DNA of 64,000 nucleotides from Lysobacteraceae bacterium (GTDB taxonomy: Bacteria; Pseudomonadota; Gammaproteobacteria; Xanthomonadales; Rhodanobacteraceae), in contig JAJFUF010000007.1 of the NCBI GenBank assembly GCA_021372495.1, positions 1 through 64,000 of the forward strand, given 5' to 3'. A model generated the notes under the pieces. The model was given only the letters and a program-made list of their open reading frames with translations, ran no database searches and had not been told where the DNA came from. Positions 1-64,000 of this stretch are shown here, piece by piece (positions within the stretch are counted from its first letter, which is position 1; every line of letters begins with the position of its first letter). A program made the translations under genes and the position numbers.

Positions 1-211
1 GGCGGCCGGCACGGACGGCGTCGGCGCGCGCCGCGTCCAGCCGCGCCGCGTCGGCGGCCAGCGCCGGCGCATCGCGCACGGCGAGCGCGACGGCGGCGTC
101 CAGCGTCAGCGGCGGGCCGCCCGCCGCGGCGCGGCCCGGCGCGAGCGCCCAGGCCAGGAGGAGCACGGTCAGCGCGGCGGCCGTGCGCCGCGCCCGGATC
201 GGAATGGACAT
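1..211 (-). CDS. TolC/CzcC-family outer-membrane efflux protein, N-terminal part (truncated by window edge)
   Basis: Reading leftward from an ATG at 209-211, the first 70 codons are open to the window edge. They encode a signal peptide (MSIPIRARRTAAALTVLLLA, then Trp and Ala-rich residues) followed by a stretch beginning PPLTLDAAVALAVRDAPAL, the usual start of the first helical repeat in TolC-type outer-membrane factors. Such proteins form the outer-membrane channel of RND metal or drug efflux systems. It is last in a run of minus-strand copper genes, so a CzcC/CusC-like metal-efflux role is likely but inferred. The rest of the gene, and any RND partners, lie outside the window. Confidence 0.7.
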   Translation of the reverse strand, partial: MSIPIRARRTAAALTVLLLAWALAPGRAAAGGPPLTLDAAVALAVRDAPALAADAARLDAARADAVRAGR

Positions 212-278
212 GGAAACTCCACGCGCAAGCGGAAACGCGCCGTCCGGCGGACGGCGGCCTCGACGGCAGCGTGGAGTT

Positions 279-677
279 CTAGATCTGCAGCGTGCAGTAC
301 AGGATCGTCGCCGCCGGCGGCGACGGATGCGGCGCGGCGCAGTACGCCGGCGGCGGGGACATCAGCGCCAACGGCAGCAGCGCCGGCGCGGCGGGCGGCA
401 GCGCGGGCAGCATGGCCGGCGGTACCGTCGGCGTGCGCGCGTCGGGCGCGGCCGGCGCCTGCTCCGCGCAGTGGTAGCCGCACAGGGCGGCGGCGCTGCC
501 GGGCGACGACGACATCGGCACGCCTTCGCAGTGCGCGGCCATCGCCGTCTGCGCCGGCGCCGCATCCAGCGTGCACGCGTAGGCCGCCAGCGCCAGTTGC
601 TGCAGCAGCAGCGCGCACGCCGCCAGCAGGGCCAGCCGCAGGCGGGTGCGTAGGGATGTGCGCCAGCGCGGAATCAT
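279..677 (-). CDS. Small secreted Cys-containing protein of the copper cluster
   Basis: About 132 residues if started at the internal Met of MIPRWRTSLRTRLRLALLAA; an upstream in-frame Met at 710 would add 11 residues. That start gives a clean basic and hydrophobic signal peptide. The mature part has six cysteines in ACT, HCEG, LCGYHC, AYCA and YCTL contexts, a few histidines and a proline-rich C-terminal half, suggesting a periplasmic metal-binding or disulfide-bonded protein. It lies between the cytochrome c gene and the TolC-type gene on the same strand. I do not recognise a named family; small Cys/His-rich proteins are common in cop clusters. Function is unknown. Confidence 0.6.
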   Translation of the reverse strand: MIPRWRTSLRTRLRLALLAACALLLQQLALAAYACTLDAAPAQTAMAAHCEGVPMSSSPGSAAALCGYHCAEQAPAAPDARTPTVPPAMLPALPPAAPALLPLALMSPPPAYCAAPHPSPPAATILYCTLQI

Positions 678-741
678 GACGACACCATCGCCGGGCAGGC
701 GGGGCGGCACTCGATCCGCGTCAAGGCCGGCGGCGTCCGCC

Positions 742-1746
742 TCAGGGCGACGCCAGCGGCGCCGCCGCCCAGTGGATCGCGGCGATCGTCCAACCGGACC
801 CGCCCTGGCGCAGCAGCACCGTTTCGCTGCCGCGCAGCGCGATCGGCTTGCCCTGCCACTGCGCGCGCGTCTCCATTTCGCTGGCCACCCAGGCGCGGTC
901 GCCGTCGAGCGCCGAGTGGCGGCTCAACAGCCTGACCTGCGCGGCCTGCAGGAACGCCATGTCGTCGCCGAGGTGCGCGGCGGCGTACGCCGCGCGCGAG
1001 CGCTGCAGCGATCCGCCCTCGGCGATCTGCACGTCCTCGGCCAGCCGCGCCAGCGCGGCCTCGCGGTCGCCGCGCTGCAGCGCCTCGTGGAACGCCTGCA
1101 CCGCCGCCTCCGCGGCGGGCGCGCCGGCGGTGGCCGCCGGCGCGGCGTGGTCGTGGCCGGCGCCGTCGTGCGCGTCGTGGTCGTGGTCCGCCGGCGGCGC
1201 GGCCTCTTCGTGCCCGTCGTGATGCTCGTGCGCGTCACCCTCGCCCGCGTTGCCGGTGATCTGGCGATATTGCTCGGGCGTCAGGGACGGCAGCTTGCGC
1301 AGGAAGGCGACCATCGCCCAGATCTTGGCGTCGTCGTGGGTCTTGCCCCAGGCCGGCATCGCGGTCAGCTTGACGCCGTGCTTGATCGCCCAGAACGCCT
1401 CGCGCGGGTCGCCCATGCTGCCCTCGGCGAGCTTGGGCGGCTGCGGGTACAGGCCGGCGCGGATCTCGGTTTCGTCCATGCCGGGCGCGAGGTGGCAGCC
1501 GGTGCACATCGCGTCGTAGTGCTCGGCGCCTTCGGCGAGCAGCGCCGGATCGTCGAGGTTGGACGGCACCTGCACGTCCTCGGCGCGGCGCTCGATGGAG
1601 CGCTCACGCAGCGCGTCGAGCAGGCGCTCGGTAAGCGTCCAGTGCGGCGCGTCCGCGCCGATGTCGTACGCGCCCGACCACACGAACGCACCGCCGGCGA
1701 GCACCAGCACCAGCAGCACGACCAGCGTCTTCAGCAGCAGTTTCAT
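742..1746 (-). CDS. Membrane-anchored cytochrome c with His-rich linker and NTF2-like domain
   Basis: 334 residues from ATG 1746, which is preceded by a good GGGAG ribosome site; an upstream Met at 1794 would spoil the signal. There is an N-terminal hydrophobic segment (residues 3-23), then a class I cytochrome c domain with haem motif CTGCH (81-85) and a likely Met ligand in LTAMPAWGK (Met130). Residues about 169-205 are rich in His and Asp (HEHHDGHE, DHDHDAHDGAGHDHA) and could bind metal. The C-terminal part (about 210-330) looks like an NTF2/SnoaL-like (DUF4440-type) fold. It lies 66 bp downstream of copB, so a role in periplasmic copper handling or electron transfer is inferred. Confidence 0.8.
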   Translation of the reverse strand: MKLLLKTLVVLLVLVLAGGAFVWSGAYDIGADAPHWTLTERLLDALRERSIERRAEDVQVPSNLDDPALLAEGAEHYDAMCTGCHLAPGMDETEIRAGLYPQPPKLAEGSMGDPREAFWAIKHGVKLTAMPAWGKTHDDAKIWAMVAFLRKLPSLTPEQYRQITGNAGEGDAHEHHDGHEEAAPPADHDHDAHDGAGHDHAAPAATAGAPAAEAAVQAFHEALQRGDREAALARLAEDVQIAEGGSLQRSRAAYAAAHLGDDMAFLQAAQVRLLSRHSALDGDRAWVASEMETRAQWQGKPIALRGSETVLLRQGGSGWTIAAIHWAAAPLASP

Positions 1747-1812
1747 GCGATTCTCCCTGATGGCGATCGAGCGGGCGCCGCCGCATTGCGGCACCCTACT
1801 CCCGCGCCGGCG

Positions 1813-2772
1813 TCAGAACCAGACGCGCACGCCGGCGACCCACTGGCGGTCCGTCGCCGGCTCGCCGGCGCTGCGCGCAAGCCCCGCGCTCGCGCCGAAC
1901 CTGCGCGTCCACACGTAGCCGACGTACGGCGCGAATTCGCGGCGGATCTCGTAGCGCAGGCGCAGGCCGAATTCGCCGTCGGACAGGCCGGCGCCGATCC
2001 CGCGCGCCGGATCGGCCTTGCCGTAAGCGTCGAGTTCCGCGCGCGGCTGCAGCACCAGGCGCTGGGTCAGCAGCAGTTCGTATTCGGCCTCGAAGCGCAG
2101 CGCGGCGCGGCCCTGCGCGCCGACGTAGGCGGTGGCCTGCAGCTCGAACCAGTACGGCGCCAGGCCGGCGATGCCGAACGCGATCCAGTCACGGCCGGGG
2201 CCCGCGCCGAAGTCGCGACGCGCGCCGAGCTGCCAGTCCCACCACGTGGCGAATGCGTGGTCCCACAGCAATTCGGCGCGCGCGTCCTCGACCTGCCCGC
2301 CGCGGCGCGCGCCTTCGGTCTTGAACCACAGCTTGTCGAAGTCGCGGCCGATCCAGCCCTGCGCGTTCCACGCGGCCGCCGACGCATCGTCGCCGCGCGC
2401 GTGTTCGAACTGGTCGAGCAGCAGCCTGGCGTGCACGGCGTCGTCGCCCATCGCCATCGCCTCGACCATCTGCGCGTGCGTCATCCCGGGCAGCGGATGC
2501 GCGGGCGGCGGCGGCGCGACGTGGCGCGCAGCCGCGGCGGATGCGGCGGCCGTCGGCGCGGGCGGTGCGTGGACTGCGTGCCGCGCCTGCGCCGTCTGCG
2601 TGGCGTGCCGCGCGTGCGCGTCGGGCGCGGCCGTCGGCGCGGACGCATCGGCCGCGTCTTGCGGCATCGCCATCGCGTGCGCGGCGTGTTCCTGCGCGCA
2701 CGCCGCCCCGGCCTGCGGCATCGCGGCGAACAGTGCCGCCACCAGCATGTGCCTCATGCGTCGCCGGCTCAT
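1813..2772 (-). CDS. copB: Copper resistance protein CopB, outer membrane
   Basis: 319 residues. CopB proteins are outer-membrane beta-barrels that help sequester copper alongside CopA. The start ATG (2770-2772) overlaps the copA stop as ATGA, indicating translational coupling; an alternative Met lies five codons further in. A signal peptide (MSRRRMRHMLVAALFAA) is followed by a His/Ala/Pro-rich region containing HAAHAMAMP rather than the long Met-rich repeats of some CopB proteins. The conserved C-terminal barrel includes WDWQLGARRDFG, EYELLLTQRLVLQPR and WTRRFG, and the protein ends in VRVWF, a typical outer-membrane terminal Phe. Confidence 0.93.
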   Translation of the reverse strand: MSRRRMRHMLVAALFAAMPQAGAACAQEHAAHAMAMPQDAADASAPTAAPDAHARHATQTAQARHAVHAPPAPTAAASAAAARHVAPPPPAHPLPGMTHAQMVEAMAMGDDAVHARLLLDQFEHARGDDASAAAWNAQGWIGRDFDKLWFKTEGARRGGQVEDARAELLWDHAFATWWDWQLGARRDFGAGPGRDWIAFGIAGLAPYWFELQATAYVGAQGRAALRFEAEYELLLTQRLVLQPRAELDAYGKADPARGIGAGLSDGEFGLRLRYEIRREFAPYVGYVWTRRFGASAGLARSAGEPATDRQWVAGVRVWF

Positions 2773-4559
2773 GCCACCACCACCTCGCGGAACATGCCCG
2801 CCTCCATGTGATAGAGCAGGTGGCAGTGGTAGGCCCAGCGGCCGAGCGCGTCGGCCGTCACCCGGTAGCTCAGCTGCTGCGCCGGCTGCACGCTGATGGT
2901 GTGTTTGCGCACCTGGAACGCGCCGTCCGCCGACTCGACCTCGCTCCACATGCCGTGCAGGTGGATCGGGTGGGTCATCATGGTGTCGTTGACCAGCACG
3001 ACGCGCAGGCGCTCGCCGTGGTCGAAGCGCAGCGGCGCGGCGTCGGAGAACTTGCGGCCGTCGAACGACCACACGTAGCGCCCCATGTGGCCGGTCAGGC
3101 GCAGCTCGATCTCGCGCCCGGGCTCGCGCGCGTCGAACGGGCCGCCGAGCGTGTGCAGGTCGGCGTAGCTCAGCACGCGGCGGCCGTTGTCGCGCAGGCC
3201 GACGCCGGGGTCGTCGAGGCCGGTGCGCGGCGTGGCCACGCGCATGTCGACGCCGCGGCCGGTGGCGAGCGCGGCGGCGTGCGTCATGCCCGGCATGGCC
3301 GCGTGCGCCTGCGCGGCTCCGCCCTTCGCCGTACCGTCGCCCATGTCCATCGTCGCGCCGCAGCCGCCTTCCATGCCCTTCATGCCGGGCATGCCGTGCA
3401 TGTCGTGCGACATCTCGCCCATCATGTCGCGCATCGCCAGCAGCGGCCGCGGATCGAGCGGCGGCACCTCGGCCTGCATGCCCGCGCGCGGCGCCAGCGT
3501 GCCGCGCGCGTAGCCGGAGCGGTCCATCGACTGCGCGAACACGGTGTAGGCGCGGTCGCCGTCGGGCTGCACGATCACGTCCAGCGTCTCCGCCACGCCG
3601 AGGCGGAACTCGTCGACGGACACCGGCTCGACGTCCTGGCCGTCGGTCGCCACCACGGTCATCTTCAACCCCGGGATGCGCACGTCGAAGAACGTCATCG
3701 ACGAGCCGTTGATGAAGCGCAGCCGCACCCTCTCGCCGCGGCGGAACAGGCCGGTCCAGTTGCCGGCCGGCGCGTGGCCGTTCATCAGGTAGGTGTAGGC
3801 GTAGCCGGAGACGTCGGCGAGGTCGGTGGGCTCCATGCGCATCCGGTTCCACATGCGCCGCTCGGCCAGCGCAGCGGCGACGCCGTCGGCGCGCGCGTCG
3901 TGCAGGAAATCGCCCAGCGTGCGCTTGCCGAAGTTGTAGTAGTCGCTCTGCTTCTTCAGCGTGGCGTAGATGCGCTCGGGGTCGGTATCGGTCCAGTCCG
4001 ACAGCAGCACCGTGTAGTCGCGCTCGGCCGGGAAGCGCTCGCCGTCGCGCGGCGTCACCACGATCGGCCCGTACAGCCCGGTCTGTTCCTGGAAGCGCGA
4101 ATGGCCGTGGTACCAGTAGGTGCCGGCCTGGTGGACGGTGAAGCGGTAGGCGTAGGTATCGCCGGGCGCGATGCCCATGAAGCTGATGCCGGGCACGCCG
4201 TCCATGTCGGCCGGCAGGATGATGCCGTGCCAGTGGATCGAGCTGGTCGTCGGCAGCGTGTTGCGCACGCGCAGGGTGACGGTGTCGCCCTCGCGCCAGC
4301 GCAGCAGCGGCGCCGGCAGCGCGCCGTTGACCACGGTGGCGGTGCGCGCGCGCCCGGTGAAGTTCACCGGCAGTGCGCCGATCTCGAGGTCGAATTCGGT
4401 GCCGGACAGCTCGGCGCGCGGCGCGCCGGCGGCCAGCGCCGGCAGGCGCCAGCCGGCCAGGCCGGCGGCGACGCCGCCGAACGCCAGGCCCTGCACGAAG
4501 CGGCGGCGCGCGCGGTCGACGCCGGCGCCGTCGCGCGGAAAGCGGAAAGAATGCTTCAT
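2769..4559 (-). CDS. copA: Multicopper oxidase CopA, copper resistance
   Basis: 596 residues. CopA is a periplasmic multicopper oxidase that binds and oxidises Cu(I). A twin-arginine signal (RARRRFVQG, residues 17-24) and a hydrophobic segment ending LPALAA indicate Tat export of the folded protein. The copper-site motifs are all present: HWHG (109-112), WYHGH (149-153), HPIHLHG (530-536) and HCHLLYHMEAGM (578-589). A Met/His-rich segment (about 375-405, MHGMPGMKGME and similar) is the expected extra copper-binding region. It is read toward copB with an ATGA overlap and lies 115 bp downstream of a small Cys/His-rich gene. Confidence 0.97.
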   Translation of the reverse strand: MKHSFRFPRDGAGVDRARRRFVQGLAFGGVAAGLAGWRLPALAAGAPRAELSGTEFDLEIGALPVNFTGRARTATVVNGALPAPLLRWREGDTVTLRVRNTLPTTSSIHWHGIILPADMDGVPGISFMGIAPGDTYAYRFTVHQAGTYWYHGHSRFQEQTGLYGPIVVTPRDGERFPAERDYTVLLSDWTDTDPERIYATLKKQSDYYNFGKRTLGDFLHDARADGVAAALAERRMWNRMRMEPTDLADVSGYAYTYLMNGHAPAGNWTGLFRRGERVRLRFINGSSMTFFDVRIPGLKMTVVATDGQDVEPVSVDEFRLGVAETLDVIVQPDGDRAYTVFAQSMDRSGYARGTLAPRAGMQAEVPPLDPRPLLAMRDMMGEMSHDMHGMPGMKGMEGGCGATMDMGDGTAKGGAAQAHAAMPGMTHAAALATGRGVDMRVATPRTGLDDPGVGLRDNGRRVLSYADLHTLGGPFDAREPGREIELRLTGHMGRYVWSFDGRKFSDAAPLRFDHGERLRVVLVNDTMMTHPIHLHGMWSEVESADGAFQVRKHTISVQPAQQLSYRVTADALGRWAYHCHLLYHMEAGMFREVVVA

Positions 4560-4674
4560 GACGATGCTCGAATACGAACGGTGACGAAACGCCGCGGCGG
4601 CAGCGCGGCGACGACGCGGACCAGCGTACGCGGCGCGCGGCACGACGCCGCGCGGGCGCAACGCAACCAGGGCG

Positions 4675-5034
4675 TCAGGCGGCCGGTGGCCGCAGCGGCG
4701 GCGCGGTGGGTAGCGCCGTCGGCGCGGCGGCGTGCGCCGGCCAGCGCGCGCGCATGGCGCGCGGCGGCGCCAGCGGCGGCGGAAGCGCCAGCGCGAGAGC
4801 GACCACGGACGGCGCGCAGCCGCCCATCGACGCGCAATCGCCGCCCTGGCCATGGGCGCAGCAGCCGTGCGCGGAGCGCTCCGTGCAGTGCCCGCCCATC
4901 GCGGCGGACATCGCATGCGCGTGTGCGTCGCCGCGGTGCGCGGCGACGGGCATCGCCAACGCCGGCACGAACGCCTGCAGCAGCACGGCCAGCAGGCCGA
5001 GCAGGAACAGGCAGCGGCGGCGACGGGAGAACAT
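4675..5034 (-). CDS. Small secreted Cys/His-rich protein upstream of copA (CopL-like position)
   Basis: 119 residues with a signal peptide (MFSRRRRCLFLLGLLAVLLQ). A central stretch is rich in His, Met and Cys: HRGDAHAHAMSAAMGGHC, then HGCCAHGQGGDC and MGGC, followed by a low-complexity Pro/Ala tail. The first gene of the copper cluster, directly before copA, is where xanthomonads carry copL, a small protein needed for copper-induced copAB expression. Gene position, size and composition fit that role. I cannot confirm homology by eye, so the assignment is tentative. Confidence 0.6.
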   Translation of the reverse strand: MFSRRRRCLFLLGLLAVLLQAFVPALAMPVAAHRGDAHAHAMSAAMGGHCTERSAHGCCAHGQGGDCASMGGCAPSVVALALALPPPLAPPRAMRARWPAHAAAPTALPTAPPLRPPAA

Positions 5035-5120
5035 GCCCGCAGCTTAGCCGCGCCGCCGGCCGTGCTCAACGCCGGAGCCGGCCCCACGCCCGACGCCGCG
5101 GCGCCAGCCGTCTGCCTTCT

Positions 5121-5148
5121 CGCGGTCGCGGTTTCAACCGCGACCGCG
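5121..5148. promoter_or_regulatory. 28-bp palindrome between the copper cluster and rlmJ
   Basis: A 13-bp arm CGCGGTCGCGGTT (5121-5133) is perfectly mirrored by AACCGCGACCGCG (5136-5148) around a 2-bp spacer. It lies in the divergent intergenic region, 87 bp before the copL-like start and 97 bp before rlmJ. The two-base spacer is too tight for a normal RNA hairpin loop, so a dimeric-regulator operator is a reasonable reading. No regulator is identified, and chance in GC-rich DNA cannot be excluded. Confidence 0.4.
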
Positions 5149-5211
5149 GCGCAGATGCCGCAGCCGCCCCCACGGAATCGCTCCATCCGGCCCGCTCGCA
5201 CGGGGGTTGCC

Positions 5212-5217
5212 TATACT
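5212..5217 (+). promoter_or_regulatory. Probable -10 element of rlmJ
   Basis: TATACT stands out in this GC-rich intergenic region, 27 bp before the rlmJ ATG, predicting a short leader. No good -35 match is visible at the usual distance. Confidence 0.35.
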
Positions 5218-5244
5218 TGCGCGTCCGCCACCCCATCGGGACGC

Positions 5245-6090
5245 ATGAACTACCGCCACGCCTTCCATGCCGGCAACTTCGCCGACGTGCTCAAGCACGC
5301 CGTGCTGCTGGGCCTGATCGAGGCGCTGCAGGCGAAGCCGGCGCCGTTGTGCTACCTCGACACCCATGCCGGCAGCGGCCGCTACCTGCTGGGCGGCGAG
5401 GAAGCGCGCAAGACCGGCGAAGCCGCCGGCGGCGTGCTGCGCCTCGCCGCCGCGCACGCGCTGCCGCCGCCGCTGCAGCGCTACCTCGACCAGGTGCGCG
5501 CGCTGAACGCGGGCGACGCGCTGGACGTGTATCCCGGCTCGCCGCTGCTCGCCGCGCAGGCGCTGCGCGCGGACGACCGCGCCGTGCTGTGCGAGCTGCA
5601 TCCGGAGGAAGCGGCCAGCCTGCGCGCGCTGTTCCGCGACGACAAGCGCGTGCACGTGCACCAGCGCGACGGCTACGCCGCGCTGAAGGCGCTGCTGCCG
5701 CCGGCGGAGAAGCGCGGCCTGGTGCTGATCGATCCGCCGTTCGAGGCGCAGGAGGACGAATTCCGCGCCATCGAGGCGGCGCTGGCCGACGCCTGGAAGC
5801 GCTGGCCGGGCGGCGTCTACGCGGTGTGGTATCCGATCAAGCTGCGCCGCCACGTGCTGCCGTTCCACCGCTGGCTGGCGGCGAGCGGCATGAAGAACGT
5901 GTGGGTCGCCGAGCTGCTGGTGCATCCCGACAACACCGCGCTGCGCCTGAACGGCGCGGGCATGGCGATCGTCAACGCGCCATGGCAGTTCGAGCGCCGG
6001 CTCGCCGCGATCCTGCCCGCGCTGGCGCGCCTGCTGGCGCCGGACGGCGGCCAGCAGCGCCTGGAACGCCTGACCGGCGAGCGGGCGTAG
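5245..6090 (+). CDS. rlmJ: 23S rRNA (adenine-2030-N6)-methyltransferase RlmJ
   Basis: 281 residues, the normal family size. RlmJ uses S-adenosylmethionine to methylate A2030 of 23S rRNA. Conserved features are the N-terminus MNYRHAFHAGNFADVLKH, the SAM-binding LDTHAGSGRY segment, and the catalytic DPPF motif (Asp163 onward, IDPPFE). The C-terminal MKNVWVAELLV and GMAIVNAPW segments are also typical. The start was chosen because the family always begins with this N-terminus. The TAG stop falls inside a GTAGGGCGGAA sequence resembling the ends of a local repeat family. Confidence 0.96.
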   Translation: MNYRHAFHAGNFADVLKHAVLLGLIEALQAKPAPLCYLDTHAGSGRYLLGGEEARKTGEAAGGVLRLAAAHALPPPLQRYLDQVRALNAGDALDVYPGSPLLAAQALRADDRAVLCELHPEEAASLRALFRDDKRVHVHQRDGYAALKALLPPAEKRGLVLIDPPFEAQEDEFRAIEAALADAWKRWPGGVYAVWYPIKLRRHVLPFHRWLAASGMKNVWVAELLVHPDNTALRLNGAGMAIVNAPWQFERRLAAILPALARLLAPDGGQQRLERLTGERA

Positions 6091-6218
6091 GGCGGAAGCG
6101 CGAGGCATCGCCCGCGCGCCCCGCAGCCGCCCGCCCTATGGGATTCCGGATGAAGGAAGCGGAAGATAGGCGCGCGGTCCGGCCGCGCCGGATCGCCCGA
6201 CACCACGAGGCCGCCACC

Positions 6219-6743
6219 ATGCGTTCGTACGCCATGTTCCGTGCTCCGTTGCGCCTGCTCGCGCCGGCCGCCCTGCTGATGCTGGCCGCCTGCGCGCCCG
6301 CGCCGATCTACAAGGTCTCGCCGACCACGCTGACGGTGCCGCCGCAGCAGGTCGCCGATGCGCCCGAACGCTACGGCAACGCCGAGGTGGTGTGGGGCGG
6401 CCGCATCATCGCGGTCAACAACTATCCGGATCGCAGCGAGATCGAGGTGCTGGCCTACCCGCTGGACGGCTCGCAGCGCCCGCTGGGAGCGCAGCCGGCC
6501 AGCGGGCGCTTCCTCGCGGTGATGCCGGGCTACGTCGAGCGCTACGACTATCCCGAGGGGCATTTCATGACCCTGATCGGGCATCTCAACGGCACCCGCG
6601 CCGGCAAGGTCGGCGACCACGACTATGTGTTCCCGCTGGTGCAGGTCGGCCAGGCCCACCTGTGGACCCCGGACGAGCTGCAGAGCCGCAAGCCGGACGT
6701 GCACTTCGGCATCGGCATCGGCGTGATCAAGGGCTGGCGCTGA
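6219..6743 (+). CDS. Slp-family outer-membrane lipoprotein
   Basis: 174 residues. A lipobox (LMLAAC, Cys25) marks it as a lipoprotein. The body matches the Slp (starvation/stationary-phase lipoprotein) family: GNAEVVWGGRIIAVNNY, SGRFLAVMPGYVERYDYPEG and the closing VHFGIGIGVIKGW. Slp proteins sit in the outer membrane and are linked to stress; their exact function is unknown. It follows rlmJ by 128 bp on the same strand but is probably transcribed separately. Confidence 0.88.
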   Translation: MRSYAMFRAPLRLLAPAALLMLAACAPAPIYKVSPTTLTVPPQQVADAPERYGNAEVVWGGRIIAVNNYPDRSEIEVLAYPLDGSQRPLGAQPASGRFLAVMPGYVERYDYPEGHFMTLIGHLNGTRAGKVGDHDYVFPLVQVGQAHLWTPDELQSRKPDVHFGIGIGVIKGWR

Positions 6744-6803
6744 CGCGCGACGCCCGGGCCCAGCGGCCGTGCGCGCAGCGCGCGCTACCCGGCCGACGCG
6801 CGC

Positions 6804-7712
6804 TCAATCGGCAACGTCGGGCTCGAAGAAGCTCCAGCGCACTTCCGGGAAGCGCGCCTTGAGGTCGCGCTCGACCGCGTTGATCGCCCCGACCACGCCG
6901 CGCGCGACGTGTTCGGGGGCGATCTCCGCCTTGACCGCCACCATCACGTCGGGGCCAAGCTGCAGGGTGATCAGGTTGAACACGCGGCCGATCTCCGCGC
7001 GCGCCTCGAGGAAGCCGAGGATCTCGGCCTTGCGCGCCGGCTCCACGCTCTGCCCGATCAGCAGCGCCTTGACCTCGATCGCGATGAACACCGCGATCAC
7101 CACCAGCAGCACGCCGATCGCCAGCGTGCCGAGCGCGTCGTAGATCGGGTTGCCGGTAGCGACGGTCAGCAGCACCGCCAGCAGCGCGAGGCCGAGGCCG
7201 AGCAGCGCGGCGAGATCCTCGCCGAACACGACGATCAGCTCGCTGGCGCGGCTGTCGCGGAACCAGCGCCACAGACTGGCGCCGCCGCGCGACTTGTCGA
7301 TCTCGCCGAGGCAGCCCCACATCGAGAAGCCTTCCGCGATCACGCCGAAGGCGAGCACGCCGACCGCCAGCCACGGCCACTTCATCGGTTCCGGCGCGGC
7401 CAGTTTGTGCAGGCCCTCGTAGATCGAGAACATGCCGCCGACGCTGAACAGCAGCAGCGCGACCAGGAACGACCAGAAGTACAGCGACTTGCCCCAGCCG
7501 AGCGGATAGTCCGGCGACGGCGGACGCCGCGCCTGGCGCAGCCCGAGCAGCAGCAGCCCCTGGTTGCCGCAATCGGCCAGCGAATGCACCGCCTCGGCCA
7601 GCATCGCGCCCGAGCCGGTCAGCAACGCGGCGGCGAGCTTTGCGAGGAAGATAGCGAAGTTCGCGCCCAGCGCGAAGAAGATCGCCTTCAGCGAATTGGC
7701 GGGTGCGGACAT
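6804..7712 (-). CDS. Cation diffusion facilitator (CDF) family transporter
   Basis: 302 residues from the start [10 protein letters not shown], the usual cytoplasmic N-terminus; a longer reading from 7847 has no support. It has about six hydrophobic segments. CDF transporters export Zn2+ or other divalent cations in exchange for protons. Metal-site motifs are HSLAD (His43-Asp47) in one helix and [10 protein letters not shown] in another, with [17 protein letters not shown] between helices, resembling the ZnT9-like subgroup. It is divergent from ccoN. The substrate is not determined by sequence. Confidence 0.88.
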
Positions 7713-7744
7713 CGACGGGGCGGCGGCGGCGGCGGAGGCCGCGC

Positions 7745-7750
7745 AGTCTA
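7745..7750 (-). promoter_or_regulatory. Possible -10 element of the CDF gene
   Basis: Read on the minus strand this is TAGACT, 32 bp upstream of the CDF start codon. No convincing -35 is seen. Confidence 0.25.
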
Positions 7751-7846
7751 GCAGCGCTGCGCCCGCATGCAGCCGCGGCCGCCTGCCCCAGGTCATGGCG
7801 ACGCGACCAATTGCCGCACCCTCCCTCCCGGCATTCGGGCGCATCA

Positions 7847-7888
7847 TTGACGTACATCAACCTGCGCAAGCTACGGCATCGGCACAAT
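7847..7888 (+). promoter_or_regulatory. ANR/FNR-dependent promoter of the cbb3 oxidase operon
   Basis: TTGAC-GTAC-ATCAA (7847-7860) matches the FNR/ANR consensus TTGAT-N4-ATCAA at nine of ten conserved positions. Its centre (7853.5) placed at -41.5 predicts transcription from about 7895 and a -10 at 7883-7888, where CACAAT is found. This is class II activation geometry and fits low-oxygen induction of ccoNOQP. The ccoN ATG follows at 7919. Confidence 0.8.
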
Positions 7889-7918
7889 GCCGCCGCCCGG
7901 CGCTTCGGGAACCTCCCC

Positions 7919-9385
7919 ATGCATCCCACCGAGACCTATAACGACCGGGTCGTACGCCTGTTCCTGCTCGCTGCCGCCGTCTGGGGCATCGTCGGCATGT
8001 CCATCGGCGTGTTCGCGGCCGCGCAACTGGCCTGGCCCGCGCTCAACTTCAACACCTCGTGGCTGACCTTCAGCCACATCCGCCCCGACCACACCTTCGG
8101 CGTGATCTTCGCCTTCGGCGGCTCGGCGCTGATGGGCACCTGCTACTACGTGGTGCAGCGCACCGGCCACACCCGGCTGGCGTTCGACCGGCTGGCCACG
8201 TTCACGTTCTGGGGCTGGCAACTGGTCTGCGTGCTGGCGATGGCGACGATGCCGTTCGGCATCACCCAGAGCAAGGAATACGCCGAGCCGGAGTGGTTCA
8301 TCGACATCCTGATCGCGGTGGTGTGGGTGAGCTTCGGCACGGTGTTCTTCGGCAGCCTGGCGCGGCGGCGCATCCAGCACATCTACGTGGCGAACTGGTA
8401 CTACGGCGCGTTCATCGTCGCGGTCGGCCTGCTGCACATCGTCAACAACCTGGCGCTGCCGGTATCGCTGACCAAGTCCTACCCGATCTACTCGGGCGTG
8501 GTCGACGCGATGGTGCAGTGGTGGTACGGCCACAACGCGGTGGCGTTCTTCCTGACCGCCGGCTTCCTCGGCATGATGTACTACTTCGTGCCGCGGCAGG
8601 CGCAACAGCCGCTGTGGAGCTACCGCTTCTCGATCGTCAATTTCTGGGCGCTGATCTCGGTGTACATGTGGGCCGGCGCGCACCACCTGATGTACACCGC
8701 GCTGCCGGACTGGGTGCAGTCGGTGGGCATGGCGTTCTCGCTGGTGCTGCTGATGCCGAGCTGGGGCTCCGCCGCCAACGGCCTGCTCACCTTCAACGGC
8801 TCCTGGCACAAGCTGAAGACCGATCCGGCAGCCAAGTTCATGGTGCTGTCGCTGGTGTTCTACGCCGCGTCGACCTTCGAGGGCTCGATGATGGCGATCA
8901 AGACCGTCAACTCGCTCTCGCACTACACCGACTGGACCATCGCCCACGTCCACTCCGGCTCGATCGGCTGGGTGGCGATGATCACGATCGGCTCGCTGTA
9001 CGCGATGGCGCCGCGCGCGCTCGGCCGCCCGGCGATGCACTCGACGCGGGCGATGGAGCTGCACTTCTGGCTGCACACCTGCGGCCTGCTGCTGTACGTG
9101 ATCTCGATGTGGGCCGCCGGCATCACCGAGGGCGTGATGTGGCGCTCGACGCAGCCCGACGGCGCGCTGACCTACAGCTTCCTCGACAGCCTGCGCGCCG
9201 TGCACCCGCTGTACATCACGCGCATGCTCGGCGGCGTGCTGGTGCTGTCCGGCATGCTGGTGATGGCGTGGAACCTGTGGCACACCGCGGCGCACGCGCG
9301 CAAGCGGCTGATCACGCCCATCCCGGTGCCGATTCCCGAACCGGTACCGCACCAGGTGCCGGCGCCGCTGCCGGCGGCCGGTTGA
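7919..9385 (+). CDS. ccoN: Cytochrome c oxidase, cbb3-type, subunit I (CcoN)
   Basis: 488 residues. CcoN is the catalytic subunit of the high-affinity cbb3 terminal oxidase, carrying haem b, haem b3 and CuB in the inner membrane. It is very hydrophobic with about 12 helices. Typical segments are [57 protein letters not shown] and [15 protein letters not shown], which supply the conserved His ligands. The start follows a CCTCC-rich leader and suits the ANR-type promoter. The C-terminal tail is unusually proline-rich ([20 protein letters not shown]). Confidence 0.97.
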
Positions 9386-9395
9386 GGAGCGCGTC

Positions 9396-10046
9396 ATGGC
9401 TGGTGGATACAAGTATTTCGAGGCGATCGAGAAGCACGCCGGCAAGCTCGGCATCCTGATCGCGATCATGGTCTCGCTCGGCGGCCTGGCCGAGATCACG
9501 CCGCTGTTCATGGAGGCGCACAAGGTGCACCCGGCCGAAGGGGTCAAGCCCTACGACCCGCTGCGCCTGGCCGGCAAGGACATCTACGTGCGCGAAGGCT
9601 GCTACCTGTGCCATTCGCAGATGATCCGCGCGCTGCGCTTCGAGACCCAGCGCTACGGCCACTACTCGGTGGCCAGCGAGTCGGTCTACGACCGCCCGTT
9701 CCAGTGGGGCAGCAAGCGCACCGGCCCGGACCTGGCGCGCGTCGGCGGCAAGTATTCCGACACCTGGCAACGCCTGCACCTGATGGATCCGCGCGCGGTC
9801 GCGCCCGACTCCAACATGCCGGCGTTCCCGTGGCTGGCCAGGGAAACCATCGACGCCGCCGACATCCAGGCGCGCATGCGCACGCTGCGCCGGCTGGGCG
9901 ATCCGTACAGCGACGCCGAGATCGCCGCCGCGCCCGAGGCGCTCAAGGGCAAGACCGCGATGGACGCGCTGATCGCCTACCTGCAGGGCCTCGGCGTCGA
10001 CAACGAGCCTCACGCGCCGGCCACGGCGCAGGCGGGCGCGCGATGA
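9396..10046 (+). CDS. ccoO: Cytochrome c oxidase, cbb3-type, subunit II (CcoO)
   Basis: 216 residues. CcoO is the membrane-anchored monohaem c subunit of cbb3 oxidase. One N-terminal helix (about 17-37) precedes the haem motif CYLCH (69-73), and the Met ligand is probably in DSNMPAFPWL. Conserved ALRFETQRYGHYSVASESVYDRPFQWGSKRTGPDLAR flanks the site. It starts 10 bp after ccoN behind GAGGAG, and its stop overlaps the ccoQ start as ATGA. Confidence 0.97.
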   Translation: MAGGYKYFEAIEKHAGKLGILIAIMVSLGGLAEITPLFMEAHKVHPAEGVKPYDPLRLAGKDIYVREGCYLCHSQMIRALRFETQRYGHYSVASESVYDRPFQWGSKRTGPDLARVGGKYSDTWQRLHLMDPRAVAPDSNMPAFPWLARETIDAADIQARMRTLRRLGDPYSDAEIAAAPEALKGKTAMDALIAYLQGLGVDNEPHAPATAQAGAR

Positions 10047-10219
10047 ATCCGATCTGGGGCCACCTGGTCGGCGTGATCACCGTGCTCCTGATGCTGACCT
10101 TCATAGGCATCTGGATCTGGGCCTGGAACGCACGCCACAAGCACGCATTCGACCGCCTCGCGCGCCTGCCGCTGGAAGGCAGCGCGGACGGCAACGACGA
10201 GAAGGACGATCGGCCATGA
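10043..10219 (+). CDS. ccoQ: cbb3-type oxidase small subunit CcoQ/FixQ
   Basis: 58 residues with one transmembrane helix (about 8-27) and a charged cytoplasmic tail (ARHKHAFDRLARLPLEG). CcoQ stabilises the cbb3 complex. Identity rests on position between ccoO and ccoP, size and topology; it overlaps both neighbours by 4 bp (ATGA). The sequence itself is poorly conserved across the family. Confidence 0.85.
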   Translation: MNPIWGHLVGVITVLLMLTFIGIWIWAWNARHKHAFDRLARLPLEGSADGNDEKDDRP

Positions 10220-11130
10220 GCATGTTCTGGTCGGCATGGGTCATGTTCCTGGTGGTGCTGAACATGGGCATCACCCTGTTCCTGTTCCTGTGGGGCACGC
10301 GGGTCAAGATCCCGACGCTGCCCGACGGCACCAGTGGCCACGTGTGGGCGCACGGCGTGCTGCGCGAGGGCGTGCGCAAGCTGCCGCGCTGGTGGTTCGT
10401 GATGTCGGCCTGCATGTTCGCCGCGGGATTCACCTACCTGGCGCTGTACCCCGGCTTCGGCCGCTTCAAGGGCCTGCTGGGCTGGACCGCGCACGGCGAG
10501 CTGGCGCGCGACACCGCCGCCAACCAGGTGCAGCTTGCCGACCTGATGCAGCGCTTCAAGCTCTACACCGTCGAGCAGCTCGCCCACGACCCGCAGGCGG
10601 TGCAGCTCGGCGGGCGCCTGTTCGAGGACAACTGCTCCGCCTGCCACGGCCGCCAGGCGCACGGCAATCCGCTGCTCGGCGCGCCCAACCTCAGCGACGC
10701 CGACTGGCTGTACGGCGGCGACGGCAACACCATCCTCGCCAGCATCCTCGACGGCCGCCACGGCACCATGCCGCCGTTCGGCGAGGCGTTCGGCGAGGCC
10801 GGCGTGGCCAACCTCGCCAACTACGTGCTGAGCCTGTCCGGCGCGCCGCACGACGCCGCCAAGGCGGCCGCCGCGCAGCCGATCTTCACCACCGTCTGCG
10901 CCGCCTGCCACGGCGCCGACGGCAAGGGCAACCAGGCGGTGGGCGCGCCCAACCTCACCGACCACATCTGGCTGTACGGCGGCGATCTCGCCACCGTCGA
11001 GGAAACCATCCGCCACGGACGCGGCGGGCAGATGCCGGCGTGGCGCGCGCGCCTCGGCGAGGACGATGCGCGCACCGTCGCCGCCTGGGTCTACGCCAAC
11101 GCGCACCGCGCGCCGGCCACGAGCCAGTGA
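10216..11130 (+). CDS. ccoP: Cytochrome c oxidase, cbb3-type, subunit III (CcoP)
   Basis: 304 residues. CcoP is the dihaem c subunit that delivers electrons to CcoN. Two N-terminal helices (about 5-25 and 60-78) are followed by two cytochrome c domains with haem motifs CSACH (140-144) and CAACH (228-232). The Met ligands are probably in HGTMPPFGEAF and GGQMPAWRARL. The two domains repeat the pattern LGAPNL..WLYGGD, showing their internal duplication. It is coupled to ccoQ by an ATGA overlap. Confidence 0.97.
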   Translation: MSMFWSAWVMFLVVLNMGITLFLFLWGTRVKIPTLPDGTSGHVWAHGVLREGVRKLPRWWFVMSACMFAAGFTYLALYPGFGRFKGLLGWTAHGELARDTAANQVQLADLMQRFKLYTVEQLAHDPQAVQLGGRLFEDNCSACHGRQAHGNPLLGAPNLSDADWLYGGDGNTILASILDGRHGTMPPFGEAFGEAGVANLANYVLSLSGAPHDAAKAAAAQPIFTTVCAACHGADGKGNQAVGAPNLTDHIWLYGGDLATVEETIRHGRGGQMPAWRARLGEDDARTVAAWVYANAHRAPATSQ

Positions 11131-11131
11131 C

Positions 11132-11341
11132 ATGTCCGCCACGCCGCTGCCCTGGTACCGCACGCCGCTGCTGTGGTTCGCCGCGGCGATCGCGCTGCTG
11201 ACGCTGGGCGCGTGCGTGGCGACGATCGTGATCGCCGCGCGCTATGCCGACGAGCCGCTGCCGGTCGCAGGCGCGCAGGTACTGCGGGTGCCGGTGGCGC
11301 GCACCCCGCCGGCGCCGCCGGCTTCGCAGGCCGCGCCATGA
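11132..11341 (+). CDS. Short FixH/CcoH-like membrane protein
   Basis: 69 residues. One transmembrane helix (about 13-36) follows the PLPWYRTPLLWF motif typical of FixH/CcoH N-termini. FixH-family proteins assist cbb3 maturation and are usually about 150 residues; this one lacks the periplasmic domain and ends in a Pro/Ala tail. Its place between ccoP and the copper ATPase gene supports the assignment. The start is 2 bp after the ccoP stop and the stop overlaps the next start (ATGA). Confidence 0.7.
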   Translation: MSATPLPWYRTPLLWFAAAIALLTLGACVATIVIAARYADEPLPVAGAQVLRVPVARTPPAPPASQAAP

Positions 11342-13803
11342 ACGCGGCGGCGGTCGCCACGGCGCGACCGCACGCTGCGGCGCCGGCGCACGCCTGCTGG
11401 CACTGCGGCGAGCGACTCGACCCCGCCGCCACGCGCTACGCCGACATCGCCGGCGTGCGCCGCCCGTTCTGCTGCCCCGGCTGCAGCGCCGCCGCGGAAT
11501 GGATCGACCGCCTCGGCCTCGGTGCCTACTACCGCCTGCGCGACCAACCCGCGGCGCGCGCCGCCGAGCCCTCCGCGGCGCCGTCGCCGTGGGCGCGCCC
11601 GGAGCTGGCGCGCCACGTCGTGCGCACGCGCGAGGACGGCCGCAGCGAGGTCTGCGTGCTGGTCGACGGCATGCGCTGCAGCGCCTGCGTGTGGCTGATC
11701 GAACGCGCGGTCGGCGCCCTGCCCGGCGTCGCCGCGGTGCAGGTCAACGCCGCCGCGCGGCGCGCGCGCATCGAGTGGGACGCGACGCGCACGCCGCTGC
11801 CCGCCCTGCTCGACACGCTGACCCGCGCCGGCTACGGCGCGCGCCCGCTGGACGCGCAGGCGCTGGACGACGCGCGCCGCGACGAATCGCACGCCGCGCA
11901 GAAACGCCTGCTGGTCGCCGGGCTGGGCGCGATGCAGGCGATGATGTACGCGGTCGCGCTGTACATCGGCGCGTTCGACGGCATGGACGCGGTCACCCGC
12001 GACTTCTTCCGCTGGCTCGGCTTCCTGGTGGCGACGCCGGTGGTGCTGTACGCAGCGCAGCCGTTCTTCGCCGGCGCCTGGCGCACGCTGCGCGCGCGCC
12101 GTCTCGGCATGGACGTGCCGGTGGCGCTGGCGATCGCGCTGATCTATGCCGCCAGCCTGGTCGAGGCGTTGCGCGGCGGCGCCGAGGTGTACTTCGACTC
12201 GGTCAGCATGTTCGTGTTCTTCCTGCTCGCCGGGCGCTACCTCGAAATGCGCGCGCGCCACCGCGCCGGCGACGTCACCGACGCGCTGGCGCGGCTGGCG
12301 CCGGCCTGCGCCGACCGCGTGCGCACGGATGGCGCGCTGGAGCGCGTCGGCGCGATCGAACTCGTGCCCGGCGACCGCGTGCACGTCGCCGAAGGCGCCG
12401 CGGTGCCCGCCGACGGCGTGCTGGAAAGCGACGCCTGCCGCGTCGACGAGGCGCTGCTGACCGGCGAATCCGAGCCGGTGGCGAAGCGCCGCGGCGATGC
12501 GCTGGTCGCCGGCAGCGTGGTGGTCGAGGGACCGGCGCGCGTCGCCGTCGAGCGCGTCGGCGCCGACACCGTGCTGGCCGGCATCGTCGCGCTGACCGCG
12601 CGCGCGCAGGCCGCGCGTCCGCGCCTCGCCGCCGCCGGCGAGCGCGCCGCGGCGCGCTTCGTCGCGCGCGTGCTGGCCCTGACCGCGCTGACCGCGCTGC
12701 TGTGGAGCCTGGTCGATCCGGCGCGCGCGTTCACCGCGTCGCTGGCGGTGCTGGTGGTGTCGTGCCCGTGCGCGTTCGCGCTGGCGGTGCCGGCGGCGAT
12801 CACCCGCGCGCTGGCGGTGCTGGCCGGACGCGGCGTGCTGGTGGTGCGCCCGGACGCGGTCGAGGCGCTGGCCGCGGCGACCCACGTGGTGTTCGACAAG
12901 ACCGGCACGCTGACCGATCCGGCGCTGGCGCTGGACCGCATCGACGCGCGCGCCGGGCTGGCGCCCGATGCCGCGCTGGCGCTGGCCGCGGCGCTGGCGC
13001 GCGGCAGCCGGCATCCGGTCGCGCAGGCGATCGCCGCGGCCGCAGCGACGCTGCCGCTGCGCCAGGCGGAAGACGCCGTCGCGCGCGCCGGCCTCGGTCT
13101 CGAAGGCGTGGTCGACGGCCGCCGGCTGCGCCTCGGCCGCCCCGACTTTGCCCTCGCCGGCGCCGCCGAAGCCGCACTCGATGCGCGCGCCGACGCGGTG
13201 GTGCTGGCCGACGCCTCCGGCGCGCTGGCGACGCTGCACTTCGCCGAGCGCCCGCGCGCCGACGCCGGCGCCGCGGTCGCGGCGCTGCGCGCGCAGGGAC
13301 TGACCGTCGAGATCCTCAGCGGCGACGCGCCGGCCAAGGTCGAAGCGCTGGCCGCGACGCTCGGCATCACGCGCTGGCATGCGCGCCAGCGCCCGCAGGA
13401 CAAGCTCGCGCGCCTGGAAGCGCTGCGCCGCGGCGGCGCGCGCGTGGTGATGGTCGGCGACGGCGTCAACGACGCGCCGGTGCTGGCCGGCGCCGACGTC
13501 GCGGTCAGCCTCGGCCACGGCGCCGAACTGGCGCAGGCGACCAGCGCCATCGTGCTCAGCGGCGAGCATCTGGACGCGCTGCCCGCCGCGCGCCGGCTGG
13601 CGCAGCAGACGCTGCGCGTGCTGCGCCAGAACCAGCGCTGGGCGACGGCCTACAACTTCGCCGTGGTGCCGGTCGCGGCGCTGGGCTTCGTGCCGCCGTG
13701 GCTGGCCGCGATCGGCATGTCGGCCAGCTCGCTGCTGGTGATCCTGAACGCGCTGCGCATCGGCCGCCGCCGCGACGCGCACGCCCGCGAGGCCATCGCA
13801 TGA
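11338..13803 (+). CDS. ccoI: Copper-transporting P1B-type ATPase CcoI/FixI
   Basis: 821 residues. CcoI/FixI supplies copper for assembly of the CuB site in cbb3 oxidase. An N-terminal Cys-rich module (CWHCGERL, CCPGC) precedes a heavy-metal-associated domain with GMRCSAC (Cys114, Cys117). The membrane metal site is CPC (476-478). Catalytic motifs are TGES (actuator), DKTGT (phosphorylated Asp520), RGSRHPVAQ (HP motif) and GDGVNDAP. It overlaps the upstream small gene and ccoS by ATGA. Confidence 0.95.
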   Translation: MNAAAVATARPHAAAPAHACWHCGERLDPAATRYADIAGVRRPFCCPGCSAAAEWIDRLGLGAYYRLRDQPAARAAEPSAAPSPWARPELARHVVRTREDGRSEVCVLVDGMRCSACVWLIERAVGALPGVAAVQVNAAARRARIEWDATRTPLPALLDTLTRAGYGARPLDAQALDDARRDESHAAQKRLLVAGLGAMQAMMYAVALYIGAFDGMDAVTRDFFRWLGFLVATPVVLYAAQPFFAGAWRTLRARRLGMDVPVALAIALIYAASLVEALRGGAEVYFDSVSMFVFFLLAGRYLEMRARHRAGDVTDALARLAPACADRVRTDGALERVGAIELVPGDRVHVAEGAAVPADGVLESDACRVDEALLTGESEPVAKRRGDALVAGSVVVEGPARVAVERVGADTVLAGIVALTARAQAARPRLAAAGERAAARFVARVLALTALTALLWSLVDPARAFTASLAVLVVSCPCAFALAVPAAITRALAVLAGRGVLVVRPDAVEALAAATHVVFDKTGTLTDPALALDRIDARAGLAPDAALALAAALARGSRHPVAQAIAAAAATLPLRQAEDAVARAGLGLEGVVDGRRLRLGRPDFALAGAAEAALDARADAVVLADASGALATLHFAERPRADAGAAVAALRAQGLTVEILSGDAPAKVEALAATLGITRWHARQRPQDKLARLEALRRGGARVVMVGDGVNDAPVLAGADVAVSLGHGAELAQATSAIVLSGEHLDALPAARRLAQQTLRVLRQNQRWATAYNFAVVPVAALGFVPPWLAAIGMSASSLLVILNALRIGRRRDAHAREAIA

Positions 13804-13994
13804 ACGTGCTGGTGGTGCTGATCCCGCTGTCGATCATCCTGATGGTCGGCGCCGGCGCGGCGTTCTTCTGGGCGGTCAACCACCGCCAGTTCGACGACAT
13901 GGACACGCCGCGCCTGCTGCCGCTGACCGAGGATCCGCCGCCGGAAGCCGCCACGTCGCGCGACGACGCGGCGCCGCAGGACGACGCGCCATGA
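13800..13994 (+). CDS. ccoS: cbb3-type oxidase assembly protein CcoS
   Basis: 64 residues. One N-terminal helix (MNVLVVLIPLSIILMVGAGA) is followed by the CcoS signature FFWAVNHRQFDDMDTPRLLPL, then an acidic tail. CcoS is needed to insert haem and copper cofactors into cbb3 oxidase. It overlaps ccoI at its start and the downstream transporter gene at its stop. Confidence 0.92.
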   Translation: MNVLVVLIPLSIILMVGAGAAFFWAVNHRQFDDMDTPRLLPLTEDPPPEAATSRDDAAPQDDAP

Positions 13995-14719
13995 CCGGCA
14001 CGCCGACCATCGCCGCCGCGCTGCTGCTGGGCCTGGCCGCCTCCGGCCACTGCGTGCTGATGTGCGGCGGCATCTCCGGCGCGCTGGCGCTGGCCACCAG
14101 GCGCGGCGCCAACGGTCGCCCGCGCCCGCACCTGCTGGTCGCCTACCAGTTCGGCCGCATCGGCGGCTACGCGCTGGCCGGGCTGGCGTTCGGCACGCTC
14201 GGCGCGCTGCTCTACGGCGCGCTCGACCAGACCCGCGTGCGGCTGGTCCTGCGCATCCTCGCCGCGGCGGCGTTCGTCGCCGCGGCGTTCGCCCTGTCCG
14301 GCGGCCACGGCGTCGCCGAGCGCTTCGTCGGCACGCGCCTGTGGATGCGCCTCGCGCCGCGCGCACGCGCGCTGTTCCCGGTGGATCGCGCGACCAAGGC
14401 GCTGGCGTTCGGCCTGATCTGGGGCTGGATGCCGTGCGGCTTCGTCTACACCGTGCTGCTGCTGGCCTGGTCGAGCTTCAGCCCGTGGACCAGCGCGGCG
14501 ACCATGGTCGCGTTCGGCCTGGGCACGCTGCCCTCGATGCTGGCCGCGGCGTTCGGCGGCAGCCTGCTGCCGCGCCTGCTGCAGCGCACCGCGCTGCGCC
14601 GCGGCGTGGCGGCGGCGCTGCTGACCATGGCCGGCCTGACCCTGGCCGGACCGTGGCTGGCGCACCTCGGCGTGCCGGTCGCGCTGCTGCCGTTCGATTG
14701 CGCGACGGGCGCGCACTGA
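13991..14719 (+). CDS. TauE/SafE-like (UreH-type) transmembrane protein linked to cbb3 assembly
   Basis: 242 residues, about six helices. The motifs GHCVLMCGGISGAL (N-terminal) and GWMPCGFVYTVLL (middle) are the paired Cys signatures of the UreH/DsbD-like transmembrane family often annotated as sulfite exporter TauE/SafE, which commonly follows ccoS. It may carry copper or reductant for oxidase assembly; this is inference from context and the Cys motifs. The start overlaps ccoS by ATGA, making it the last gene of the operon. Confidence 0.85.
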   Translation: MTGTPTIAAALLLGLAASGHCVLMCGGISGALALATRRGANGRPRPHLLVAYQFGRIGGYALAGLAFGTLGALLYGALDQTRVRLVLRILAAAAFVAAAFALSGGHGVAERFVGTRLWMRLAPRARALFPVDRATKALAFGLIWGWMPCGFVYTVLLLAWSSFSPWTSAATMVAFGLGTLPSMLAAAFGGSLLPRLLQRTALRRGVAAALLTMAGLTLAGPWLAHLGVPVALLPFDCATGAH

Positions 14720-14788
14720 GCGCGCCGCGCGCGTGAAACCGCCCTGAACCGGGCGCGTCCGGGTTAGGTGGTTTGCTCCAATGTCGCA

Positions 14789-15433
14789 ATGCAGCATACG
14801 CGCATGACTGCGAGCTCTTCCTCCATCCGCGACCATTACGGCGTGCCCGTGCCGATCCACGCCGCCGCGCTGCCGCCGCCCACCCGCACCCGCTTCCAGA
14901 CGCCGCCGCCGGCCGCGGACGAGCGCGGCGAACTGGTGCGCCTCGAGGACGGCCGCCTGCTGCGCCTGCGCCAGATCCGCGCCGCCGACCGCGCGGCGCT
15001 GCAGCGCTGCTTCCAGCGGCTGTCCCCCGACGAGGTGCGCATGCGCTTCCTGCACGTGCTGACCACGCTGTCGGACAGCACCGCCGCGCGCCTGTGCGAC
15101 ATCGACTGGGAGCGCGAAGCCGCCTTCGTGCTCACCGAGGACGCGCCGCCGCAGCGCGCCGAGATCCACGGCGCGGCGCGCGTCTACATCGACGCCACCA
15201 CCGAGAGCGCCGAGTTCGCGATCCTGGTCGAGCGCGACTGGACCGGCTGCGGCCTGGGTGCGCTGCTGATGGCGCGGCTGATCAAGGAATGCCGCCGGCG
15301 CGGCCTGGCCGAGCTGTGGGGCTACGTGCTGGCCGAGAACCACCGCATGCTGGAACTGTGCGAGGAGCTCGGCTTCCGGCGCAGCCTGGTGCCCGGCGAC
15401 GCCGGCACGGTGAAGGTCGCGCTGGCGCTGTGA
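14789..15433 (+). CDS. GNAT-family N-acetyltransferase
   Basis: 214 residues from ATG 14789; ATG 14804 and GTG 14768 are alternatives and none has a strong ribosome site. The GNAT fold is clear from residue about 55: LEDGRLLRLRQIRAADRAAL, then the acetyl-CoA segment RDWTGCGLGALLMARLIKECRRRG and the closing NHRMLELCEELGFRRS. It resembles the acetyltransferase half of Pat-type protein lysine acetyltransferases but lacks the large ligase-like domain. The N-terminal 45 residues are Pro/Ala-rich. The substrate is unknown. Confidence 0.85.
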   Translation: MQHTRMTASSSSIRDHYGVPVPIHAAALPPPTRTRFQTPPPAADERGELVRLEDGRLLRLRQIRAADRAALQRCFQRLSPDEVRMRFLHVLTTLSDSTAARLCDIDWEREAAFVLTEDAPPQRAEIHGAARVYIDATTESAEFAILVERDWTGCGLGALLMARLIKECRRRGLAELWGYVLAENHRMLELCEELGFRRSLVPGDAGTVKVALAL

Positions 15434-15462
15434 GCGCGGCGCGCCGTACCGCGGCTTCGCGG

Positions 15463-15468
15463 TAGAAT
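15463..15468 (+). promoter_or_regulatory. Possible -10 element of mfd
   Basis: TAGAAT, 65 bp before the mfd ATG and overlapping the right arm of a 7-bp-stem palindrome (TACCGCG/CGCGGTA, 15447-15464). There is no clear -35. Confidence 0.3.
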
Positions 15469-15532
15469 TGCGCTTCTGTGCCCGCGCTGGCCGCCCGACG
15501 GCGACCGGCGCCGCACTGCGTTTGCCGTACCC

Positions 15533-18500
15533 ATGCCCGAGCTGATCACGCCACCGCTGCCGACCGATCCGAAACAGCGCCGCTACTGGGCCGCGCCGCA
15601 CGGCTCCGCGCTGGCGCTGGCGGTGGCCGGGGCGGCGCGCCGGCACGCGGGTCCGGTGGTGTTCGTCGCACGCGACACCCAGCGCGCACGCACGCTCGAG
15701 GACGAACTGGCGGTGTTCGCCGGCGCCGAGCTGCCGGTGCTGCACTTCCCGGACTGGGAAACCCTGCCCTACGACCTGTTCAGCCCACACCCCGAGATCG
15801 TCTCGCAGCGCATCGCCACGCTGTACCGGCTGCCGTCGGTGCGCCGCGGCATGCTGGTGGTGCCGGTCGCCACGCTGCTGCAGCGCCTCGCGCCGCGCAG
15901 CTTCATCGCCGGCTCCGGGCTGGCGCTGCGGCGCGGGCAGAAACTCGACCTCGCCGGCGAACAGCGCCGCCTCGAATCCAGCGGCTATCGCCACGTGCCG
16001 CAGGTCGCCGAACCCGGCGACTTCGCCGTGCGCGGCGCGCTGATCGACATCTTCCCGATGGGCGCGGCGGAGCCGTATCGCATCGAGCTGTTCGACGACG
16101 AGATCGACTCGATCCGCACCTTCGACGCCGAGACGCAGCGCTCGCAGCAGCAGGTCGAGGCGGTCGAGCTGCTGCCGGCGCGCGAGTTCCCGCTCACCGA
16201 CGAGGCGGCCAAGGGCTTCCGCAACCGCCTGCGCGAGCGCTTCCTGATCGACATCCGCCGCTGTCCGCTCTACCAGGACATGAAGGAGGGCGTGACCCCC
16301 GGCGGCATCGAGTACTACCTGCCGCTGTTCTTCGAGCGCACCGAGACGCTGTTCGACTACCTCGGCGACGACGCGCTGTTCGTGCTGGGCGAGGGCGCGC
16401 TGGACGCGGCCGAGCGTTTCCGCGCGCAGGCGCAGGAGCGCTACGAGCAGCGCGCGCACGACATCGAACGGCCGATCCTGCCGGTCGACGAGCTGTACCT
16501 GCCGGTGGAGAAGCTGCGCGAGGCGCTGAACAAGCCGCTGCGCGTCGACATCGTCGGCGCCGATCACGCGCACGCGGTCGCGCTCGGCACGCAGCCCGCG
16601 CCGGAGCTGCCGATCAACCGCAAGGGCGAGGCGCCGGCCGAAGGACTGAAGCGCTTCCTCGACGCCTATCCCGGGCGCGTGCTGGTCGCCGCCGAAACCG
16701 CCGGCCGCCGCGAGGCGCTGCTGGAGCAGCTCGCCGTCGCGGACCTGCGTCCGGTCGTTGCGGAAAGCTGGAGCGGCTTCGCCGCTCCCCCCTCACCCCA
16801 GCCCTCTCCCCGCCGGGGAGAGGGAGACAAGATGGCGACCACGGGTTCGACCCTCGCTCCCCCGCCGGAGAAGACGGGCACGGGAGTCGCCGCGGATGCA
16901 ATCCCCTATCCCCGCTTGGGAGAGGGGCAGGGCGAGCGGGCGAGCGCCGCGGGCGCGCCGCGCTTCGCCATCACCGTCGCGCCGCTGGAGCAGGGCTTCG
17001 CGCTGGCCGCGCCGGCGCTGACGGTGCTGACCGAGCGCGAGCTGTTCGGCGAGCGAGTGCGCCAGGAACGCCGCCGCCGCCGCACTGCCGCGCGCGATCC
17101 GGAAGCGGTGATCCGCGACCTCACCGAGCTGGCGCTGGGCGCGCCGATCGTGCACGTCGACCACGGCGTCGGCCGCTACCAGGGCCTGGTCGCGCTGGAC
17201 GTCGGCGGCATGCCCGGCGAGTTCCTCGCCATCGAATACGCCAAGGGCGCCAAGCTGTACGTGCCGGTCGCGCAGTTGGCGCTGGTCAGCCGCTACACCG
17301 GCACCGCGCCGGAGCTGGCGCCGCTGCACGCGCTGGGCGGCGACGCCTGGGAACGCGCCAAGCGCAAGGCCGCGGAAAAGGTGCGCGACGTCGCCGCCGA
17401 GCTGCTGGCGATCTACGCGCAGCGCGAGGCGCGCGCGGGCACCGCGCTGGCCGTCGACCGCACGCTGTACGAGCAGTTCGCCGCGACCTTCCCGTTCGAG
17501 GAGACGCCCGACCAGCTCACCGCCATCGAGGCGGTGATCGCCGACCTCGCCGCGCCGCGGCCGATGGACCGCGTGGTCTGCGGCGACGTCGGCTTCGGCA
17601 AGACCGAGGTGGCGGTGCGCGCGGCATTCGTCGCCGCCAGCGCCGGCAAGCAGGTCGCCGTGCTGGTGCCGACCACCCTGCTCGCCCAGCAGCACTACGA
17701 CAACTTCCGCGACCGCTACGCCGACTGGCCGATCCGCGTCGAGGTGATCTCGCGCTTCAAGTCGAAAAAGGAAATCGAGGCCGCGCTGGCCAGGCTCGCC
17801 GACGGCCGGATCGACGTGATGATCGGCACGCACCGGCTGCTGCAGGCGGACGTGAAGTTCAAGGACCTCGGCCTGGTGATCGTCGACGAGGAGCAGCGCT
17901 TTGGCGTGCGCCAGAAGGAGCAGTTGAAGAAGCTGCGCGCCGAGGTCGACCTGCTGACGCTGACCGCGACGCCGATCCCGCGCACGCTGAACATGGCGAT
18001 GGCGGGCATGCGCGACCTGTCGATCATCGCCACGCCGCCGGCGCATCGCCTGGCGGTGAAGACCTTCATCGCCCAGCACGACCCCGCGCTGATCCGCGAG
18101 GCGTTCCAGCGCGAGCTGGCGCGCGGTGGCCAGGTGTACTTCCTGCACAACGAGGTCGACACCATCGAGAAGACCGCGCGCGAGCTGCAGGCGCTGATCC
18201 CCGACGCGCGCATCCGCATCGCGCACGGGCAGATGCCCGAGCGCGAGCTGGAACAGGTGATGCTCGACTTCCACCGCCAGCGCTTCAACGTGCTGGTGTG
18301 CACCACCATCATCGAGTCGGGCATCGACATCCCGACCGCCAACACCATCGTGATCAACCGCGCCGACCGCTTCGGCCTGGCGCAGTTGCACCAGTTGCGC
18401 GGCCGCGTCGGCCGCTCGCACCATCGCGCCTACGCCTATCTCGTCGTGCCCGACCGCCGCGCGATGACCGCCGACGCCGGCAAGCGCCTGGAGGCGCTGG

Positions 18501-19147
18501 CCTCGCTGGAGGAACTGGGCGCCGGCTTCACCCTGGCCACCCACGACCTCGAGATCCGCGGCGCCGGCGAACTGCTCGGCGAGGAGCAGTCCGGGCAGAT
18601 CCAGGAAGTCGGCTTCTCGCTGTACACCGAACTGCTGGAGCGCGCGGTGCGCGCGTTGAAGAGCGGCAAGGTGCCGGATTTCGATCTCAGCAGCGAGCAC
18701 GAAACCGAAGTCGAGCTGCACCTGCCGGCGCTGATCCCCGACGATTATCTCCCCGACGTGCACGCGCGCCTGACGCTGTACAAGCGCATCGCCAGCGCGC
18801 CCGACGCCGAGGCGCTGCGCGAGCTGCAGGTGGAGATGATCGACCGCTTCGGCCTGCTGCCGGATGCGGTCAAGCACCTGTTCGCGATCACCGAGCTGAA
18901 GCTGCGCGCCACCCCGCTCGGCATCCGCAAGCTCGACTTCGGACCCGCCGGCGGCCGCGTGACCTTCCGCGAGAAGCCGAACGTCGACCCGTTGTCGGTG
19001 ATCCGCCTGATCCAGCAGCAGCCGCGCACCTACAGGCTGGATGGCCAGGACAAGCTGAAGGTCGCCATGGAGCTGCCCGGCGCCGCCGAACGCCTGCGCG
19101 CCGCGCAGCAACTGCTCGACACGCTGGGCCTGCGCAAGGCCGCCTGA
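15533..19147 (+). CDS. mfd: Transcription-repair coupling factor Mfd
   Basis: 1204 residues. Mfd removes RNA polymerase stalled at DNA damage and recruits UvrA. Order: UvrB-homology module (about 1-340), D3 (about 360-490), RNA polymerase-interacting domain (VHVDHGVGRYQG onward), then the translocase with Walker A GDVGFGKT (684-691) and motif II DEEQ (Asp785), and the C-terminal TRCF domain. The protein is longer than E. coli Mfd (1148) mainly because residues about 417-470 (SPQPSPRRGEG to PRLGEGQGE) are encoded by a palindromic repeat element lying in frame in D3. The rest is intact, so it is probably functional. Confidence 0.97.
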   Translation: MPELITPPLPTDPKQRRYWAAPHGSALALAVAGAARRHAGPVVFVARDTQRARTLEDELAVFAGAELPVLHFPDWETLPYDLFSPHPEIVSQRIATLYRLPSVRRGMLVVPVATLLQRLAPRSFIAGSGLALRRGQKLDLAGEQRRLESSGYRHVPQVAEPGDFAVRGALIDIFPMGAAEPYRIELFDDEIDSIRTFDAETQRSQQQVEAVELLPAREFPLTDEAAKGFRNRLRERFLIDIRRCPLYQDMKEGVTPGGIEYYLPLFFERTETLFDYLGDDALFVLGEGALDAAERFRAQAQERYEQRAHDIERPILPVDELYLPVEKLREALNKPLRVDIVGADHAHAVALGTQPAPELPINRKGEAPAEGLKRFLDAYPGRVLVAAETAGRREALLEQLAVADLRPVVAESWSGFAAPPSPQPSPRRGEGDKMATTGSTLAPPPEKTGTGVAADAIPYPRLGEGQGERASAAGAPRFAITVAPLEQGFALAAPALTVLTERELFGERVRQERRRRRTAARDPEAVIRDLTELALGAPIVHVDHGVGRYQGLVALDVGGMPGEFLAIEYAKGAKLYVPVAQLALVSRYTGTAPELAPLHALGGDAWERAKRKAAEKVRDVAAELLAIYAQREARAGTALAVDRTLYEQFAATFPFEETPDQLTAIEAVIADLAAPRPMDRVVCGDVGFGKTEVAVRAAFVAASAGKQVAVLVPTTLLAQQHYDNFRDRYADWPIRVEVISRFKSKKEIEAALARLADGRIDVMIGTHRLLQADVKFKDLGLVIVDEEQRFGVRQKEQLKKLRAEVDLLTLTATPIPRTLNMAMAGMRDLSIIATPPAHRLAVKTFIAQHDPALIREAFQRELARGGQVYFLHNEVDTIEKTARELQALIPDARIRIAHGQMPERELEQVMLDFHRQRFNVLVCTTIIESGIDIPTANTIVINRADRFGLAQLHQLRGRVGRSHHRAYAYLVVPDRRAMTADAGKRLEALASLEELGAGFTLATHDLEIRGAGELLGEEQSGQIQEVGFSLYTELLERAVRALKSGKVPDFDLSSEHETEVELHLPALIPDDYLPDVHARLTLYKRIASAPDAEALRELQVEMIDRFGLLPDAVKHLFAITELKLRATPLGIRKLDFGPAGGRVTFREKPNVDPLSVIRLIQQQPRTYRLDGQDKLKVAMELPGAAERLRAAQQLLDTLGLRKAA
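16787..16945. repeat. REP-type palindromic element inside mfd
   Basis: Two facing palindromes lie about 80 bp apart: CCCTCTCCCC-gcc-GGGGAGAGGG (16802-16824) and an imperfect CCCCTATCCCCG...TTGGGAGAGGGG (about 16902-16926), with the typical CCCCTCACCCCAG lead-in at the left. The sequence is translated without a stop as part of Mfd. A related palindrome lies at 26202-26235 and a weaker one near 62581-62611. The number of copies elsewhere in the genome cannot be seen here. Confidence 0.8.
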
Positions 19148-19219
19148 GCCCGGCGCCGTCGCGCTGGCGCGGTGCGCGCGTCCGCGTTAGGGTGCCACGC
19201 ACGCCACCGGGACGCCGCC

Positions 19220-19678
19220 ATGCCGCTGCCGCCACGCATCGCCCTCGCCGCCCTCGCCACACTGGTCTTCGCCGCACCGCTGCGCGCCGCCGACACGCCG
19301 CGGTTCTACCGCGCGCCGGCCACCGCACAGCACGACCTGCCGTTCTCCGATGCGGTGCGCGCCGGCAACCTGCTGTTCCTGTCCGGCCAGATCGGCAACC
19401 TGCCGGGCACCACCACGCTGGCGCCCGGCGGCATCACGGCCGAGGCGAAGCAGGCGATGGAAAACATCCGCGCGATCCTCGCCGCCAGCGGCGCGTCGAT
19501 GGACGACGTGGTGAAGTGCACGGCGTTCCTCGCCGACATCAAGGACTGGCCCGCGTTCAACGCGGTCTACCGCGGCTACTTCAAGGCCCACCTGCCGGCG
19601 CGCAGCGCGATGGCGGCCAGCGGCCTGGCGCTGGGCGCGCGCGTCGAGGTCGAGTGCATCGCCGCCACGGGCAGGTGA
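19220..19678 (+). CDS. Exported RidA-family protein
   Basis: 152 residues from ATG 19220. The first 24 residues form a signal peptide (PLPPRIALAALATLVFAAPLRAA). The remainder is a RidA/YjgF domain: FSDAVRAGNLLFLSGQIG, ENIRAILAASGASMDDVVKCTAFLADI, ARSAMAASGLALGARVEVECIA. The Arg in PARSAMA is the usual substrate-carboxylate ligand and the E.EC strand is conserved. Cytosolic RidA hydrolyses reactive enamines and imines; a periplasmic version must act on something else or protect exported enzymes. An upstream in-frame start at 19172 would remove the signal. Confidence 0.85.
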   Translation: MPLPPRIALAALATLVFAAPLRAADTPRFYRAPATAQHDLPFSDAVRAGNLLFLSGQIGNLPGTTTLAPGGITAEAKQAMENIRAILAASGASMDDVVKCTAFLADIKDWPAFNAVYRGYFKAHLPARSAMAASGLALGARVEVECIAATGR

Positions 19679-19868
19679 TCCCGGATCACCCGCACCTGCC
19701 GCAGCATGCGCTCCGCGCACGTTGCCTGCTGCCGACGTGCGCGCAGCGCACGCAGCGCCCGCGCCGACCGGCGCAGTGCACCCATCGGGGATTCCGGCGC
19801 GGACGCGCCGCGATGGCGCGGTCGCGCCGCCGCTGGACGTCGCGCCGGCGCGCGCGGATGATCGGCGC

Positions 19869-20144
19869 ATGCCCCGCAAGCCGGCGCTTCCCGCCTTCGG
19901 CGATTGCGTGCGCGTGCCCGACGGCCGCATCGGCCGCGTGCGCGCGGTCGAGGGCGCACGGGCGCGCGTGCGCCTGCGCGATCCGTGCAGCGGCCGCTAT
20001 CGCTTCCTCTGGTTCGACGCCGCGGACGTGCGCAGCGTCGCCTGCCCCGCCGGCTGGATGAGCGCGGACGGCTACCGCCGCTACTACGGCGCCACGCTGG
20101 CGAAGATGGAGCAGCGCCTCGGCCGCGCGGTCAGGCGGCGCTGA
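19869..20144 (+). CDS. Hypothetical protein, small basic
   Basis: 91 residues starting MPRKPALPAFGDCVRVPDGR. The N-terminal half reads like a small beta-barrel of KOW/SH3 type (GDCVRVPDGRIGRVRAVEGARARVRL), followed by a Trp/Tyr-containing section (FLWFDAADV, GWMSADGYRRYYG) and a basic tail. I do not recognise a named family. No ribosome site is visible; a hexamer GATGAT (19857-19862) ends exactly 6 bp before the ATG, which would suit a leaderless message. Codon use matches the surrounding genes. Confidence 0.55.
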   Translation: MPRKPALPAFGDCVRVPDGRIGRVRAVEGARARVRLRDPCSGRYRFLWFDAADVRSVACPAGWMSADGYRRYYGATLAKMEQRLGRAVRRR

Positions 20145-20314
20145 CCGCCGCGCGTTCGTCGTCGCGCCGCGATCGCGGCCTGCATGCCGGAACCCATCGG
20201 GGTATGCTTGCCCCACGAGGCGCCGGGCGCCTGTCCGCAGGTCTGCCGCAGCAGCGTCGACCCGGGGTGGGGCGGCGAAGCGCCTCCGAGCCCCATGGCC
20301 ATGCGGAGGGGAGC

Positions 20315-20785
20315 ATGCCCGCCATACGCCGTACCCTGGTCACCGCCGCCTGCGCGTGCGCGCTCGGCCTCGCCGCCGCAGCGTCCGCGCAGGATCCCGC
20401 CGCAACCGCCAGTACCGCCGCCGCTCCGCAGCCGGCCGGCACCGGATCCGCCACCAACGCCGCGCCGGTCGCCGCGGCCGACGGGCCGCTGCGCCCGGTT
20501 TCGATGTGCCTCGACCCAGGCCGCATCCGCCACTGGACGGCGGTCGATGCGCGCGACATCGCCGTGCAGACCGGCGACGGCTACTACCACGTCAAGCTCG
20601 ACGTGGACTGCGACGGCCTCAGGGACGGCGGCATGCTGATGTTCCGCCCGACGCCATCCACCGACGGCCGCATGTGCGGCGACAGCGGCGAAACGGTGGT
20701 GCCGGAAAGCGGCATGCTGTGCCGCGTCGCCAGCGTGCGGCCGCTGGACAAGGACGGCTACAAGGCGCTGCTCAAGGGCGGCTGA
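20315..20785 (+). CDS. Secreted DUF6491-family protein
   Basis: 156 residues, with a strong GGAGGGG ribosome site and a signal peptide ending ASAQ. A low-complexity Ala/Thr/Pro linker (26-55) leads to a conserved domain with four Cys (SMCLDP, DVDCDGL, RMCGDS, MLCRVAS) and the sequence YYHVKLDVDCDGLRDG. This fits DUF6491, a gammaproteobacterial family of unknown function that is probably periplasmic and disulfide-bonded. It stands alone between small genes. Confidence 0.7.
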   Translation: MPAIRRTLVTAACACALGLAAAASAQDPAATASTAAAPQPAGTGSATNAAPVAAADGPLRPVSMCLDPGRIRHWTAVDARDIAVQTGDGYYHVKLDVDCDGLRDGGMLMFRPTPSTDGRMCGDSGETVVPESGMLCRVASVRPLDKDGYKALLKGG

Positions 20786-20786
20786 A

Positions 20787-20823
20787 AACGCCGCGGCCCG
20801 ATCGTCGCCGACCGGGCCGCGCG
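20787..20823 (-). terminator. Probable intrinsic terminator of the Gly/Tyr-rich protein gene
   Basis: CGCGGCCCG and CGGGCCGCG form a 9-bp stem (about 20793-20819). On the minus strand it is followed by CGTTTTC, a short U-run just after the gene ending at 20852. It may also stop the convergent gene ending at 20785. Confidence 0.55.
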
Positions 20824-20851
20824 GGGTATCGGGGAGACGGCCTCGCGGCTC

Positions 20852-21247
20852 TCAGTCGCCGTCGTCGTAGTAGCGGCCGCGGCGGTCGTCGTCGCGGTAG
20901 CGGCGGTCGTAGCGATCGTCGTCGTCGCGGTAGACGCGGCGCGTCTCGTAGACGCGTTCGACCACCACCGGCTGCGCGTAGTACACCCGCCGCGGCGCGT
21001 AATAGACCGGTGCCGGCGCCACGTAGGCCGGACGGTACCAGCCGCCGCCGTAGTAGCCGCCGTAATAACCGCCGTAGTAGCCGCGCCCGCCGCAATGATG
21101 GCAGTCGGAATAGCCGATGCTGAGGCCCGGCAACGCGATGCCGACGCCCACGCTGACGTGGCCGCGCGCGAACGCCGACGGCGTCAGCGCGAACGCCGCC
21201 AGGGCAAACGCGGCCAACCCGGCCACCCGTACACGCTGCATGTTCAT
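20852..21247 (-). CDS. Secreted Gly/Tyr-rich, Asp/Arg-tailed protein
   Basis: 131 residues behind a clear GGAGG site. A signal peptide (RVAGLAAFALAAFALTPSAFA) leads to HVSVGVGIALPGLSIGYSD, a DCHHCGG motif, then repeats of GGYYGGYYGG, a Pro/Tyr/Val section (VYYAPRRVYYAQPVVVERVYETRRVY) and a C-terminal run of alternating Asp/Arg/Tyr. Proteins of this look are common in Xanthomonadales and Burkholderiales and are generally annotated as hypothetical; some are cell-envelope associated. No enzymatic motif is visible. Confidence 0.7.
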   Translation of the reverse strand: MNMQRVRVAGLAAFALAAFALTPSAFARGHVSVGVGIALPGLSIGYSDCHHCGGRGYYGGYYGGYYGGGWYRPAYVAPAPVYYAPRRVYYAQPVVVERVYETRRVYRDDDDRYDRRYRDDDRRGRYYDDGD

Positions 21248-21309
21248 GCGCCACCTCCGTTTGCGAAGGATGCTTGCGCCGCAGCGCTGAATCGCCACTG
21301 AAACGCTTG

Positions 21310-23484
<2,175 letters not shown>

Positions 23485-23485
23485 G

Positions 23486-23998
23486 TCACGGCGACCCGAG
23501 GAACAGACGGAACTGCGCGGCGATGTCCTCGACGTGCGCGGACAGCCGATGGTCGTCGTCCAGCAGCAGCAGGTCGGCGCCGTGGCCGCGCGCGATCGCG
23601 ATCGCCGCATCGACCGGGCACAACTCGTCGCGCCAGCCGTGCACCAGCATCGCGCGCACGCGCGGCGCCATCGCGAACGGCCGCGCATAGCCGGGCAGTT
23701 CGGGCGGCGTCGCCAGCAGGAACAGGCCGGCGACCGCGCGCTCGAGCGAGGCCAGCCCGGAGACGAACGCGCCGAAGCTGGAGCCGGCCAGCAGCACGCG
23801 CTCGCCGCGCGGGATCGCCGCGACCAGGCGCTCGAGGCGCGGCTGCGCCGCAGCGGCGAGGCCGCGTGCGTCGAGGTCGCGGTAGTCCGGGCGCAGCGTG
23901 CGCCAGCCGAGCGATTCGGCGACGGCGGCCAAGGCGCTGACCTTGGTCGCGTCCGGCCCGCTTTCCAGGCCGTGCGAGAGGACGACGAGGCCGCTCAT
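23486..23998 (-). CDS. Alpha/beta-fold hydrolase
   Basis: 170 residues from the Met of MSGLVVLSHGLESGP. Ser74 in the nucleophile elbow GSSFG (72-76), Asp124 (WRDELCP) and His150 (DDDHRLS) make a plausible catalytic triad. It belongs to the small alpha/beta-hydrolase group resembling KANL3/Tex30 or YcfP-like proteins, with no lid domain. Its substrate is unknown. The gene ends one base before the rlmKL GTG, so they form an operon, but no functional link is evident. Confidence 0.8.
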   Translation of the reverse strand: MSGLVVLSHGLESGPDATKVSALAAVAESLGWRTLRPDYRDLDARGLAAAAQPRLERLVAAIPRGERVLLAGSSFGAFVSGLASLERAVAGLFLLATPPELPGYARPFAMAPRVRAMLVHGWRDELCPVDAAIAIARGHGADLLLLDDDHRLSAHVEDIAAQFRLFLGSP

Positions 23999-24142
23999 GC
24001 GGCGCATCCGGCCGCGGCCGGGCGCACGCGCGGCGCCGCGCGGCGAGGACGCGAGAATGCCGCCAGCGGTCGGGCCGGCGCGGGAAGTCTTCTGGGCATG
24101 CGCGCATGCTAGCACGCGCCCGGCGCGGCCAAGCCCGGCGCC

Positions 24143-24165
24143 GGCGGGTCGTGGCCCGCCCTACC
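24143..24165. repeat. Short palindromic repeat fragment (GGCGGG...CCCGCCCTAC)
   Basis: GGCGGG (24143-24148) and CCCGCC (24155-24160) surround TCGTGG and are followed by CTACC. On the other strand this begins GTAGGGCGGG, like the ends of the repeats at 45045-45319 and near 59939. Confidence 0.5.
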
Positions 24166-24197
24166 CGCGCGTGCGGCGCACATGCCACACTCGGCGC

Positions 24198-24758
24198 ATG
24201 CCCGCACCCGTCATTCTGGACTGGCCGCTGCCCTACGAGACGCGGCTCGAAGCGCGCCCCGCGTCGGCGGTCGACCTCGTCGTGATCCACTGCACCGAGC
24301 TGCCCGATCTCGCCGCCGCGCGCAGCTACGGCGAGAAGGTGCTGTACGCGGACGGCACCGGCAACAGCGGCCACTACTACATCGACCGCGACGGCAACGT
24401 GTACCGCTTCGTCGCCGGCACGCGCGTCGCCCACCACACGCGCGGCTACAACCCGCGCTCGATCGGCATCGAACTGGTCAACACCGGCCGCTATCCGGAC
24501 TGGCTGGATTCGCGCCGCCAGGCGATGACCGAGCCGTACACGGCGGCGCAGATCGCCAGCCTGCGCGCACTGCTCGGCCGTCTGCGCAACGAGTATCCCG
24601 ACCTGCGCCTGATCGCCGGCCACGAGGACCTCGACACCGCCGAGGTGGCGGCCAGCGACGACGCGGCCAGGCGCGTCCATCGCAAGCGCGACCCCGGGCC
24701 GCTGTTCCCCTGGGCCGAGGTGCTGGCCGACAGCGGCCTCGAGCGCCTGAAGCCGTAA
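24198..24758 (+). CDS. N-acetylmuramoyl-L-alanine amidase, AmpD-like
   Basis: 186 residues, amidase_2 fold. AmpD-type enzymes cut the amide between the sugar and peptide of anhydromuropeptides. Likely zinc ligands are His31 (VIHCTE), His142 (AGHEDLD) and Asp165 (KRDPGPLFPW). Between the last two there is an extra segment (AEVAASDDAARRVHR) compared with enteric AmpD. No signal peptide is present, which favours a cytosolic recycling role. A CACACT hexamer ends exactly 6 bp before the ATG and no ribosome site is seen. Confidence 0.87.
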   Translation: MPAPVILDWPLPYETRLEARPASAVDLVVIHCTELPDLAAARSYGEKVLYADGTGNSGHYYIDRDGNVYRFVAGTRVAHHTRGYNPRSIGIELVNTGRYPDWLDSRRQAMTEPYTAAQIASLRALLGRLRNEYPDLRLIAGHEDLDTAEVAASDDAARRVHRKRDPGPLFPWAEVLADSGLERLKP

Positions 24759-24775
24759 CGATCGCCCGCTATACT
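24747..24775 (+). promoter_or_regulatory. Putative promoter of the acyl-CoA thioesterase gene
   Basis: TATACT at 24770-24775 is a good -10. CTGAAG at 24747-24752, 17 bp upstream, is a weak -35. The start codon is at 24805. Confidence 0.4.
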
Positions 24776-24804
24776 GGCAGGCCGTTTTTCGCGGATCGCG
24801 CCCC

Positions 24805-25674
24805 ATGCCCCTGCCCGTCGTCGCCGAACTGCTCGACCTGCTCGCGCTCGAGCGTCTGGAAGACAACCTGTTCCGCGGCCAGAGCCGCGACATCGGCACG
24901 CGCTACGTATTCGGCGGACAGGTGCTCGGGCAGGCGCTGTCGGCGGCGCAGCAGACCGTCAACGGCGAGCGCCAGGCGCATTCGCTGCACGGCTACTTCC
25001 TGCGTGCCGGCGACGTCGACGCGCCGATCGTCTACTCGGTGGAACGCGCGCGCGACGGCCACAGCTTTTCGGCGCGGCGCGTGGTGGCGATCCAGCACGG
25101 CCAGCCGATCCTGAATTGCGCGGTGTCGTTCCAGGTCGCCGAACCCGGCGTCGAGCACCAGCTCTCGATGCCCGCGGTGCCGATGCCGGAAGACCTGGCG
25201 CCACCGCAGCCGCTGCCGGCGGAGGAATTCGCGCACCTGCCGGTGAAGCTGCAGCGCTGGCTGGGCATGCAGGGCGGCTTCGAATTCCGCCACGTCTGGC
25301 CGCGCGACGAATTGCGGCCGGCCAAGCGGCCGCCGCTGCAGCACGTCTGGTTCCGCCTGCGCGACCGCGTCGACGATTCGCCGGTGCTGCACCGCGCGCT
25401 GCTCGCCTACGCGTCCGACTTCCACCTGATCGGCACCGCCACGCTGCCGCACGGCATCTCCTACCTCACGCCGGAACTGCAGATGGCCAGCCTCGACCAC
25501 GCGATGTGGTTCCACCGCCCGTTCCGCGCCGACGAATGGCTGCTGTATTCCTGCGACAGCCCCAGCGCGTCGGGCGCGCGCGGCCTGGCGCGCGGCAGCG
25601 TCTACAGCCGCGACGGCCGCCTGGTCGCCTCGACCGCGCAGGAAGGCCTGATCCGCCTGCGAGCGACGGAGTAA
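24805..25674 (+). CDS. tesB: Acyl-CoA thioesterase II (TesB)
   Basis: 289 residues, the usual TesB size. It hydrolyses medium- and long-chain acyl-CoA to free acid and CoA. The double hot-dog fold is shown by GGQVLGQALSAAQQTV and SLHGYFLRAGD in the N-terminal half, and by YASDFHLIGTA, LDHAMWFHRPFRADEWLLY and ASTAQEGLIR in the C-terminal half. Catalytic Asp (ASDF) and Gln (AQEGL) are present. The downstream gene starts 10 bp after its stop. Confidence 0.94.
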   Translation: MPLPVVAELLDLLALERLEDNLFRGQSRDIGTRYVFGGQVLGQALSAAQQTVNGERQAHSLHGYFLRAGDVDAPIVYSVERARDGHSFSARRVVAIQHGQPILNCAVSFQVAEPGVEHQLSMPAVPMPEDLAPPQPLPAEEFAHLPVKLQRWLGMQGGFEFRHVWPRDELRPAKRPPLQHVWFRLRDRVDDSPVLHRALLAYASDFHLIGTATLPHGISYLTPELQMASLDHAMWFHRPFRADEWLLYSCDSPSASGARGLARGSVYSRDGRLVASTAQEGLIRLRATE

Positions 25675-25677
25675 AAT
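25672..25677 (+). promoter_or_regulatory. -10-like hexamer placed for leaderless transcription of the DUF2007-like gene
   Basis: TAAAAT overlaps the tesB stop codon and ends exactly 6 bp before the next ATG, so transcription would begin at or next to the A of the start codon. Confidence 0.4.
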
Positions 25678-25683
25678 AGCCGC

Positions 25684-26079
25684 ATGCGTCAGATCTACAC
25701 CTCGCCGCGCCCGGAGAACATCGAGCGGGTCGTGCAGCTCCTCGCCGAGCACGGCATCGAGACCACGGTGACCGACCGCCGCGTCTACGAGCGGGCCAGC
25801 TACAGCCGCTTCAGCTACTCGGCGCGCGACACCGGCGAGGGTTGGCCGAAGGTGTGGATCACCCGCGCCGAGGACCAGACCCGCGCGCGCAAGGTGTTGC
25901 GCGAGATCGGCATCGAGCCGGCCACGCGCTACGCCAACGAGCTGGCCGCGCAACGCCAACCCGGCGCGCCCGGCCCGGCGCGCCACGCCTACGTCGCCGC
26001 GCGCGTGCGCATGGCGCTGGTAGCGGCGGTGGGCGCCATGTTCCTGCTGGTGGTGCTGAAGATGATGGGCGTGTTCTGA
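25684..26079 (+). CDS. DUF2007-like protein with C-terminal membrane anchor
   Basis: 131 residues. The N-terminal part (MRQIYTSPRPENIERVVQLLAEHGIETTVTDRRVY, then VWITRAEDQTRARKVLREIGI) resembles the DUF2007 signal-transducing-type fold. A single transmembrane helix closes the protein (MALVAAVGAMFLLVVLKMMGVF). Xanthomonad homologues are often labelled pathogenicity-like protein with no demonstrated role. It has no ribosome site and may be leaderless. Confidence 0.75.
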   Translation: MRQIYTSPRPENIERVVQLLAEHGIETTVTDRRVYERASYSRFSYSARDTGEGWPKVWITRAEDQTRARKVLREIGIEPATRYANELAAQRQPGAPGPARHAYVAARVRMALVAAVGAMFLLVVLKMMGVF

Positions 26080-26368
26080 AACCGCCGCGTCCGTCCGCGT
26101 ACGTTTTCCCGCGGTAAAGCGCGTCCTTCCCGCGGGCGGCGCGCCTCGCCCACCCCGCTCCCCGTGGGGGCGCCTGGAAATCAATGCGGCGGCGGCGCTT
26201 GTCTCCCTCTCCTCAACGGGGCTGGAGGGAGGGGGACGCGCGCAGCGCGCCTTGCCGCGGACGAGGTGCGCCCCCCCCGGCGGCCTGCGCCCGCGCCGGG
26301 AAAAATGGCAGGCTCGCGGCCCTCGCTTCCGTGACGCCCGCCCGCTGCAGCCCGGCCCCGCATGTGGC
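26080..26368. repeat. Non-coding stretch with REP-type palindrome
   Basis: No gene is seen between the DUF2007-like gene and bpt. The region contains CCCGCTCCCCGTGGGGGCG (about 26154-26172) and, 30 bp on, CTCCCTCTCC...GGAGGGAGGGGG (26203-26235). These relate to the element inside mfd, but this copy is outside coding sequence. A poly-C run (26272-26278) follows. Confidence 0.6.
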
Positions 26369-26374
26369 TAGAAT
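26369..26374 (+). promoter_or_regulatory. -10-like hexamer placed for leaderless transcription of bpt
   Basis: TAGAAT ends exactly 6 bp before the bpt ATG; there is no ribosome-binding sequence in between. Confidence 0.45.
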
Positions 26375-26380
26375 CCGCCC

Positions 26381-27082
26381 ATGCGCTCCGACCGCGTTCG
26401 GCTGCTCCAGACCCTGCCCCACGGCTGCGGTTACTTCCGCGGCCGCACGGCGCAGAACCTGGTGCTGGATCCGTCCGCGGCCGACCTGCCCGAGCTGTAC
26501 GCCACCGCGCTGGGCCGCGGCTTCCGCCGTGCCGGCGGCCACGTCTACATTCCGCACTGCCCCGGCTGTCGCGCCTGCGTGCCGTGCCGCATCCCGGTCG
26601 ACGCGTTCGAGCCCGACCGCAGCCAGCGCCGCTGCCTGGCGCGCAACGCCGACCTCGAACTGGTTCCCGCCGCGCCCGGCTTCACCCCCGAGCGCCACGC
26701 GCTGTACGCGCGCTACCTGCACGGCCGCCATCGCGGCGGCGGCATGGACGACGCCAGCGACGAGGACTTCACCCGCTTCCTGACCGCGCCGTGGAGCCCG
26801 ACGCTGTTCCTCGAACTGCGCAAGGACGGCCGGCTGCTGGCCGTCGCGGTCACCGACGTGTGCACGACCGGCGTCTCCGCCGTGTACACCTTCTTCGATC
26901 CCGAAGAAGCCGCGCGCGGCCTCGGCACTTACGCGGTGCTGCGCCAGATCCAGCTCGCCCGCGAGCGCGCGCTGCCGCACCTCTACCTCGGCTTCTGGAT
27001 CGATCGCCATCCGAAGATGGACTACAAGCGCCGCTTCCGCCCGCTGGAAGTGCTGCGCGGCGGCGGCTGGGAGCCGCTGTAG
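26381..27082 (+). CDS. bpt: Aspartate/glutamate leucyltransferase Bpt
   Basis: 233 residues. Bpt transfers leucine from Leu-tRNA to N-terminal Asp or Glu of proteins, marking them for ClpAP degradation by the N-end rule. The family pattern is complete: LQTLPHGCGYFRGRTAQN, the Cys cluster IPHCPGCRACVPCRI, WSPTLFLELRKDGRLLAVAVTD, YTFFDPEEAARGLGTYAVL and FWIDRHPKMDYKRRFRPLE. The N-terminus fits the family start with no leader, supporting the chosen ATG. Confidence 0.95.
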   Translation: MRSDRVRLLQTLPHGCGYFRGRTAQNLVLDPSAADLPELYATALGRGFRRAGGHVYIPHCPGCRACVPCRIPVDAFEPDRSQRRCLARNADLELVPAAPGFTPERHALYARYLHGRHRGGGMDDASDEDFTRFLTAPWSPTLFLELRKDGRLLAVAVTDVCTTGVSAVYTFFDPEEAARGLGTYAVLRQIQLARERALPHLYLGFWIDRHPKMDYKRRFRPLEVLRGGGWEPL

Positions 27083-27151
27083 GCAAATCGGCGCTGGCGT
27101 CGGCCGCCGCGCGCGTTCCGCCAGCCGCCCTTCTCCGTGGAGGTTCCGACG

Positions 27152-27616
27152 ATGCCCGCAGCCATGCGCACCTTCGTCCTCGCGCTCCTGTGCGCGACCG
27201 CCCTGCCGATCGCCGCCGCGCGCGCCGCAGGCGCGACGCACGAGCGCGACGAGATCGAGCGCCTCGAACACCTCTGGCTGAGCGCCGCACAAGCGCACGA
27301 CCGCGCGACGCTGGAGCGCATCCTCGCCGACGATTTCGTCGACGTGTCCGCCAACGGCACGTTCCGCAGCAAGGCCGACGCGCTGGCCGGCGGCAACACG
27401 CCGCCCGGCTCCACCCAGACGCTGCGCGAGCTGCGCGTGCGCATCTACGGCGACTGCGCGATCGCCAACGGCATCAACGTGGTCCATTCCGACATCCAAG
27501 GCTGGACCGTGGAGGTGCCGTTCACCGACGTGTTCGTGCGCCGCGCCGGCCGCTGGCGCGCGGTGTCGGCGCAGGAGACCGCGCGCCACGACGCGGCCAG
27601 CACGGCCATGCGCTGA
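27152..27616 (+). CDS. Exported NTF2-like (DUF4440-type) protein
   Basis: 154 residues from an ATG behind GGAGGTT. A signal peptide ends near ARAAGA. The mature part is a single NTF2-like domain: ERLEHLWLSAAQAHDRATLERILADDFVDVSANGTFRSKADAL, then the strands VRIYGDCAIANGINVV and EVPFTDVFVRRAGRWRAVSAQETA. DUF4440 proteins are often orphan, with SnoaL-like folds and no proven enzymatic residue. It is monocistronic; the neighbour is convergent. Confidence 0.82.
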   Translation: MPAAMRTFVLALLCATALPIAAARAAGATHERDEIERLEHLWLSAAQAHDRATLERILADDFVDVSANGTFRSKADALAGGNTPPGSTQTLRELRVRIYGDCAIANGINVVHSDIQGWTVEVPFTDVFVRRAGRWRAVSAQETARHDAASTAMR

Positions 27617-27645
27617 GCGGCGCCTGCGCGGCCGAGCCGCCGCGC

Positions 27646-29157
27646 TCACGCTGCGTGCGTGCGCGGCGTCGGATAGGGATGCAGCGCGTCGAGGCGGCGC
27701 GACAGGCCGTCGTCGCAGACCACGCGGCAATGCGAGCGGCGCAGTTCGCGCGGCTCGGGCACGCCGCAACTGTGCGCGATCGTGCCGACCTCGTGCATCA
27801 CGTTCTTCGCGTACCAGGCGACGCGCTCGGCCTTGTCCGGCACCACCAGGCCGCGCTGCAGGCGCGGGTCGTGGGTGGTGATGCCGGTCGGGCAGGTGTT
27901 GCGGTTGCACTGCAGCGACTGGATGCAGCCCAGCGCGAACATGAAGCCGCGCGCCGAGTTGACGAAGTCGGCGCCCATGCACAGCGCCCACGCCACCTCG
28001 TAGGCGGTGATGCACTTGCCCGAGCAGATCACCTTGATGCGCTCGCGCAGGCCGGCGGCGATCAGCGTATCGACCAGCATCGGCAGCGCCTCGCGCAGCG
28101 GCAGGCCGACGCCCTCCATCAGCGTCTGCGGCGCGGCGCCGGTGCCGCCCTCGGAACCGTCGACGATGATGAAGTCGGGCGCGCTCTCGACGCCGCGCTT
28201 CCCCACCTCCTCGCACAGCTCGGCGATCCAGTCGACGTCGCCCAGCACCGCCTTGAAGCCGGTCGGCTTGCCGGACACTTCGCGCACGTGCGCGACCATG
28301 TCGAGCAGCTCGCGCACGTTGCCGATCTCGGGATGGCGGTTCGGGCTCTGCGAGTCCCGGCCCGCCGGAATGCCGCGGATCGCGGCGATCTCCGGCGTCA
28401 CCTTCACGCCCGGCAGCAGCCCGCCCTTGCCCGGTTTCGCGCCTTGGCCGAGCTTGAGGCTGACCATCTTCACCTGCGCGTGCGCGCACACCTCGCGCAA
28501 CTTGGCGTCGTCCAGCCTGCCGTCGGGCGTGCGCACGCCGTACTTGGCGGTGCCGATCTCGAACACCAGGTCGCAGCCGCCCTCGAGGTGGTACGGCGCC
28601 AGCCCGCCCTCGCCGGTGTCCAGCCAGATGCCGGCCTTGGCCGCGCCGCGCGACAGCGCGCGCACCGCCGGCACCGACAGTGCGCCGAAGCTCATCGCCG
28701 AGATGTTGAAGAACGCGGCGTGGCTGTACGGCTGGCGCGCATACGGGCCGATCGTGATCGGGTGCGCCTCGACCGCATCCTTCTCCAGCTCCGGAAACGC
28801 GCTGTTGGCGAAGAACGGCGTGCCCTCGATGCTGAGGTCGCGCGTCGAGCCGAAGCCGCGCGTGTTGTCCTCGTTCTCCGCCGCGCGGTACACCCAGGTG
28901 CGCTCAGCGCGGTTGAACGGCAGTTCCTGGCGGTCGAAGGCGAAGAAGTACTGGCGGAAGAACTCGCCGAGGTGCTCGAACAGCGCGCGGAAGCGGCCGA
29001 TCACCGGGAAGTTGCGGCGGATCGCATTGCCGGTCTGGCTGCGGTCGAGCACGTACAGCACCGCGCCGCACACCAGCAGCACGACCAGCGCCAGCAGGAA
29101 CAGGCCTGCCATCAGCTCGATCGCGAACAGCACCCAGCGCGAGAGTCCGGCTTCCAT
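27646..29157 (-). CDS. Membrane-anchored FMN-binding glutamate synthase family protein
   Basis: 503 residues. An N-terminal transmembrane helix (about 8-33) precedes the FMN-binding (beta/alpha)8 barrel of the glutamate synthase central domain: HAAFFNISAMSFGALS, VSLKLGQGAKPGKGGLLPG, DFIIVDGSEGGTGAAP, VICSGKCITAYEVAWALCMGADF. A Cys cluster (CIQSLQCNRNTCPTG, about 412-426) is the usual 3Fe-4S site. It lacks the amidotransferase and NADPH domains, so it is not a complete glutamate synthase. The electron donor and true reaction are unknown. Confidence 0.88.
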   Translation of the reverse strand: MEAGLSRWVLFAIELMAGLFLLALVVLLVCGAVLYVLDRSQTGNAIRRNFPVIGRFRALFEHLGEFFRQYFFAFDRQELPFNRAERTWVYRAAENEDNTRGFGSTRDLSIEGTPFFANSAFPELEKDAVEAHPITIGPYARQPYSHAAFFNISAMSFGALSVPAVRALSRGAAKAGIWLDTGEGGLAPYHLEGGCDLVFEIGTAKYGVRTPDGRLDDAKLREVCAHAQVKMVSLKLGQGAKPGKGGLLPGVKVTPEIAAIRGIPAGRDSQSPNRHPEIGNVRELLDMVAHVREVSGKPTGFKAVLGDVDWIAELCEEVGKRGVESAPDFIIVDGSEGGTGAAPQTLMEGVGLPLREALPMLVDTLIAAGLRERIKVICSGKCITAYEVAWALCMGADFVNSARGFMFALGCIQSLQCNRNTCPTGITTHDPRLQRGLVVPDKAERVAWYAKNVMHEVGTIAHSCGVPEPRELRRSHCRVVCDDGLSRRLDALHPYPTPRTHAA

Positions 29158-29258
29158 CGCTCCCTCCTTCGTCGCCGACGTGCCAGCGCGGCGGCGTCGC
29201 GTTGCGCAAGGTTCGATGGTAGCGCGACGCGCGCGGCGACGCAGGTCGCCTCGGCGCC

Positions 29259-29588
29259 TCAGTCGACGATGAACAGCGTCGCGCCGACGTCGGTGTAAGA
29301 GCGATGCGGCTCGGCCTGGTCGGCAACCTGGTAGCTCATGCCGGGTTTCAGCGTGAAGCTGCGGCCGTCCTCGAGTTCGGTGTGCAGCTCGCCTTGCAGG
29401 CACAGCAGGATGTGGCCCTTGCAGCACCAGTGGTCGGCGAAATAGCCGGGCGTGTACTCGACCATGCGCACGCGCACGCCGCCGAACTGGCGCGTGCGCC
29501 AATAGGCCATGCCGCGCTCGCCCTTGTGCTCGGTGCGCTCGATGCCCGACCAGTCGGTGGTGCCGAACGGAATATCGGAAAGCTGCAT
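29259..29588 (-). CDS. DHCW-motif cupin-fold protein
   Basis: 109 residues. A single small cupin with the signature DHWCCKGH (52-59), matching the group called DHCW motif cupin fold proteins. Conserved strands include VEYTPGYFADHW, LLCLQGELHTELEDGRSFTL and GMSYQVAD. Cupins of this type probably bind one metal ion; no reaction is established. The gene is alone on the minus strand between the FMN protein and a GNAT gene. Confidence 0.82.
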   Translation of the reverse strand: MQLSDIPFGTTDWSGIERTEHKGERGMAYWRTRQFGGVRVRMVEYTPGYFADHWCCKGHILLCLQGELHTELEDGRSFTLKPGMSYQVADQAEPHRSYTDVGATLFIVD

Positions 29589-29630
29589 GTCGATTCCTGC
29601 GGCGTGGGAGGTTCCATGCGCGTGGCGCGG

Positions 29631-30245
29631 TCAGGTGTTCGGCTGCGGCTGCACGTGGCGTTGCAACCGTTCCCGCAGGCGATCGCGCGCCGCAGGCCAT
29701 TCCGTATCGAGGATGGAGAAATAGACCATGTCGCGCACGCGGCCGTTGTCGGCGATCAGGTGCTTGCGGAAGGTGCCTTCCTCGACCGCGCCCAGTGCGA
29801 GGATGGCGCGACGAGACTGCGCGTTCAGCGTCTCGGTCTTGAACACCACCTTCTGCACGCCGAGCGTCTCGAACGCATGCGCGAGCAGCAGCAGCTTGGC
29901 TTCGACGTTGGCGCCGCTGCGTTGCCAGGCCGGCGCGATCCAGGTGGCGCCGATCTCCAGGCGGCGATGCACCATGGCGATGTCCATGTAGCGCGTCGAG
30001 CCGATCACGCGTTCGTCGCCGCGATGCACGACCGAGAACGGCAGGCTGACGCCGCGCGCCTGGTCGTCCAGCGCCAGCTCGACGTAGCGGCGCATGTCGA
30101 CTTCCGTTTCCACCGGCCGCGGCTGCAGCGCCCACAGCTCCGGATGCAGGCCGACCTCGGCCAGCGGCGCGGCGTGCGCGAGGGTCAGCGGGTCGAGGCG
30201 GACGATGGTACCTGCGAGCGAGACGGTCGATAGTGGAGCAGACAC
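29631..30245 (-). CDS. GNAT-family N-acetyltransferase, RimJ/RimL type
   Basis: 204 residues. The sequence follows the RimJ/RimL pattern: LAGTIVRLDPLTLAHAAPLAEVG, RVIGSTRYMDIAMVHRRLEIGATWIAPAWQRSG, ANVEAKLLLLAHAFETLGVQKVVFKTETLNAQSRRAILALGAVEEG, then FRKHLIADNGRVRDMVYFSI. Related proteins acetylate N-terminal residues or small molecules. The gap to the cupin gene is 42 bp, so they may be co-transcribed. Confidence 0.88.
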   Translation of the reverse strand: MSAPLSTVSLAGTIVRLDPLTLAHAAPLAEVGLHPELWALQPRPVETEVDMRRYVELALDDQARGVSLPFSVVHRGDERVIGSTRYMDIAMVHRRLEIGATWIAPAWQRSGANVEAKLLLLAHAFETLGVQKVVFKTETLNAQSRRAILALGAVEEGTFRKHLIADNGRVRDMVYFSILDTEWPAARDRLRERLQRHVQPQPNT

Positions 30246-30413
30246 GATCGAAGTTCCCGGCGCGGTTCGGCGAGGCGCGCAGCATACCGCGGGATGCCTG
30301 CGCGTCGTCTGCCGATTCGGTGGCGGGACGCGGCGATGTCCGCGATGCAGGGGCGCACGCCGCCGCGACGTTGCCGCCGCGGGCGGGAAGCCGCAGCGGG
30401 TTCAGCGTGTGCG

Positions 30414-30926
30414 TCAGCCGGGAACGCGCGCGAACCGCCGGACGAGCGCCAGCACGCACGCGCCTGCGCCGACCACGAACGCCACCAGCCCGCCGACCAG
30501 CCACGCCGCGTCCAGCGCCGGCGGCACCGCCGCGTTCGCGCGCACGACCAGCCAGTGCACGTAGGCGAGCAGGCCGACCAGCAGATAGCCCAGGCGGAAT
30601 GCGTTGCCGCGCAGGTAGGCCAGGGTTTCCTCGCGCCGTTCGGGCGCCATCCAATACCGCTTGTTCGGCAGGTTGACGGCGAAACCGACGCGCGCCAGCA
30701 GCCAGTTGGGCAGGTAGACCACCAGCACGGGCAGCAGCAGCACCAGCGCCGTCATGAAGCGCACGTAGCCCTCGCGCGGCGCGAACGCGTCCGCCTGGCC
30801 CGACGCGCCGAAATGCGACGCCACCACGGCAGGCATCGACTGCCCGGAGAGCCAGACGAAAGCGGCGGCCGCCAGCACGAATACCGGGAAAAATTTCGAC
30901 AACGCATCGGATTTCACGACGTCCAC
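30414..30926 (-). CDS. DUF1648-like membrane protein
   Basis: 170 residues, four hydrophobic helices (about 13-27, 59-79, 110-130, 140-162). The N-terminal part MPAVVASHFGASGQADAFAPREGYVRFM is the DUF1648 signature (a helix pair with the HFG..G.ADA motif). Such proteins occur with or without an SdpI domain; here only the first part and two more helices are present. Function is unknown. Confidence 0.75.
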   Translation of the reverse strand: MDVVKSDALSKFFPVFVLAAAAFVWLSGQSMPAVVASHFGASGQADAFAPREGYVRFMTALVLLLPVLVVYLPNWLLARVGFAVNLPNKRYWMAPERREETLAYLRGNAFRLGYLLVGLLAYVHWLVVRANAAVPPALDAAWLVGGLVAFVVGAGACVLALVRRFARVPG

Positions 30927-31053
30927 CTGTCAAACGAGGGGCCAGGCGCTGCGTACCGACCAGCGATACGTCAGCGCTTCGCGCACGCCGTTGCGGCGAC
31001 AAGCCTGCATCGGCGGGCCGAAGCGATTCCGATCCTTACGATCGTCACCCCGA

Positions 31054-31095
31054 TTGACCCGGATCATCCACGTCCGCTGCGCGCGGGTCTAGCCT
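31054..31095 (+). promoter_or_regulatory. Second FNR/ANR-like promoter, upstream of the GST-like gene and azurin
   Basis: TTGAC-CCGG-ATCAT (31054-31067) matches the FNR consensus at eight of ten conserved positions. With the box centre at -41.5 the -10 should lie at 31090-31095, where TAGCCT is found. Transcription would begin near 31102, giving a 97-nt leader to the GST-like gene. Confidence 0.5.
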
Positions 31096-31198
31096 GTGCG
31101 GTGTCGTCCCGCGCGGCGAAACGCATCGCCCTTCGCCGCCGCGGGCGCGCGCCGGCGCACCTGCGTCCGTTCGCGCACAAGCGTGCAAGGAGAACGCG

Positions 31199-31834
31199 AT
31201 GCTGCTGTACGACGCCGATAGCCCCGCCCCGCGCTGCCTGCGCATGTTCCTGCTGGAGAAGGGCCTGGCGCTGCCCGCCGTGACGGTGGACGTGTTCGCC
31301 GGCGACAACCGCCGGCCGCCGTTCCTGGCGATCAACCCGGCCGGGCAGACGCCGGCGCTGCAGTGCGACGACGGCACGTCGCTGGCGGAGTCCGTGGCGA
31401 TCGCCGAATACCTCGAGGAACTGCACCCGACGCCCGCGCTGATCGGCAGCAGCGCCGCCGAGCGCGCGCAGACGCGGCAGTGGTGGCGCCGCGTCGAGCT
31501 CAACGTCACCGAGTTCATCCACAACGCCTACCACTACGCCGAAGGCCTGGCGCGCTTCGAAAACCGCATCCCGGTCGCGCCCGAAGCGGCCGCCGGGCTC
31601 AAGCGCATCGCGCAGGATCGCCTGGTCTGGCTCGACGGCATGCTGGGCGACGGCCCGTACCTGTGCGGCCCGCGCTTCACCGCCGCCGACATCTGGTTGT
31701 ACGTGTGGCTGGATTTCGGCATGGCGGTGCGGCAGCCGTTCGACCGCCGCCTGCCGCGCATCACGCCCTGGTTCGAGCGCGTGGCGGAGCGGCCCAGCGC
31801 CGCGCAGAGCCGGCAGCCGCACGGCGCGCACTAA
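31199..31834 (+). CDS. Glutathione S-transferase family protein
   Basis: 211 residues behind AAGGAGA. The N-terminal thioredoxin-like domain (about 1-75) contains PRCLRMFLLEKGLALPAVTVDVFAGDNRRPPFLAINPAGQTPAL and the glutathione-contact motif ESVAIAEYLEE. The C-terminal helical domain has the hydrophobic staple FTAADIWLYVW. Substrate specificity cannot be told. It is 77 bp upstream of azurin on the same strand and may share the FNR-like promoter. Confidence 0.9.
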   Translation: MLLYDADSPAPRCLRMFLLEKGLALPAVTVDVFAGDNRRPPFLAINPAGQTPALQCDDGTSLAESVAIAEYLEELHPTPALIGSSAAERAQTRQWWRRVELNVTEFIHNAYHYAEGLARFENRIPVAPEAAAGLKRIAQDRLVWLDGMLGDGPYLCGPRFTAADIWLYVWLDFGMAVRQPFDRRLPRITPWFERVAERPSAAQSRQPHGAH

Positions 31835-31911
31835 GGCCATCGCCTGTCGCGCGAACGCCATCGGCAACCGTTCCGATCGCCACCTCCCCTCCCCCACCAC
31901 GGAGTCATCCC

Positions 31912-32370
31912 ATGAAACACGCTTCACGCACCCTGCTCGGCCTGGCGCTGCTGTGCGCCGCCGCCATCGCCCAGGCCGCGCCCAACTGCACGATCAAGCT
32001 CGACGCCAACGACCAGATGCAGTTCGACAAGAACACTGCCACGGTCTCGGCCGCGTGCCCGACGATCACCGTCCAGCTCACGCACACGGGCAAGCTGCCG
32101 GTGGCGGTGATGGGCCACAACGTCGTCATCAGCAAGACCGCCGACATGACCGAGGTGACCACCGCCGCCGCGAAGGCCGGCGTCGCCGCCGGCTACGTGC
32201 CCCAGGGCGACGCGAAGGTGATCGCCGCGACCAAGCTGATCGGCGGCGGCGAGAGCACCACGACCAAGTTCCCGGGCAGCAAGCTCAAGCCGGGCGAGGA
32301 CTACAGCTTCTTCTGCGCGGTGCCGGGCCACTGGACCGTGATGAAGGGCAAGCTGGTCGTCACCAAGTGA
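31912..32370 (+). CDS. azu: Azurin, periplasmic blue copper protein
   Basis: 152 residues with a signal peptide ending AIAQA. The mature chain follows the azurin pattern NCTIKLDANDQMQFDKNTATV, LPVAVMGHNVVISKTADM, TKLIGGGE and YSFFCAVPGHWTVMKGKL. The copper ligands His (GHNVV), Cys (FFCAV), His (PGHW) and Met (VMKG) are all present, as are the two disulfide Cys residues. Azurin carries electrons in the periplasm, in some bacteria to terminal oxidases or nitrite reductase. Confidence 0.96.
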   Translation: MKHASRTLLGLALLCAAAIAQAAPNCTIKLDANDQMQFDKNTATVSAACPTITVQLTHTGKLPVAVMGHNVVISKTADMTEVTTAAAKAGVAAGYVPQGDAKVIAATKLIGGGESTTTKFPGSKLKPGEDYSFFCAVPGHWTVMKGKLVVTK

Positions 32371-32376
32371 GCCGGC

Positions 32377-32412
32377 GGGCGCGGCGGCGCTGGGGGCTCC
32401 GCCGCCGCGCCC
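32377..32412 (+). terminator. Strong GC hairpin after azurin, possible terminator without U-run
   Basis: GGGCGCGGCGGCG (32377-32389) pairs perfectly with CGCCGCCGCGCCC (32400-32412) around a 10-nt loop, 6 bp after the azurin stop. No T-tract follows. Confidence 0.5.
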
Positions 32413-32455
32413 GGCCCGCGTCGTGCCCCGGGGCAGGTCCGGACGAATCGACGAG

Positions 32456-32590
32456 CGTCATGCCCGCGAAAGCGGGCACCTATCGAAAACAGCGGCGGGG
32501 ATGACGCACGGCTCCTGCGGCGTGCCCTTCGCGCCGCCCGCGGCGTCGCCGCGGCTGCCTGCCTCGCGGTCCCGCTTTCGCGGGAATGAT
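32456..32590. repeat. Pair of REP-type palindromes (CCCGCGAAAGCGGG family)
   Basis: CGTCATGCCCGCGAAAGCGGG (32456-32476, then CACC) and, about 90 bp on, an inverted partner reading CCCGCTTTCGCGGGAATGAT (32571-32590). They lie between the convergent azurin and acyl-CoA ligase genes. A second pair of the same family is at 37095-37163. Confidence 0.85.
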
Positions 32591-32608
32591 GGCTTGCCCG
32601 CGGGCTCC

Positions 32609-34282
32609 TCAGGCGGCGGCGGCACCTTCGCGCAGCGCGCGCCGCAGGATCTTGCCGATGTTGGTCTTGGGCAGCGGCTCGTTGCGGAACTCGACGATGC
32701 GCGGCACCTTGTAGGCGGTCAGGTGCTGTTTGCAGTGCGCGAGCACGTCGCCTTCGGTCAGCATCGCGTCCCTGCGCACCACCACCACCTTGACCGCCTC
32801 GCCCGAGCGCACATCGGGCACGCCGATCGCCGCGGCCTCCAGCACGCCGGGATGCAGCGCCAGCACGTCCTCGACCTCGTTGGGGAACACCTTGAAGCCG
32901 GACACCACGATCATGTCCTTCTTGCGGTCGGTGATGCGGATGTTGCCGCGCTCGTCCATCGAGCCCATGTCGCCGGTGCGCAGCCAGCCGTCGGCGGTGA
33001 ATACCTCGGCGGTTTCCTCGGGCCGGTTCCAGTAGCCGCGCATCACCTGCGGGCCGCGCAGGCAGATCTCGCCCACCTCGTCCAGCGCGACAGGCGCGCC
33101 GTCATCGTCGAGGACGGCTGCCTCGGTGCTCGGGATCGGCACGCCGATCTGGCCGCTCCATTCCTCGATGGTGACCGGGTTGGCGATCGCCACCGGCGAA
33201 CTCTCGGTGAGGCCGTAGCCTTCCACCAGCGGCACGCCCGTGCGCTGCTTCCAGCGTTGCGCCACCACGCGCTGCACGGCCATGCCGCCGGCCACCGCGA
33301 GCTTCAGGGAACGCAGGTCGACGTCGGCGAAGCCGGGCGCATCGAGCAGGGCGCGGAACAGCGTGTTTACGCCGATGATCGCGGTGAAACGCGCCTGCCT
33401 GAGCGTCTTGATGAACGCCGGCATGTCGCGCGGGTTGGCCACCAGCACCGTCTGCGCGCCGATGCCGAGGAAGCACAGGCAGCCCATCAGCGCGAACACG
33501 TGATAGAGCGGCAGCGGCATGACCGCCGTCTCCTCGCCGTCGCGCAGGTTGGGCGACACCCAGGCGGTCACCTGCAGCACGTTGGCCACCATGTTGCCGT
33601 GCGTAAGCATCGTGCCCTTCGCCACGCCGGTGGTGCCGCCGGTGTATTGCAGGAACGCGAGGTCGTCGTGGCCGAGCGCCACCTCGTCGAACGCCTGCGC
33701 GCGGCCGGCGGCCAGCGCGCGGTTGAAGTCCACTGCACCGGGCAGCCGCCACGGCGGCACCATCCGCTTGGCGTACTTGACCACGGCGTTCGTCAGCAGC
33801 CGCCTGAGCGGCGGCAGCAGGTCGCCCACCTGCGTCGTGACCACGATACGCACCTGCGTGGATTCGATGACCTGCGCCAGGGTGTGCGCGAAGTTCTCCA
33901 ACACCACGACGACCGTGGCGCCGGAATCGTTCAACTGGTGCTCGAGCTCGCGCGGCGTGTACAGCGGGTTGACGTTGACCACCACCATGCCCGCCCGCAG
34001 CACGCCGAACAGCGCCACCGGGTACTGCAGCAGGTTGGGCATCATCAGGGCGACGCGGTCGCCGCGCTGCAGCCGGCCCACCTTCTGCAGCCAGGCGGCG
34101 AACGCGCGGCTCGCGTCGTCGAGCTGCCGGTACGTCATCGCCGTGCCCATCGAGCGATAAGCCGGCAGATCGGCGAAGCGCGCACAGGACGCGGCCAGCA
34201 CGTCCTTCAGCGACGCGAACGCGTCGGGATCGATCTCCGCCGGAACGCCGGGCGGATATTGGGCGAGCCATGGCCTGGACAT
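32609..34282 (-). CDS. Long-chain-fatty-acid--CoA ligase (FadD-like)
   Basis: 557 residues. It activates fatty acids to acyl-CoA through an acyl-AMP intermediate. Motifs are the P-loop YTGGTTGVAKG (213-223), VPLVEGYGLTESSP, the hinge segment GWLRTGDMGSMDERGNIRITDRKKDMIVVSG and the C-terminal PKTNIGKILRRALRE with its catalytic Lys. Starting at MSRPWLAQYPPGVPAEID matches the usual FadD N-terminus. The paralogue group cannot be resolved by eye, so no symbol is given. Confidence 0.93.
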   Translation of the reverse strand: MSRPWLAQYPPGVPAEIDPDAFASLKDVLAASCARFADLPAYRSMGTAMTYRQLDDASRAFAAWLQKVGRLQRGDRVALMMPNLLQYPVALFGVLRAGMVVVNVNPLYTPRELEHQLNDSGATVVVVLENFAHTLAQVIESTQVRIVVTTQVGDLLPPLRRLLTNAVVKYAKRMVPPWRLPGAVDFNRALAAGRAQAFDEVALGHDDLAFLQYTGGTTGVAKGTMLTHGNMVANVLQVTAWVSPNLRDGEETAVMPLPLYHVFALMGCLCFLGIGAQTVLVANPRDMPAFIKTLRQARFTAIIGVNTLFRALLDAPGFADVDLRSLKLAVAGGMAVQRVVAQRWKQRTGVPLVEGYGLTESSPVAIANPVTIEEWSGQIGVPIPSTEAAVLDDDGAPVALDEVGEICLRGPQVMRGYWNRPEETAEVFTADGWLRTGDMGSMDERGNIRITDRKKDMIVVSGFKVFPNEVEDVLALHPGVLEAAAIGVPDVRSGEAVKVVVVRRDAMLTEGDVLAHCKQHLTAYKVPRIVEFRNEPLPKTNIGKILRRALREGAAAA

Positions 34283-34537
34283 GGGTGCCGCGCTTCGGGA
34301 GCACGCTTGGAGCGCTTGTGTCCAGTATGCGCCCGGGGGCCGTAAACAATGCGTTGCGGCTGCGGCGACGGGCCAACGCCGCGCGCCCGCGCCCGCATCC
34401 GGCCAGGCCGCGCGGCAGCGGCGCCTGGATGCTTGGCCCGGAAAGTGCGCTGCGGCCCCGGTTTTGCGACGATATTTCGCGCAAGCCGTGCCGCTGCGTG
34501 GTGCCGGCACGCGGCCAACCGGAGGTTGCGGAGTCCC

Positions 34538-35509
34538 GTGGACGCATTGTCGAAAGTCCTCGCCGGCATACACCTGCAAGGCGCGGTGTATCTGGACGGC
34601 GAATTCACGGCGCCCTGGTGCGCCGAGGCGAGCTACGGCCTGCCCGATGCCAGGCAGGCCCTGGACACCTCCGAGCACTTCGCATTCTTCCATTTCCTGG
34701 TCGAGGGGAGCTGCAAGGCGCGGCTCGCGGACGGCGACGAAGTGGTGGAGCTGCACGCCGGCGACCTGGTGCTCTTCTCGGGCGATTACCCGCACCTCCT
34801 CGGTAGCGACCTCGCGTGCCCGGCCATCCGCACCGAAGGCTTGCCGCGCGATCCCACCGCCTCGCTGCCGGTGATCCGCTACGGCGGCGGCGGCGCCGTG
34901 ACGCGCTTCGTCTGCGGCTATCTCGCCTTCGACCGCCGCGTGAGCCAGCCCCTGTTCAACTCTCTGCCGCGCATGTTGCGGGTGCCGGTGATGGACGATC
35001 CCAACGCCGCCTGGCTGGTGGAACTGCTGCGCGTGGGCGTCAGCGAGTCGCGCGCGCAGCGCCCCGGCGCCAGCTCGCTGCTGGCCAAGCTCTCGGAACT
35101 CATCTTCGTGGAAGCCATGCGCCACTACACCGCGACGCTCGCGCCGGGCCAGACCGGCTGGCTCGCGGCGCTGCGCGATCCGCACGTGGGCAAGGCCCTG
35201 GCGCTGCTGCACGCCGAGCCCGGCCGCGCGTGGACGGTGGACGACCTCGCGCGCGAGTCGGCGCTGTCGCGTTCCGCGCTCGGCGAGCGCTTCGCCCAGT
35301 TCATCGGCGAGCCGCCGATGCGGTACCTGACGCGCTGGCGCCTGGGGCTGGCGGCCAAGGCGCTGCGCTCGGGGCCCGAAGCGATCGGCCGCATCGCCGA
35401 GCGTTGCGGCTACGAATCGGAAGCCGCGTTCAACCGCGCGTTCAAGCGCGAGTTCGGCGTCCCGCCCGCCGCCTGGCGCCGCAACGAAAGGGCCGCGAGC
35501 CCGCACTAG
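34538..35509 (+). CDS. AraC-family transcriptional regulator (cupin type)
   Basis: 323 residues from a GTG (34538) preceded by GGAG. An N-terminal cupin-like sensor domain (about 20-180: AFFHFLVEGSCKARLADGDEVVELHAGDLVLFSGDYPH) precedes a C-terminal double helix-turn-helix (about 222-318: WTVDDLARESALSRSALGERFAQFIGEPPMRYLTRWRL and AERCGYESEAAFNRAFKREFGVPPAAWR). It resembles the cupin_6 group that often regulates nearby oxidoreductase or transport genes. The convergent neighbour is the MddA-like gene. Confidence 0.9.
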   Translation: MDALSKVLAGIHLQGAVYLDGEFTAPWCAEASYGLPDARQALDTSEHFAFFHFLVEGSCKARLADGDEVVELHAGDLVLFSGDYPHLLGSDLACPAIRTEGLPRDPTASLPVIRYGGGGAVTRFVCGYLAFDRRVSQPLFNSLPRMLRVPVMDDPNAAWLVELLRVGVSESRAQRPGASSLLAKLSELIFVEAMRHYTATLAPGQTGWLAALRDPHVGKALALLHAEPGRAWTVDDLARESALSRSALGERFAQFIGEPPMRYLTRWRLGLAAKALRSGPEAIGRIAERCGYESEAAFNRAFKREFGVPPAAWRRNERAASPH

Positions 35510-35523
35510 CGAGCCCGCGGCCC
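35490..35523. terminator. Bidirectional hairpin between convergent araC-type and MddA-like genes
   Basis: GGGCCGCG (35490-35497) pairs with CGCGGCCC (35516-35523), spanning the end of the AraC-type gene. On the minus strand it is followed by TTTCGTT. Confidence 0.4.
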
Positions 35524-35550
35524 CGGCGGTGCCCCGCCCCGCAACCAGGT

Positions 35551-36285
35551 TCAGGTCGCCTTGCGCCTCGGCAGCGGCAGCAGCATGGGCGTGTCGCGGC
35601 GGTAGCGCTCGTAAGCCGCGCCCAATGCCTCGCGCGTGTTGCGTTCCTCGAACCAGATGCCGATGAAGATGTAGATCGTGGCCCCCACCGCGAACAGCAG
35701 GTGGCCGTAGCTCATGTCCGGCGTCGACCAGAGGCCCAGCAGCAGTCCGAGCATGATGGGATGGCGTATCAGCTTGTACACGGCCATCTCCACGAACGGC
35801 ACCGGGGTGTAGGTGCGCCGCTTCAGGCGCAGGTAGACCTGGCGCAGGCCGAACAGGTCGAAATGGTTGATCATGAAGGTGGAAAGGAGCAGCAGAACCC
35901 AGCCGAACCAGAACAGGCCCTGCAGCAGCAGCCGGGCGGCAGGCGACTCCACGCTCCAGACGGTGCCGGCGATGGGCTGCCACTGCCAGCACAGCAGGGC
36001 CGTCACCAGCGCGGTGGCCAGCACGTAGGTGCTGCGCTCGATCGACTCGGGCACGCCGCGTGTCCACCAGGCCTTGAAGCTCGGGCGAGCCATGACGCTG
36101 TGCTGCAGCCCGAACAGCGCGATCAGGGCGAGATCCACCAACACGGCCTGCGAGGGCGATCCCGTGGCCACCGAATCGATGGTCATCGGAACCCACAGGT
36201 TGCCCACGAACAGGATGAGGTACAGCAGCGCGGCCACGCCCGACAGGTAGGCGAACACGCCGTAGACGAAGACGATGAGTCCCAT
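35551..36285 (-). CDS. MddA-like methanethiol S-methyltransferase (isoprenylcysteine methyltransferase fold)
   Basis: 244 residues, about five transmembrane helices. The sequence follows the MddA pattern: VYGVFAYLSGVAALLYLILFVGNLWVPMTID, LFGLQHSVMARPSFKAWWTR, PESIERSTYVL, WQWQPIAGTVW and the C-terminal LIRHPIMLGLLLGLWSTPDMSYGHLLFA...EERNTREALG segment shared with membrane cysteine methyltransferases. MddA methylates methanethiol to dimethyl sulfide using SAM. The assignment is by motif recall, and activity is not proven. Confidence 0.8.
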   Translation of the reverse strand: MGLIVFVYGVFAYLSGVAALLYLILFVGNLWVPMTIDSVATGSPSQAVLVDLALIALFGLQHSVMARPSFKAWWTRGVPESIERSTYVLATALVTALLCWQWQPIAGTVWSVESPAARLLLQGLFWFGWVLLLLSTFMINHFDLFGLRQVYLRLKRRTYTPVPFVEMAVYKLIRHPIMLGLLLGLWSTPDMSYGHLLFAVGATIYIFIGIWFEERNTREALGAAYERYRRDTPMLLPLPRRKAT

Positions 36286-36542
36286 GGGTTGCTCCTCGGT
36301 TGGCAGAGCCGGGCATTCTCGGCGTCCTCGCGACGCCTGTATTTGCCTGCCCGCCGCGATGTTTGACCCGGACGCCGCGGCAAGGCGGCCGGCTCCGCCT
36401 CTCGCGCCGGCCCCCGGCCGGCAGGCGAAGCCGGACTGGCGAACGCGACACCCCTCCCCGGACGATGCCGCCCGCGCGGGAAAAGGTTCACGGGGCCGGC
36501 GCCGAACCGGCGCAGCGCGGTCGGGTTGGCGTGCGCGTCGAT

Positions 36543-37073
36543 TCAGACGCCCGTGGGCAACCCGTCGCCCATCCGCAGCAGGTAGCGTTCCTCGTCGTAG
36601 AACGTGCCGTCCACGCACAGCGCGTCCGGTTCGGTGCCGTAACGCTCGAAACCCACCGCGCGGTACAGCGCGACGGCGGCGGTGTTCGCCGCGTTGACGC
36701 CGAGCTTGATGTGGCGCACGCCGTCGAGCGAGCACGCATGGGCGATGGCGGCTTCCAGCAGCGCGCGCCCCAGGCCGCGCCGGCGATGTGCCGGCGCGAC
36801 GTACATGCCGGCAAATTCGACGGCGTGGCGCAGCTTCGCCCGCTGCGGGCGGATGATGGCGACGAAGCCGGCCAGCTCGTCCTGCACGAAAATGCCGAGC
36901 ATGCAGACCGATCCATCCGCCGCCGGCGCGATGCGCGCCGCGACGTCGTCGAGCGCGCGCCCGGCTTCATCCTCGTAGCTGGCGCTGAACGCGGTCGGGC
37001 TCTCGCGCAGTGCGAGCAGGCGCAGGCGCTGGTAGGCCGCGGCGTCGGTGTTGTCGAGTGGCCTGATCGTCAT
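36543..37073 (-). CDS. GNAT-family N-acetyltransferase
   Basis: 176 residues from the Met of MTIRPLDNTDAAAYQRLRLLALRESP. A longer reading from 37136 begins inside a REP element and is an artefact. GNAT motifs are GMYVAPAHRRRGLGRALLEAAIAHA (acetyl-CoA site) and NTAAVALYRAVGFERYG. The segment PTAFSASYEDE is typical of a subgroup with unknown substrate. It is one of three GNAT genes within 2.6 kb. Confidence 0.87.
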   Translation of the reverse strand: MTIRPLDNTDAAAYQRLRLLALRESPTAFSASYEDEAGRALDDVAARIAPAADGSVCMLGIFVQDELAGFVAIIRPQRAKLRHAVEFAGMYVAPAHRRRGLGRALLEAAIAHACSLDGVRHIKLGVNAANTAAVALYRAVGFERYGTEPDALCVDGTFYDEERYLLRMGDGLPTGV

Positions 37074-37094
37074 CCAAGAAGCCCCTGGACAAGC

Positions 37095-37163
37095 CGTCAT
37101 TCCCGCGAAAGCGGGAACCCATCCCGATGTTGGCAATGGATGCCCGCTTTCGCGGGCATGACG
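37095..37163. repeat. Inverted pair of REP elements between two GNAT genes
   Basis: CGTCATTCCCGCGAAAGCGG (from 37095) faces ATGCCCGCTTTCGCGGGCAT (37140-37159, then GACG). The right end abuts the stop codon of the gene ending at 37164. It is the same family as the pair at 32456-32590. Confidence 0.88.
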
Positions 37164-37673
37164 TCAGTCGGTTTGTTCAATCTTCCCGCAAACGCGAAGC
37201 GCCTTCTCGTAGCGCCAGACCTCAAGATCGAACACGCCCGTTGGGATCTCCAGCCTGGCGACCATGTTGCCCGCACGCCGCCAGCCGCGCTTCTCGTAGA
37301 ACCGCGCCGCACGCGCGTTGCCGATCGCGCAGGCGAGCCAGCCGGTGTCGAAACCGGCGGCGACGATGCGCGCTTCGGCATCGTCGATCAGCGCCGCCGC
37401 CACGCCTTGCCCGCGCGCGCTGCGGGCGACGAAGATCTGGTCCAGCTCATCGCCCTTCACCACGCAGAAGCCGCTGGGCGCGCCGACCGGCCCGGTCACG
37501 CGCACGCGCGGCAGTCCCGCTTCCAGCCGCTGCCGGAAGTTCTCCAGCGTGCGGTGCCGCGCCAGTTCCGCCGGCACGATCTGCGCGTGCGCGTCCTGCC
37601 AGGCGTCGTACCAGAGCTGCGCCAAGGGCGCGATGTCGGCGCTCTCGGCTGCGCGTACGCTCATCACGTTCAA
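37164..37673 (-). CDS. GNAT-family N-acetyltransferase
   Basis: 169 residues. GNAT motifs: VRAAESADIAPLAQLWYDAWQDAHAQIVPAEL, DELDQIFVARSARGQGVAAALIDDAEARIVAAG and GNARAARFYEKRGWRRAGNM. The C-terminal FDLEVWRYEKAL strand closes the fold. The start overlaps the stop of the membrane-protein gene upstream as ATGA, so the two are translationally coupled. The substrate is unknown. Confidence 0.87.
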   Translation of the reverse strand: MNVMSVRAAESADIAPLAQLWYDAWQDAHAQIVPAELARHRTLENFRQRLEAGLPRVRVTGPVGAPSGFCVVKGDELDQIFVARSARGQGVAAALIDDAEARIVAAGFDTGWLACAIGNARAARFYEKRGWRRAGNMVARLEIPTGVFDLEVWRYEKALRVCGKIEQTD

Positions 37674-38062
37674 TGACCCTCGGCGTCATTGGCCAGCAAC
37701 CTGGCCATCAGCGTACCAACGACGGCTCCGGCAAGCGCGCAGCCGAGGCCGACCACCAGCGCAATGACGAGTTCGATCGGCCACAGATTGTGGGACGTGG
37801 CATCGCGCACGACATCGACCAGCACGCGAGACATGACCACCGCGCCGACCGACCCGCCGATCATGAGCGTGGCCCGCCAAAACGAAGCCAGGCGGAACAT
37901 GCGCAGCAGCAGCGGGGCGGCAGCGACGAGGGCCAACCCCGGTGTCAGCAAGCCGCTCGGAAGGTTGAGCTCGTGATATGGCACCAGCCAGTACGGGATG
38001 CCGACGGCGAAAAAGCTCGCCGCCGCGGCGAGCAGCAGCCAGTACGACTTGATGGGCTTCAT
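37670..38062 (-). CDS. Small four-helix membrane protein, hypothetical
   Basis: 130 residues from the Met of MKPIKSYWLLLAAAASFF. Four hydrophobic segments lie at about 8-24, 35-53, 62-84 and 98-122. No catalytic or named motif is visible. It is coupled by an ATGA overlap to the GNAT gene downstream. Confidence 0.6.
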   Translation of the reverse strand: MKPIKSYWLLLAAAASFFAVGIPYWLVPYHELNLPSGLLTPGLALVAAAPLLLRMFRLASFWRATLMIGGSVGAVVMSRVLVDVVRDATSHNLWPIELVIALVVGLGCALAGAVVGTLMARLLANDAEGH

Positions 38063-38162
38063 GCGCACCCCTTCGGAAGAACAACCTGCGTGTGGATTCG
38101 TCCGATCCGAGGCCCGTCGGGCGGTTGACCGCAGCGCAACCCGGCGCATCTCGCAAGCAGAT

Positions 38163-38215
38163 GGATTTCGCTGTACTCAACCCATCCTACTCACTGCGCT
38201 CGACCCGTCCTACTT
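38163..38215. repeat. Interspersed repeat, copy 1 (GATGGATTTCGCTG...CCCATCCTAC)
   Basis: GATGGATTTCGCTGTACTCA, then ACCCATCCTAC and a degenerate GACCCGTCCTAC. The same layout and orientation recurs at 39902-39958. The last codons of the 38187 gene are encoded within it. Confidence 0.7.
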
Positions 38216-38459
38216 GTGACCGAATGCACGCACGCAACGCGAGCAGCAGCGCAGCCAGAAGAAGCGACGAGACCCCGAGTATCACTGTCAACTGCGGCTG
38301 GCGGCAGCGGAATTGCTCGGCGAACAGCGAGAACGAACCCTGGCAATCCGCAAACGCCATGCTGTACGACGAGAGCATCCAGAGTGCGGACCACGCAGCT
38401 ACCAGCAGCAGCGTCAGCGCGGCGATCAGATACAGCAAGCGGCGAACGCGGGTGGACAC
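38187..38459 (-). CDS. Small two-helix membrane protein, hypothetical
   Basis: 90 residues. Two transmembrane segments (about 8-29 and 58-76) flank a loop with two Cys (FADCQGSFSLFAEQFRCRQPQ). The last residues (QVGRVERSE) are encoded by the interspersed repeat, suggesting that the original C-terminus was altered by the repeat. I do not recognise a family. Confidence 0.5.
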   Translation of the reverse strand: MSTRVRRLLYLIAALTLLLVAAWSALWMLSSYSMAFADCQGSFSLFAEQFRCRQPQLTVILGVSSLLLAALLLALRACIRSQVGRVERSE

Positions 38460-38493
38460 GTGATCAACGTCCTACTTAATTGCCTCCGTCTCC

Positions 38494-38517
38494 GATTGCG
38501 CGATTGCGCGATTGCGC
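38494..38517. repeat. Short tandem repeat, three copies of GATTGCGC
   Basis: Three perfect 8-bp units are followed by a degenerate fourth (cGATTGCC). It lies in the gap between the two-helix membrane gene and the GNAT gene. Confidence 0.9.
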
Positions 38518-38544
38518 CGATTGCCGCCCACGCCGTGGGGTCGC

Positions 38545-39096
38545 CTACGCGCGCGTGTCCAGCCGCAGCCGGAAGCCGAACACCGGAAGCGCCTCCTGCA
38601 TGAAGTCCAGGTCCGTCGCGCGCACGAAGCCCAGCTTCTCGTACATGCCCCAGGCGACCTGCATCGCCTGCGTCGTATGCAGGATCACCTGCGCGTGCCC
38701 CGCGTCTTCGGCGAGCCGGATGCAGGCACGCGTCAGCGCCTTGCCGACGCCCATGCCCCGATGCCTGGGATCGACGCCCAACAGGCGAATACCCGAGGCG
38801 TCCCGGATCGTCGTCGCGATCCCGCCCGAACCGTACTCGGCCATGTCGCCGAAATACACGACGCCGCCGACCACCTCGCGTCCGCCCAGCACCGCCACGA
38901 GCACCTTCGCGCCGCTGCGCTCGGTGAAGCGCCCGATGTCGGCCAGCATCTCGTAGTAGCGCGGCTGCTCGTCCGGCGAAGGAAAACCTTCGAGCCGCGA
39001 GTACACCTCGACCATCAACCGGCCGAGCACCCCGAACTCTTCCCGCCGGATTTCACGAATGTCCAGGCTTGCGGTCACGGCATTTCCTTCGGTCAT
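38545..39096 (-). CDS. GNAT-family N-acetyltransferase
   Basis: 183 residues. Motifs: IREIRREEFGVLGRLMVEVYSRLEGFPSPDEQPRYYEMLADIGRF at the N-terminus, the acetyl-CoA segment RLLGVDPRHRGMGVGKALTRACIRLAEDAGH, then LHTTQAMQVAWGMYEKLGFVRATDLDF. The start MTEGNAV may be preceded by an unused alternative; an internal GTG follows. Substrate unknown. GC falls just upstream, at the start of the low-GC section. Confidence 0.87.
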   Translation of the reverse strand: MTEGNAVTASLDIREIRREEFGVLGRLMVEVYSRLEGFPSPDEQPRYYEMLADIGRFTERSGAKVLVAVLGGREVVGGVVYFGDMAEYGSGGIATTIRDASGIRLLGVDPRHRGMGVGKALTRACIRLAEDAGHAQVILHTTQAMQVAWGMYEKLGFVRATDLDFMQEALPVFGFRLRLDTRA

Positions 39097-39184
39097 GCTC
39101 TATGCAATCGCTTAACCCACCAACCCAGAGCGTTAATCAAGCGAAAAATAAACCTAACCCCATTTTTCTCTCCATTCCGAACGA

Positions 39185-39787
39185 TTAGATCCCATCGACG
39201 AGGTTGGTACGTGCCCGACACCTAGCAGCACGCTTCTCCCAGTCACCCGACCATCCGGCCGCCAATGCCTCCTCACAAATTCGCACACACTCGATGTAAT
39301 ATCCGATGCCCTCCAGCAGCATGACGAGCCGTTTGTAGCCCGTGTGCTCTACCAGTGGTCCCGCATATTCACTTTGAAATGCGTTTGCGGCTTGCGGCGC
39401 AATCGCAATTTGCTCGCGGCACGCCGCAATGCACCTCTCGATGCCGTCTGGAGATCGAACGTCTCGATACGTTAACTCGATCTTTGTCATCATGAGAAAA
39501 TGCACGTCAAGAATTTGCGTATCGCTTGTAATTAATGCTTGCGCCTTATCTATAACCCTGTAGGCAAAGTCTCGCTCGCCATCCTTGCGAAAGCAGCCTG
39601 CGACACCATTAAGGAATTGCACCGGCGACATTCCAACGAAGGAGAATCGAGTCTCCTCTAGCAATTGCTGACCACTGTTCGATGTGCCACGCTCGCTGTA
39701 GCGCTGGCAGATCAGTTCGCGTTCGTGTGGTTCCAACTCTTCCAGCCACCACGACTCCAAGCCAAAGTAGCCGATGTACCCCTGCAT
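39185..39787 (-). CDS. Orphan hypothetical protein of the low-GC section
   Basis: 200 residues from the Met of MQGYIGYFGLESWWLEELEPHER, which has GGAG at the right distance; a longer reading from 39823 is less likely. It is soluble, with a helical C-terminal half: KAQALITSDTQILDVHFLMMTKIELTYRD, CIAACREQIAIAPQAANAFQSEY, GYKRLVMLLEGIGYYIECVRICEEALAAGWSGDWEKRAARC. That half reads like degenerate TPR repeats. Codon use is more AT-rich than neighbours. No function is assigned. Confidence 0.6.
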   Translation of the reverse strand: MQGYIGYFGLESWWLEELEPHERELICQRYSERGTSNSGQQLLEETRFSFVGMSPVQFLNGVAGCFRKDGERDFAYRVIDKAQALITSDTQILDVHFLMMTKIELTYRDVRSPDGIERCIAACREQIAIAPQAANAFQSEYAGPLVEHTGYKRLVMLLEGIGYYIECVRICEEALAAGWSGDWEKRAARCRARTNLVDGI

Positions 39788-39901
39788 GTTGCACTCCGAA
39801 TGCAGCTCAATATTCGAGCGCACAATCCATTTCTTCCATCGCCATCATGATCCGGTGATACCCGGTTTCCTGCTCAGCGGAACCCGACGCGCCCGCAAGA
39901 A

Positions 39902-39958
39902 GATGGGTTTCGCTGCGCTCAGCCCATCCTACGCGCTCAACCGACCCTACGCGCTAAT
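39902..39958. repeat. Interspersed repeat, copy 2 (GATGGGTTTCGCTG...CCCATCCTAC)
   Basis: Same orientation and structure as the repeat at 38163, followed by ACCGACCCTACGCGCTA. The stop codon of the 39954 gene lies at its right edge. Confidence 0.72.
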
Positions 39959-40532
39959 GCACGAAGTCCTTGAAACTAGTGTAGGCACGACACATTCCAA
40001 GTATGAACCATCCATACGACGATAAACCTATCACAATTGCAGCGATATTGAGCCAGCGGCCGGCCCTCTCCTTCCAATCGCCATCCTCGGCGGCATAGAG
40101 CCATTGACTCAGGTACGTCACCCCAGAAGTAACCGCAATTGTGAACACGCCGATCACGAAGAAGAGGAGGCTCTCAGAAAACACTGACACCTTGCTTGGC
40201 TCATGCTCCGCCAGATGGCCGATGAATGCGAGCACAGCAACAGCGGCCCCTCCATTTAACAGAAACGAAGAGCGGATCGCATTTTGGCCGGATTCGATCA
40301 CCGAGCGGAACAGCTCTAGGCTCGCCGAATGACTATTCCTGTGCCGTTCCACCCAAAGCTCTAGCTCGGCTCTGTACCTCGCCAAGTCCGGTTCCGTGAT
40401 TTCAGCGGAGGGCGACTTCAACACTTCATCTAAGTATGCGATCAGGGTATCGCAACCGATAGTTAATGTCCCCTTCGCCTTGAGATCTACGACGGTATCT
40501 CTGAGCTGCGCTGCAAAGGCCCTAGCACTCAT
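39954..40532 (-). CDS. Orphan three-helix membrane protein of the low-GC section
   Basis: 192 residues. A charged helical cytoplasmic part (about 1-85: LRDTVVDLKAKGTLTIGCDTLIAYLDEVLKS, YRAELELWVERHRNSHSASLELFRSVIESGQ) is followed by three transmembrane helices (about 90-108, 117-141, 163-183). Codon use is more AT-rich than the neighbouring genes. The C-terminus ends at the edge of an interspersed repeat. I cannot name a family or a function. Confidence 0.6.
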   Translation of the reverse strand: MSARAFAAQLRDTVVDLKAKGTLTIGCDTLIAYLDEVLKSPSAEITEPDLARYRAELELWVERHRNSHSASLELFRSVIESGQNAIRSSFLLNGGAAVAVLAFIGHLAEHEPSKVSVFSESLLFFVIGVFTIAVTSGVTYLSQWLYAAEDGDWKERAGRWLNIAAIVIGLSSYGWFILGMCRAYTSFKDFVH

Positions 40533-40665
40533 TTGGCTCTCGTCCTATCTATGTAGAACAGCAATTGAGCGAAGAACAACGACAAGAAAACGGTGGCAGA
40601 TTAACTTACGAGCGTTTGAATACCCCACCGAATCCACGCCATACATCGACCGATCCTCCTGCCCC

Positions 40666-41847
40666 TCAAAGCTCCACCCGTAACCTCCCCGCCGCATTCC
40701 GCGCCTTCGCGCGCGCCGCATCGACATCCTCGCCGCGCGCCAGCGTCACCGCCATGCGGCGCTTGCCTTTGACTTCGGGTTTGCCGAACCAGCGCAGCAT
40801 GGTGTCGGGTTCGGCCAGTGCGTCGGCGATGCCGTGGATGCGCGGGCGGTTGCCTTCGCCTTCGGCGAGCACGGCGCACGACGCCGAAGGGCCGAACTGG
40901 CGGATGACCGGGATCGGCAGGCCGAGGATGGCGCGCGCGTGCAGGGCGAATTCGGAGAGGTCCTGCGAGATCAGCGTGACCAGGCCGGTGTCGTGCGGGC
41001 GCGGGCTGACCTCGGAGAAGACCACGCGGTCGCCCTTGACGAAGAACTCGACGCCGAACACGCCGCGGCCGCCGAGGTCGTCGGTCAGCACCTTGGCCTG
41101 GCGCTGTGCCTCGGCCAGCGCCTTGGCGCTCATCGGCTGCGGCTGCCACGACTCGCGGTAGTCGCCGTGCTCCTGCAGGTGTCCGATCGGCGCGCAGAAG
41201 CTGGTGCCGTCGCGGTGGCGCACGGTGAGCAGGGTGATCTCGTAGTCGAAGTCGACGAAGCCCTCGACGATGCAGCGGCCCTTGCCGGTGCGCCCGCCGG
41301 ACTGTGCGTATTCCCAGGCCGGGCCGATCTCGTCCGCGCTGCGCACGGTGCTCTGGCCCTTGCCGGACGAGCTCATCACCGGCTTGACCACGCACGGCAG
41401 GCCGAGCGCGGCGACGGCGGCGCGGTATTCGTCCTCGGTGTCGACGAAGCGGTACGGCGAGGTCGGCAGCTTCAGCGTCTCGGCGGCGAGGCGGCGGATG
41501 CCTTCGCGGTCCATGGTCAGCCACGCGGTGCGCGCAGTCGGGATCACGCGCAATCCGCCCTTCTCCAGCTCGACCAGCGTCGGCGTGTGGATCGCCTCGA
41601 TCTCCGGCACCACCAGGTCGGGCTTTTCCAGCTCGATCACGCGGCGGATCTCCGCGCCGTCCAGCATGTTGATCACGTGGCTGCGGTGCGCGAGCTGCAT
41701 CGCCGGCGCGTTGGGGTAGCGGTCCACCGCGATCACCTCGACCGCGAAGCGCTGCAGCTCGATCGCGACTTCCTTGCCCAGCTCGCCCGAGCCGAGCAGC
41801 ATCACGCGGATCGCGGTATCGGTGTAGGGCGTGCCGAACGGCTTCAT
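40666..41847 (-). CDS. purT: Formate-dependent phosphoribosylglycinamide formyltransferase PurT
   Basis: 393 residues. PurT makes formyl-GAR from GAR, formate and ATP in purine synthesis, replacing the folate-dependent PurN step. It is an ATP-grasp enzyme: [83 protein letters not shown] and [14 protein letters not shown] are all family motifs. The start has GGAG 6 bp upstream. It is monocistronic, bordered by the low-GC section on its 3' side. Confidence 0.97.
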
Positions 41848-41933
41848 GCGGGAACTCCAGTGGGGTTGCGGCGATTCTACCCGCTGGCCCGACGCCGCCG
41901 CGCTGGCAGAATAGGCCGACTCCGGAGACCGCC

Positions 41934-43358
41934 ATGCGCCGCCTGTTCGCCGCCCTCGCCCTGCTCGTCGCCGCCCTGCCCGCGTTCGCCGCACCGGCGA
42001 GCGACACCTGGATGACCGTGCTGCTGGAGGGCCGCAAGATCGGCCACCTGCACGAGACGCGCGCGGTCGACGGCGACCGCGTCACCACTACGCAGACACT
42101 CGACATCGTGCTCGACCGCGCCGGCACCTCGGTGGCGATGCGCAACGAGGAAGCCAGCGTGGAGACGCGCGCAGGCGCGCCGCTGGCGTTCCGCTCGCGC
42201 ACGGAGCTGTCCGGCGTGGCCAGCACCGTCGAGGGCAAGCGCCTGCCGGATGGCCGCTTCGAGGTGCGCACCGAGGTCGGCGGCCAGGCGCGCACGCGCA
42301 CGCTGGACTGGCCGGACGGCGCGCGGCTCGCCGAAGGCCAGCGCCTCGCCGCGCTGCGCGCCGGCAGCGCCAAGGGCGCGCACTACACGGTGCCGGCGTT
42401 CGATCCCAGCGCGGTGCAGATCGTCACGCTGAGCGGCCTGGTGCAGGGCGCGGTCGACGTGGAGTTGCCCGAAGGCCGGCGCACGCTCACCGAGGTGCGG
42501 CAGTCGCTGGAGATCGGCGGCGGCGCGACGCAAGCGACGGTGTGGACCGACGCCGCCGGCGATGCGCAGAAGATGACCTTGCCGATCGGCGGCCTGCGCC
42601 TGGACGCGCTGGCCTGCTCGCGCGCCTGCGCGCTGGCGCCCAACCAGTCCGCCGACATCCTCACCGCGACGCTGGCCGCGTCACCGCGCGCGCTGAGCGC
42701 CAACGAGCGCGCCGGCGCGCTGCGCTACACGCTCGCCACCGCCGACGGTTCCGCACTGGATCTGCCGAACACCGACGAGCAGCGCGCGGAGAAGGCGGAC
42801 GGCACGCTGCGCCTGCGCATCGGCACGGCGCGCGCCGGCGCGGAAGCGCCGCCGACGCGCGCCGACACCGCCGCCAACGACTGGCTGCAATCCGACGCGC
42901 CGGCGCTGCGCGAGCTGGCCGGGCACGCCACGTTGGGCGCGGCCGACGCGGCCACGCGCATGCGCCGGCTGGAAGCCTTCGTGCACGGCTACGTGCGCAG
43001 CAAGGATCTCAGCGTCGGCTACGCCTCGGCGCTGGAAGTAATGCAGACGCGCGAGGGCGACTGCACCGAGCACGCCGTGCTGCTGGCCGCGCTGGCGCGT
43101 TCGCTGGGCATCCCGGCGCGCGTGCTGGACGGGCTGGTGTACGTGCCGCAATTCGGCGCGCAGGCGCACGTGTTCGTGCCGCACGCCTGGGTGCAGGCCT
43201 GGGTGGACGGCCGCTGGCGCAGCTACGACGCCGCGCTGGACGGCTTCGACGCCGGCCACATCGCGCTCGGCGTCGGCGACGGCGATCCGTGGCGCTTCTT
43301 TGCGGGCCTGGGCGCGCTGGGCAAGCTGCGCATCGAGCGCGTCGAGGACGTGCAGTGA
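41934..43358 (+). CDS. Exported transglutaminase-like domain protein
   Basis: 474 residues with a signal peptide ([18 protein letters not shown]). The C-terminal part (about 335-455) is a transglutaminase/protease-like fold with a Cys-His-Asp triad: Cys377 ([24 protein letters not shown]), His417 (PHAWVQAWV) and Asp432 (SYDAAL). The N-terminal two-thirds is beta-rich with no named motif. The stop overlaps the next start as GTGA. Such proteins are common in Xanthomonadales; substrates are unknown. Confidence 0.85.
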
Positions 43359-44287
43359 GGCGCATCCTCGTCGCGCTGCTGGGCTGCGTGCTCGGCAGCG
43401 CCATCGCGCAGGCGCAGACATTCGCCGAGGCGCCATTCGGCCCGCCGCAGGTGGCCGGCACCATCGCCGACCTGCGCCTCGACGAGATCAGCGGCATCGC
43501 CGCCTCACGCCGCGCCGACGGCCGCTACTGGGTGCACGACGATTCCGGCAACGAGCCGTTCCTGTACGCGCTGGACGCGCGCGGCGCGCTGCTCGGCCAG
43601 GTGCGCGTCGACGACGCCGCCAACGTGGACTGGGAGGACATCGCCTCGTTCGTGCTGGACGGCACGCCGTACCTCATGGTCGCTGACAGCGGCGACAACG
43701 CCGCCACGCGCGGCCACTACGAACTGGTGGTGATCGCGGAGCCCGCGCTGCCGCTGCCCGTGCACGCGCGCGTCGCGCCGGCGTGGAAGCTCCGCTACCG
43801 CTTCCCCGACGGCGCGCACGACTGCGAGGCGGTGGGCGTCGACGTCACGACGCAGACGGTGATCCTGGTCACCAAGCGCACCGACCGGCCGCAGGTCTAC
43901 TCGCTGCCGCTGCGCCCGCGCGGCGACGGCGAGCAGGTGGCGACGCGCATCGCCACCATCACCGCCATCCCGAAGCCGACCGCCGCCGAGCGCGCGCTGA
44001 AGCTCAACGCCGCGCGCTACGGCCACGAGCCGACCGGCCTCGACATCGACCCGCCCGGCCGCCGCGCCGCGCTGCTCACCTACCGCAACGCCTACGTGTT
44101 CACGCGCGCGGACGGCCAAAGCTGGGCGCAGGCCTTCACCGCCGCGCCCGCGCTGCTGCGCCTGCCGCTGCTGCCGCAGGCCGAGGCGATCGGCTTCGAC
44201 CGCGAAGGGCGCAGCCTGCTGGTCACCGGCGAAGGCCTGCCGGTGCCGCTGCTGCGCTTCGACCCGGGCGCGCCGCCGACGCATTGA
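43355..44287 (+). CDS. Exported beta-propeller-like hypothetical protein
   Basis: 310 residues from a GTG overlapping the upstream stop. A signal peptide ([20 protein letters not shown]) is followed by motifs LDEISGIAASRRADGRYWVHDDSGNEPFLYALDARGALLG, DWEDIASFVLDGTPYLMVADSGDN, DCEAVGVDV and LPQAEAIGFDREGRSLLVTGEG. Repeats of aspartate-rich turns suggest a calcium-containing propeller of the SdiA-regulated or phytase-like type. It is coupled to the transglutaminase-like gene, so the two may act together outside the cytoplasm. Confidence 0.72.
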   Translation: MRRILVALLGCVLGSAIAQAQTFAEAPFGPPQVAGTIADLRLDEISGIAASRRADGRYWVHDDSGNEPFLYALDARGALLGQVRVDDAANVDWEDIASFVLDGTPYLMVADSGDNAATRGHYELVVIAEPALPLPVHARVAPAWKLRYRFPDGAHDCEAVGVDVTTQTVILVTKRTDRPQVYSLPLRPRGDGEQVATRIATITAIPKPTAAERALKLNAARYGHEPTGLDIDPPGRRAALLTYRNAYVFTRADGQSWAQAFTAAPALLRLPLLPQAEAIGFDREGRSLLVTGEGLPVPLLRFDPGAPPTH

Positions 44288-44368
44288 GCGGGGCGGCGAT
44301 CCCGACGCGCAGCGCGAGGCGGCCCGTGCGGACACCGCGCCGCAGGTGACGCCGCGCGCGGCGCCGCC

Positions 44369-44374
44369 TAAGCT
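44369..44374 (+). promoter_or_regulatory. -10-like hexamer placed for leaderless transcription of the VanY-type gene
   Basis: TAAGCT ends exactly 6 bp before the ATG at 44381; no ribosome site lies between. Confidence 0.35.
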
Positions 44375-44380
44375 AGCCGC

Positions 44381-44941
44381 ATGGAAGTCGTGACACAGCC
44401 GCAACCGCCGCCGCGCACCGAGGACTGGCGCGCGCTGCTGGAGCGCGCGCGCGCGCTGGGCGTGCCGCGCAACTACGGACGACTGCACGGGCTGCGCCCG
44501 GTGCGCGAGCCGTCGCAACTGGCCTTCATCGGCGCCGACATCCACGGCCGTCCGCAGTGGCTTGCGCCGCGCGCGGCGGCCGCGTTCGCGCGCATGCGCG
44601 GCGGCGCGAACGAGCAGGGCGTCGAGCTGCAGGTGGTGTCGGCGTTCCGCTCGGTGGCGTACCAGCTCGGCATCCTCGAACGCAAACGCGAACGCGGCCT
44701 GGATATCGCCACGATCCTGCGCGTCAGCGCCGCGCCCGGCTACAGCGAGCACCACTCGGGCCGCGCGCTGGACCTGACCGCGCCCGGCTGCACGCCGCTC
44801 GAGGAAGACTTCGAGGACTCGCCCGCCTATCGATGGCTGCACCGGCACGCGCACCGCTACGGCTTCCGGCTGTCGTTCCCGCGCGGCAATCCGCACGGCA
44901 TCGCCTACGAGCCGTGGCACTGGTGCTGGCACGCGCGCTGA
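44381..44941 (+). CDS. D-alanyl-D-alanine carboxypeptidase, VanY-type
   Basis: 186 residues. Zinc peptidase of the VanY/DacY family, which trims the terminal D-Ala of peptidoglycan peptides. Motifs are VVSAFRSVAYQLGIL, the zinc site SEHHSGRALD (His124, Asp131) and EPWHW (catalytic Glu177, zinc His180). No signal peptide is present, so it could be cytosolic (recycling) or exported by another route. It is separated from the upstream gene by 93 bp. Confidence 0.88.
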   Translation: MEVVTQPQPPPRTEDWRALLERARALGVPRNYGRLHGLRPVREPSQLAFIGADIHGRPQWLAPRAAAAFARMRGGANEQGVELQVVSAFRSVAYQLGILERKRERGLDIATILRVSAAPGYSEHHSGRALDLTAPGCTPLEEDFEDSPAYRWLHRHAHRYGFRLSFPRGNPHGIAYEPWHWCWHAR

Positions 44942-45315
44942 GCCCGCCCTTCACGCTACCAGGAGCAATGCGGGGCGACGCGGACGTGCGCGGACAGGAT
45001 TCCGCGGCCCGCGTCGATCCGCGTCCATGGGATTCCTCCGCAACGTAGGGCGGAATCCGCGCAGCGGCTTCCGCCGCATGTCACGTGCAGGCGCGGGCGC
45101 CACGGCAAAAGCGCCGCTGCGCGGCGATTCCACCCTACGCGGACTTGCGCAGCAGGGCGTAGGCAAAGGATTGCGGCGCGCCCCACGGCGTCTGGTGCGG
45201 CTCGCGTTCGCCATGCAAAAGCAACGTAGGGCGGAACCCGCGCAGCGGCTTCCGCCGCATGTCACGTGCAGCCGCGGACACCACGGCGGAAGCGCCGCTG
45301 CGCGGCGATTCCACC
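44942..45315. repeat. Non-coding region holding a 181-bp partial tandem duplication
   Basis: Unit 1 (about 45040-45217) is repeated as unit 2 (about 45221-45398) with an offset of 181 bp. Each unit has a palindromic element with ends GTAGGGCGGAA and TTCCACCCTAC (45045-45138 and 45226-45319) followed by the coding sequence for the end of the methyltransferase. Unit 1 thus carries a detached copy of the last 28 codons (EREPHQTPWGAPQSFAYALL...). The first 95 bp (44942-45036) hold nothing I can identify. Confidence 0.88.
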
Positions 45316-45939
45316 CTACGCGGACTTGCGCAGCAAGGCGTAGGCAAAGGCTTGCGGCGCGCCCCACGGCGTGACGTGCGCCTCGCGTTCGGCGTGCAGC
45401 AGCTCGAAGCCGGCGCCGAGCAGCGCGGCGATGTCCGCCGCGTCGCGGCGCGCGACCGGCAGGCCGCTGCAGCGCTCGGGACCGTCGCCGGCAAAGCCGC
45501 CGATCACCGCGTGGCCGCCGGGCGCGAGCGCGCGGCGCACCTGCGCGACGTAGGCGGTCACGTCGGCGGGATCGACGAGGAAGTGCAGCACCGCGCGGTC
45601 GTGCCACAGGTCGTAGGCCGCAGCCGGCAACGCAACGCGGGTGACGTCGCCCGCCAGCCAGGTCACCGCCTCGGCGCGCGCGCCGAGGCGCTGCCGCGCG
45701 GCGTCGAGCGCCGACTTGGCGATGTCCAGCACGGTGACCGCAGTGAGCCCGCGCGCCAGCAGGTCGTCGACCAGGGTCGAGGCGCCGCCGCCGACGTCGA
45801 TCAGCCGCGAGCCCGCGCCCAGGCCGGCGCGTTCGAGCAAACGCAGCGACGTGTCCAGATGCGGGCGGTACCAGCTCACCGCGTCGCTGCCCTTGGTGGC
45901 ATAGACCTGCTGCCAGTGTTCGGTGCGTTCGTTGCTCAT
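45316..45939 (-). CDS. Class I SAM-dependent methyltransferase
   Basis: 207 residues. N-terminus HWQQVYATKGSDAVSWYRPHLDTSLRLLE, motif I SRLIDVGGGASTLVDDLLARG, motif II VTVLDIAKSALDAAR, and the D-loop YDLWHDRAVLHFLVDPADVTAYVAQVRRALAPGGHAVIG. It resembles Tehb/UbiE-like small-molecule methyltransferases; the substrate is unknown. Its TAG stop lies in the terminal inverted repeat of a palindromic element, and its last 28 codons are duplicated downstream. Confidence 0.88.
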   Translation of the reverse strand: MSNERTEHWQQVYATKGSDAVSWYRPHLDTSLRLLERAGLGAGSRLIDVGGGASTLVDDLLARGLTAVTVLDIAKSALDAARQRLGARAEAVTWLAGDVTRVALPAAAYDLWHDRAVLHFLVDPADVTAYVAQVRRALAPGGHAVIGGFAGDGPERCSGLPVARRDAADIAALLGAGFELLHAEREAHVTPWGAPQAFAYALLRKSA

Positions 45940-45957
45940 CGGCGTATTCGCGTGTGC

Positions 45958-47592
45958 TCAGCTGGCGCGCTCGTTGGGGAAGGCGTCGAGCAGCTCGGGT
46001 AGATGATCGGCCCAGGCGCGCCAGCGCCCGACCGAACTCGAGTACACCTGCTGGCGCGCCTGCCAGACGCTGGCGGTGGCGATCGCCTGCGGCCTCGCCT
46101 CCACGGGCGCGGGCGCCAATGGCGCTTCCAGCGAAAGGAAACGCAGCAGGTCGGCGACGGTCTCGTCGGGGCGCGCCACCAGCTTCTCGTAGCTGAGGTC
46201 GTACACCGGCAGCGGCAGCGTGGCGCGCCAGTGCGTCATCAGGCGGTCGTGGCCCTGGGCGAACGCGGCGATGTCCTCGAAGCGGTAGGCGTAGCCATTG
46301 TCGGCGTGCGCGAAGTGCTGGCTCCAGATCGACAGCGCGGTGTCGCGACGGTTGCGCCGGCAGTGGATCACGCGCGCGTTCGGGAACAGCGCGGCGGCCA
46401 GGCCGAGGTGGCGGAAGTTCAGCGGGTTCTTGTCGATGTAGCAGCGCGCGGAGACGTCGTCCTGGCGCAACTGCGCGGCGAACAGCGCGGCCGACTGCGC
46501 CAGCGACGCCGGCGACCAGCGCTGCCCCTCGACGTGCGCGGCCAGCGCGGCCAGCCAGTTCAGCTCGCCGCGGTTGCGCACCTGCGGATGCTTGCCGAGC
46601 AGCGTCGCCACCAGCGTGGTGCCGGTGCGCGGCAGGCCGACCACGAACACCGGCACGATGTCCGGCACCGCCACCGGCGCCAGCGGCGCGGCGCGCACCT
46701 GGCGCTCCACGAAGTTCTGCCACAGCTTCGACGACCAGCCGGCGCGCGCGGCCATCGCCGCGTTGGCCTCGCGCAGCGCGCCTGCCGCCGCGGGAACGTC
46801 GCCGAGGTCGGCGTAGGCCTTGCCCAGCGCGAAGCCGACGCAGACGCGCGCGTCCGCATTCGCCAGGCCCTGGGCGGCGGCGCGTTCGAGCAGGACGAGG
46901 TCGACGTCGTCGCGGTTGCGGAACTTGTGCGCGGCGGCGAGGCGCAGCCACGACGACGCCTGCGTCGGGTCCATCTCGACCGCGCGGCGCAACTGCACGC
47001 GCGCCTGCTCGAAGCGGCCGAGCGCCAGCGCCAGCTCGCCGGTCAGCGCGTGCAGCGCGGCGGCGTCGCCGACCTGCTTCAGCGCTTCCGTGCACACCTC
47101 CAGCGCCTCGGCGTGATGCTGGCATTCCTTCAGGAAGGTGGCCGCGCCCAGCGCCTCGTCGCGCGTGCGCGGCGCGTGCTTCCAGCGGATCTGCACCGCC
47201 GCCGCCGCGCCGTTCAGCCGCCCCTGTTCGCGCAGCAGGTGCGCCAGCGACAGTGCGGCGTCGCCGTGCTGCGGCTGCGCGGCCAGCGCGGCGCGCAGCT
47301 CGCGCTCGGCGGCGACGCGCTCGCCCTGCAGGCGCAGCGCGTTGCCGAGCAGGTAGCGCAGCCCGGCGTTGTGCGGATGGAACGCCAGTCCGCGCTCGGC
47401 CAGCGCGGTGGCCGCCACCGCGAAGCCGCCGCCGATCAGTCCGGCGACGACGCGCTCCCAGGCCGGGGCCGGCGCGCGCGCGGCTTCCAGGCGCCCGACC
47501 AGCGCGCGGAACGCGGCCGCGGCGTCGCGCGGCGCCAGCGCGTGGAAGTCGGCCAGCAGGGCGTCGGGAACCAGCGGCGCGGCGGCGTTCAT
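45958..47592 (-). CDS. Sulfotransferase with N-terminal TPR repeats
   Basis: 544 residues. About residues 45-290 are tetratricopeptide-type helical repeats (ALAERGLAFHPHNAGLRYLLGNALRLQGERVAAERELRAALAAQP and similar). From 312 on is a sulfotransferase domain: the PAPS 5'-phosphosulfate loop PRTGTT (321-326), KNPLNFRHLGLAAALFPNARVIHCRRNRRDTALSIWSQHF (3'-phosphate site) and YDLSYEKLVARP. Such TPR-sulfotransferases are common in proteobacteria and their acceptors are mostly unknown. The gene starts 4 bp after the glycosylase stop. Confidence 0.9.
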   Translation of the reverse strand: MNAAAPLVPDALLADFHALAPRDAAAAFRALVGRLEAARAPAPAWERVVAGLIGGGFAVAATALAERGLAFHPHNAGLRYLLGNALRLQGERVAAERELRAALAAQPQHGDAALSLAHLLREQGRLNGAAAAVQIRWKHAPRTRDEALGAATFLKECQHHAEALEVCTEALKQVGDAAALHALTGELALALGRFEQARVQLRRAVEMDPTQASSWLRLAAAHKFRNRDDVDLVLLERAAAQGLANADARVCVGFALGKAYADLGDVPAAAGALREANAAMAARAGWSSKLWQNFVERQVRAAPLAPVAVPDIVPVFVVGLPRTGTTLVATLLGKHPQVRNRGELNWLAALAAHVEGQRWSPASLAQSAALFAAQLRQDDVSARCYIDKNPLNFRHLGLAAALFPNARVIHCRRNRRDTALSIWSQHFAHADNGYAYRFEDIAAFAQGHDRLMTHWRATLPLPVYDLSYEKLVARPDETVADLLRFLSLEAPLAPAPVEARPQAIATASVWQARQQVYSSSVGRWRAWADHLPELLDAFPNERAS

Positions 47593-47596
47593 GCGT

Positions 47597-48271
47597 TCAG
47601 TCCTGCGAGCAGCGCGTCGGCGCGGCCTGCTGCGCCGCCTCGACCACGCGCCAGAGATAGAAGCTGGCCAGCGTGCGGTACGGTCCCCAGCGCTCGCCGA
47701 ACTCGGCCAGCGCCTGCGGCTTCGGCGGCGCGTCCCAGCCGTGCACGACCTGCGCGCCCTTGCGGATGCCGAGGTCGTCGACCGGCAGGATGTCCGGCCG
47801 GCCGAGCCGCGACATCAGCAGCATCTCGACGGTCCAGCGGCCGATGCCGCGCACCTGGGTCAGCTGCCCGATCGCGTCGGCGTCGGACATGCGCGCCAGT
47901 CCGCGCGCGTCCGGCACGACGCCCTGCTGCGCCTTGGCGGCGAGGTCGCGCAGCGCGGCGATCTTGTTGCGCGACACGCCGGCGCCGCGCAGCGCCTCGT
48001 CGGACTGCGCGGCGATGCCGTCGGCGTCGATGCGCCTGCGCGGCATCAGCGCCAGCACGCGGCCGACGATCGTCGCCGCCGCCTTGCCGGAAAGCTGCTG
48101 GTACAGGATCGCGTGCGCCAGCGCGTCGACCGGCTGGAACGGCTGGGCGAAGTCGCGCTCGATCGGCCCGATCCGGCGCATCCACGTCGCCAGGCGGCGA
48201 TCGCGCTTCGCCAGGTGGGCCTGCGCGGCGGCGACATCGAAGCCGCGCGGAATGGGGCGGGCAGCGGGCAT
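47597..48271 (-). CDS. DNA-3-methyladenine glycosylase II (AlkA-like HhH-GPD protein)
   Basis: 224 residues. Base-excision repair enzyme that removes alkylated purines. The helix-hairpin-helix core is VRGIGRWTVEMLLM with the catalytic Asp in ILPVDDLGIRKG. Also typical are DALAHAILYQQLSGKAAATIVGRVL and WGPYRTLASFYLWRVVE. It lacks the N-terminal extension of E. coli AlkA, resembling the shorter form. The sulfotransferase gene follows immediately; there is no obvious functional link. Confidence 0.92.
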   Translation of the reverse strand: MPAARPIPRGFDVAAAQAHLAKRDRRLATWMRRIGPIERDFAQPFQPVDALAHAILYQQLSGKAAATIVGRVLALMPRRRIDADGIAAQSDEALRGAGVSRNKIAALRDLAAKAQQGVVPDARGLARMSDADAIGQLTQVRGIGRWTVEMLLMSRLGRPDILPVDDLGIRKGAQVVHGWDAPPKPQALAEFGERWGPYRTLASFYLWRVVEAAQQAAPTRCSQD

Positions 48272-48357
48272 GGGCGACAGTTCCGTGGGCCGGCGCCCAT
48301 TGTCGCGAGGCGCCGGCGCAGGCGCCAGTGGGCCGCCGGGGCGCTTGCGGGGCGGCT

Positions 48358-48750
48358 TCACTCCGACGGGGCGCGCGGAAACCCCGCCCCCAGCGCGTTG
48401 CCCAGCGCCAGCCAGCCGAGCACGAACGCGAGCCCGCCCAGCGGCGCGATCGCGCCGACCCAGCGCGGCGCGCCCAGCGCGAGCGCGTACAGGCTGCCGC
48501 AGAACAGCGGCAGGCCGAGGCCGAACAGCCACAGCGCCAGCCGCCACGCGCGGCGGCCTTCGCGCGCGCTCAGCACGGCGAGCGCCATGCCCAGCGCATG
48601 CCAGAAGTGGTAGCCGTTGGCGGTGTGCCACAGCGACAGTCCGCCGGCGCCGAGCACGCCGGCCAGCGCGTGCGCACCGAACGCGCCGAGCAGCACGGCG
48701 CTGGCGCCGGCCGCGCCGACCGCGATGCCGTGGCCGCGCATGCGGCTCAT
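48358..48750 (-). CDS. DUF423 family membrane protein
   Basis: 130 residues, four hydrophobic helices. The DUF423 signature ASAVLLGAFGAHAL and W.TA..YHFWHALGMAL is present, with the third helix LFGLGLPLFCGSLYALAL and the fourth LAFVLGWLALG. Function unknown; found in many bacteria and once called YgdD. The start overlaps the stop of the upstream DUF4340 gene (ATGA), so it is the last gene of the Gld-like operon. Confidence 0.88.
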   Translation of the reverse strand: MSRMRGHGIAVGAAGASAVLLGAFGAHALAGVLGAGGLSLWHTANGYHFWHALGMALAVLSAREGRRAWRLALWLFGLGLPLFCGSLYALALGAPRWVGAIAPLGGLAFVLGWLALGNALGAGFPRAPSE

Positions 48751-49928
48751 GCGCCGTCCGTCGACGGCGCCAGCACCAGGGCGGGCACGGGCGCCGGCGC
48801 GGCCGTCGTCGCCGGCATCGCCGGCGCAGCCGAGGCTGCCGGCGCGGGCGCCGCCGAGGCCGCGGGCGCCGGCGCGCCGGCTTCGCGCGCCGGACGCAGC
48901 AGCGAATCGAAACGCCGGTCGAACGCCGCGTAGCGATAGGCGGGCAGGCAGTAGGTCCAGCCTTGCCAGCGCGCATTCAGCCGCGCGGCTTCGTCGGCCG
49001 CGGCGCGCGTCCCGGCCGGCGAAGCCGCCTCCGCGGCGGGCTCGGCCGTAGCGCGCAGGCGCACGAAGTTCTGCCCGCCCTGCCGCCATGCGTCGGCGTC
49101 GACGGTCAGCCCGTCCCAGGTGCGGAAGCGCGCATGCGCAGGCGCGGCGCCGGCGGGCGGCGTGCGCACCGAGGCGACGTAGACGTCGTCAAGCTCGAGC
49201 CCGGCAAGCGCCGCGGCGATGTCCTCCGCCGCGTACGGCGTGGCCAGCTCGCGCCGCCGTACGATCTCGCGCGCGCTGTAGTGGCTGTCGTCGCGATGCG
49301 TCTTGTACACGGTGAACGCCGGGCCGCCGGTCGGCGCCAGCGTCACCTCGCGCACGCGCGCGGCGGGAATGTCGGCGATTTCGCGCTCGAGCCAGTGCGC
49401 GGGATCCGCATCGACGCGCAGGTCGCCCATGGCCAGCCAACTGCGCGCCTCGCCCGGACGGCGCGCGAAGGTGCCGCCGGCGCGCGGGTCGTAGCGGCCG
49501 ACGATCAGCGCCAGCGGCCGCGCCAGGCCGTGCAGCGCGACCTGCACGCCGCCCGCCCGCGGTTGCGCGACGTCCTCGACGCCGAGCACCGCGTAGCGCG
49601 CCGGATCGGCGGTCTTCGGTTCGGCCAGGCGCGCCTGCGCAAGCTGCAGCAGCAGGCCGCGCAGCGCGACGACGTCGGCCGGATAGCCGTGCCGCTGGCC
49701 GACCGTCCAGCCGGACGCGCCGCGCCGCAGCGTCACGCGCACGTCGCCGCCGGCGCCGACCAGGTCGACGCGGTCGACCGCGTTGACGTTCGCGGCCAGT
49801 TCCGGCAGCAGCGGCGCCGCGTTCCCGCCGAGGTCGACGGCCGGCGCGCGCCGCCAGTTCAGCGCGATCGCCGCCGCCACCGCCAGCGCGGCGAGCACGG
49901 CCAGCAGCAGCAGCGTGCGCGCCCTCAC
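48747..49928 (-). CDS. DUF4340 domain protein of the Gld-like ABC cluster
   Basis: 393 residues from a GTG that overlaps the gldG-like stop (GTGA). One N-terminal transmembrane segment (RTLLLLAVLAALAVAAAIAL) precedes an exported region with repeated strand patterns such as VDRVDLVGAGGDVRVTLRRGASGWTVGQRHGYPADVVALRGLLLQLAQARLAEPKTADPARYAVLGVED, the DUF4340 signature. The C-terminal 45 residues are Pro/Ala low-complexity. DUF4340 proteins are regularly encoded next to GldG-type proteins; role unknown. Confidence 0.82.
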   Translation of the reverse strand: MRARTLLLLAVLAALAVAAAIALNWRRAPAVDLGGNAAPLLPELAANVNAVDRVDLVGAGGDVRVTLRRGASGWTVGQRHGYPADVVALRGLLLQLAQARLAEPKTADPARYAVLGVEDVAQPRAGGVQVALHGLARPLALIVGRYDPRAGGTFARRPGEARSWLAMGDLRVDADPAHWLEREIADIPAARVREVTLAPTGGPAFTVYKTHRDDSHYSAREIVRRRELATPYAAEDIAAALAGLELDDVYVASVRTPPAGAAPAHARFRTWDGLTVDADAWRQGGQNFVRLRATAEPAAEAASPAGTRAAADEAARLNARWQGWTYCLPAYRYAAFDRRFDSLLRPAREAGAPAPAASAAPAPAASAAPAMPATTAAPAPVPALVLAPSTDGA

Positions 49929-51799
49929 CACGGCTCGCCTCCGGCCGCGCGGCGGCGGCGCGCGCGCCGCCACGCGTAGGCCAGCGCGACCAGCGTAAGC
50001 AGGATCGGCATCAGCGCGATGTCGAGGAACTTCAGGCGCGCGCCGAGCGCCTCGATCTCGGCGTCGAGCTGGCGCTGCACGTCGCGCAGCTCGCGGCGGA
50101 TCGCCAGCTTGCGCTTGAGGAAGGCCTCCAGCTCCTGCTTCTGCGCGGGGCTGAGGATCTGCGCGTTGTCGCCGGCCTTTTCCTGCTGCAGGCCGGCCAG
50201 GCGCCGCTCGGTGTCGGCCAGCTCGCGCTCCAGCTCCGCCTGCTTGGCGCGGAAGCGCTCGTCGGCGCTGCGGCGCAACGCCTCGACGCGGGTGAACGGC
50301 CGGCGCGCGCTGGCGCGGCCGCGGATCGAGATCAGCTCGGAGGAGCCGGCCAGGTAATCGACCGCGTTGACCGCGAAATCGCCGTTGTTGGCGAACGCGT
50401 TCAGCAGGGTCTGGCCGAAGAACGGCGTCATCTGCACCCACAGGCGATCCGACAGCAGGTCGGTGTCGGCGACCAGCAGGATCTGCCCCGGCGCCCTGGC
50501 CGCGTCGAGGTGGCCCGCGCCCTTGCGCTCGGGGAAGGCGCTGCGGAAGCGGCCTTCGAGCCAGCCGGCGATCACGTAGTGCACGTTGTCCGGACGGTAA
50601 CCGACCAGCAGCGCGCCGGGGTCGGGCTGCAGGCGCACGCGCGCGGCCGGCACGCGCATCGCATCGGCCGTGCTTTGCAGCAACGGCACCAGTTGCGCGG
50701 TGCTGTCCGGCGCGAGCGCGAAGCAGCCGGCGCTGGATACGTTGATGCTCTGCAGGTTGGCGGTGATCACGTCGTCGCGGTTGAGGTCCTCGGCGGTGTA
50801 GCCGAGCACGGCCGGATGGCGCACCGGCGCGGCGTCGGCGCTCATCGCGATCGACAGTGCGCGTGCGCGGTCGAGCACCACCGCGTCGGGGTCGTAGCTG
50901 ACCCCCCAGGCCTTGAACAGGCGCGGCAGGTCGGAGCTGCGCGGCGCCAGCGACGCGATGCCGCCGTCGGCCGCGTCCGGCGCGACGTCGGTTTCGGCAT
51001 CCGGATCGACGAACACCGCCAGCCGGCCGCCGCGCATCACGAACTGGTCGACCGCGTACAGCGCGTCGTCCGGCAACTGGCGCGGCTGCACCAGCAGCAG
51101 CACCTGCACGTCGGCGCCGATCGCCTGCGTGTGCTGCGCGTCGAGCACGCGCACGTCGAACAACTGGCGCAGTTCCTGCAGCACCGCCCACGGCGGCTGC
51201 GCGGCGCGGCTGCGCGGGTCGACGCCGCCGGCGAGCGGCAGGCGGCTGAGCACGGCGACCACCGGCTTGCGCGGCATGGTCAGGTCGTGGACCAGCTTGG
51301 CGATGTCGTACTCGAGGAACGCTTCCTTGTCCGGCTGGAAGAACGGGATCACCGCCTGGCCGTCGGTGGAGTTGGTGCCGACCAGGCCGAAGAACACCTT
51401 GGCGCCGCCGCTGCCGATCGGCGCCGCGGACAGGCCGGCGCCGGCGGCGCGGTCCTCGTCCTCGGAGAACGGCAGCGGATCGACCACTTCCAGTTGCAGC
51501 TTGCCGCGGGCGCGCTGCGCCATCTCCTCCAGCATCTCGCGCACGCGCTGCTGGTAGCTGCGCAGTTGCGGCAGGTCGCGGGTGGCGTGCTCGGAGAAGA
51601 ACAGCGTCAGCCGCACCGGCTCGTCGATGCCGGCGAGGATCGCGCGGGTGCCCGGCGACAGCGTGTACAGATGGTCCTCGGTGAGGTCGATGCGCGCGCC
51701 GCGCAGGAGCTGGTTGCCGACCAGCACCAGCGCGACGAACAGCACGCCGAGCAGGGCCAGCGCGAGGACGACGGCGGATTTGCGGTGGTTGGACGTCAT
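49925..51799 (-). CDS. GldG-like ABC-type exported substrate-processing protein
   Basis: 624 residues. An N-terminal helix (about 10-30), a large extracytoplasmic region beginning RIDLTEDHLYTLSPGTRAILAGIDEPVRLTLFFSEH (the GldG/ABC-2 type auxiliary domain), LLLVQPRQLPDDALYAVDQFVMRGGRLAVFVDP, a coiled coil (about 520-580) and a final helix. In gliding Bacteroidetes GldG works with GldA and GldF; in non-gliding Proteobacteria the same set is of unknown function. It is linked to the permease gene by a 4-bp gap. Confidence 0.85.
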   Translation of the reverse strand: MTSNHRKSAVVLALALLGVLFVALVLVGNQLLRGARIDLTEDHLYTLSPGTRAILAGIDEPVRLTLFFSEHATRDLPQLRSYQQRVREMLEEMAQRARGKLQLEVVDPLPFSEDEDRAAGAGLSAAPIGSGGAKVFFGLVGTNSTDGQAVIPFFQPDKEAFLEYDIAKLVHDLTMPRKPVVAVLSRLPLAGGVDPRSRAAQPPWAVLQELRQLFDVRVLDAQHTQAIGADVQVLLLVQPRQLPDDALYAVDQFVMRGGRLAVFVDPDAETDVAPDAADGGIASLAPRSSDLPRLFKAWGVSYDPDAVVLDRARALSIAMSADAAPVRHPAVLGYTAEDLNRDDVITANLQSINVSSAGCFALAPDSTAQLVPLLQSTADAMRVPAARVRLQPDPGALLVGYRPDNVHYVIAGWLEGRFRSAFPERKGAGHLDAARAPGQILLVADTDLLSDRLWVQMTPFFGQTLLNAFANNGDFAVNAVDYLAGSSELISIRGRASARRPFTRVEALRRSADERFRAKQAELERELADTERRLAGLQQEKAGDNAQILSPAQKQELEAFLKRKLAIRRELRDVQRQLDAEIEALGARLKFLDIALMPILLTLVALAYAWRRARRRRAAGGEPW

Positions 51800-51803
51800 C
51801 GCG

Positions 51804-52538
51804 TCAGTCGGCCTTCTTGAGGTCGAGCAGCAGCGCGCCGGCGTACAGCCAGAACCCGATCACCAGCGCGAAGAACAGCAGGTCGCGCAGATCGAGCACG
51901 CCCTTGGCGATCGCCGCGAAGTGGGCGAGGAAGCTGAGCGAGGCGATGCCGTCCACCAGCGCCTGCGGCAGGAAGCTGCGGAAGAAGTTCAGCACCAGCG
52001 GGAAGCCGGCCAGCAGGAACAGGAAGCACGTCGTCACGGTGAGGATGAACGCCACGATCTGGCTGCGCGTCGTCGCCGATAGGCACGAGCCGATCGCCAG
52101 GAACGCGCCGGCCATCAGCAGGCTGCCGAGGTAGCCGGCCAGGATCGCGCCGTTGTCGGGCTGGCCGAGGTAGTTCGCGGTCAGCCAGATCGGGAAGGTC
52201 AGCGCCAGCGCGATCGCGACGAACGCCCACGCGGCGAGGAACTTGCCGAGCACCGCCTGCGTCATCGTCACCGGCAGCGTCAGCAGCAGCTCGATCGTGC
52301 CGCTCTTGCGCTCCTCCGCCCACAGCCGCATCGCCACCGCCGGCACCAGGAACAGGTACAGCCATGGCTGGAACTGGAAGAACGGCTGCAGGTCGGCTTG
52401 GCCGCGCTCGTAGAAATCGCCCATGTAGAAGGTGAGCGCGCCCGACAGCAGCAGGAAGATGACGATGAACACGTACGCCACCGGGGTGGCGAAGTAGCTG
52501 GCGAACTCGCGGCGGAACACGCCGAACATCGCGCTCAT
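51804..52538 (-). CDS. ABC-2 type permease, GldF-like
   Basis: 244 residues, about six helices. N-terminal FGVFRREFASYFATPVAYVFIVIFLLLSGALTFYMG and the motif WLYLFLVPAVAMRLWAEERKSGTIELLLTLPVT are typical of GldF/NosY-type ABC-2 permeases. It forms the membrane channel of the transporter whose ATPase is encoded just upstream; the two genes overlap by 4 bp (ATGA). Confidence 0.92.
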   Translation of the reverse strand: MSAMFGVFRREFASYFATPVAYVFIVIFLLLSGALTFYMGDFYERGQADLQPFFQFQPWLYLFLVPAVAMRLWAEERKSGTIELLLTLPVTMTQAVLGKFLAAWAFVAIALALTFPIWLTANYLGQPDNGAILAGYLGSLLMAGAFLAIGSCLSATTRSQIVAFILTVTTCFLFLLAGFPLVLNFFRSFLPQALVDGIASLSFLAHFAAIAKGVLDLRDLLFFALVIGFWLYAGALLLDLKKAD

Positions 52539-53473
52539 GCCGCGGCCTCCGCGGCCGGCCCGGTGGTGATGCGGCGGAACACCTCGTCGAGGCGGCCGCG
52601 CTCGAGCTGGATCTCGGTGATGCGGATGCCCTGCGCGGCGAGCAGCGCCTGCACATCGCCGAGGATCTGCCTGCCCTGGCGCGGGAACACGGTGATGCGG
52701 CCATCCAGCGGATCGACCTCGACGCTCTCCACCACCGGCAGGCGCTCCAGCGCCTCGCGCGCGGCGAGGCTGCTGACCGCGCTGAAAGATACCGCGCCGT
52801 GATAGCGCGAGCGCGCCTCCAGTTCGGCCGGCGTGGCGTCGGCCAGCAGGCGGCCGTGCGCGATGATCACCACCCGGTTGCACACCGCGTGCACCTCCTC
52901 CAGCAGGTGCGTGGAGATCACGATCGTGCGCTCGCGCGCCATCGCGTTGATCAGGCCGCGCACCTCGTGCTTCTGGTTCGGGTCGAGGCCGTCGGTGGGC
53001 TCGTCCAGGATCAGCACCTTCGGGTCGTGCACGATCGCCTGCGCCAGGCCGACGCGGCGCTTGAAGCCTTTCGACAGCGTGTCGATCGGCTGCTCCAGCA
53101 CGCGCTCGAGCTGCAGCCGGCCGATCACCTCGTGCAGCCGGCGCCGGCGCTGCTCGGGATCGATGCGGCGCATGCGCACGATGAACTGCAGGAACTCGCG
53201 CACGCTCATCTCGCCGTAGCTGGGCGCGCCTTCGGGCAGGTAGCCGAGCGTGCGCTTGGCGGCCAGCGGCTCGGTCTCGACGTCGTGGCCGCACACCTTC
53301 GCCGAACCCGCGCTGGGCGCCAGGAAGCCGGCGAGCATCTTCATCGTGGTCGACTTGCCGGCGCCGTTGGGGCCGAGGAAGCCCAGCACCTGGCCGGGCT
53401 CGACGCGGAAGCTGATGCCGGCGACGGCGACGATGTCGCCGTAGAGCCGGGTGAGGTTGTCGGTTTCGATCAT
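52535..53473 (-). CDS. ABC transporter ATP-binding protein, GldA-like
   Basis: 312 residues. Walker A GPNGAGKST (34-42), signature LSKGFKRRVGLAQA (133 on; LSKGF replaces the more common LSGGQ), Walker B LILDEPT (154-160) and the switch His in ISTHLLEEV. The C-terminal 90 residues are the usual regulatory extension. It energises the GldF-like permease. First gene of a five-gene cluster (ATPase, permease, GldG-like, DUF4340, DUF423). No signal for a promoter could be made out in the preceding gap. Confidence 0.93.
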   Translation of the reverse strand: MIETDNLTRLYGDIVAVAGISFRVEPGQVLGFLGPNGAGKSTTMKMLAGFLAPSAGSAKVCGHDVETEPLAAKRTLGYLPEGAPSYGEMSVREFLQFIVRMRRIDPEQRRRRLHEVIGRLQLERVLEQPIDTLSKGFKRRVGLAQAIVHDPKVLILDEPTDGLDPNQKHEVRGLINAMARERTIVISTHLLEEVHAVCNRVVIIAHGRLLADATPAELEARSRYHGAVSFSAVSSLAAREALERLPVVESVEVDPLDGRITVFPRQGRQILGDVQALLAAQGIRITEIQLERGRLDEVFRRITTGPAAEAAA

Positions 53474-53850
53474 CGCGAGCCTTGCGCAGCGGATCCGTCG
53501 GCGCGCCGGCCGGCATCGCGCACGCCGCGGCGGGGCACGCGCCGGCGGATCGGACGACGGCGATTCGGCGTCGCCGCGCCCCGCGCGCCGCGGCGGCGGT
53601 CGTCGCGGCACGGGTCGACGGCGACAGGCAATGTACCGCATCGCCGCCAGGAAAGTTCCCGCGCCGCGCGCACGCGCGAGGAAAAGGGTTCCGGTGCCGT
53701 CGGCGGGCGCGGCCCCGGCCGCGATCCCGGATCGGCGGTCCCGGCGCAAGGCATCCCCTGCAGACGCTGGCGATCCGGGGCCGCAGCCCTTCCCGCGGCT
53801 ACCGGCGAGGCGCGCCCGAAGCCGCGCTCCCGCGCCGGGGACGCGCCACG
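53474..53850. other. Intergenic region without a recognisable gene
   Basis: This stretch between the divergently oriented transcription-start side of the Gld-like cluster and the terminator at 53851 has open frames on both strands but none with a plausible protein, ribosome site or known motif. It should contain the promoter of the ABC cluster; I could not locate it. Confidence 0.5.
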
Positions 53851-53881
53851 AAAAAGCCCTCCCCGCTCGCGCGGGGAGGGC
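53851..53881 (-). terminator. Rho-independent terminator of the SRPBCC gene
   Basis: On the minus strand an 11-bp perfect stem (GCCCTCCCCGC / GCGGGGAGGGC, 53856-53866 with 53871-53881) with a 4-nt loop is followed directly by TTTTT (53851-53855). It lies 27 bp after the stop of the gene ending at 53909. Confidence 0.9.
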
Positions 53882-53908
53882 CTCGTCAACACCCTGCCGC
53901 GGTGCGGA

Positions 53909-55207
53909 TCAGGCGCCGGCCGCGGTGCTCGCCGGGGCGGGCGCCGGAGCGCTCGCGGCCGGCGCGGGCGCCGCCGGAAGGCGGCCGCTGGCCTGCTCGG
54001 GCGTCTGCGCCGGCGCATCGATCAGCGGCAGGTAGACCAGGAACTTCTGCGCGTCGTACGCGGTGACGTTCGGCGGCGTGATGTTCTGGTCGTAGTAGCG
54101 GTGCGTGACCTCGTCGAAGCGGTAGCCGTGGGTCAGCGCGTAGGCCTTCAGTGCCAGGCGGGTCAGCGGGATGCCGGCGGGGGTGCCGTCCCATTCGGCG
54201 ATCAGCGCGTTGCCGCCAAAGGCCATGCGCGCGCGCACTTTGGCGTCGACGACCAGGTCGCCCTTGTCGTCGGTGCTGCCCGGCTTGAGGTCGGCCGGCG
54301 CCGGCGCCTGCTCGTCCTCGCCGGCGTCGGCGGCCTTGGCCGGCGGCGTGACGAGCTTGGTCAAATCGTAGCCGTTGGCACCCACGTTGATCGTCGTGGT
54401 GTTGATCGGCACGGCCACGTCGAACACGTAGTTCTCGTCGCCCCAGTCGGTGGTGAAGGTGGTGCGCGGGCCGTTGGCGCCGACACCCATCTTCTGCATC
54501 GCGGCGTTGATCTGGTCGACCGCGGTGGCGGTGGCGGCATCGACCTCTTCCAGCGAACGCGGCGCCTTGGTCGAGACGAACAGGATCGGCTGCGGCGTGG
54601 TCGGCACGATCTTGATCGCGACCTTGCTGTAGTCGACGTTCGGAATCGCCGCCAGCACGTTCTGCATGTTCTTCAGGCTGTACTGGATCAGCGAGTCGGG
54701 CTCGCCGTGCACGCTGTCCCAGGACAGGCCGGCCAGGCGCGAGATCAGGTTCCAGCCGTAATCGACGTCGTAGGACCAGGTGATCTTGACCAGCTTCTGG
54801 TTCTCGGCGCGCTTGAAGGCGATCGTGAACGTCTTGTCCTTGCCGTTCCAGTCGTTGTCCAGCGCCCAGGTCACCTTGCCGCCGGTGCCGAGCGGATCGA
54901 ACTCGCTGGAAACGACCGTCAGGTTGCCGTTGCGGACGCGGCGATCGGTGCTGGTCCAGTCGATCTTCGCGCCGTCGCCGTAGGCCGGGCCTTCCAGCGT
55001 GTACTGCATCTTCGGATCGTACGCGCGCAGCACGGCGTACTCCGGGAAGCGGCGGAAATTGTTGAAGATGTCGTAAATGTGGCGGATGTCGTGGCTGACC
55101 TCGATCGAGCGCTCGGCATGGCCGTGGCTGGGCAGCGCCAGGCTGACCACCACCGCAAGCACGAGAACCATCACCACGGCAACGAGGAATTCAAGCAGGC
55201 GCGTCAT
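53909..55207 (-). CDS. Membrane-anchored SRPBCC protein with GyrI-like C-terminal domain
   Basis: 432 residues behind GGAGAA. An N-terminal helix (LLEFLVAVVMVLVLAVVVSLAL) is followed by a polyketide cyclase/SRPBCC domain (about 33-180: RSIEVSHDIRHIYDIFNNFRRFPEYAV, KVTWALDNDWNGKDKTFTIAF). From about 190, KVAIKIVPTTPQPILFVSTKAPRSLEEVDAATATAVDQINAAMQKMG looks like the start of a GyrI-like effector-binding fold. The last 30 residues are Pro/Ala low-complexity. Ligand and role are unknown; it is followed by a strong terminator and stands next to a two-component system. Confidence 0.78.
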   Translation of the reverse strand: MTRLLEFLVAVVMVLVLAVVVSLALPSHGHAERSIEVSHDIRHIYDIFNNFRRFPEYAVLRAYDPKMQYTLEGPAYGDGAKIDWTSTDRRVRNGNLTVVSSEFDPLGTGGKVTWALDNDWNGKDKTFTIAFKRAENQKLVKITWSYDVDYGWNLISRLAGLSWDSVHGEPDSLIQYSLKNMQNVLAAIPNVDYSKVAIKIVPTTPQPILFVSTKAPRSLEEVDAATATAVDQINAAMQKMGVGANGPRTTFTTDWGDENYVFDVAVPINTTTINVGANGYDLTKLVTPPAKAADAGEDEQAPAPADLKPGSTDDKGDLVVDAKVRARMAFGGNALIAEWDGTPAGIPLTRLALKAYALTHGYRFDEVTHRYYDQNITPPNVTAYDAQKFLVYLPLIDAPAQTPEQASGRLPAAPAPAASAPAPAPASTAAGA

Positions 55208-55373
55208 TCCAAAGTTCTCCGGACGTCTTTCATCGGCACCGGAACGGCGCCGGGATACGATCGGCCAAGGCGCTCCCCAGGGGTGGGTGCGGCGGGCAGC
55301 GCACCGCCGAAGTGGACCATGTTACTTGCTCCCGGGCGCGAACGCTATCCGGCCTCCGGGCTTGCCGGAGCGA

Positions 55374-56015
55374 TCAGACGATGCCCAGTTCCAGCGCTTT
55401 CAGCACGGCCCGCGTGCGGTCGCGCACGCCCAGCTTCGACAGGATGTTGGACACGTGGTTCTTGACCGTGCCCTCCGCCACGCCCAGCGAGTTGGCGATT
55501 TCCTTGTTGCTGTAGCCGCCGGCCATCAGGCGCAGGATCTCGGTCTCGCGCTCGGTCAGCGGGTCCGGCTGGTCGAGGCTGGAGAACTGGTTCTGGATGC
55601 GTCCCACGCCGGCGAGCAGGCGCTGCGTCACCACCGGCGCGACCAGCGAGCCGCCGGCGGCGACGGTCTTGACCGCCTCGACCAGTTGGTCCAGCGAGAC
55701 GTCCTTCAGCAGGTAGCCGCGCGCGCCGGCCTTCAGCCCGGCCAGCACCAGCTGGTCGTCGTCGAAGGTGGTCAGGATGATCGTCGGCGGCAACTGGTTG
55801 CGCGCGGCCAGCGCGTTCAGCACGTCGAGGCCGCTCATGCCGGGCATGCGCAGGTCGAGCAGGACCACGTCCGGCTTGACCTGCGGGATCGTTTCGACCG
55901 CGCTCGCGCCGTCGCCGCACTCGGCGGCGACGCGGATGTCGTCGGTCAGCTCGAGCAGCGAGCGGATGCCCTGGCGCACCAGGGTCTGGTCGTCGACGAG
56001 ACAGACGGAAATCAT
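55374..56015 (-). CDS. NarL/DesR-type two-component response regulator
   Basis: 213 residues from MISVCLVDDQTLVRQGIRSLL; an upstream in-frame Met at 56105 is not a likely start. Receiver domain with phosphorylation Asp54 (VVLLDLRMPGMSG) and acidic pocket DD (8-9), then the LuxR-type helix-turn-helix (about 150-205: LTERETEILRLMAGGYSNKEIANSLGVAEGTVKNHVSNILSKLGVRDRTRAV). It is read after the sensor kinase gene with a 43-bp gap. Target genes are unknown. Confidence 0.94.
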   Translation of the reverse strand: MISVCLVDDQTLVRQGIRSLLELTDDIRVAAECGDGASAVETIPQVKPDVVLLDLRMPGMSGLDVLNALAARNQLPPTIILTTFDDDQLVLAGLKAGARGYLLKDVSLDQLVEAVKTVAAGGSLVAPVVTQRLLAGVGRIQNQFSSLDQPDPLTERETEILRLMAGGYSNKEIANSLGVAEGTVKNHVSNILSKLGVRDRTRAVLKALELGIV

Positions 56016-56058
56016 TGCAGCGGCCCCCGTTCGGTTCGCGCCCGCGCGCGCAGGGCGC

Positions 56059-57243
56059 TCACGTCGTGCCCCGCGTCTGCAGCGGCAGCCAGGCGTCCAG
56101 CGCAAAACCGCGCTCGTGCGCGGTGTCGATGGCGAGGCGGCCGCCGAATTCTGCCAGACGTTCGCGCATGCCGGTGAGGCCGTTGCCGGGGCGGATCTCG
56201 CCGGCGCCGCGGCCGTCGTCGCGCGCCTCCAGCTTGAGCTCGCCGTCGGCGGTGCGCTCGAAGCGCAGCGTCAGGTTGCGCGCGCCGGCGTGGCGCACGG
56301 CATTGGTGACGATCTCTTGCACGCAGCGCAGCACCACCTGCGCGCGGCGCGGATCCTCGACGCAGAAGCGCGGCGGCAGCTCCAGGCGCACGGCCAGCCC
56401 GGGCACGCCCTCGGTCAGCGAGCGCAGCGCCTGGGTCAGGTCCAGCGCGTCGTCCTGGCGCAGCTCGCTGACCACCTCGCGCACGTCGCCGAGCAGTTGC
56501 TTGGCCACCGCCTGCGCCTTGCGCACGTGCTCCCCGGCCGGCTCCGCGGCCAGGTGGCTGGCCACTTCGAGGTTGAGGCTGAGCGCGGTCAGGTGGTGGC
56601 CGACCAGATCGTGCAGCTCGCGGGCGATGCGCATGCGCTCGGTGATGCGGCTGGACTCGGCCAGCAGCGCGCGCGTCGCGCGCAGCTCGGAGTTCAGGCC
56701 GCGCAGTTGCTCGCGCTCCTCGGCCTGCTGGCGCGCCACCACCGAGGTGACGAAGGTCAGCGCGGAGAAGCCGAGGTACAGGCTGGCCTGCAGGAAGGCG
56801 TTGACCGGGTCCATGCCGAGGCTGGTGAACACCGGCACCAGCGCGAAGTTCTGCAGCATCATCCAGGCGATGCCGAGCGGCAGCGTCAGCAGCCACGGCA
56901 GCACCACCGAGACCAGCACCAGCAGCAGCGCCGACAGGCCGCTCTGGCTGTACCAGCCCACCGCCATCGCGGTGCCGGTCAGCACCAGCAGGCCGAACAG
57001 TTTGACGCCCCAGTAGCGGCGCGAGCCGAGATTGCGCGTCAGCAGCCAGTAGCTGAGCCCGAACGCGAGGTAGCACAGCACCCAGGCCAGCAGCGCGAAG
57101 CTCGGCTGGTCCAGCGCGTCGAGCCGGCCCAGCGCCCAGTCCACGCGCAGCAGCGGAATGCCCGCGCAGACGTAGGCGAACAGGCCGGCATAACGCAGCA
57201 GGCGGATGTGATTGAAGGAAACCCAGGACATCGCGGCCATCAT
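56059..57243 (-). CDS. DesK-like membrane sensor histidine kinase
   Basis: 394 residues. Five or six transmembrane helices (about 15-165) lead through a coiled coil (RQQAEEREQLRGLNSELRATRALLAESSR) to a HisKA_3 domain with phosphoacceptor His211 (RIARELHDLVGHHLTALSLNLE) and an ATPase domain (EIVTNAVRHAGA, DDGRGAG, GNGLTGMRERL). It resembles kinases of the DesK group, some of which sense membrane state. It forms a pair with the response regulator downstream. Several Met codons near the start make the exact N-terminus uncertain. Confidence 0.93.
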   Translation of the reverse strand: MMAAMSWVSFNHIRLLRYAGLFAYVCAGIPLLRVDWALGRLDALDQPSFALLAWVLCYLAFGLSYWLLTRNLGSRRYWGVKLFGLLVLTGTAMAVGWYSQSGLSALLLVLVSVVLPWLLTLPLGIAWMMLQNFALVPVFTSLGMDPVNAFLQASLYLGFSALTFVTSVVARQQAEEREQLRGLNSELRATRALLAESSRITERMRIARELHDLVGHHLTALSLNLEVASHLAAEPAGEHVRKAQAVAKQLLGDVREVVSELRQDDALDLTQALRSLTEGVPGLAVRLELPPRFCVEDPRRAQVVLRCVQEIVTNAVRHAGARNLTLRFERTADGELKLEARDDGRGAGEIRPGNGLTGMRERLAEFGGRLAIDTAHERGFALDAWLPLQTRGTT

Positions 57244-57414
57244 AGGCGGCCCGTGCGGCCCCGCAAGCCAACCGACGGCACGGACGGGCCGCTTACGCGC
57301 GCTTAACGGATCGCCGCGTCATGCCCGCGCCGGGCGTCGCATGCCATAATCGGCGGGTAGATCGCGTCGGCGCAGGGGGCCGGCGACCGTACCCCGCAGC
57401 TTTCCGGAGCAAGA

Positions 57415-58023
57415 ATGGCTCTAGCCATCCGCGACGTGCGCGAGACCGACCTCGACGCCGTCCTCGCCTTGAACAATGCCGCCGCCCCCGCGATCCTGCC
57501 GCTGGAGGGCGCGCGCCTGCGGCGCTTCCACCAGGTCGCCGACTACTTCCGCGTCGCCGAGGTCGACGGCCACCTGGCCGGCTTCCTGATCGCGCTGCGC
57601 GAAAACGCCGACTACGGCAGCCCGAACTTCCGCTGGTTCCGCAGCCGCTTCGAGCAGTTCGTCTACATCGACCGCATCGTCGTCGCCAGCGCCTACCGCG
57701 GGCACGGCCTCGGCCGCGTGTTCTACTGCGACGTGCAGAGCTACGCCGAGGTGCGCGTGCCCAAGCTGTGCTGCGAGGTGTTCCTGGAGCCGCGCGACGA
57801 CGTCGCCGTGCTGTTCCACGGCACCTACGGCTTCCAGGAAGTCGGCCAGCAGCCGATGCCCGAGATCGGCCGCCGCGTCAGCCTGCTCGCCAAGGACCTG
57901 CCCAGCTTCGCGTTCGTGCGCGAACGCTACCTCGCGCACGACGGCCTGCCCGACCTGCCGTGGCTGGCCGGGCGCAAGCGCCCGCTCGCGGACCCGCGCC
58001 TGCGCGTGGCCGGCGGCTCGTGA
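57415..58023 (+). CDS. GNAT-family N-acetyltransferase upstream of minC
   Basis: 202 residues. N-terminal LAIRDVRETDLDAVLALNNAAAPAILPLE, the acetyl-CoA segment FVYIDRIVVASAYRGHGLGRVFYCDVQ and GTYGFQEVGQQPM are GNAT signatures; the family is often annotated as GNAT acetyltransferase of unknown substrate. It ends 10 bp before the minC ATG and may be co-transcribed with minCDE. A CATAAT hexamer (57345-57350) could be its -10. Confidence 0.88.
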   Translation: MALAIRDVRETDLDAVLALNNAAAPAILPLEGARLRRFHQVADYFRVAEVDGHLAGFLIALRENADYGSPNFRWFRSRFEQFVYIDRIVVASAYRGHGLGRVFYCDVQSYAEVRVPKLCCEVFLEPRDDVAVLFHGTYGFQEVGQQPMPEIGRRVSLLAKDLPSFAFVRERYLAHDGLPDLPWLAGRKRPLADPRLRVAGGS

Positions 58024-58033
58024 GGGCGGCCGC

Positions 58034-58798
58034 ATGAATGTACGCCCCGGGACGGCGGAAGCCGTCTGCGACCTGCGCTTCGGCCAGGTCGGCATCGCCT
58101 GCGTGCGGCTGCGCCGCGACGATGCCGCCGCCCTGCACGAGGAACTGGACAGGCGCGTGCGCAGCGCGCCGCAACTGTTCCAGCGCGCCGCCGTGGTGCT
58201 GGACCTCTCGCACCTGTCCGCGCTGCCCGACGACGGCGCCGTGGACGCGCTGCTCGAGGCGATCCGCGCGGCGGGCATGCTGCCGGTCGGCCTCGCCTAC
58301 GGCACCGCCGACACCGAAGCGCTGGCCAGGCGCTTGGGCCTGCCGCTGATCGCCAAGTTCCGCGCCGCCTACGAGCGCGACAACGGCGAGCCGGCGGCGG
58401 CGGCCGCGCCTGCGCCGACGCGCGCCAAGCCAGCCGCCAGGGCCGTCGCCGAGGACACGGCCGTGCGCATCGCGCAGCACCACGCGCAGCCGGTGCGTTC
58501 CGGCCAGCAGGTGTACGCGCGCGGACGCGACCTGGTGGTGGCCGCGCCGGTCGCCAACGGCGCCGAGGTGATCGCCGACGGTTCGGTGCACGTCTACGGC
58601 GCGCTGCGCGGCCGCGCGCTGGCCGGCGCGCAGGGCGAGGCGCAGGCGCGCATCTACTGCACGGAATTCCGCGCCGAGCTGGTTTCGATCGCGGGCCAGT
58701 ACCGCGTGTTCGAGCAGATCCCGGCCGAGCTCGACGGCCAGCCGGTGCAGATCTGGCTGGACGGGGACAAATTGCGCATCGCCCGCCTCGAGCGGTAG
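58034..58798 (+). CDS. minC: Septum-site determining protein MinC
   Basis: 254 residues. MinC blocks FtsZ ring assembly near the cell poles. The N-terminal domain (about 1-105) contains LRFGQVGIACVRLRRDDAAALHEELDRRVRSAPQLFQRAAVVLDLSHL; a low-complexity Ala/Pro linker follows. The C-terminal beta-helix starts VRSGQQVYARGRDLVVAAPVANGAEVIADGSVHVYGALRGRALAG, with AQARIYCTEFRAELVSIAGQYR. First gene of the min operon. Confidence 0.96.
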   Translation: MNVRPGTAEAVCDLRFGQVGIACVRLRRDDAAALHEELDRRVRSAPQLFQRAAVVLDLSHLSALPDDGAVDALLEAIRAAGMLPVGLAYGTADTEALARRLGLPLIAKFRAAYERDNGEPAAAAAPAPTRAKPAARAVAEDTAVRIAQHHAQPVRSGQQVYARGRDLVVAAPVANGAEVIADGSVHVYGALRGRALAGAQGEAQARIYCTEFRAELVSIAGQYRVFEQIPAELDGQPVQIWLDGDKLRIARLER

Positions 58799-58832
58799 CG
58801 AAACACACCACGATCCGACGGAGATCGAAGCC

Positions 58833-59645
58833 TTGACTGAAACCATCGTCGTCACCTCCGGCAAGGGCGGGGTCGGCAAGACCACCACCAGCGCATCCAT
58901 CGCCACCGGCCTTGCCCAGCGCGGCCACAAGGTGGCCGTGATCGACTTCGACGTCGGCCTGCGCAACCTCGACCTGATCATGGGCTGCGAGCGGCGCGTG
59001 GTGTACGACTTCGTCAATGTGATCCAGGGCGAGGCCGCGCTGCGCCAGGCACTGATCAAGGACAAGCGCCACGAGACGCTGTTCGTGCTCGCCGCCTCGC
59101 AGACGCGCGACAAGGACTCGCTGACCCAGGAAGGCGTCGGCAACGTGCTCGAGGCGCTGGCGCAGGACGGCTTCGACTACGTCATCTGCGACTCGCCCGC
59201 CGGCATCGAGAAAGGCGCGCACCTGGCGATGTACTACGCCGACCGCGCGCTGGTGGTGGTCAATCCCGAAGTGTCGTCGGTGCGCGACTCCGACCGCATC
59301 CTCGGCCTGCTCGCCAGCAAGACCCGGCGCGCCGAGCGCGGCGACGGCGCGGTGCAGCAGCACCTGCTGCTGACCCGCTACAACCCGGCGCGCGTCGAGG
59401 CCGGCGAGATGATGAGCGTCAAGGACGTCGAGGAAGTGCTCGGCATCCCGGTGCTCGGCGTGATCCCCGAGCACGAGAGCGTGCTGGCGGCCTCCAACCA
59501 GGGCGTGCCGGTGATCCTGGAGGAAAGCTCGCACGCCGGCCACGCCTACACCGACGCGGTGGCGCGCCTGCTCGGCGAGGAGCGGCCGATGCGCTTCCTG
59601 GACGCCCCGAAGAAGGGTTTCCTCAAGCGCGTATTCGGAGGCTGA
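58833..59645 (+). CDS. minD: Septum-site determining ATPase MinD
   Basis: 270 residues from a TTG start (58833) behind GGAGAT; the N-terminus (TETIVVTSGKGGVGKTTTS) has no other possible start. The deviant Walker A KGGVGKTT (residues 11-18), DVGLRNLD, and the C-terminal membrane-targeting helix GFLKRVFGG identify it as MinD, the membrane-bound ATPase that oscillates with MinE and recruits MinC. Confidence 0.97.
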   Translation: MTETIVVTSGKGGVGKTTTSASIATGLAQRGHKVAVIDFDVGLRNLDLIMGCERRVVYDFVNVIQGEAALRQALIKDKRHETLFVLAASQTRDKDSLTQEGVGNVLEALAQDGFDYVICDSPAGIEKGAHLAMYYADRALVVVNPEVSSVRDSDRILGLLASKTRRAERGDGAVQQHLLLTRYNPARVEAGEMMSVKDVEEVLGIPVLGVIPEHESVLAASNQGVPVILEESSHAGHAYTDAVARLLGEERPMRFLDAPKKGFLKRVFGG

Positions 59646-59648
59646 GCG

Positions 59649-59906
59649 ATGGGCATCCTCGATTTCCTCAAGACGCGTCCGAAGAACACCGCCAACATCG
59701 CCCGCGAGCGCCTGCGCATCATCGTCGCGCAGGAACGCTCGCAGCGCGGCGGCCCCGACTACCTGCCGCTGCTGCGCAGCGAACTGCTGGCGGTGATCAA
59801 GAAGTACGTCAACGTCGACCCCGAGGCGGTGCTGATCAACGTCGAGCGCGACAGCGGCCAGGAAGTGCTGGAGCTGTCGGTGACGCTGCCCGAGGTGAAG
59901 GCGTAG
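59649..59906 (+). CDS. minE: Cell division topological specificity factor MinE
   Basis: 85 residues, the usual size. N-terminal [28 protein letters not shown] (MinD-activating helix) and the C-terminal topological-specificity domain ([30 protein letters not shown]). It begins 3 bp after minD. MinE stimulates MinD ATPase, limiting MinC to the poles. Confidence 0.97.
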
Positions 59907-59938
59907 GCCGGGGCACGCCGGCGAAGCGCATCGCGGCG

Positions 59939-59980
59939 TAGGGCGGACCGAGGCGCGCGGCGCCGGGTCCGCCTTCGTGC
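59939..59980. repeat. Palindromic repeat fragment after minE, possible terminator
   Basis: GGCGGACC (59942-59949) pairs with GGTCCGCC (59966-59973) around a 16-nt loop; the left flank reads GTAGGGCGG like the repeats at 45045 and 24143. It lies 35 bp after the minE stop; no T-tract follows. Confidence 0.5.
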
Positions 59981-60051
59981 GGGCGCCGCCCGCGGTTCCA
60001 CGCCGCGCGCTCGAACCGCCCCGGCCGCGACGAACCGCCCGCTGCGCACGC

Positions 60052-60540
60052 ATGCCCGCCGCCCTCGCCGCCGCCACCGACGTGCTGCGCCTCGCCGACA
60101 TCGGCTTCGAGGCGCCCGCCGCGCTGCTCGCCCGTCACGGCCTGGCGCTGGTGCGCGTGCCCGACGGCGCGCCGATCCCCGGCAGCTACTGGGGCGAGTG
60201 CGAGGCCGGCGTGATCGGCGCCACCGTCCACGCGCGCGCCGACACCCCCGTGCACTCGCTGCTGCACGAGGCCTGCCACCTGATCGTGCTGCCGCCCGAG
60301 CGCCGCGCCGCCGTGCACACCGACGCCAGCGACTCGATCGAGGAAGAGGACGCGACCTGCTACCTGCAGATCGTGCTGGCCGACGCGCTGCCCGGCGTCG
60401 GCCGCGCATGCGTGATGGCCGACATGGACGCCTGGGGCTACAGCTTCCGGCTCGGCTCCGCACGCGCCTGGTTCGAGCGCGACGCTGGCGAGGCGCGCGC
60501 CTTCCTCGTCGCGCGCGGACTGCTGCCCGCTTCCGGCTGA
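60052..60540 (+). CDS. HExxH-containing hypothetical protein
   Basis: 162 residues from ATG 60052. HEACH (72-76) sits in a helix (PVHSLLHEACHLIVLPPERRAA), a pattern of zinc-metallopeptidases; a nearby acidic run (SIEEEDATCYL, 96-106) could give the third ligand. The rest (GSYWGECEAGVIGATVHARADT and DMDAWGYSFRLGSARAWFERDA) has no match I recognise. No signal peptide. Peptidase activity is not established. Confidence 0.6.
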   Translation: MPAALAAATDVLRLADIGFEAPAALLARHGLALVRVPDGAPIPGSYWGECEAGVIGATVHARADTPVHSLLHEACHLIVLPPERRAAVHTDASDSIEEEDATCYLQIVLADALPGVGRACVMADMDAWGYSFRLGSARAWFERDAGEARAFLVARGLLPASG

Positions 60541-60602
60541 ACACCCTTGCGCGCCTGTGTGGCGCGCACTAGCCTCGCCTCTCCACTTGGGGAGGTTCCG
60601 CG

Positions 60603-62546
60603 ATGAAACCGATGCACGCCTCGCTGGCGCTGGCCGTGGCGCTGGCGCTCGCCGCCTGCTCTTCCTCCAAGGCGCCGGAAACCTCGGCGCAGGCGCCGGC
60701 CAGGGCCGCGCCGACCGCCGCCGAGGCGCACGCGTTCGTCGCGCAGATGAACAAGGACTACAAGGCGCAATCGCTGGAACCGGCCGCCGCCGAGTGGGTC
60801 GCCGAGACCTACATCACCGGCGACACGCAGATGCTGACGGCGAAGGCGCAGGAGCGCTACCTGAAGTGGCTGTCGGACGAGATCGGGCGCGCGCGCCCCT
60901 ACGAGGCCGCCGCCGGCATCGAGCCCGCGGACAAGCGCGCGCTGCAACTGCTCAAGCTGCAGACCGCGATCCCGGCGCCGAAGAACCCCGCGCACCTGAC
61001 CGAGCTGACCACGCTCGCGTCCCGGCTCACCGCCGCCTACGGCGCCGGCAAGTACTGCACCGACGCCAACGACCCGAAAACCTGCAGGAACCTCGACGAC
61101 GCCAGCAAGATCCTCGCCGAGGACCGCGACTGGAACGACGACCTCGCCGCCTGGCAGGGCTGGCACAGCGTCGGCCGCGGCATGCGCGGCGACTACGTGC
61201 GCTTCGTCGAGTTGCTGAACGAGGGCGCCAAGGATCTCGGCTACGACAACGTCGGCACCATGTGGCGCGCCGGCTACGACATGAGCCCGGCCGACTTCAA
61301 CGCCGAGACCGACCGCCTGTGGAGCCAGGTCAAGCCGCTGTACTCGCAACTGCAGTGCTACGTGCGGCGCAGGCTGAAGGACCAGTACGGCGACCGCATG
61401 CCGGCCGACGGCACCATCCCCGCGCACGTCACCGGCAACATGTGGGCGCAGGACTGGTCGAACATCTACAGCCTCGTGCAGCCGTATCCCGGCGCCGGCA
61501 GCCTCGACGTCGACGCGCGCCTGCAGGCCGGGCGCGACGCCGAGTACCGCAAGCTGCTGGCCGCGTTCAAGGGCAAGCCGACCGCCGACGACCTCGCCGC
61601 GCTCGACCGCCAGGCCGACGCCGGCAACGCGCTGGTGATGGTCAAGCGCGCCGAGGACTTCTACACCTCGATCGGCTTCCCGGCGCTGCCGGCGTCGTTC
61701 TTCGAGAAATCGATGTTCCTGCGCCCGCGCGACCGCGACGCGCTGTGCCACGCCAGCGCATGGCCGATGAACTTCGCCACCGACGTGCGCTTCAAGATGT
61801 GCATCCGCCCGACCGCGGAAGACCAGTACACGGTCTACCACGAGATGGGGCACATCTATTACTTCCTCGCCTACAAGGACCAGCCGCCGATCTTCCAGGG
61901 CGGCGCCAACGACGGTTTCCACGAGGCGATCGGCGACACCATCCGCCTGAACCTGACGCCCGCCTACCTGCACCGCATCGGCCTGGCCGGCGCCGCCAGC
62001 GAGGACGAGAAGGCGGTGATCAACGCGCAGATGAAGCTGGCGCTGGAGAAGGTGGCGTTCCTGCCGTTCGGCCTGCTGATCGACAAGTGGCGCTGGGGCG
62101 TGTTCGACGGCTCGATCAAGCCGGCGCAGTACAACACCGCGTGGTGGGAGCTGCGCCGCAAGTACCAGGGCGTGTCCGCGCCAGTCGCGCGCGACGCCGC
62201 GGACTTCGACCCGGGCGCGAAGAACCACGTGCCGACCAACGTGCCCTACATGCGCTACTTCCTCGCCGACATCCTGCAGTTCCAGTTCCAGCGCGCGCTG
62301 TGCAAGGACGCCGGCTTCGACGGCCCGCTGTACCAGTGCTCGATCTACGGCAACAAGGACGCCGGCGCGAAGTTCTGGCGGATGCTCGGCGCCGGCGCCA
62401 GCGAACCTTGGCAGCAGACGCTGAAGACGCTGACCGGCAAGGACGACATGGACGCCAGCGCGATCATCGACTACTTCCAGCCGCTGCACGCCTGGTTGCA
62501 GGAGCAGAACAAGGGCGTCGACTGCGGCTGGACGGGCGAGGGCTGA
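60603..62546 (+). CDS. M2-family peptidyl-dipeptidase (ACE homologue), lipoprotein
   Basis: 647 residues behind GGGGAGG. A lipoprotein signal (LALAACSS) anchors it to an envelope membrane. The peptidase M2 fold has the zinc site HEMGH (413-417) and third ligand Glu441 (FHEAIGD), the same spacing as in angiotensin-converting enzyme. Family segments WNDDLAAWQGWHSVGRGMRGDY and YMRYFLADILQFQFQRALCKDAG are present. M2 enzymes release C-terminal dipeptides. It starts 62 bp after the HExxH gene and is probably transcribed separately. Confidence 0.93.
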   Translation: MKPMHASLALAVALALAACSSSKAPETSAQAPARAAPTAAEAHAFVAQMNKDYKAQSLEPAAAEWVAETYITGDTQMLTAKAQERYLKWLSDEIGRARPYEAAAGIEPADKRALQLLKLQTAIPAPKNPAHLTELTTLASRLTAAYGAGKYCTDANDPKTCRNLDDASKILAEDRDWNDDLAAWQGWHSVGRGMRGDYVRFVELLNEGAKDLGYDNVGTMWRAGYDMSPADFNAETDRLWSQVKPLYSQLQCYVRRRLKDQYGDRMPADGTIPAHVTGNMWAQDWSNIYSLVQPYPGAGSLDVDARLQAGRDAEYRKLLAAFKGKPTADDLAALDRQADAGNALVMVKRAEDFYTSIGFPALPASFFEKSMFLRPRDRDALCHASAWPMNFATDVRFKMCIRPTAEDQYTVYHEMGHIYYFLAYKDQPPIFQGGANDGFHEAIGDTIRLNLTPAYLHRIGLAGAASEDEKAVINAQMKLALEKVAFLPFGLLIDKWRWGVFDGSIKPAQYNTAWWELRRKYQGVSAPVARDAADFDPGAKNHVPTNVPYMRYFLADILQFQFQRALCKDAGFDGPLYQCSIYGNKDAGAKFWRMLGAGASEPWQQTLKTLTGKDDMDASAIIDYFQPLHAWLQEQNKGVDCGWTGEG

Positions 62547-62580
62547 GGCGAGGCACGGCCCCGTCCCGAAGGCCGGATCC

Positions 62581-62611
62581 TGCCCTCCCCGCTTACGCCG
62601 GCGGGCGAGGG
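62581..62611. repeat. Imperfect palindrome of REP type after the M2 peptidase
   Basis: CCCTCCCCGC and GCGGGCGAGGGG face each other across TTACGCCG, with one mismatch or bulge. It resembles the elements in mfd and near 26203, but more degenerate. Confidence 0.4.
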
Positions 62612-62654
62612 GAAACGCACACCGTCCGCACATCCACACGCACAGGAATCGACC

Positions 62655-62894
62655 ATGCAACGCTGGCTCAAGCTCCCCGACGGCCGCTTCATCGACGCCA
62701 ACGCCATCGTCTACATCGGCAAGCCGGAAGGCTTTCCGCGCCTCGACGAGGACGGCAACGACCTCGGCCCCGGCGTGGCGGTGCTGCTCGGCACCGGCCT
62801 CGCGCGCGAACAGCAGCTCAGCGTGACCGGCTCGCGCGAGGAAATGATGGCGCTGCTGAAGGCGCTGATGAGCGTCGGCGCGGCGTCCGCCTGA
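62655..62894 (+). CDS. Small hypothetical protein
   Basis: 79 residues: WLKLPDGRFIDANAIVYIGKPEGFPRLDEDGNDLGPGVAVLLGTG..., then a helical end EEMMALLKALMSVGAA. Predicted as soluble. I do not recognise a family. Codon use fits the genome. It ends 2 bp before the stop of the convergent transporter gene. Confidence 0.6.
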   Translation: MQRWLKLPDGRFIDANAIVYIGKPEGFPRLDEDGNDLGPGVAVLLGTGLAREQQLSVTGSREEMMALLKALMSVGAASA

Positions 62895-62896
62895 GG

Positions 62897-64000
62897 TCAG
62901 GCCGCGGGCGCCGGGGCCGCCTGCGCGGCCTCGCGCCTGCACATCGCGCGGTACCAGCGCCAACTGGCGAAGCCGACCGCGGTCAGCAGCGCCGCGCCCA
63001 GCGCCAGCTTCGGCGCGCTGTCCGACAGCAGCGGCGAGATCGCGCCGGCCAGCACCGCGTTGAAGATCAGCGCCACGAAGGTCTGCATCGACGAGGCCGC
63101 GCCGCGATGCGCGGGGAAGCGGTCGAGCAGCAACAGCACCAGCGTCGGGAAACTCAGCGTGATGCCGATCGCATGCACGCCGATCGGGATCACCGACCAC
63201 GGCAGGCGCGGCTGCGGCAGCCACGCGTGCAGCGCCACGTTGGCCGCGCTGGCGGCCAGCATGATCGCGTAGCCGGCGCCGACCGTCGCCGCCACCGACA
63301 CCTTGCCGGCGAGCCGCCCGGACAGCCACGCGCCCGCCATCATGCCGCCGATCGCCGGCACGAACAGCCACGGGAAGCCCGCGCGCGACAGGTGCAGCAG
63401 GTCGAGCACGAACGCCGGCGCCGACACGATGTAGACGAACAGCGCGCTGAAGTTCACCGTGCTCGAGATCGCCAGCGGCCAGAACTGGCGGTCGCCGAGG
63501 ATGTGCCGGCAGGTCGCCAGCAGCGGCGCCGGCGCGAACGGCTGGCGCGCCTCGCGTGCGTGCGTTTCCGGCAGGCTCAGCGCGCAGGCCGCGCCGAGCG
63601 CCAGCGCGAACGCCGCCATCGCCCAGAAGATGCCGCGCCAGCCGGCGATGCCGAGCAGCGCCGCGCCGACGACCGGCGCGATCGCCGGCGCGATGCCGAA
63701 GATCAGCGTGACCTGCGCCATCAGCCGCTGCGCCTCGGCGCCGTGGTAGCGGTCGCGCACGATCGCGCGGCCGACGATCTGGCCGGCGCCGGCGGACATG
63801 CCCTGCAGGGCGCGGCAGACCAGCAGCGCCGTCATCGAAGTCGTCAGCGCCGCCGCCGCCGCGGACAGCGCGTACACGCCCAGGCCGACGACGATCACCG
63901 GGCGACGCCCGTAGGCGTCCGACAGCGGGCCGTGGAACAGTCCCATCAGCGCGTAGGCGACCAGGTAGACGCTGAGCGTCTGCTGCATCTCCACCTTGCC
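62897..64000 (-). CDS. Bcr/CflA-type MFS drug-efflux transporter (5' end beyond window)
   Basis: At least 368 codons are open to the right window edge, with the N-terminus missing. It contains MQQTLSVYLVAYALMGLFHGPLSDAYGRRPVIVVGLGVYAL, the motif A region of DHA1 drug:proton antiporters, and RALQGMSAGAGQIVGRAIVRDRY, the typical Bcr/CflA second motif. About eleven helices are visible. The likely role is export of drugs or other small molecules. Confidence 0.9.
   Translation of the reverse strand, partial: GKVEMQQTLSVYLVAYALMGLFHGPLSDAYGRRPVIVVGLGVYALSAAAAALTTSMTALLVCRALQGMSAGAGQIVGRAIVRDRYHGAEAQRLMAQVTLIFGIAPAIAPVVGAALLGIAGWRGIFWAMAAFALALGAACALSLPETHAREARQPFAPAPLLATCRHILGDRQFWPLAISSTVNFSALFVYIVSAPAFVLDLLHLSRAGFPWLFVPAIGGMMAGAWLSGRLAGKVSVAATVGAGYAIMLAASAANVALHAWLPQPRLPWSVIPIGVHAIGITLSFPTLVLLLLDRFPAHRGAASSMQTFVALIFNAVLAGAISPLLSDSAPKLALGAALLTAVGFASWRWYRAMCRREAAQAAPAPAA

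Follow-up and report, generated by a model that had tools for sequence, protein, structure and literature searches.

The gene for the transcription-repair coupling factor Mfd in the window, by which we mean the whole 64,000-nucleotide stretch of DNA that was analysed, carries within its reading frame an inverted dimer of palindromic units of a type that we call CCCTC. Our results are consistent, at a probability of about 0.78, with a model in which this dimer is a likely non-autonomous mobile element lodged in the loop of Mfd domain 3 (D3), where it is tolerated as a linker that turns over and is not a domain. For the 55 codons that it adds, the prediction is a disordered loop at the surface, and Mfd would presumably still work. 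On our best reading, protein tolerance filters short stop-free repeat dimers, and within Mfd they get through mainly at the D3 loop.

The presence of in-frame REPs in repair genes has been a puzzle since 2013, the question being whether they are targeted, useful or tolerated. In Mfd, one loop has been occupied and altered by unrelated repeat types in many sister species and natural empty-site controls exist, so these three answers can be separated by experiment or comparison. The same loop shows mobile palindromes writing new protein sequence, and it carries a warning for gene models: long Mfd loops are mostly repeats rather than domains.

The inserted block in mfd

The features of the gene and of the block within it are given below.

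15533..19147, plus strand: mfd, transcription-repair coupling factor; uninterrupted ORF of 1204 aa with Pfam Mfd domains and a match to the NCBIfam equivalog NF007966 above cut-off
16655..16786, plus strand: N-terminal piece of the Pfam MFD_D3 match, residues 375-418, cut by the insert
16770..16788, plus strand: perfect 8-bp hairpin GGAGCGGC-TTC-GCCGCTCC, which adjoins the first unit and has its left arm within the mfd W-S-G codons
16781-16963, plus strand: loop holding the insert, residues 417-477
16784..16948, plus strand: inserted block, 165 bp or 55 codons net, the sole gap relative to a same-genus Mfd; its exact ends are inferred, with a possible error of a few nt
16788..16824, plus strand: first CCCTC unit, CCCCTCACCCC plus the perfect hairpin CCCTCTCCCCG.CGGGGAGAGGG at 16802-16824
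16825..16903, plus strand: spacer of 79 bp between the inverted units; it starts AGACAAG, as do several other genomic copies
16904..16940, minus strand: second CCCTC unit, in opposite orientation and diverged

The original prediction described a palindrome pair in frame within mfd with no stop, and the ORF is indeed open right across both palindromes. The palindrome at 16802-16824 is perfect, with 11-bp arms, and the other lies at 16904-16926. The first unit matches the genome-wide pattern with 0 mismatches (16790-16810) and the second with 2 (16918-16938); as arms, 16788-16824 and 16904-16940 are inverted and 76% complementary, with 79 bp between them. A search of the window with the hairpin pattern at up to 3 mismatches returned the two mfd places only, compared with a mean of 0.00 in 100 shuffles. 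The Pfam MFD_D3 match to this Mfd comes in two stretches, broken by the block. As RNA, the insert folds with a z score of -1.86 (4 of 200 shuffles were equally good), and an Rfam search of it returned 0 families. Elsewhere in the window, at 32456-32591 and 37095-37163, lie two more inverted pairs, made of CGTC-type repeats (CGTCATTCCCGCGAAAGCGGG and the like).

The empty site is provided by Mizugakiibacter sediminis, a member of the same genus, whose Mfd of 1149 residues aligns end to end with a single 55-residue gap at the insert. From the conserved Phe 416 to the strand FAITVA, the loop has 61 residues here and 6 in M. sediminis. Mfd of E. coli has 1148 aa in the PDB, and the alignment to it runs to residue 409 and resumes at 425, so that the size comparison made from the sequence (1148 vs 1204 residues) was right. 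An extra stretch of about 50 residues (417-470) had been proposed; the insert is present, and its net size is 55 residues within a loop that extends to residue 477. That the stretch is an insertion is supported by the empty site in a same-genus relative and by further copies in the genome. The suggestion of recent mobility holds as far as the absence of the block from M. sediminis goes, and the two mfd units have diverged from each other. Mfd had also been called an essential-pathway protein, but it is not generally known to be essential.

An AlphaFold2 model of residues 217-552, made with 73 relatives, had a mean pLDDT of 84.4 and a pTM of 0.68. In ten-residue blocks, pLDDT was 92-97 over most of the segment that precedes the loop and 80, 57, 46, 43, 42 and 65 along the insert, within which no secondary structure was predicted. 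The loop is thus predicted to be floppy, which is the likely reason that the protein would tolerate palindromes there. The nearest solved chains are those of E. coli Mfd, RNAP-bound states included, and a passage in PMC9177983 describes domain 3 as structural, serving to set the orientation of the UvrB-homology module.

Copies of the repeat in the source genome and in other genes

The CCCTC unit has 42 matches in the source genome at up to 2 mismatches, 17 of them exact. With a stricter pattern at up to 1 mismatch, 28 copies are found and the reversed control gives 0; the reversed control for the looser pattern gives 23 matches, an unfair comparison because that pattern resembles its own reverse. 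The 42 matches fall into 37 loci, and gene context was tested for the 37 leading copies, the 5 other matches being covered with their loci and not singly. No coding-like frame surrounds 23 of the 37, and 14 lie in one. In 10 of these 14 the repeat is 20-109 codons from the 5' end of the frame, and in nine of those ten the first Pfam domain begins after the repeat (the tenth, L013, has no Pfam match); we therefore read the ten as lying before the true gene start. The remaining four copies are inside three genes: mfd, metG and lpd. The metG copy is in the linker of methionyl-tRNA synthetase ahead of the tRNA-binding domain, and lpd, for dihydrolipoamide dehydrogenase, has two units, a pair in the linker that follows the lipoyl domain (L027). 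All three genes hold the repeat at a flexible-looking link. A genome search for other copies had been proposed as a check on insertion, and it found them, nearly all outside conserved coding sequence.

We found no transposase for the CCCTC type. The source genome has two Y1_Tnp loci. One is RAYT-like (L423, G000:C17:20300-22700, 1025-1360) and lies within a GTAG-tagged inverted repeat, GTAGGGCGGGAGTATCCCGCC, which is unrelated to the CCCTC element. The second is near a contig edge, which limits the test; the one trace of CCCTC beside it is a 10-bp core with one mismatch, 386 bp downstream.

Other proteins of the family hold the repeat as well. CCCTC-type cores are present in the Lpd linker of 16 of 30 relatives (L386-L415): 10 of the 15 whose genera have Mfd inserts, and 6 of the 15 that belong to g13, g17, g19 and g21. 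In one of the genomes (G030) the anchors extended into the E2 gene next door, and the Lpd part was judged by eye. These cores led us to reject the targeting of repair genes as a general rule. The Lpd peptides are similar in layout across genera, and the insertion there may therefore be one old event, perhaps domesticated. The MetG linker looks flexible too, yet in 30 relatives it showed no clear repeat, two one-mismatch core matches (G030 and G120) being taken as chance; this weighs against our main reading. In a g22 genome (G224), PEP carboxylase (L488 216-2999, minus strand) contains an in-frame CCCTC-type peptide, and its Pfam PEPcase match comes in two stretches.

Variation and proposed turnover of the Mfd loop among relatives

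We surveyed 233 Rhodanobacteraceae genomes, of which 225 had an Mfd match; with partial and split genes excluded, the loop could be read in 217. It has at most 12 residues in 148 genomes, more than 12 in 69 and more than 20 in 48. A repeat core, by a lax test that allows one mismatch to short cores, is present in 51 of the 69 loops longer than 12 residues and in 44 of the 48 longer than 20. An in-frame repeat at this place had been judged unusual; at 51 of 217 genomes, it is not rare in the family. Read as DNA, many of the inserts are inverted dimers of three types: CCCTC, of which CTCCCCCTGC is a variant; REPs tagged CGTC, made of CGTCATCCCGGCGAAAGCCGG and its mirror; and REPs tagged GTAG, made of GTAGGAGCGGCTTCAGCCGCGA and the mirror of that. 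With one label for each genome, and with some of the shorter inserts being weak matches, the counts are 20 for CCCTC, 9 for the CTCCCCCTGC variant, 16 for CGTC and 6 for GTAG, spread over 11 genera. Long loops range from 13 to 153 residues, and the longest, in G224, consists of three tandem dimers. In the rest of the Mfd genes examined, up to 1200 nt before and up to 2100 nt after the loop, 36 single-core matches occur in 697,878 bases; we read only one cluster among them as a repeat, that of G097 in another loop about 90 residues upstream. In a set of named genomes picked by similarity, whose counts are therefore not rates and some of whose Rhodanobacteraceae overlap the survey, the loop exceeds 12 residues in 7 of 9 Rhodanobacteraceae, in 8 of 35 Lysobacteraceae, 6 of which have a core, and in 0 of 12 Pseudomonadaceae.

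A second site of variable length was seen in Mfd near residue 266, between EYYLPLFF and TLFDYL, where 15 genomes (e.g., L426 and L430) have 10-19 extra residues. Several of these extras carry a short palindrome, such as CCGCACATGGATGTGCGG; a pattern for it matched once in each of 7 of the 20 genomes searched, and on that count we do not class it as a repeat. One genome coded as g22 (G229) has an A+T-richer Mfd loop region (L254), a long branch and an odd 34-residue loop, and is perhaps misplaced or mixed.

On a FastTree phylogeny of Mfd built with the loop left out, the long-loop label requires 34 changes, of which well-supported branches force at least 25. By type, the fewest changes are 18 for CCCTC, 8 for the CTCCCCCTGC variant, 15 for CGTC and 5 for GTAG, counts that pool gains and losses. 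Close relatives may differ in repeat type or be empty, as seen for G003, G028 and G118 within one genus and for G190 compared with G192.

Among 44 repeat-bearing inserts, a stop interrupts the frame that is used in 0 and the other two frames in 18 and 26 of the inserts, as a frame filter would give. Five pairs of genomes that share an insert gave a pooled pN/pS of 0.60 for the inserts (0.36-0.99 by pair) compared with 0.09 for the flanks; two further pairs stand outside the pool, G169/G171, whose loops lack a repeat core (ratio 0.10), and G220/G187 (1 silent change). The pS values are alike, 0.22 for inserts and 0.27 for flanks, and the inserts therefore date from roughly the time at which the pairs diverged. 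Judged by these substitution ratios, shared inserts appear to drift in frame under weak protein constraint.

The supply of repeats does not by itself account for the pattern. In genomes of g13, g17, g19 and g21 the median is 118 copies (CCCTC and CGTC patterns together) and long Mfd loops occur in 0 of 43, whereas those of g18 and g22 have a median of 21 copies and long loops in 32 of 54 (Fisher 1.9e-11, uncorrected for shared ancestry). Copy number as the sole cause was rejected on this comparison. Within g18 and g22, genomes with a CCCTC-type mfd have a median of 21 CCCTC copies compared with 4 in those without (p 0.02), and the corresponding trend for CGTC is not significant (p 0.18). The arrangement of the copies may also matter. 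Among the matches listed (100 places per genome), opposite-strand CCCTC neighbours are a median of 544 bp apart in the g13 genome G110 (L438-L460), with 16 of 22 pairs at 404-710 bp, and a median of 136.5 bp apart in the g22 genome G224 (16 pairs). Five of the G110 composites, examined by eye, contained nested CGTC-type repeats, some also GTAG-type, and no obvious transposase ORF. None of the 29 G110 copies tested has a frame with coding character on both of its flanks. The same test flags 4 of 28 copies in the source genome and 1 of 28 in G224, the PEP carboxylase copy; it misses four listed G224 mfd copies, whose neighbours are repeats too. This comparison, with one genome per side, suggests that a longer mobile unit unable to stay in frame would fit the genera in which mfd is empty.

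Together, these observations fit a scheme in which the repeats would have moved into mfd, the short loop in most relatives pointing to that direction. Their entry into genes would be roughly random, and selection would remove those that break the fold or the frame. A short dimer that is stop-free in the right frame might then survive in few places, such as the Mfd loop, the Lpd and MetG linkers and the PEP carboxylase site. Once inside, its peptide would drift under weak constraint and later be lost or replaced by another repeat.

Competing explanations and known palindromic repeats

An alternative that we consider unlikely is that a hairpin or a specific site directs insertion, so that the element picks the mfd spot at the DNA level and protein tolerance does not decide its place. 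A hairpin with a stem of at least 6 bp lies directly 5' of the CCCTC unit in 21 of 30 source-genome copies (L001-L030), compared with 1 of 30 control windows. Its stems differ from copy to copy, and those in mfd and metG take in codons of the gene. Such a hairpin might mark a target or be left over from fold-back synthesis, and it may belong to the element, about ten copies having one stem in common. In 9 of the 15 cases located, which come from genera g3, g7, g18 and g24, the CGTC core follows the Phe codon at a constant distance of 6 nt; this could reflect a target preference, or an old insertion with many losses, instead of many gains. However, three unrelated types occupy the loop at differing offsets: a lax search places the CCCTC cores at about 0-34 nt, and the GTAG cores lie at 18-24.

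It is also conceivable, and in our view quite improbable, that the D3 loop is a standing docking bay which unrelated palindromes occupy in turn, and that, in clades accepting them, a fast-changing, REP-written linker would retune the opening of Mfd on stalled RNAP. Were this so, mobile repeats would be a source of variation in transcription-coupled repair. Direct selection for inserts that would alter Mfd activation and so tune transcription-coupled repair or the mutation rate seems very unlikely. Occupation of the loop is clade-specific in a way that copy number does not explain, the pN/pS of 0.60 is under 1, and PMC3733652 reports REPs in several repair genes; yet the sequence, length (13-153 residues) and repeat type of the inserts differ between sister species, and these repeats are also present in Lpd, MetG and PEP carboxylase, none of which is a repair protein. 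Finally, we give almost no credence to a local expansion of a low-complexity loop or an assembly error in place of a repeat insertion, which might be entertained for the 18 of 69 loops longer than 12 residues that lack a repeat core: the block includes, without mismatch, a unit of which the genome has 17 exact copies, on which ground low-complexity expansion was rejected, the protein is found on 2 contigs of a protein collection, and relatives have recognisable full dimers.

The closest precedent is the description of intragenic REPs by Di Nocera et al. (2013; PMC3733652). That paper reports short palindromic repeats in frame within genes, often as dimers and many of them in replication and repair genes, including uvrA, uvrB, recB and dnaE2; in recB of X. 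campestris and X. oryzae the REP lies at about the same position, and the authors speculate about REPs in repair genes and mutators. The insert in mfd is alike in being palindromic, in frame and dimeric. The word mfd is absent from the main text of that paper, and, in contrast to the REPs reported there, here three unrelated types fill one loop over 11 genera of one family. Among the titles and abstract openings of the papers listed, our literature search found no report of such an Mfd insert or of one Mfd loop refilled by unrelated types, and a search with the DNA motif gave no relevant title among the matches listed.

The original prediction called the element REP-type. Its form agrees with REPs, which are palindromic units of 20-40 bp or dimers of them: it is an inverted pair with 37-bp arms and a 23-bp palindrome. 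So does its abundance, REPs occurring in tens to thousands of mostly intergenic copies, with 42 matches and 23 of 37 tested copies in no coding-like frame. The two REP super-families are marked by a GTAG or a CGTC tag at one end of the unit, and neither tetranucleotide occurs in 16784-16948; since the tag is missing, "REP-type" stands as a resemblance rather than as membership. Inverted palindromic pairs are likewise the repeated entity in REPINs and BIMEs, as outlined in parts of PMC2817692 and PMC8049555. A REPIN mobilised by a RAYT has a RAYT gene flanked by its own repeat, and in the source genome no such gene was seen for the CCCTC type.

The RPEs of Rickettsia (Ogata et al. 2000, 2002), as summarised in passages of PMC10969869 and PMC3733652, are palindromes of about 150 bp that lie in frame in unrelated genes and are translated. 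The mfd insert resembles them as a palindromic element in frame within a gene, here predicted to be translated. Rickettsia belong to another class, however, and RPEs, in what those passages say, are scattered across many genes, whereas here one loop is reused by unrelated repeats. An NCBIfam scan of the window's Mfd (E <= 0.1) had 0 RPE models in the best 25 of 37 families. What the block shares with in-frame palindromic inserts as a group is a place inside a conserved gene, an open frame and an empty site in relatives. In-frame REPs in repair genes are already known; the repeated filling of one Mfd loop by unrelated types is the new part.
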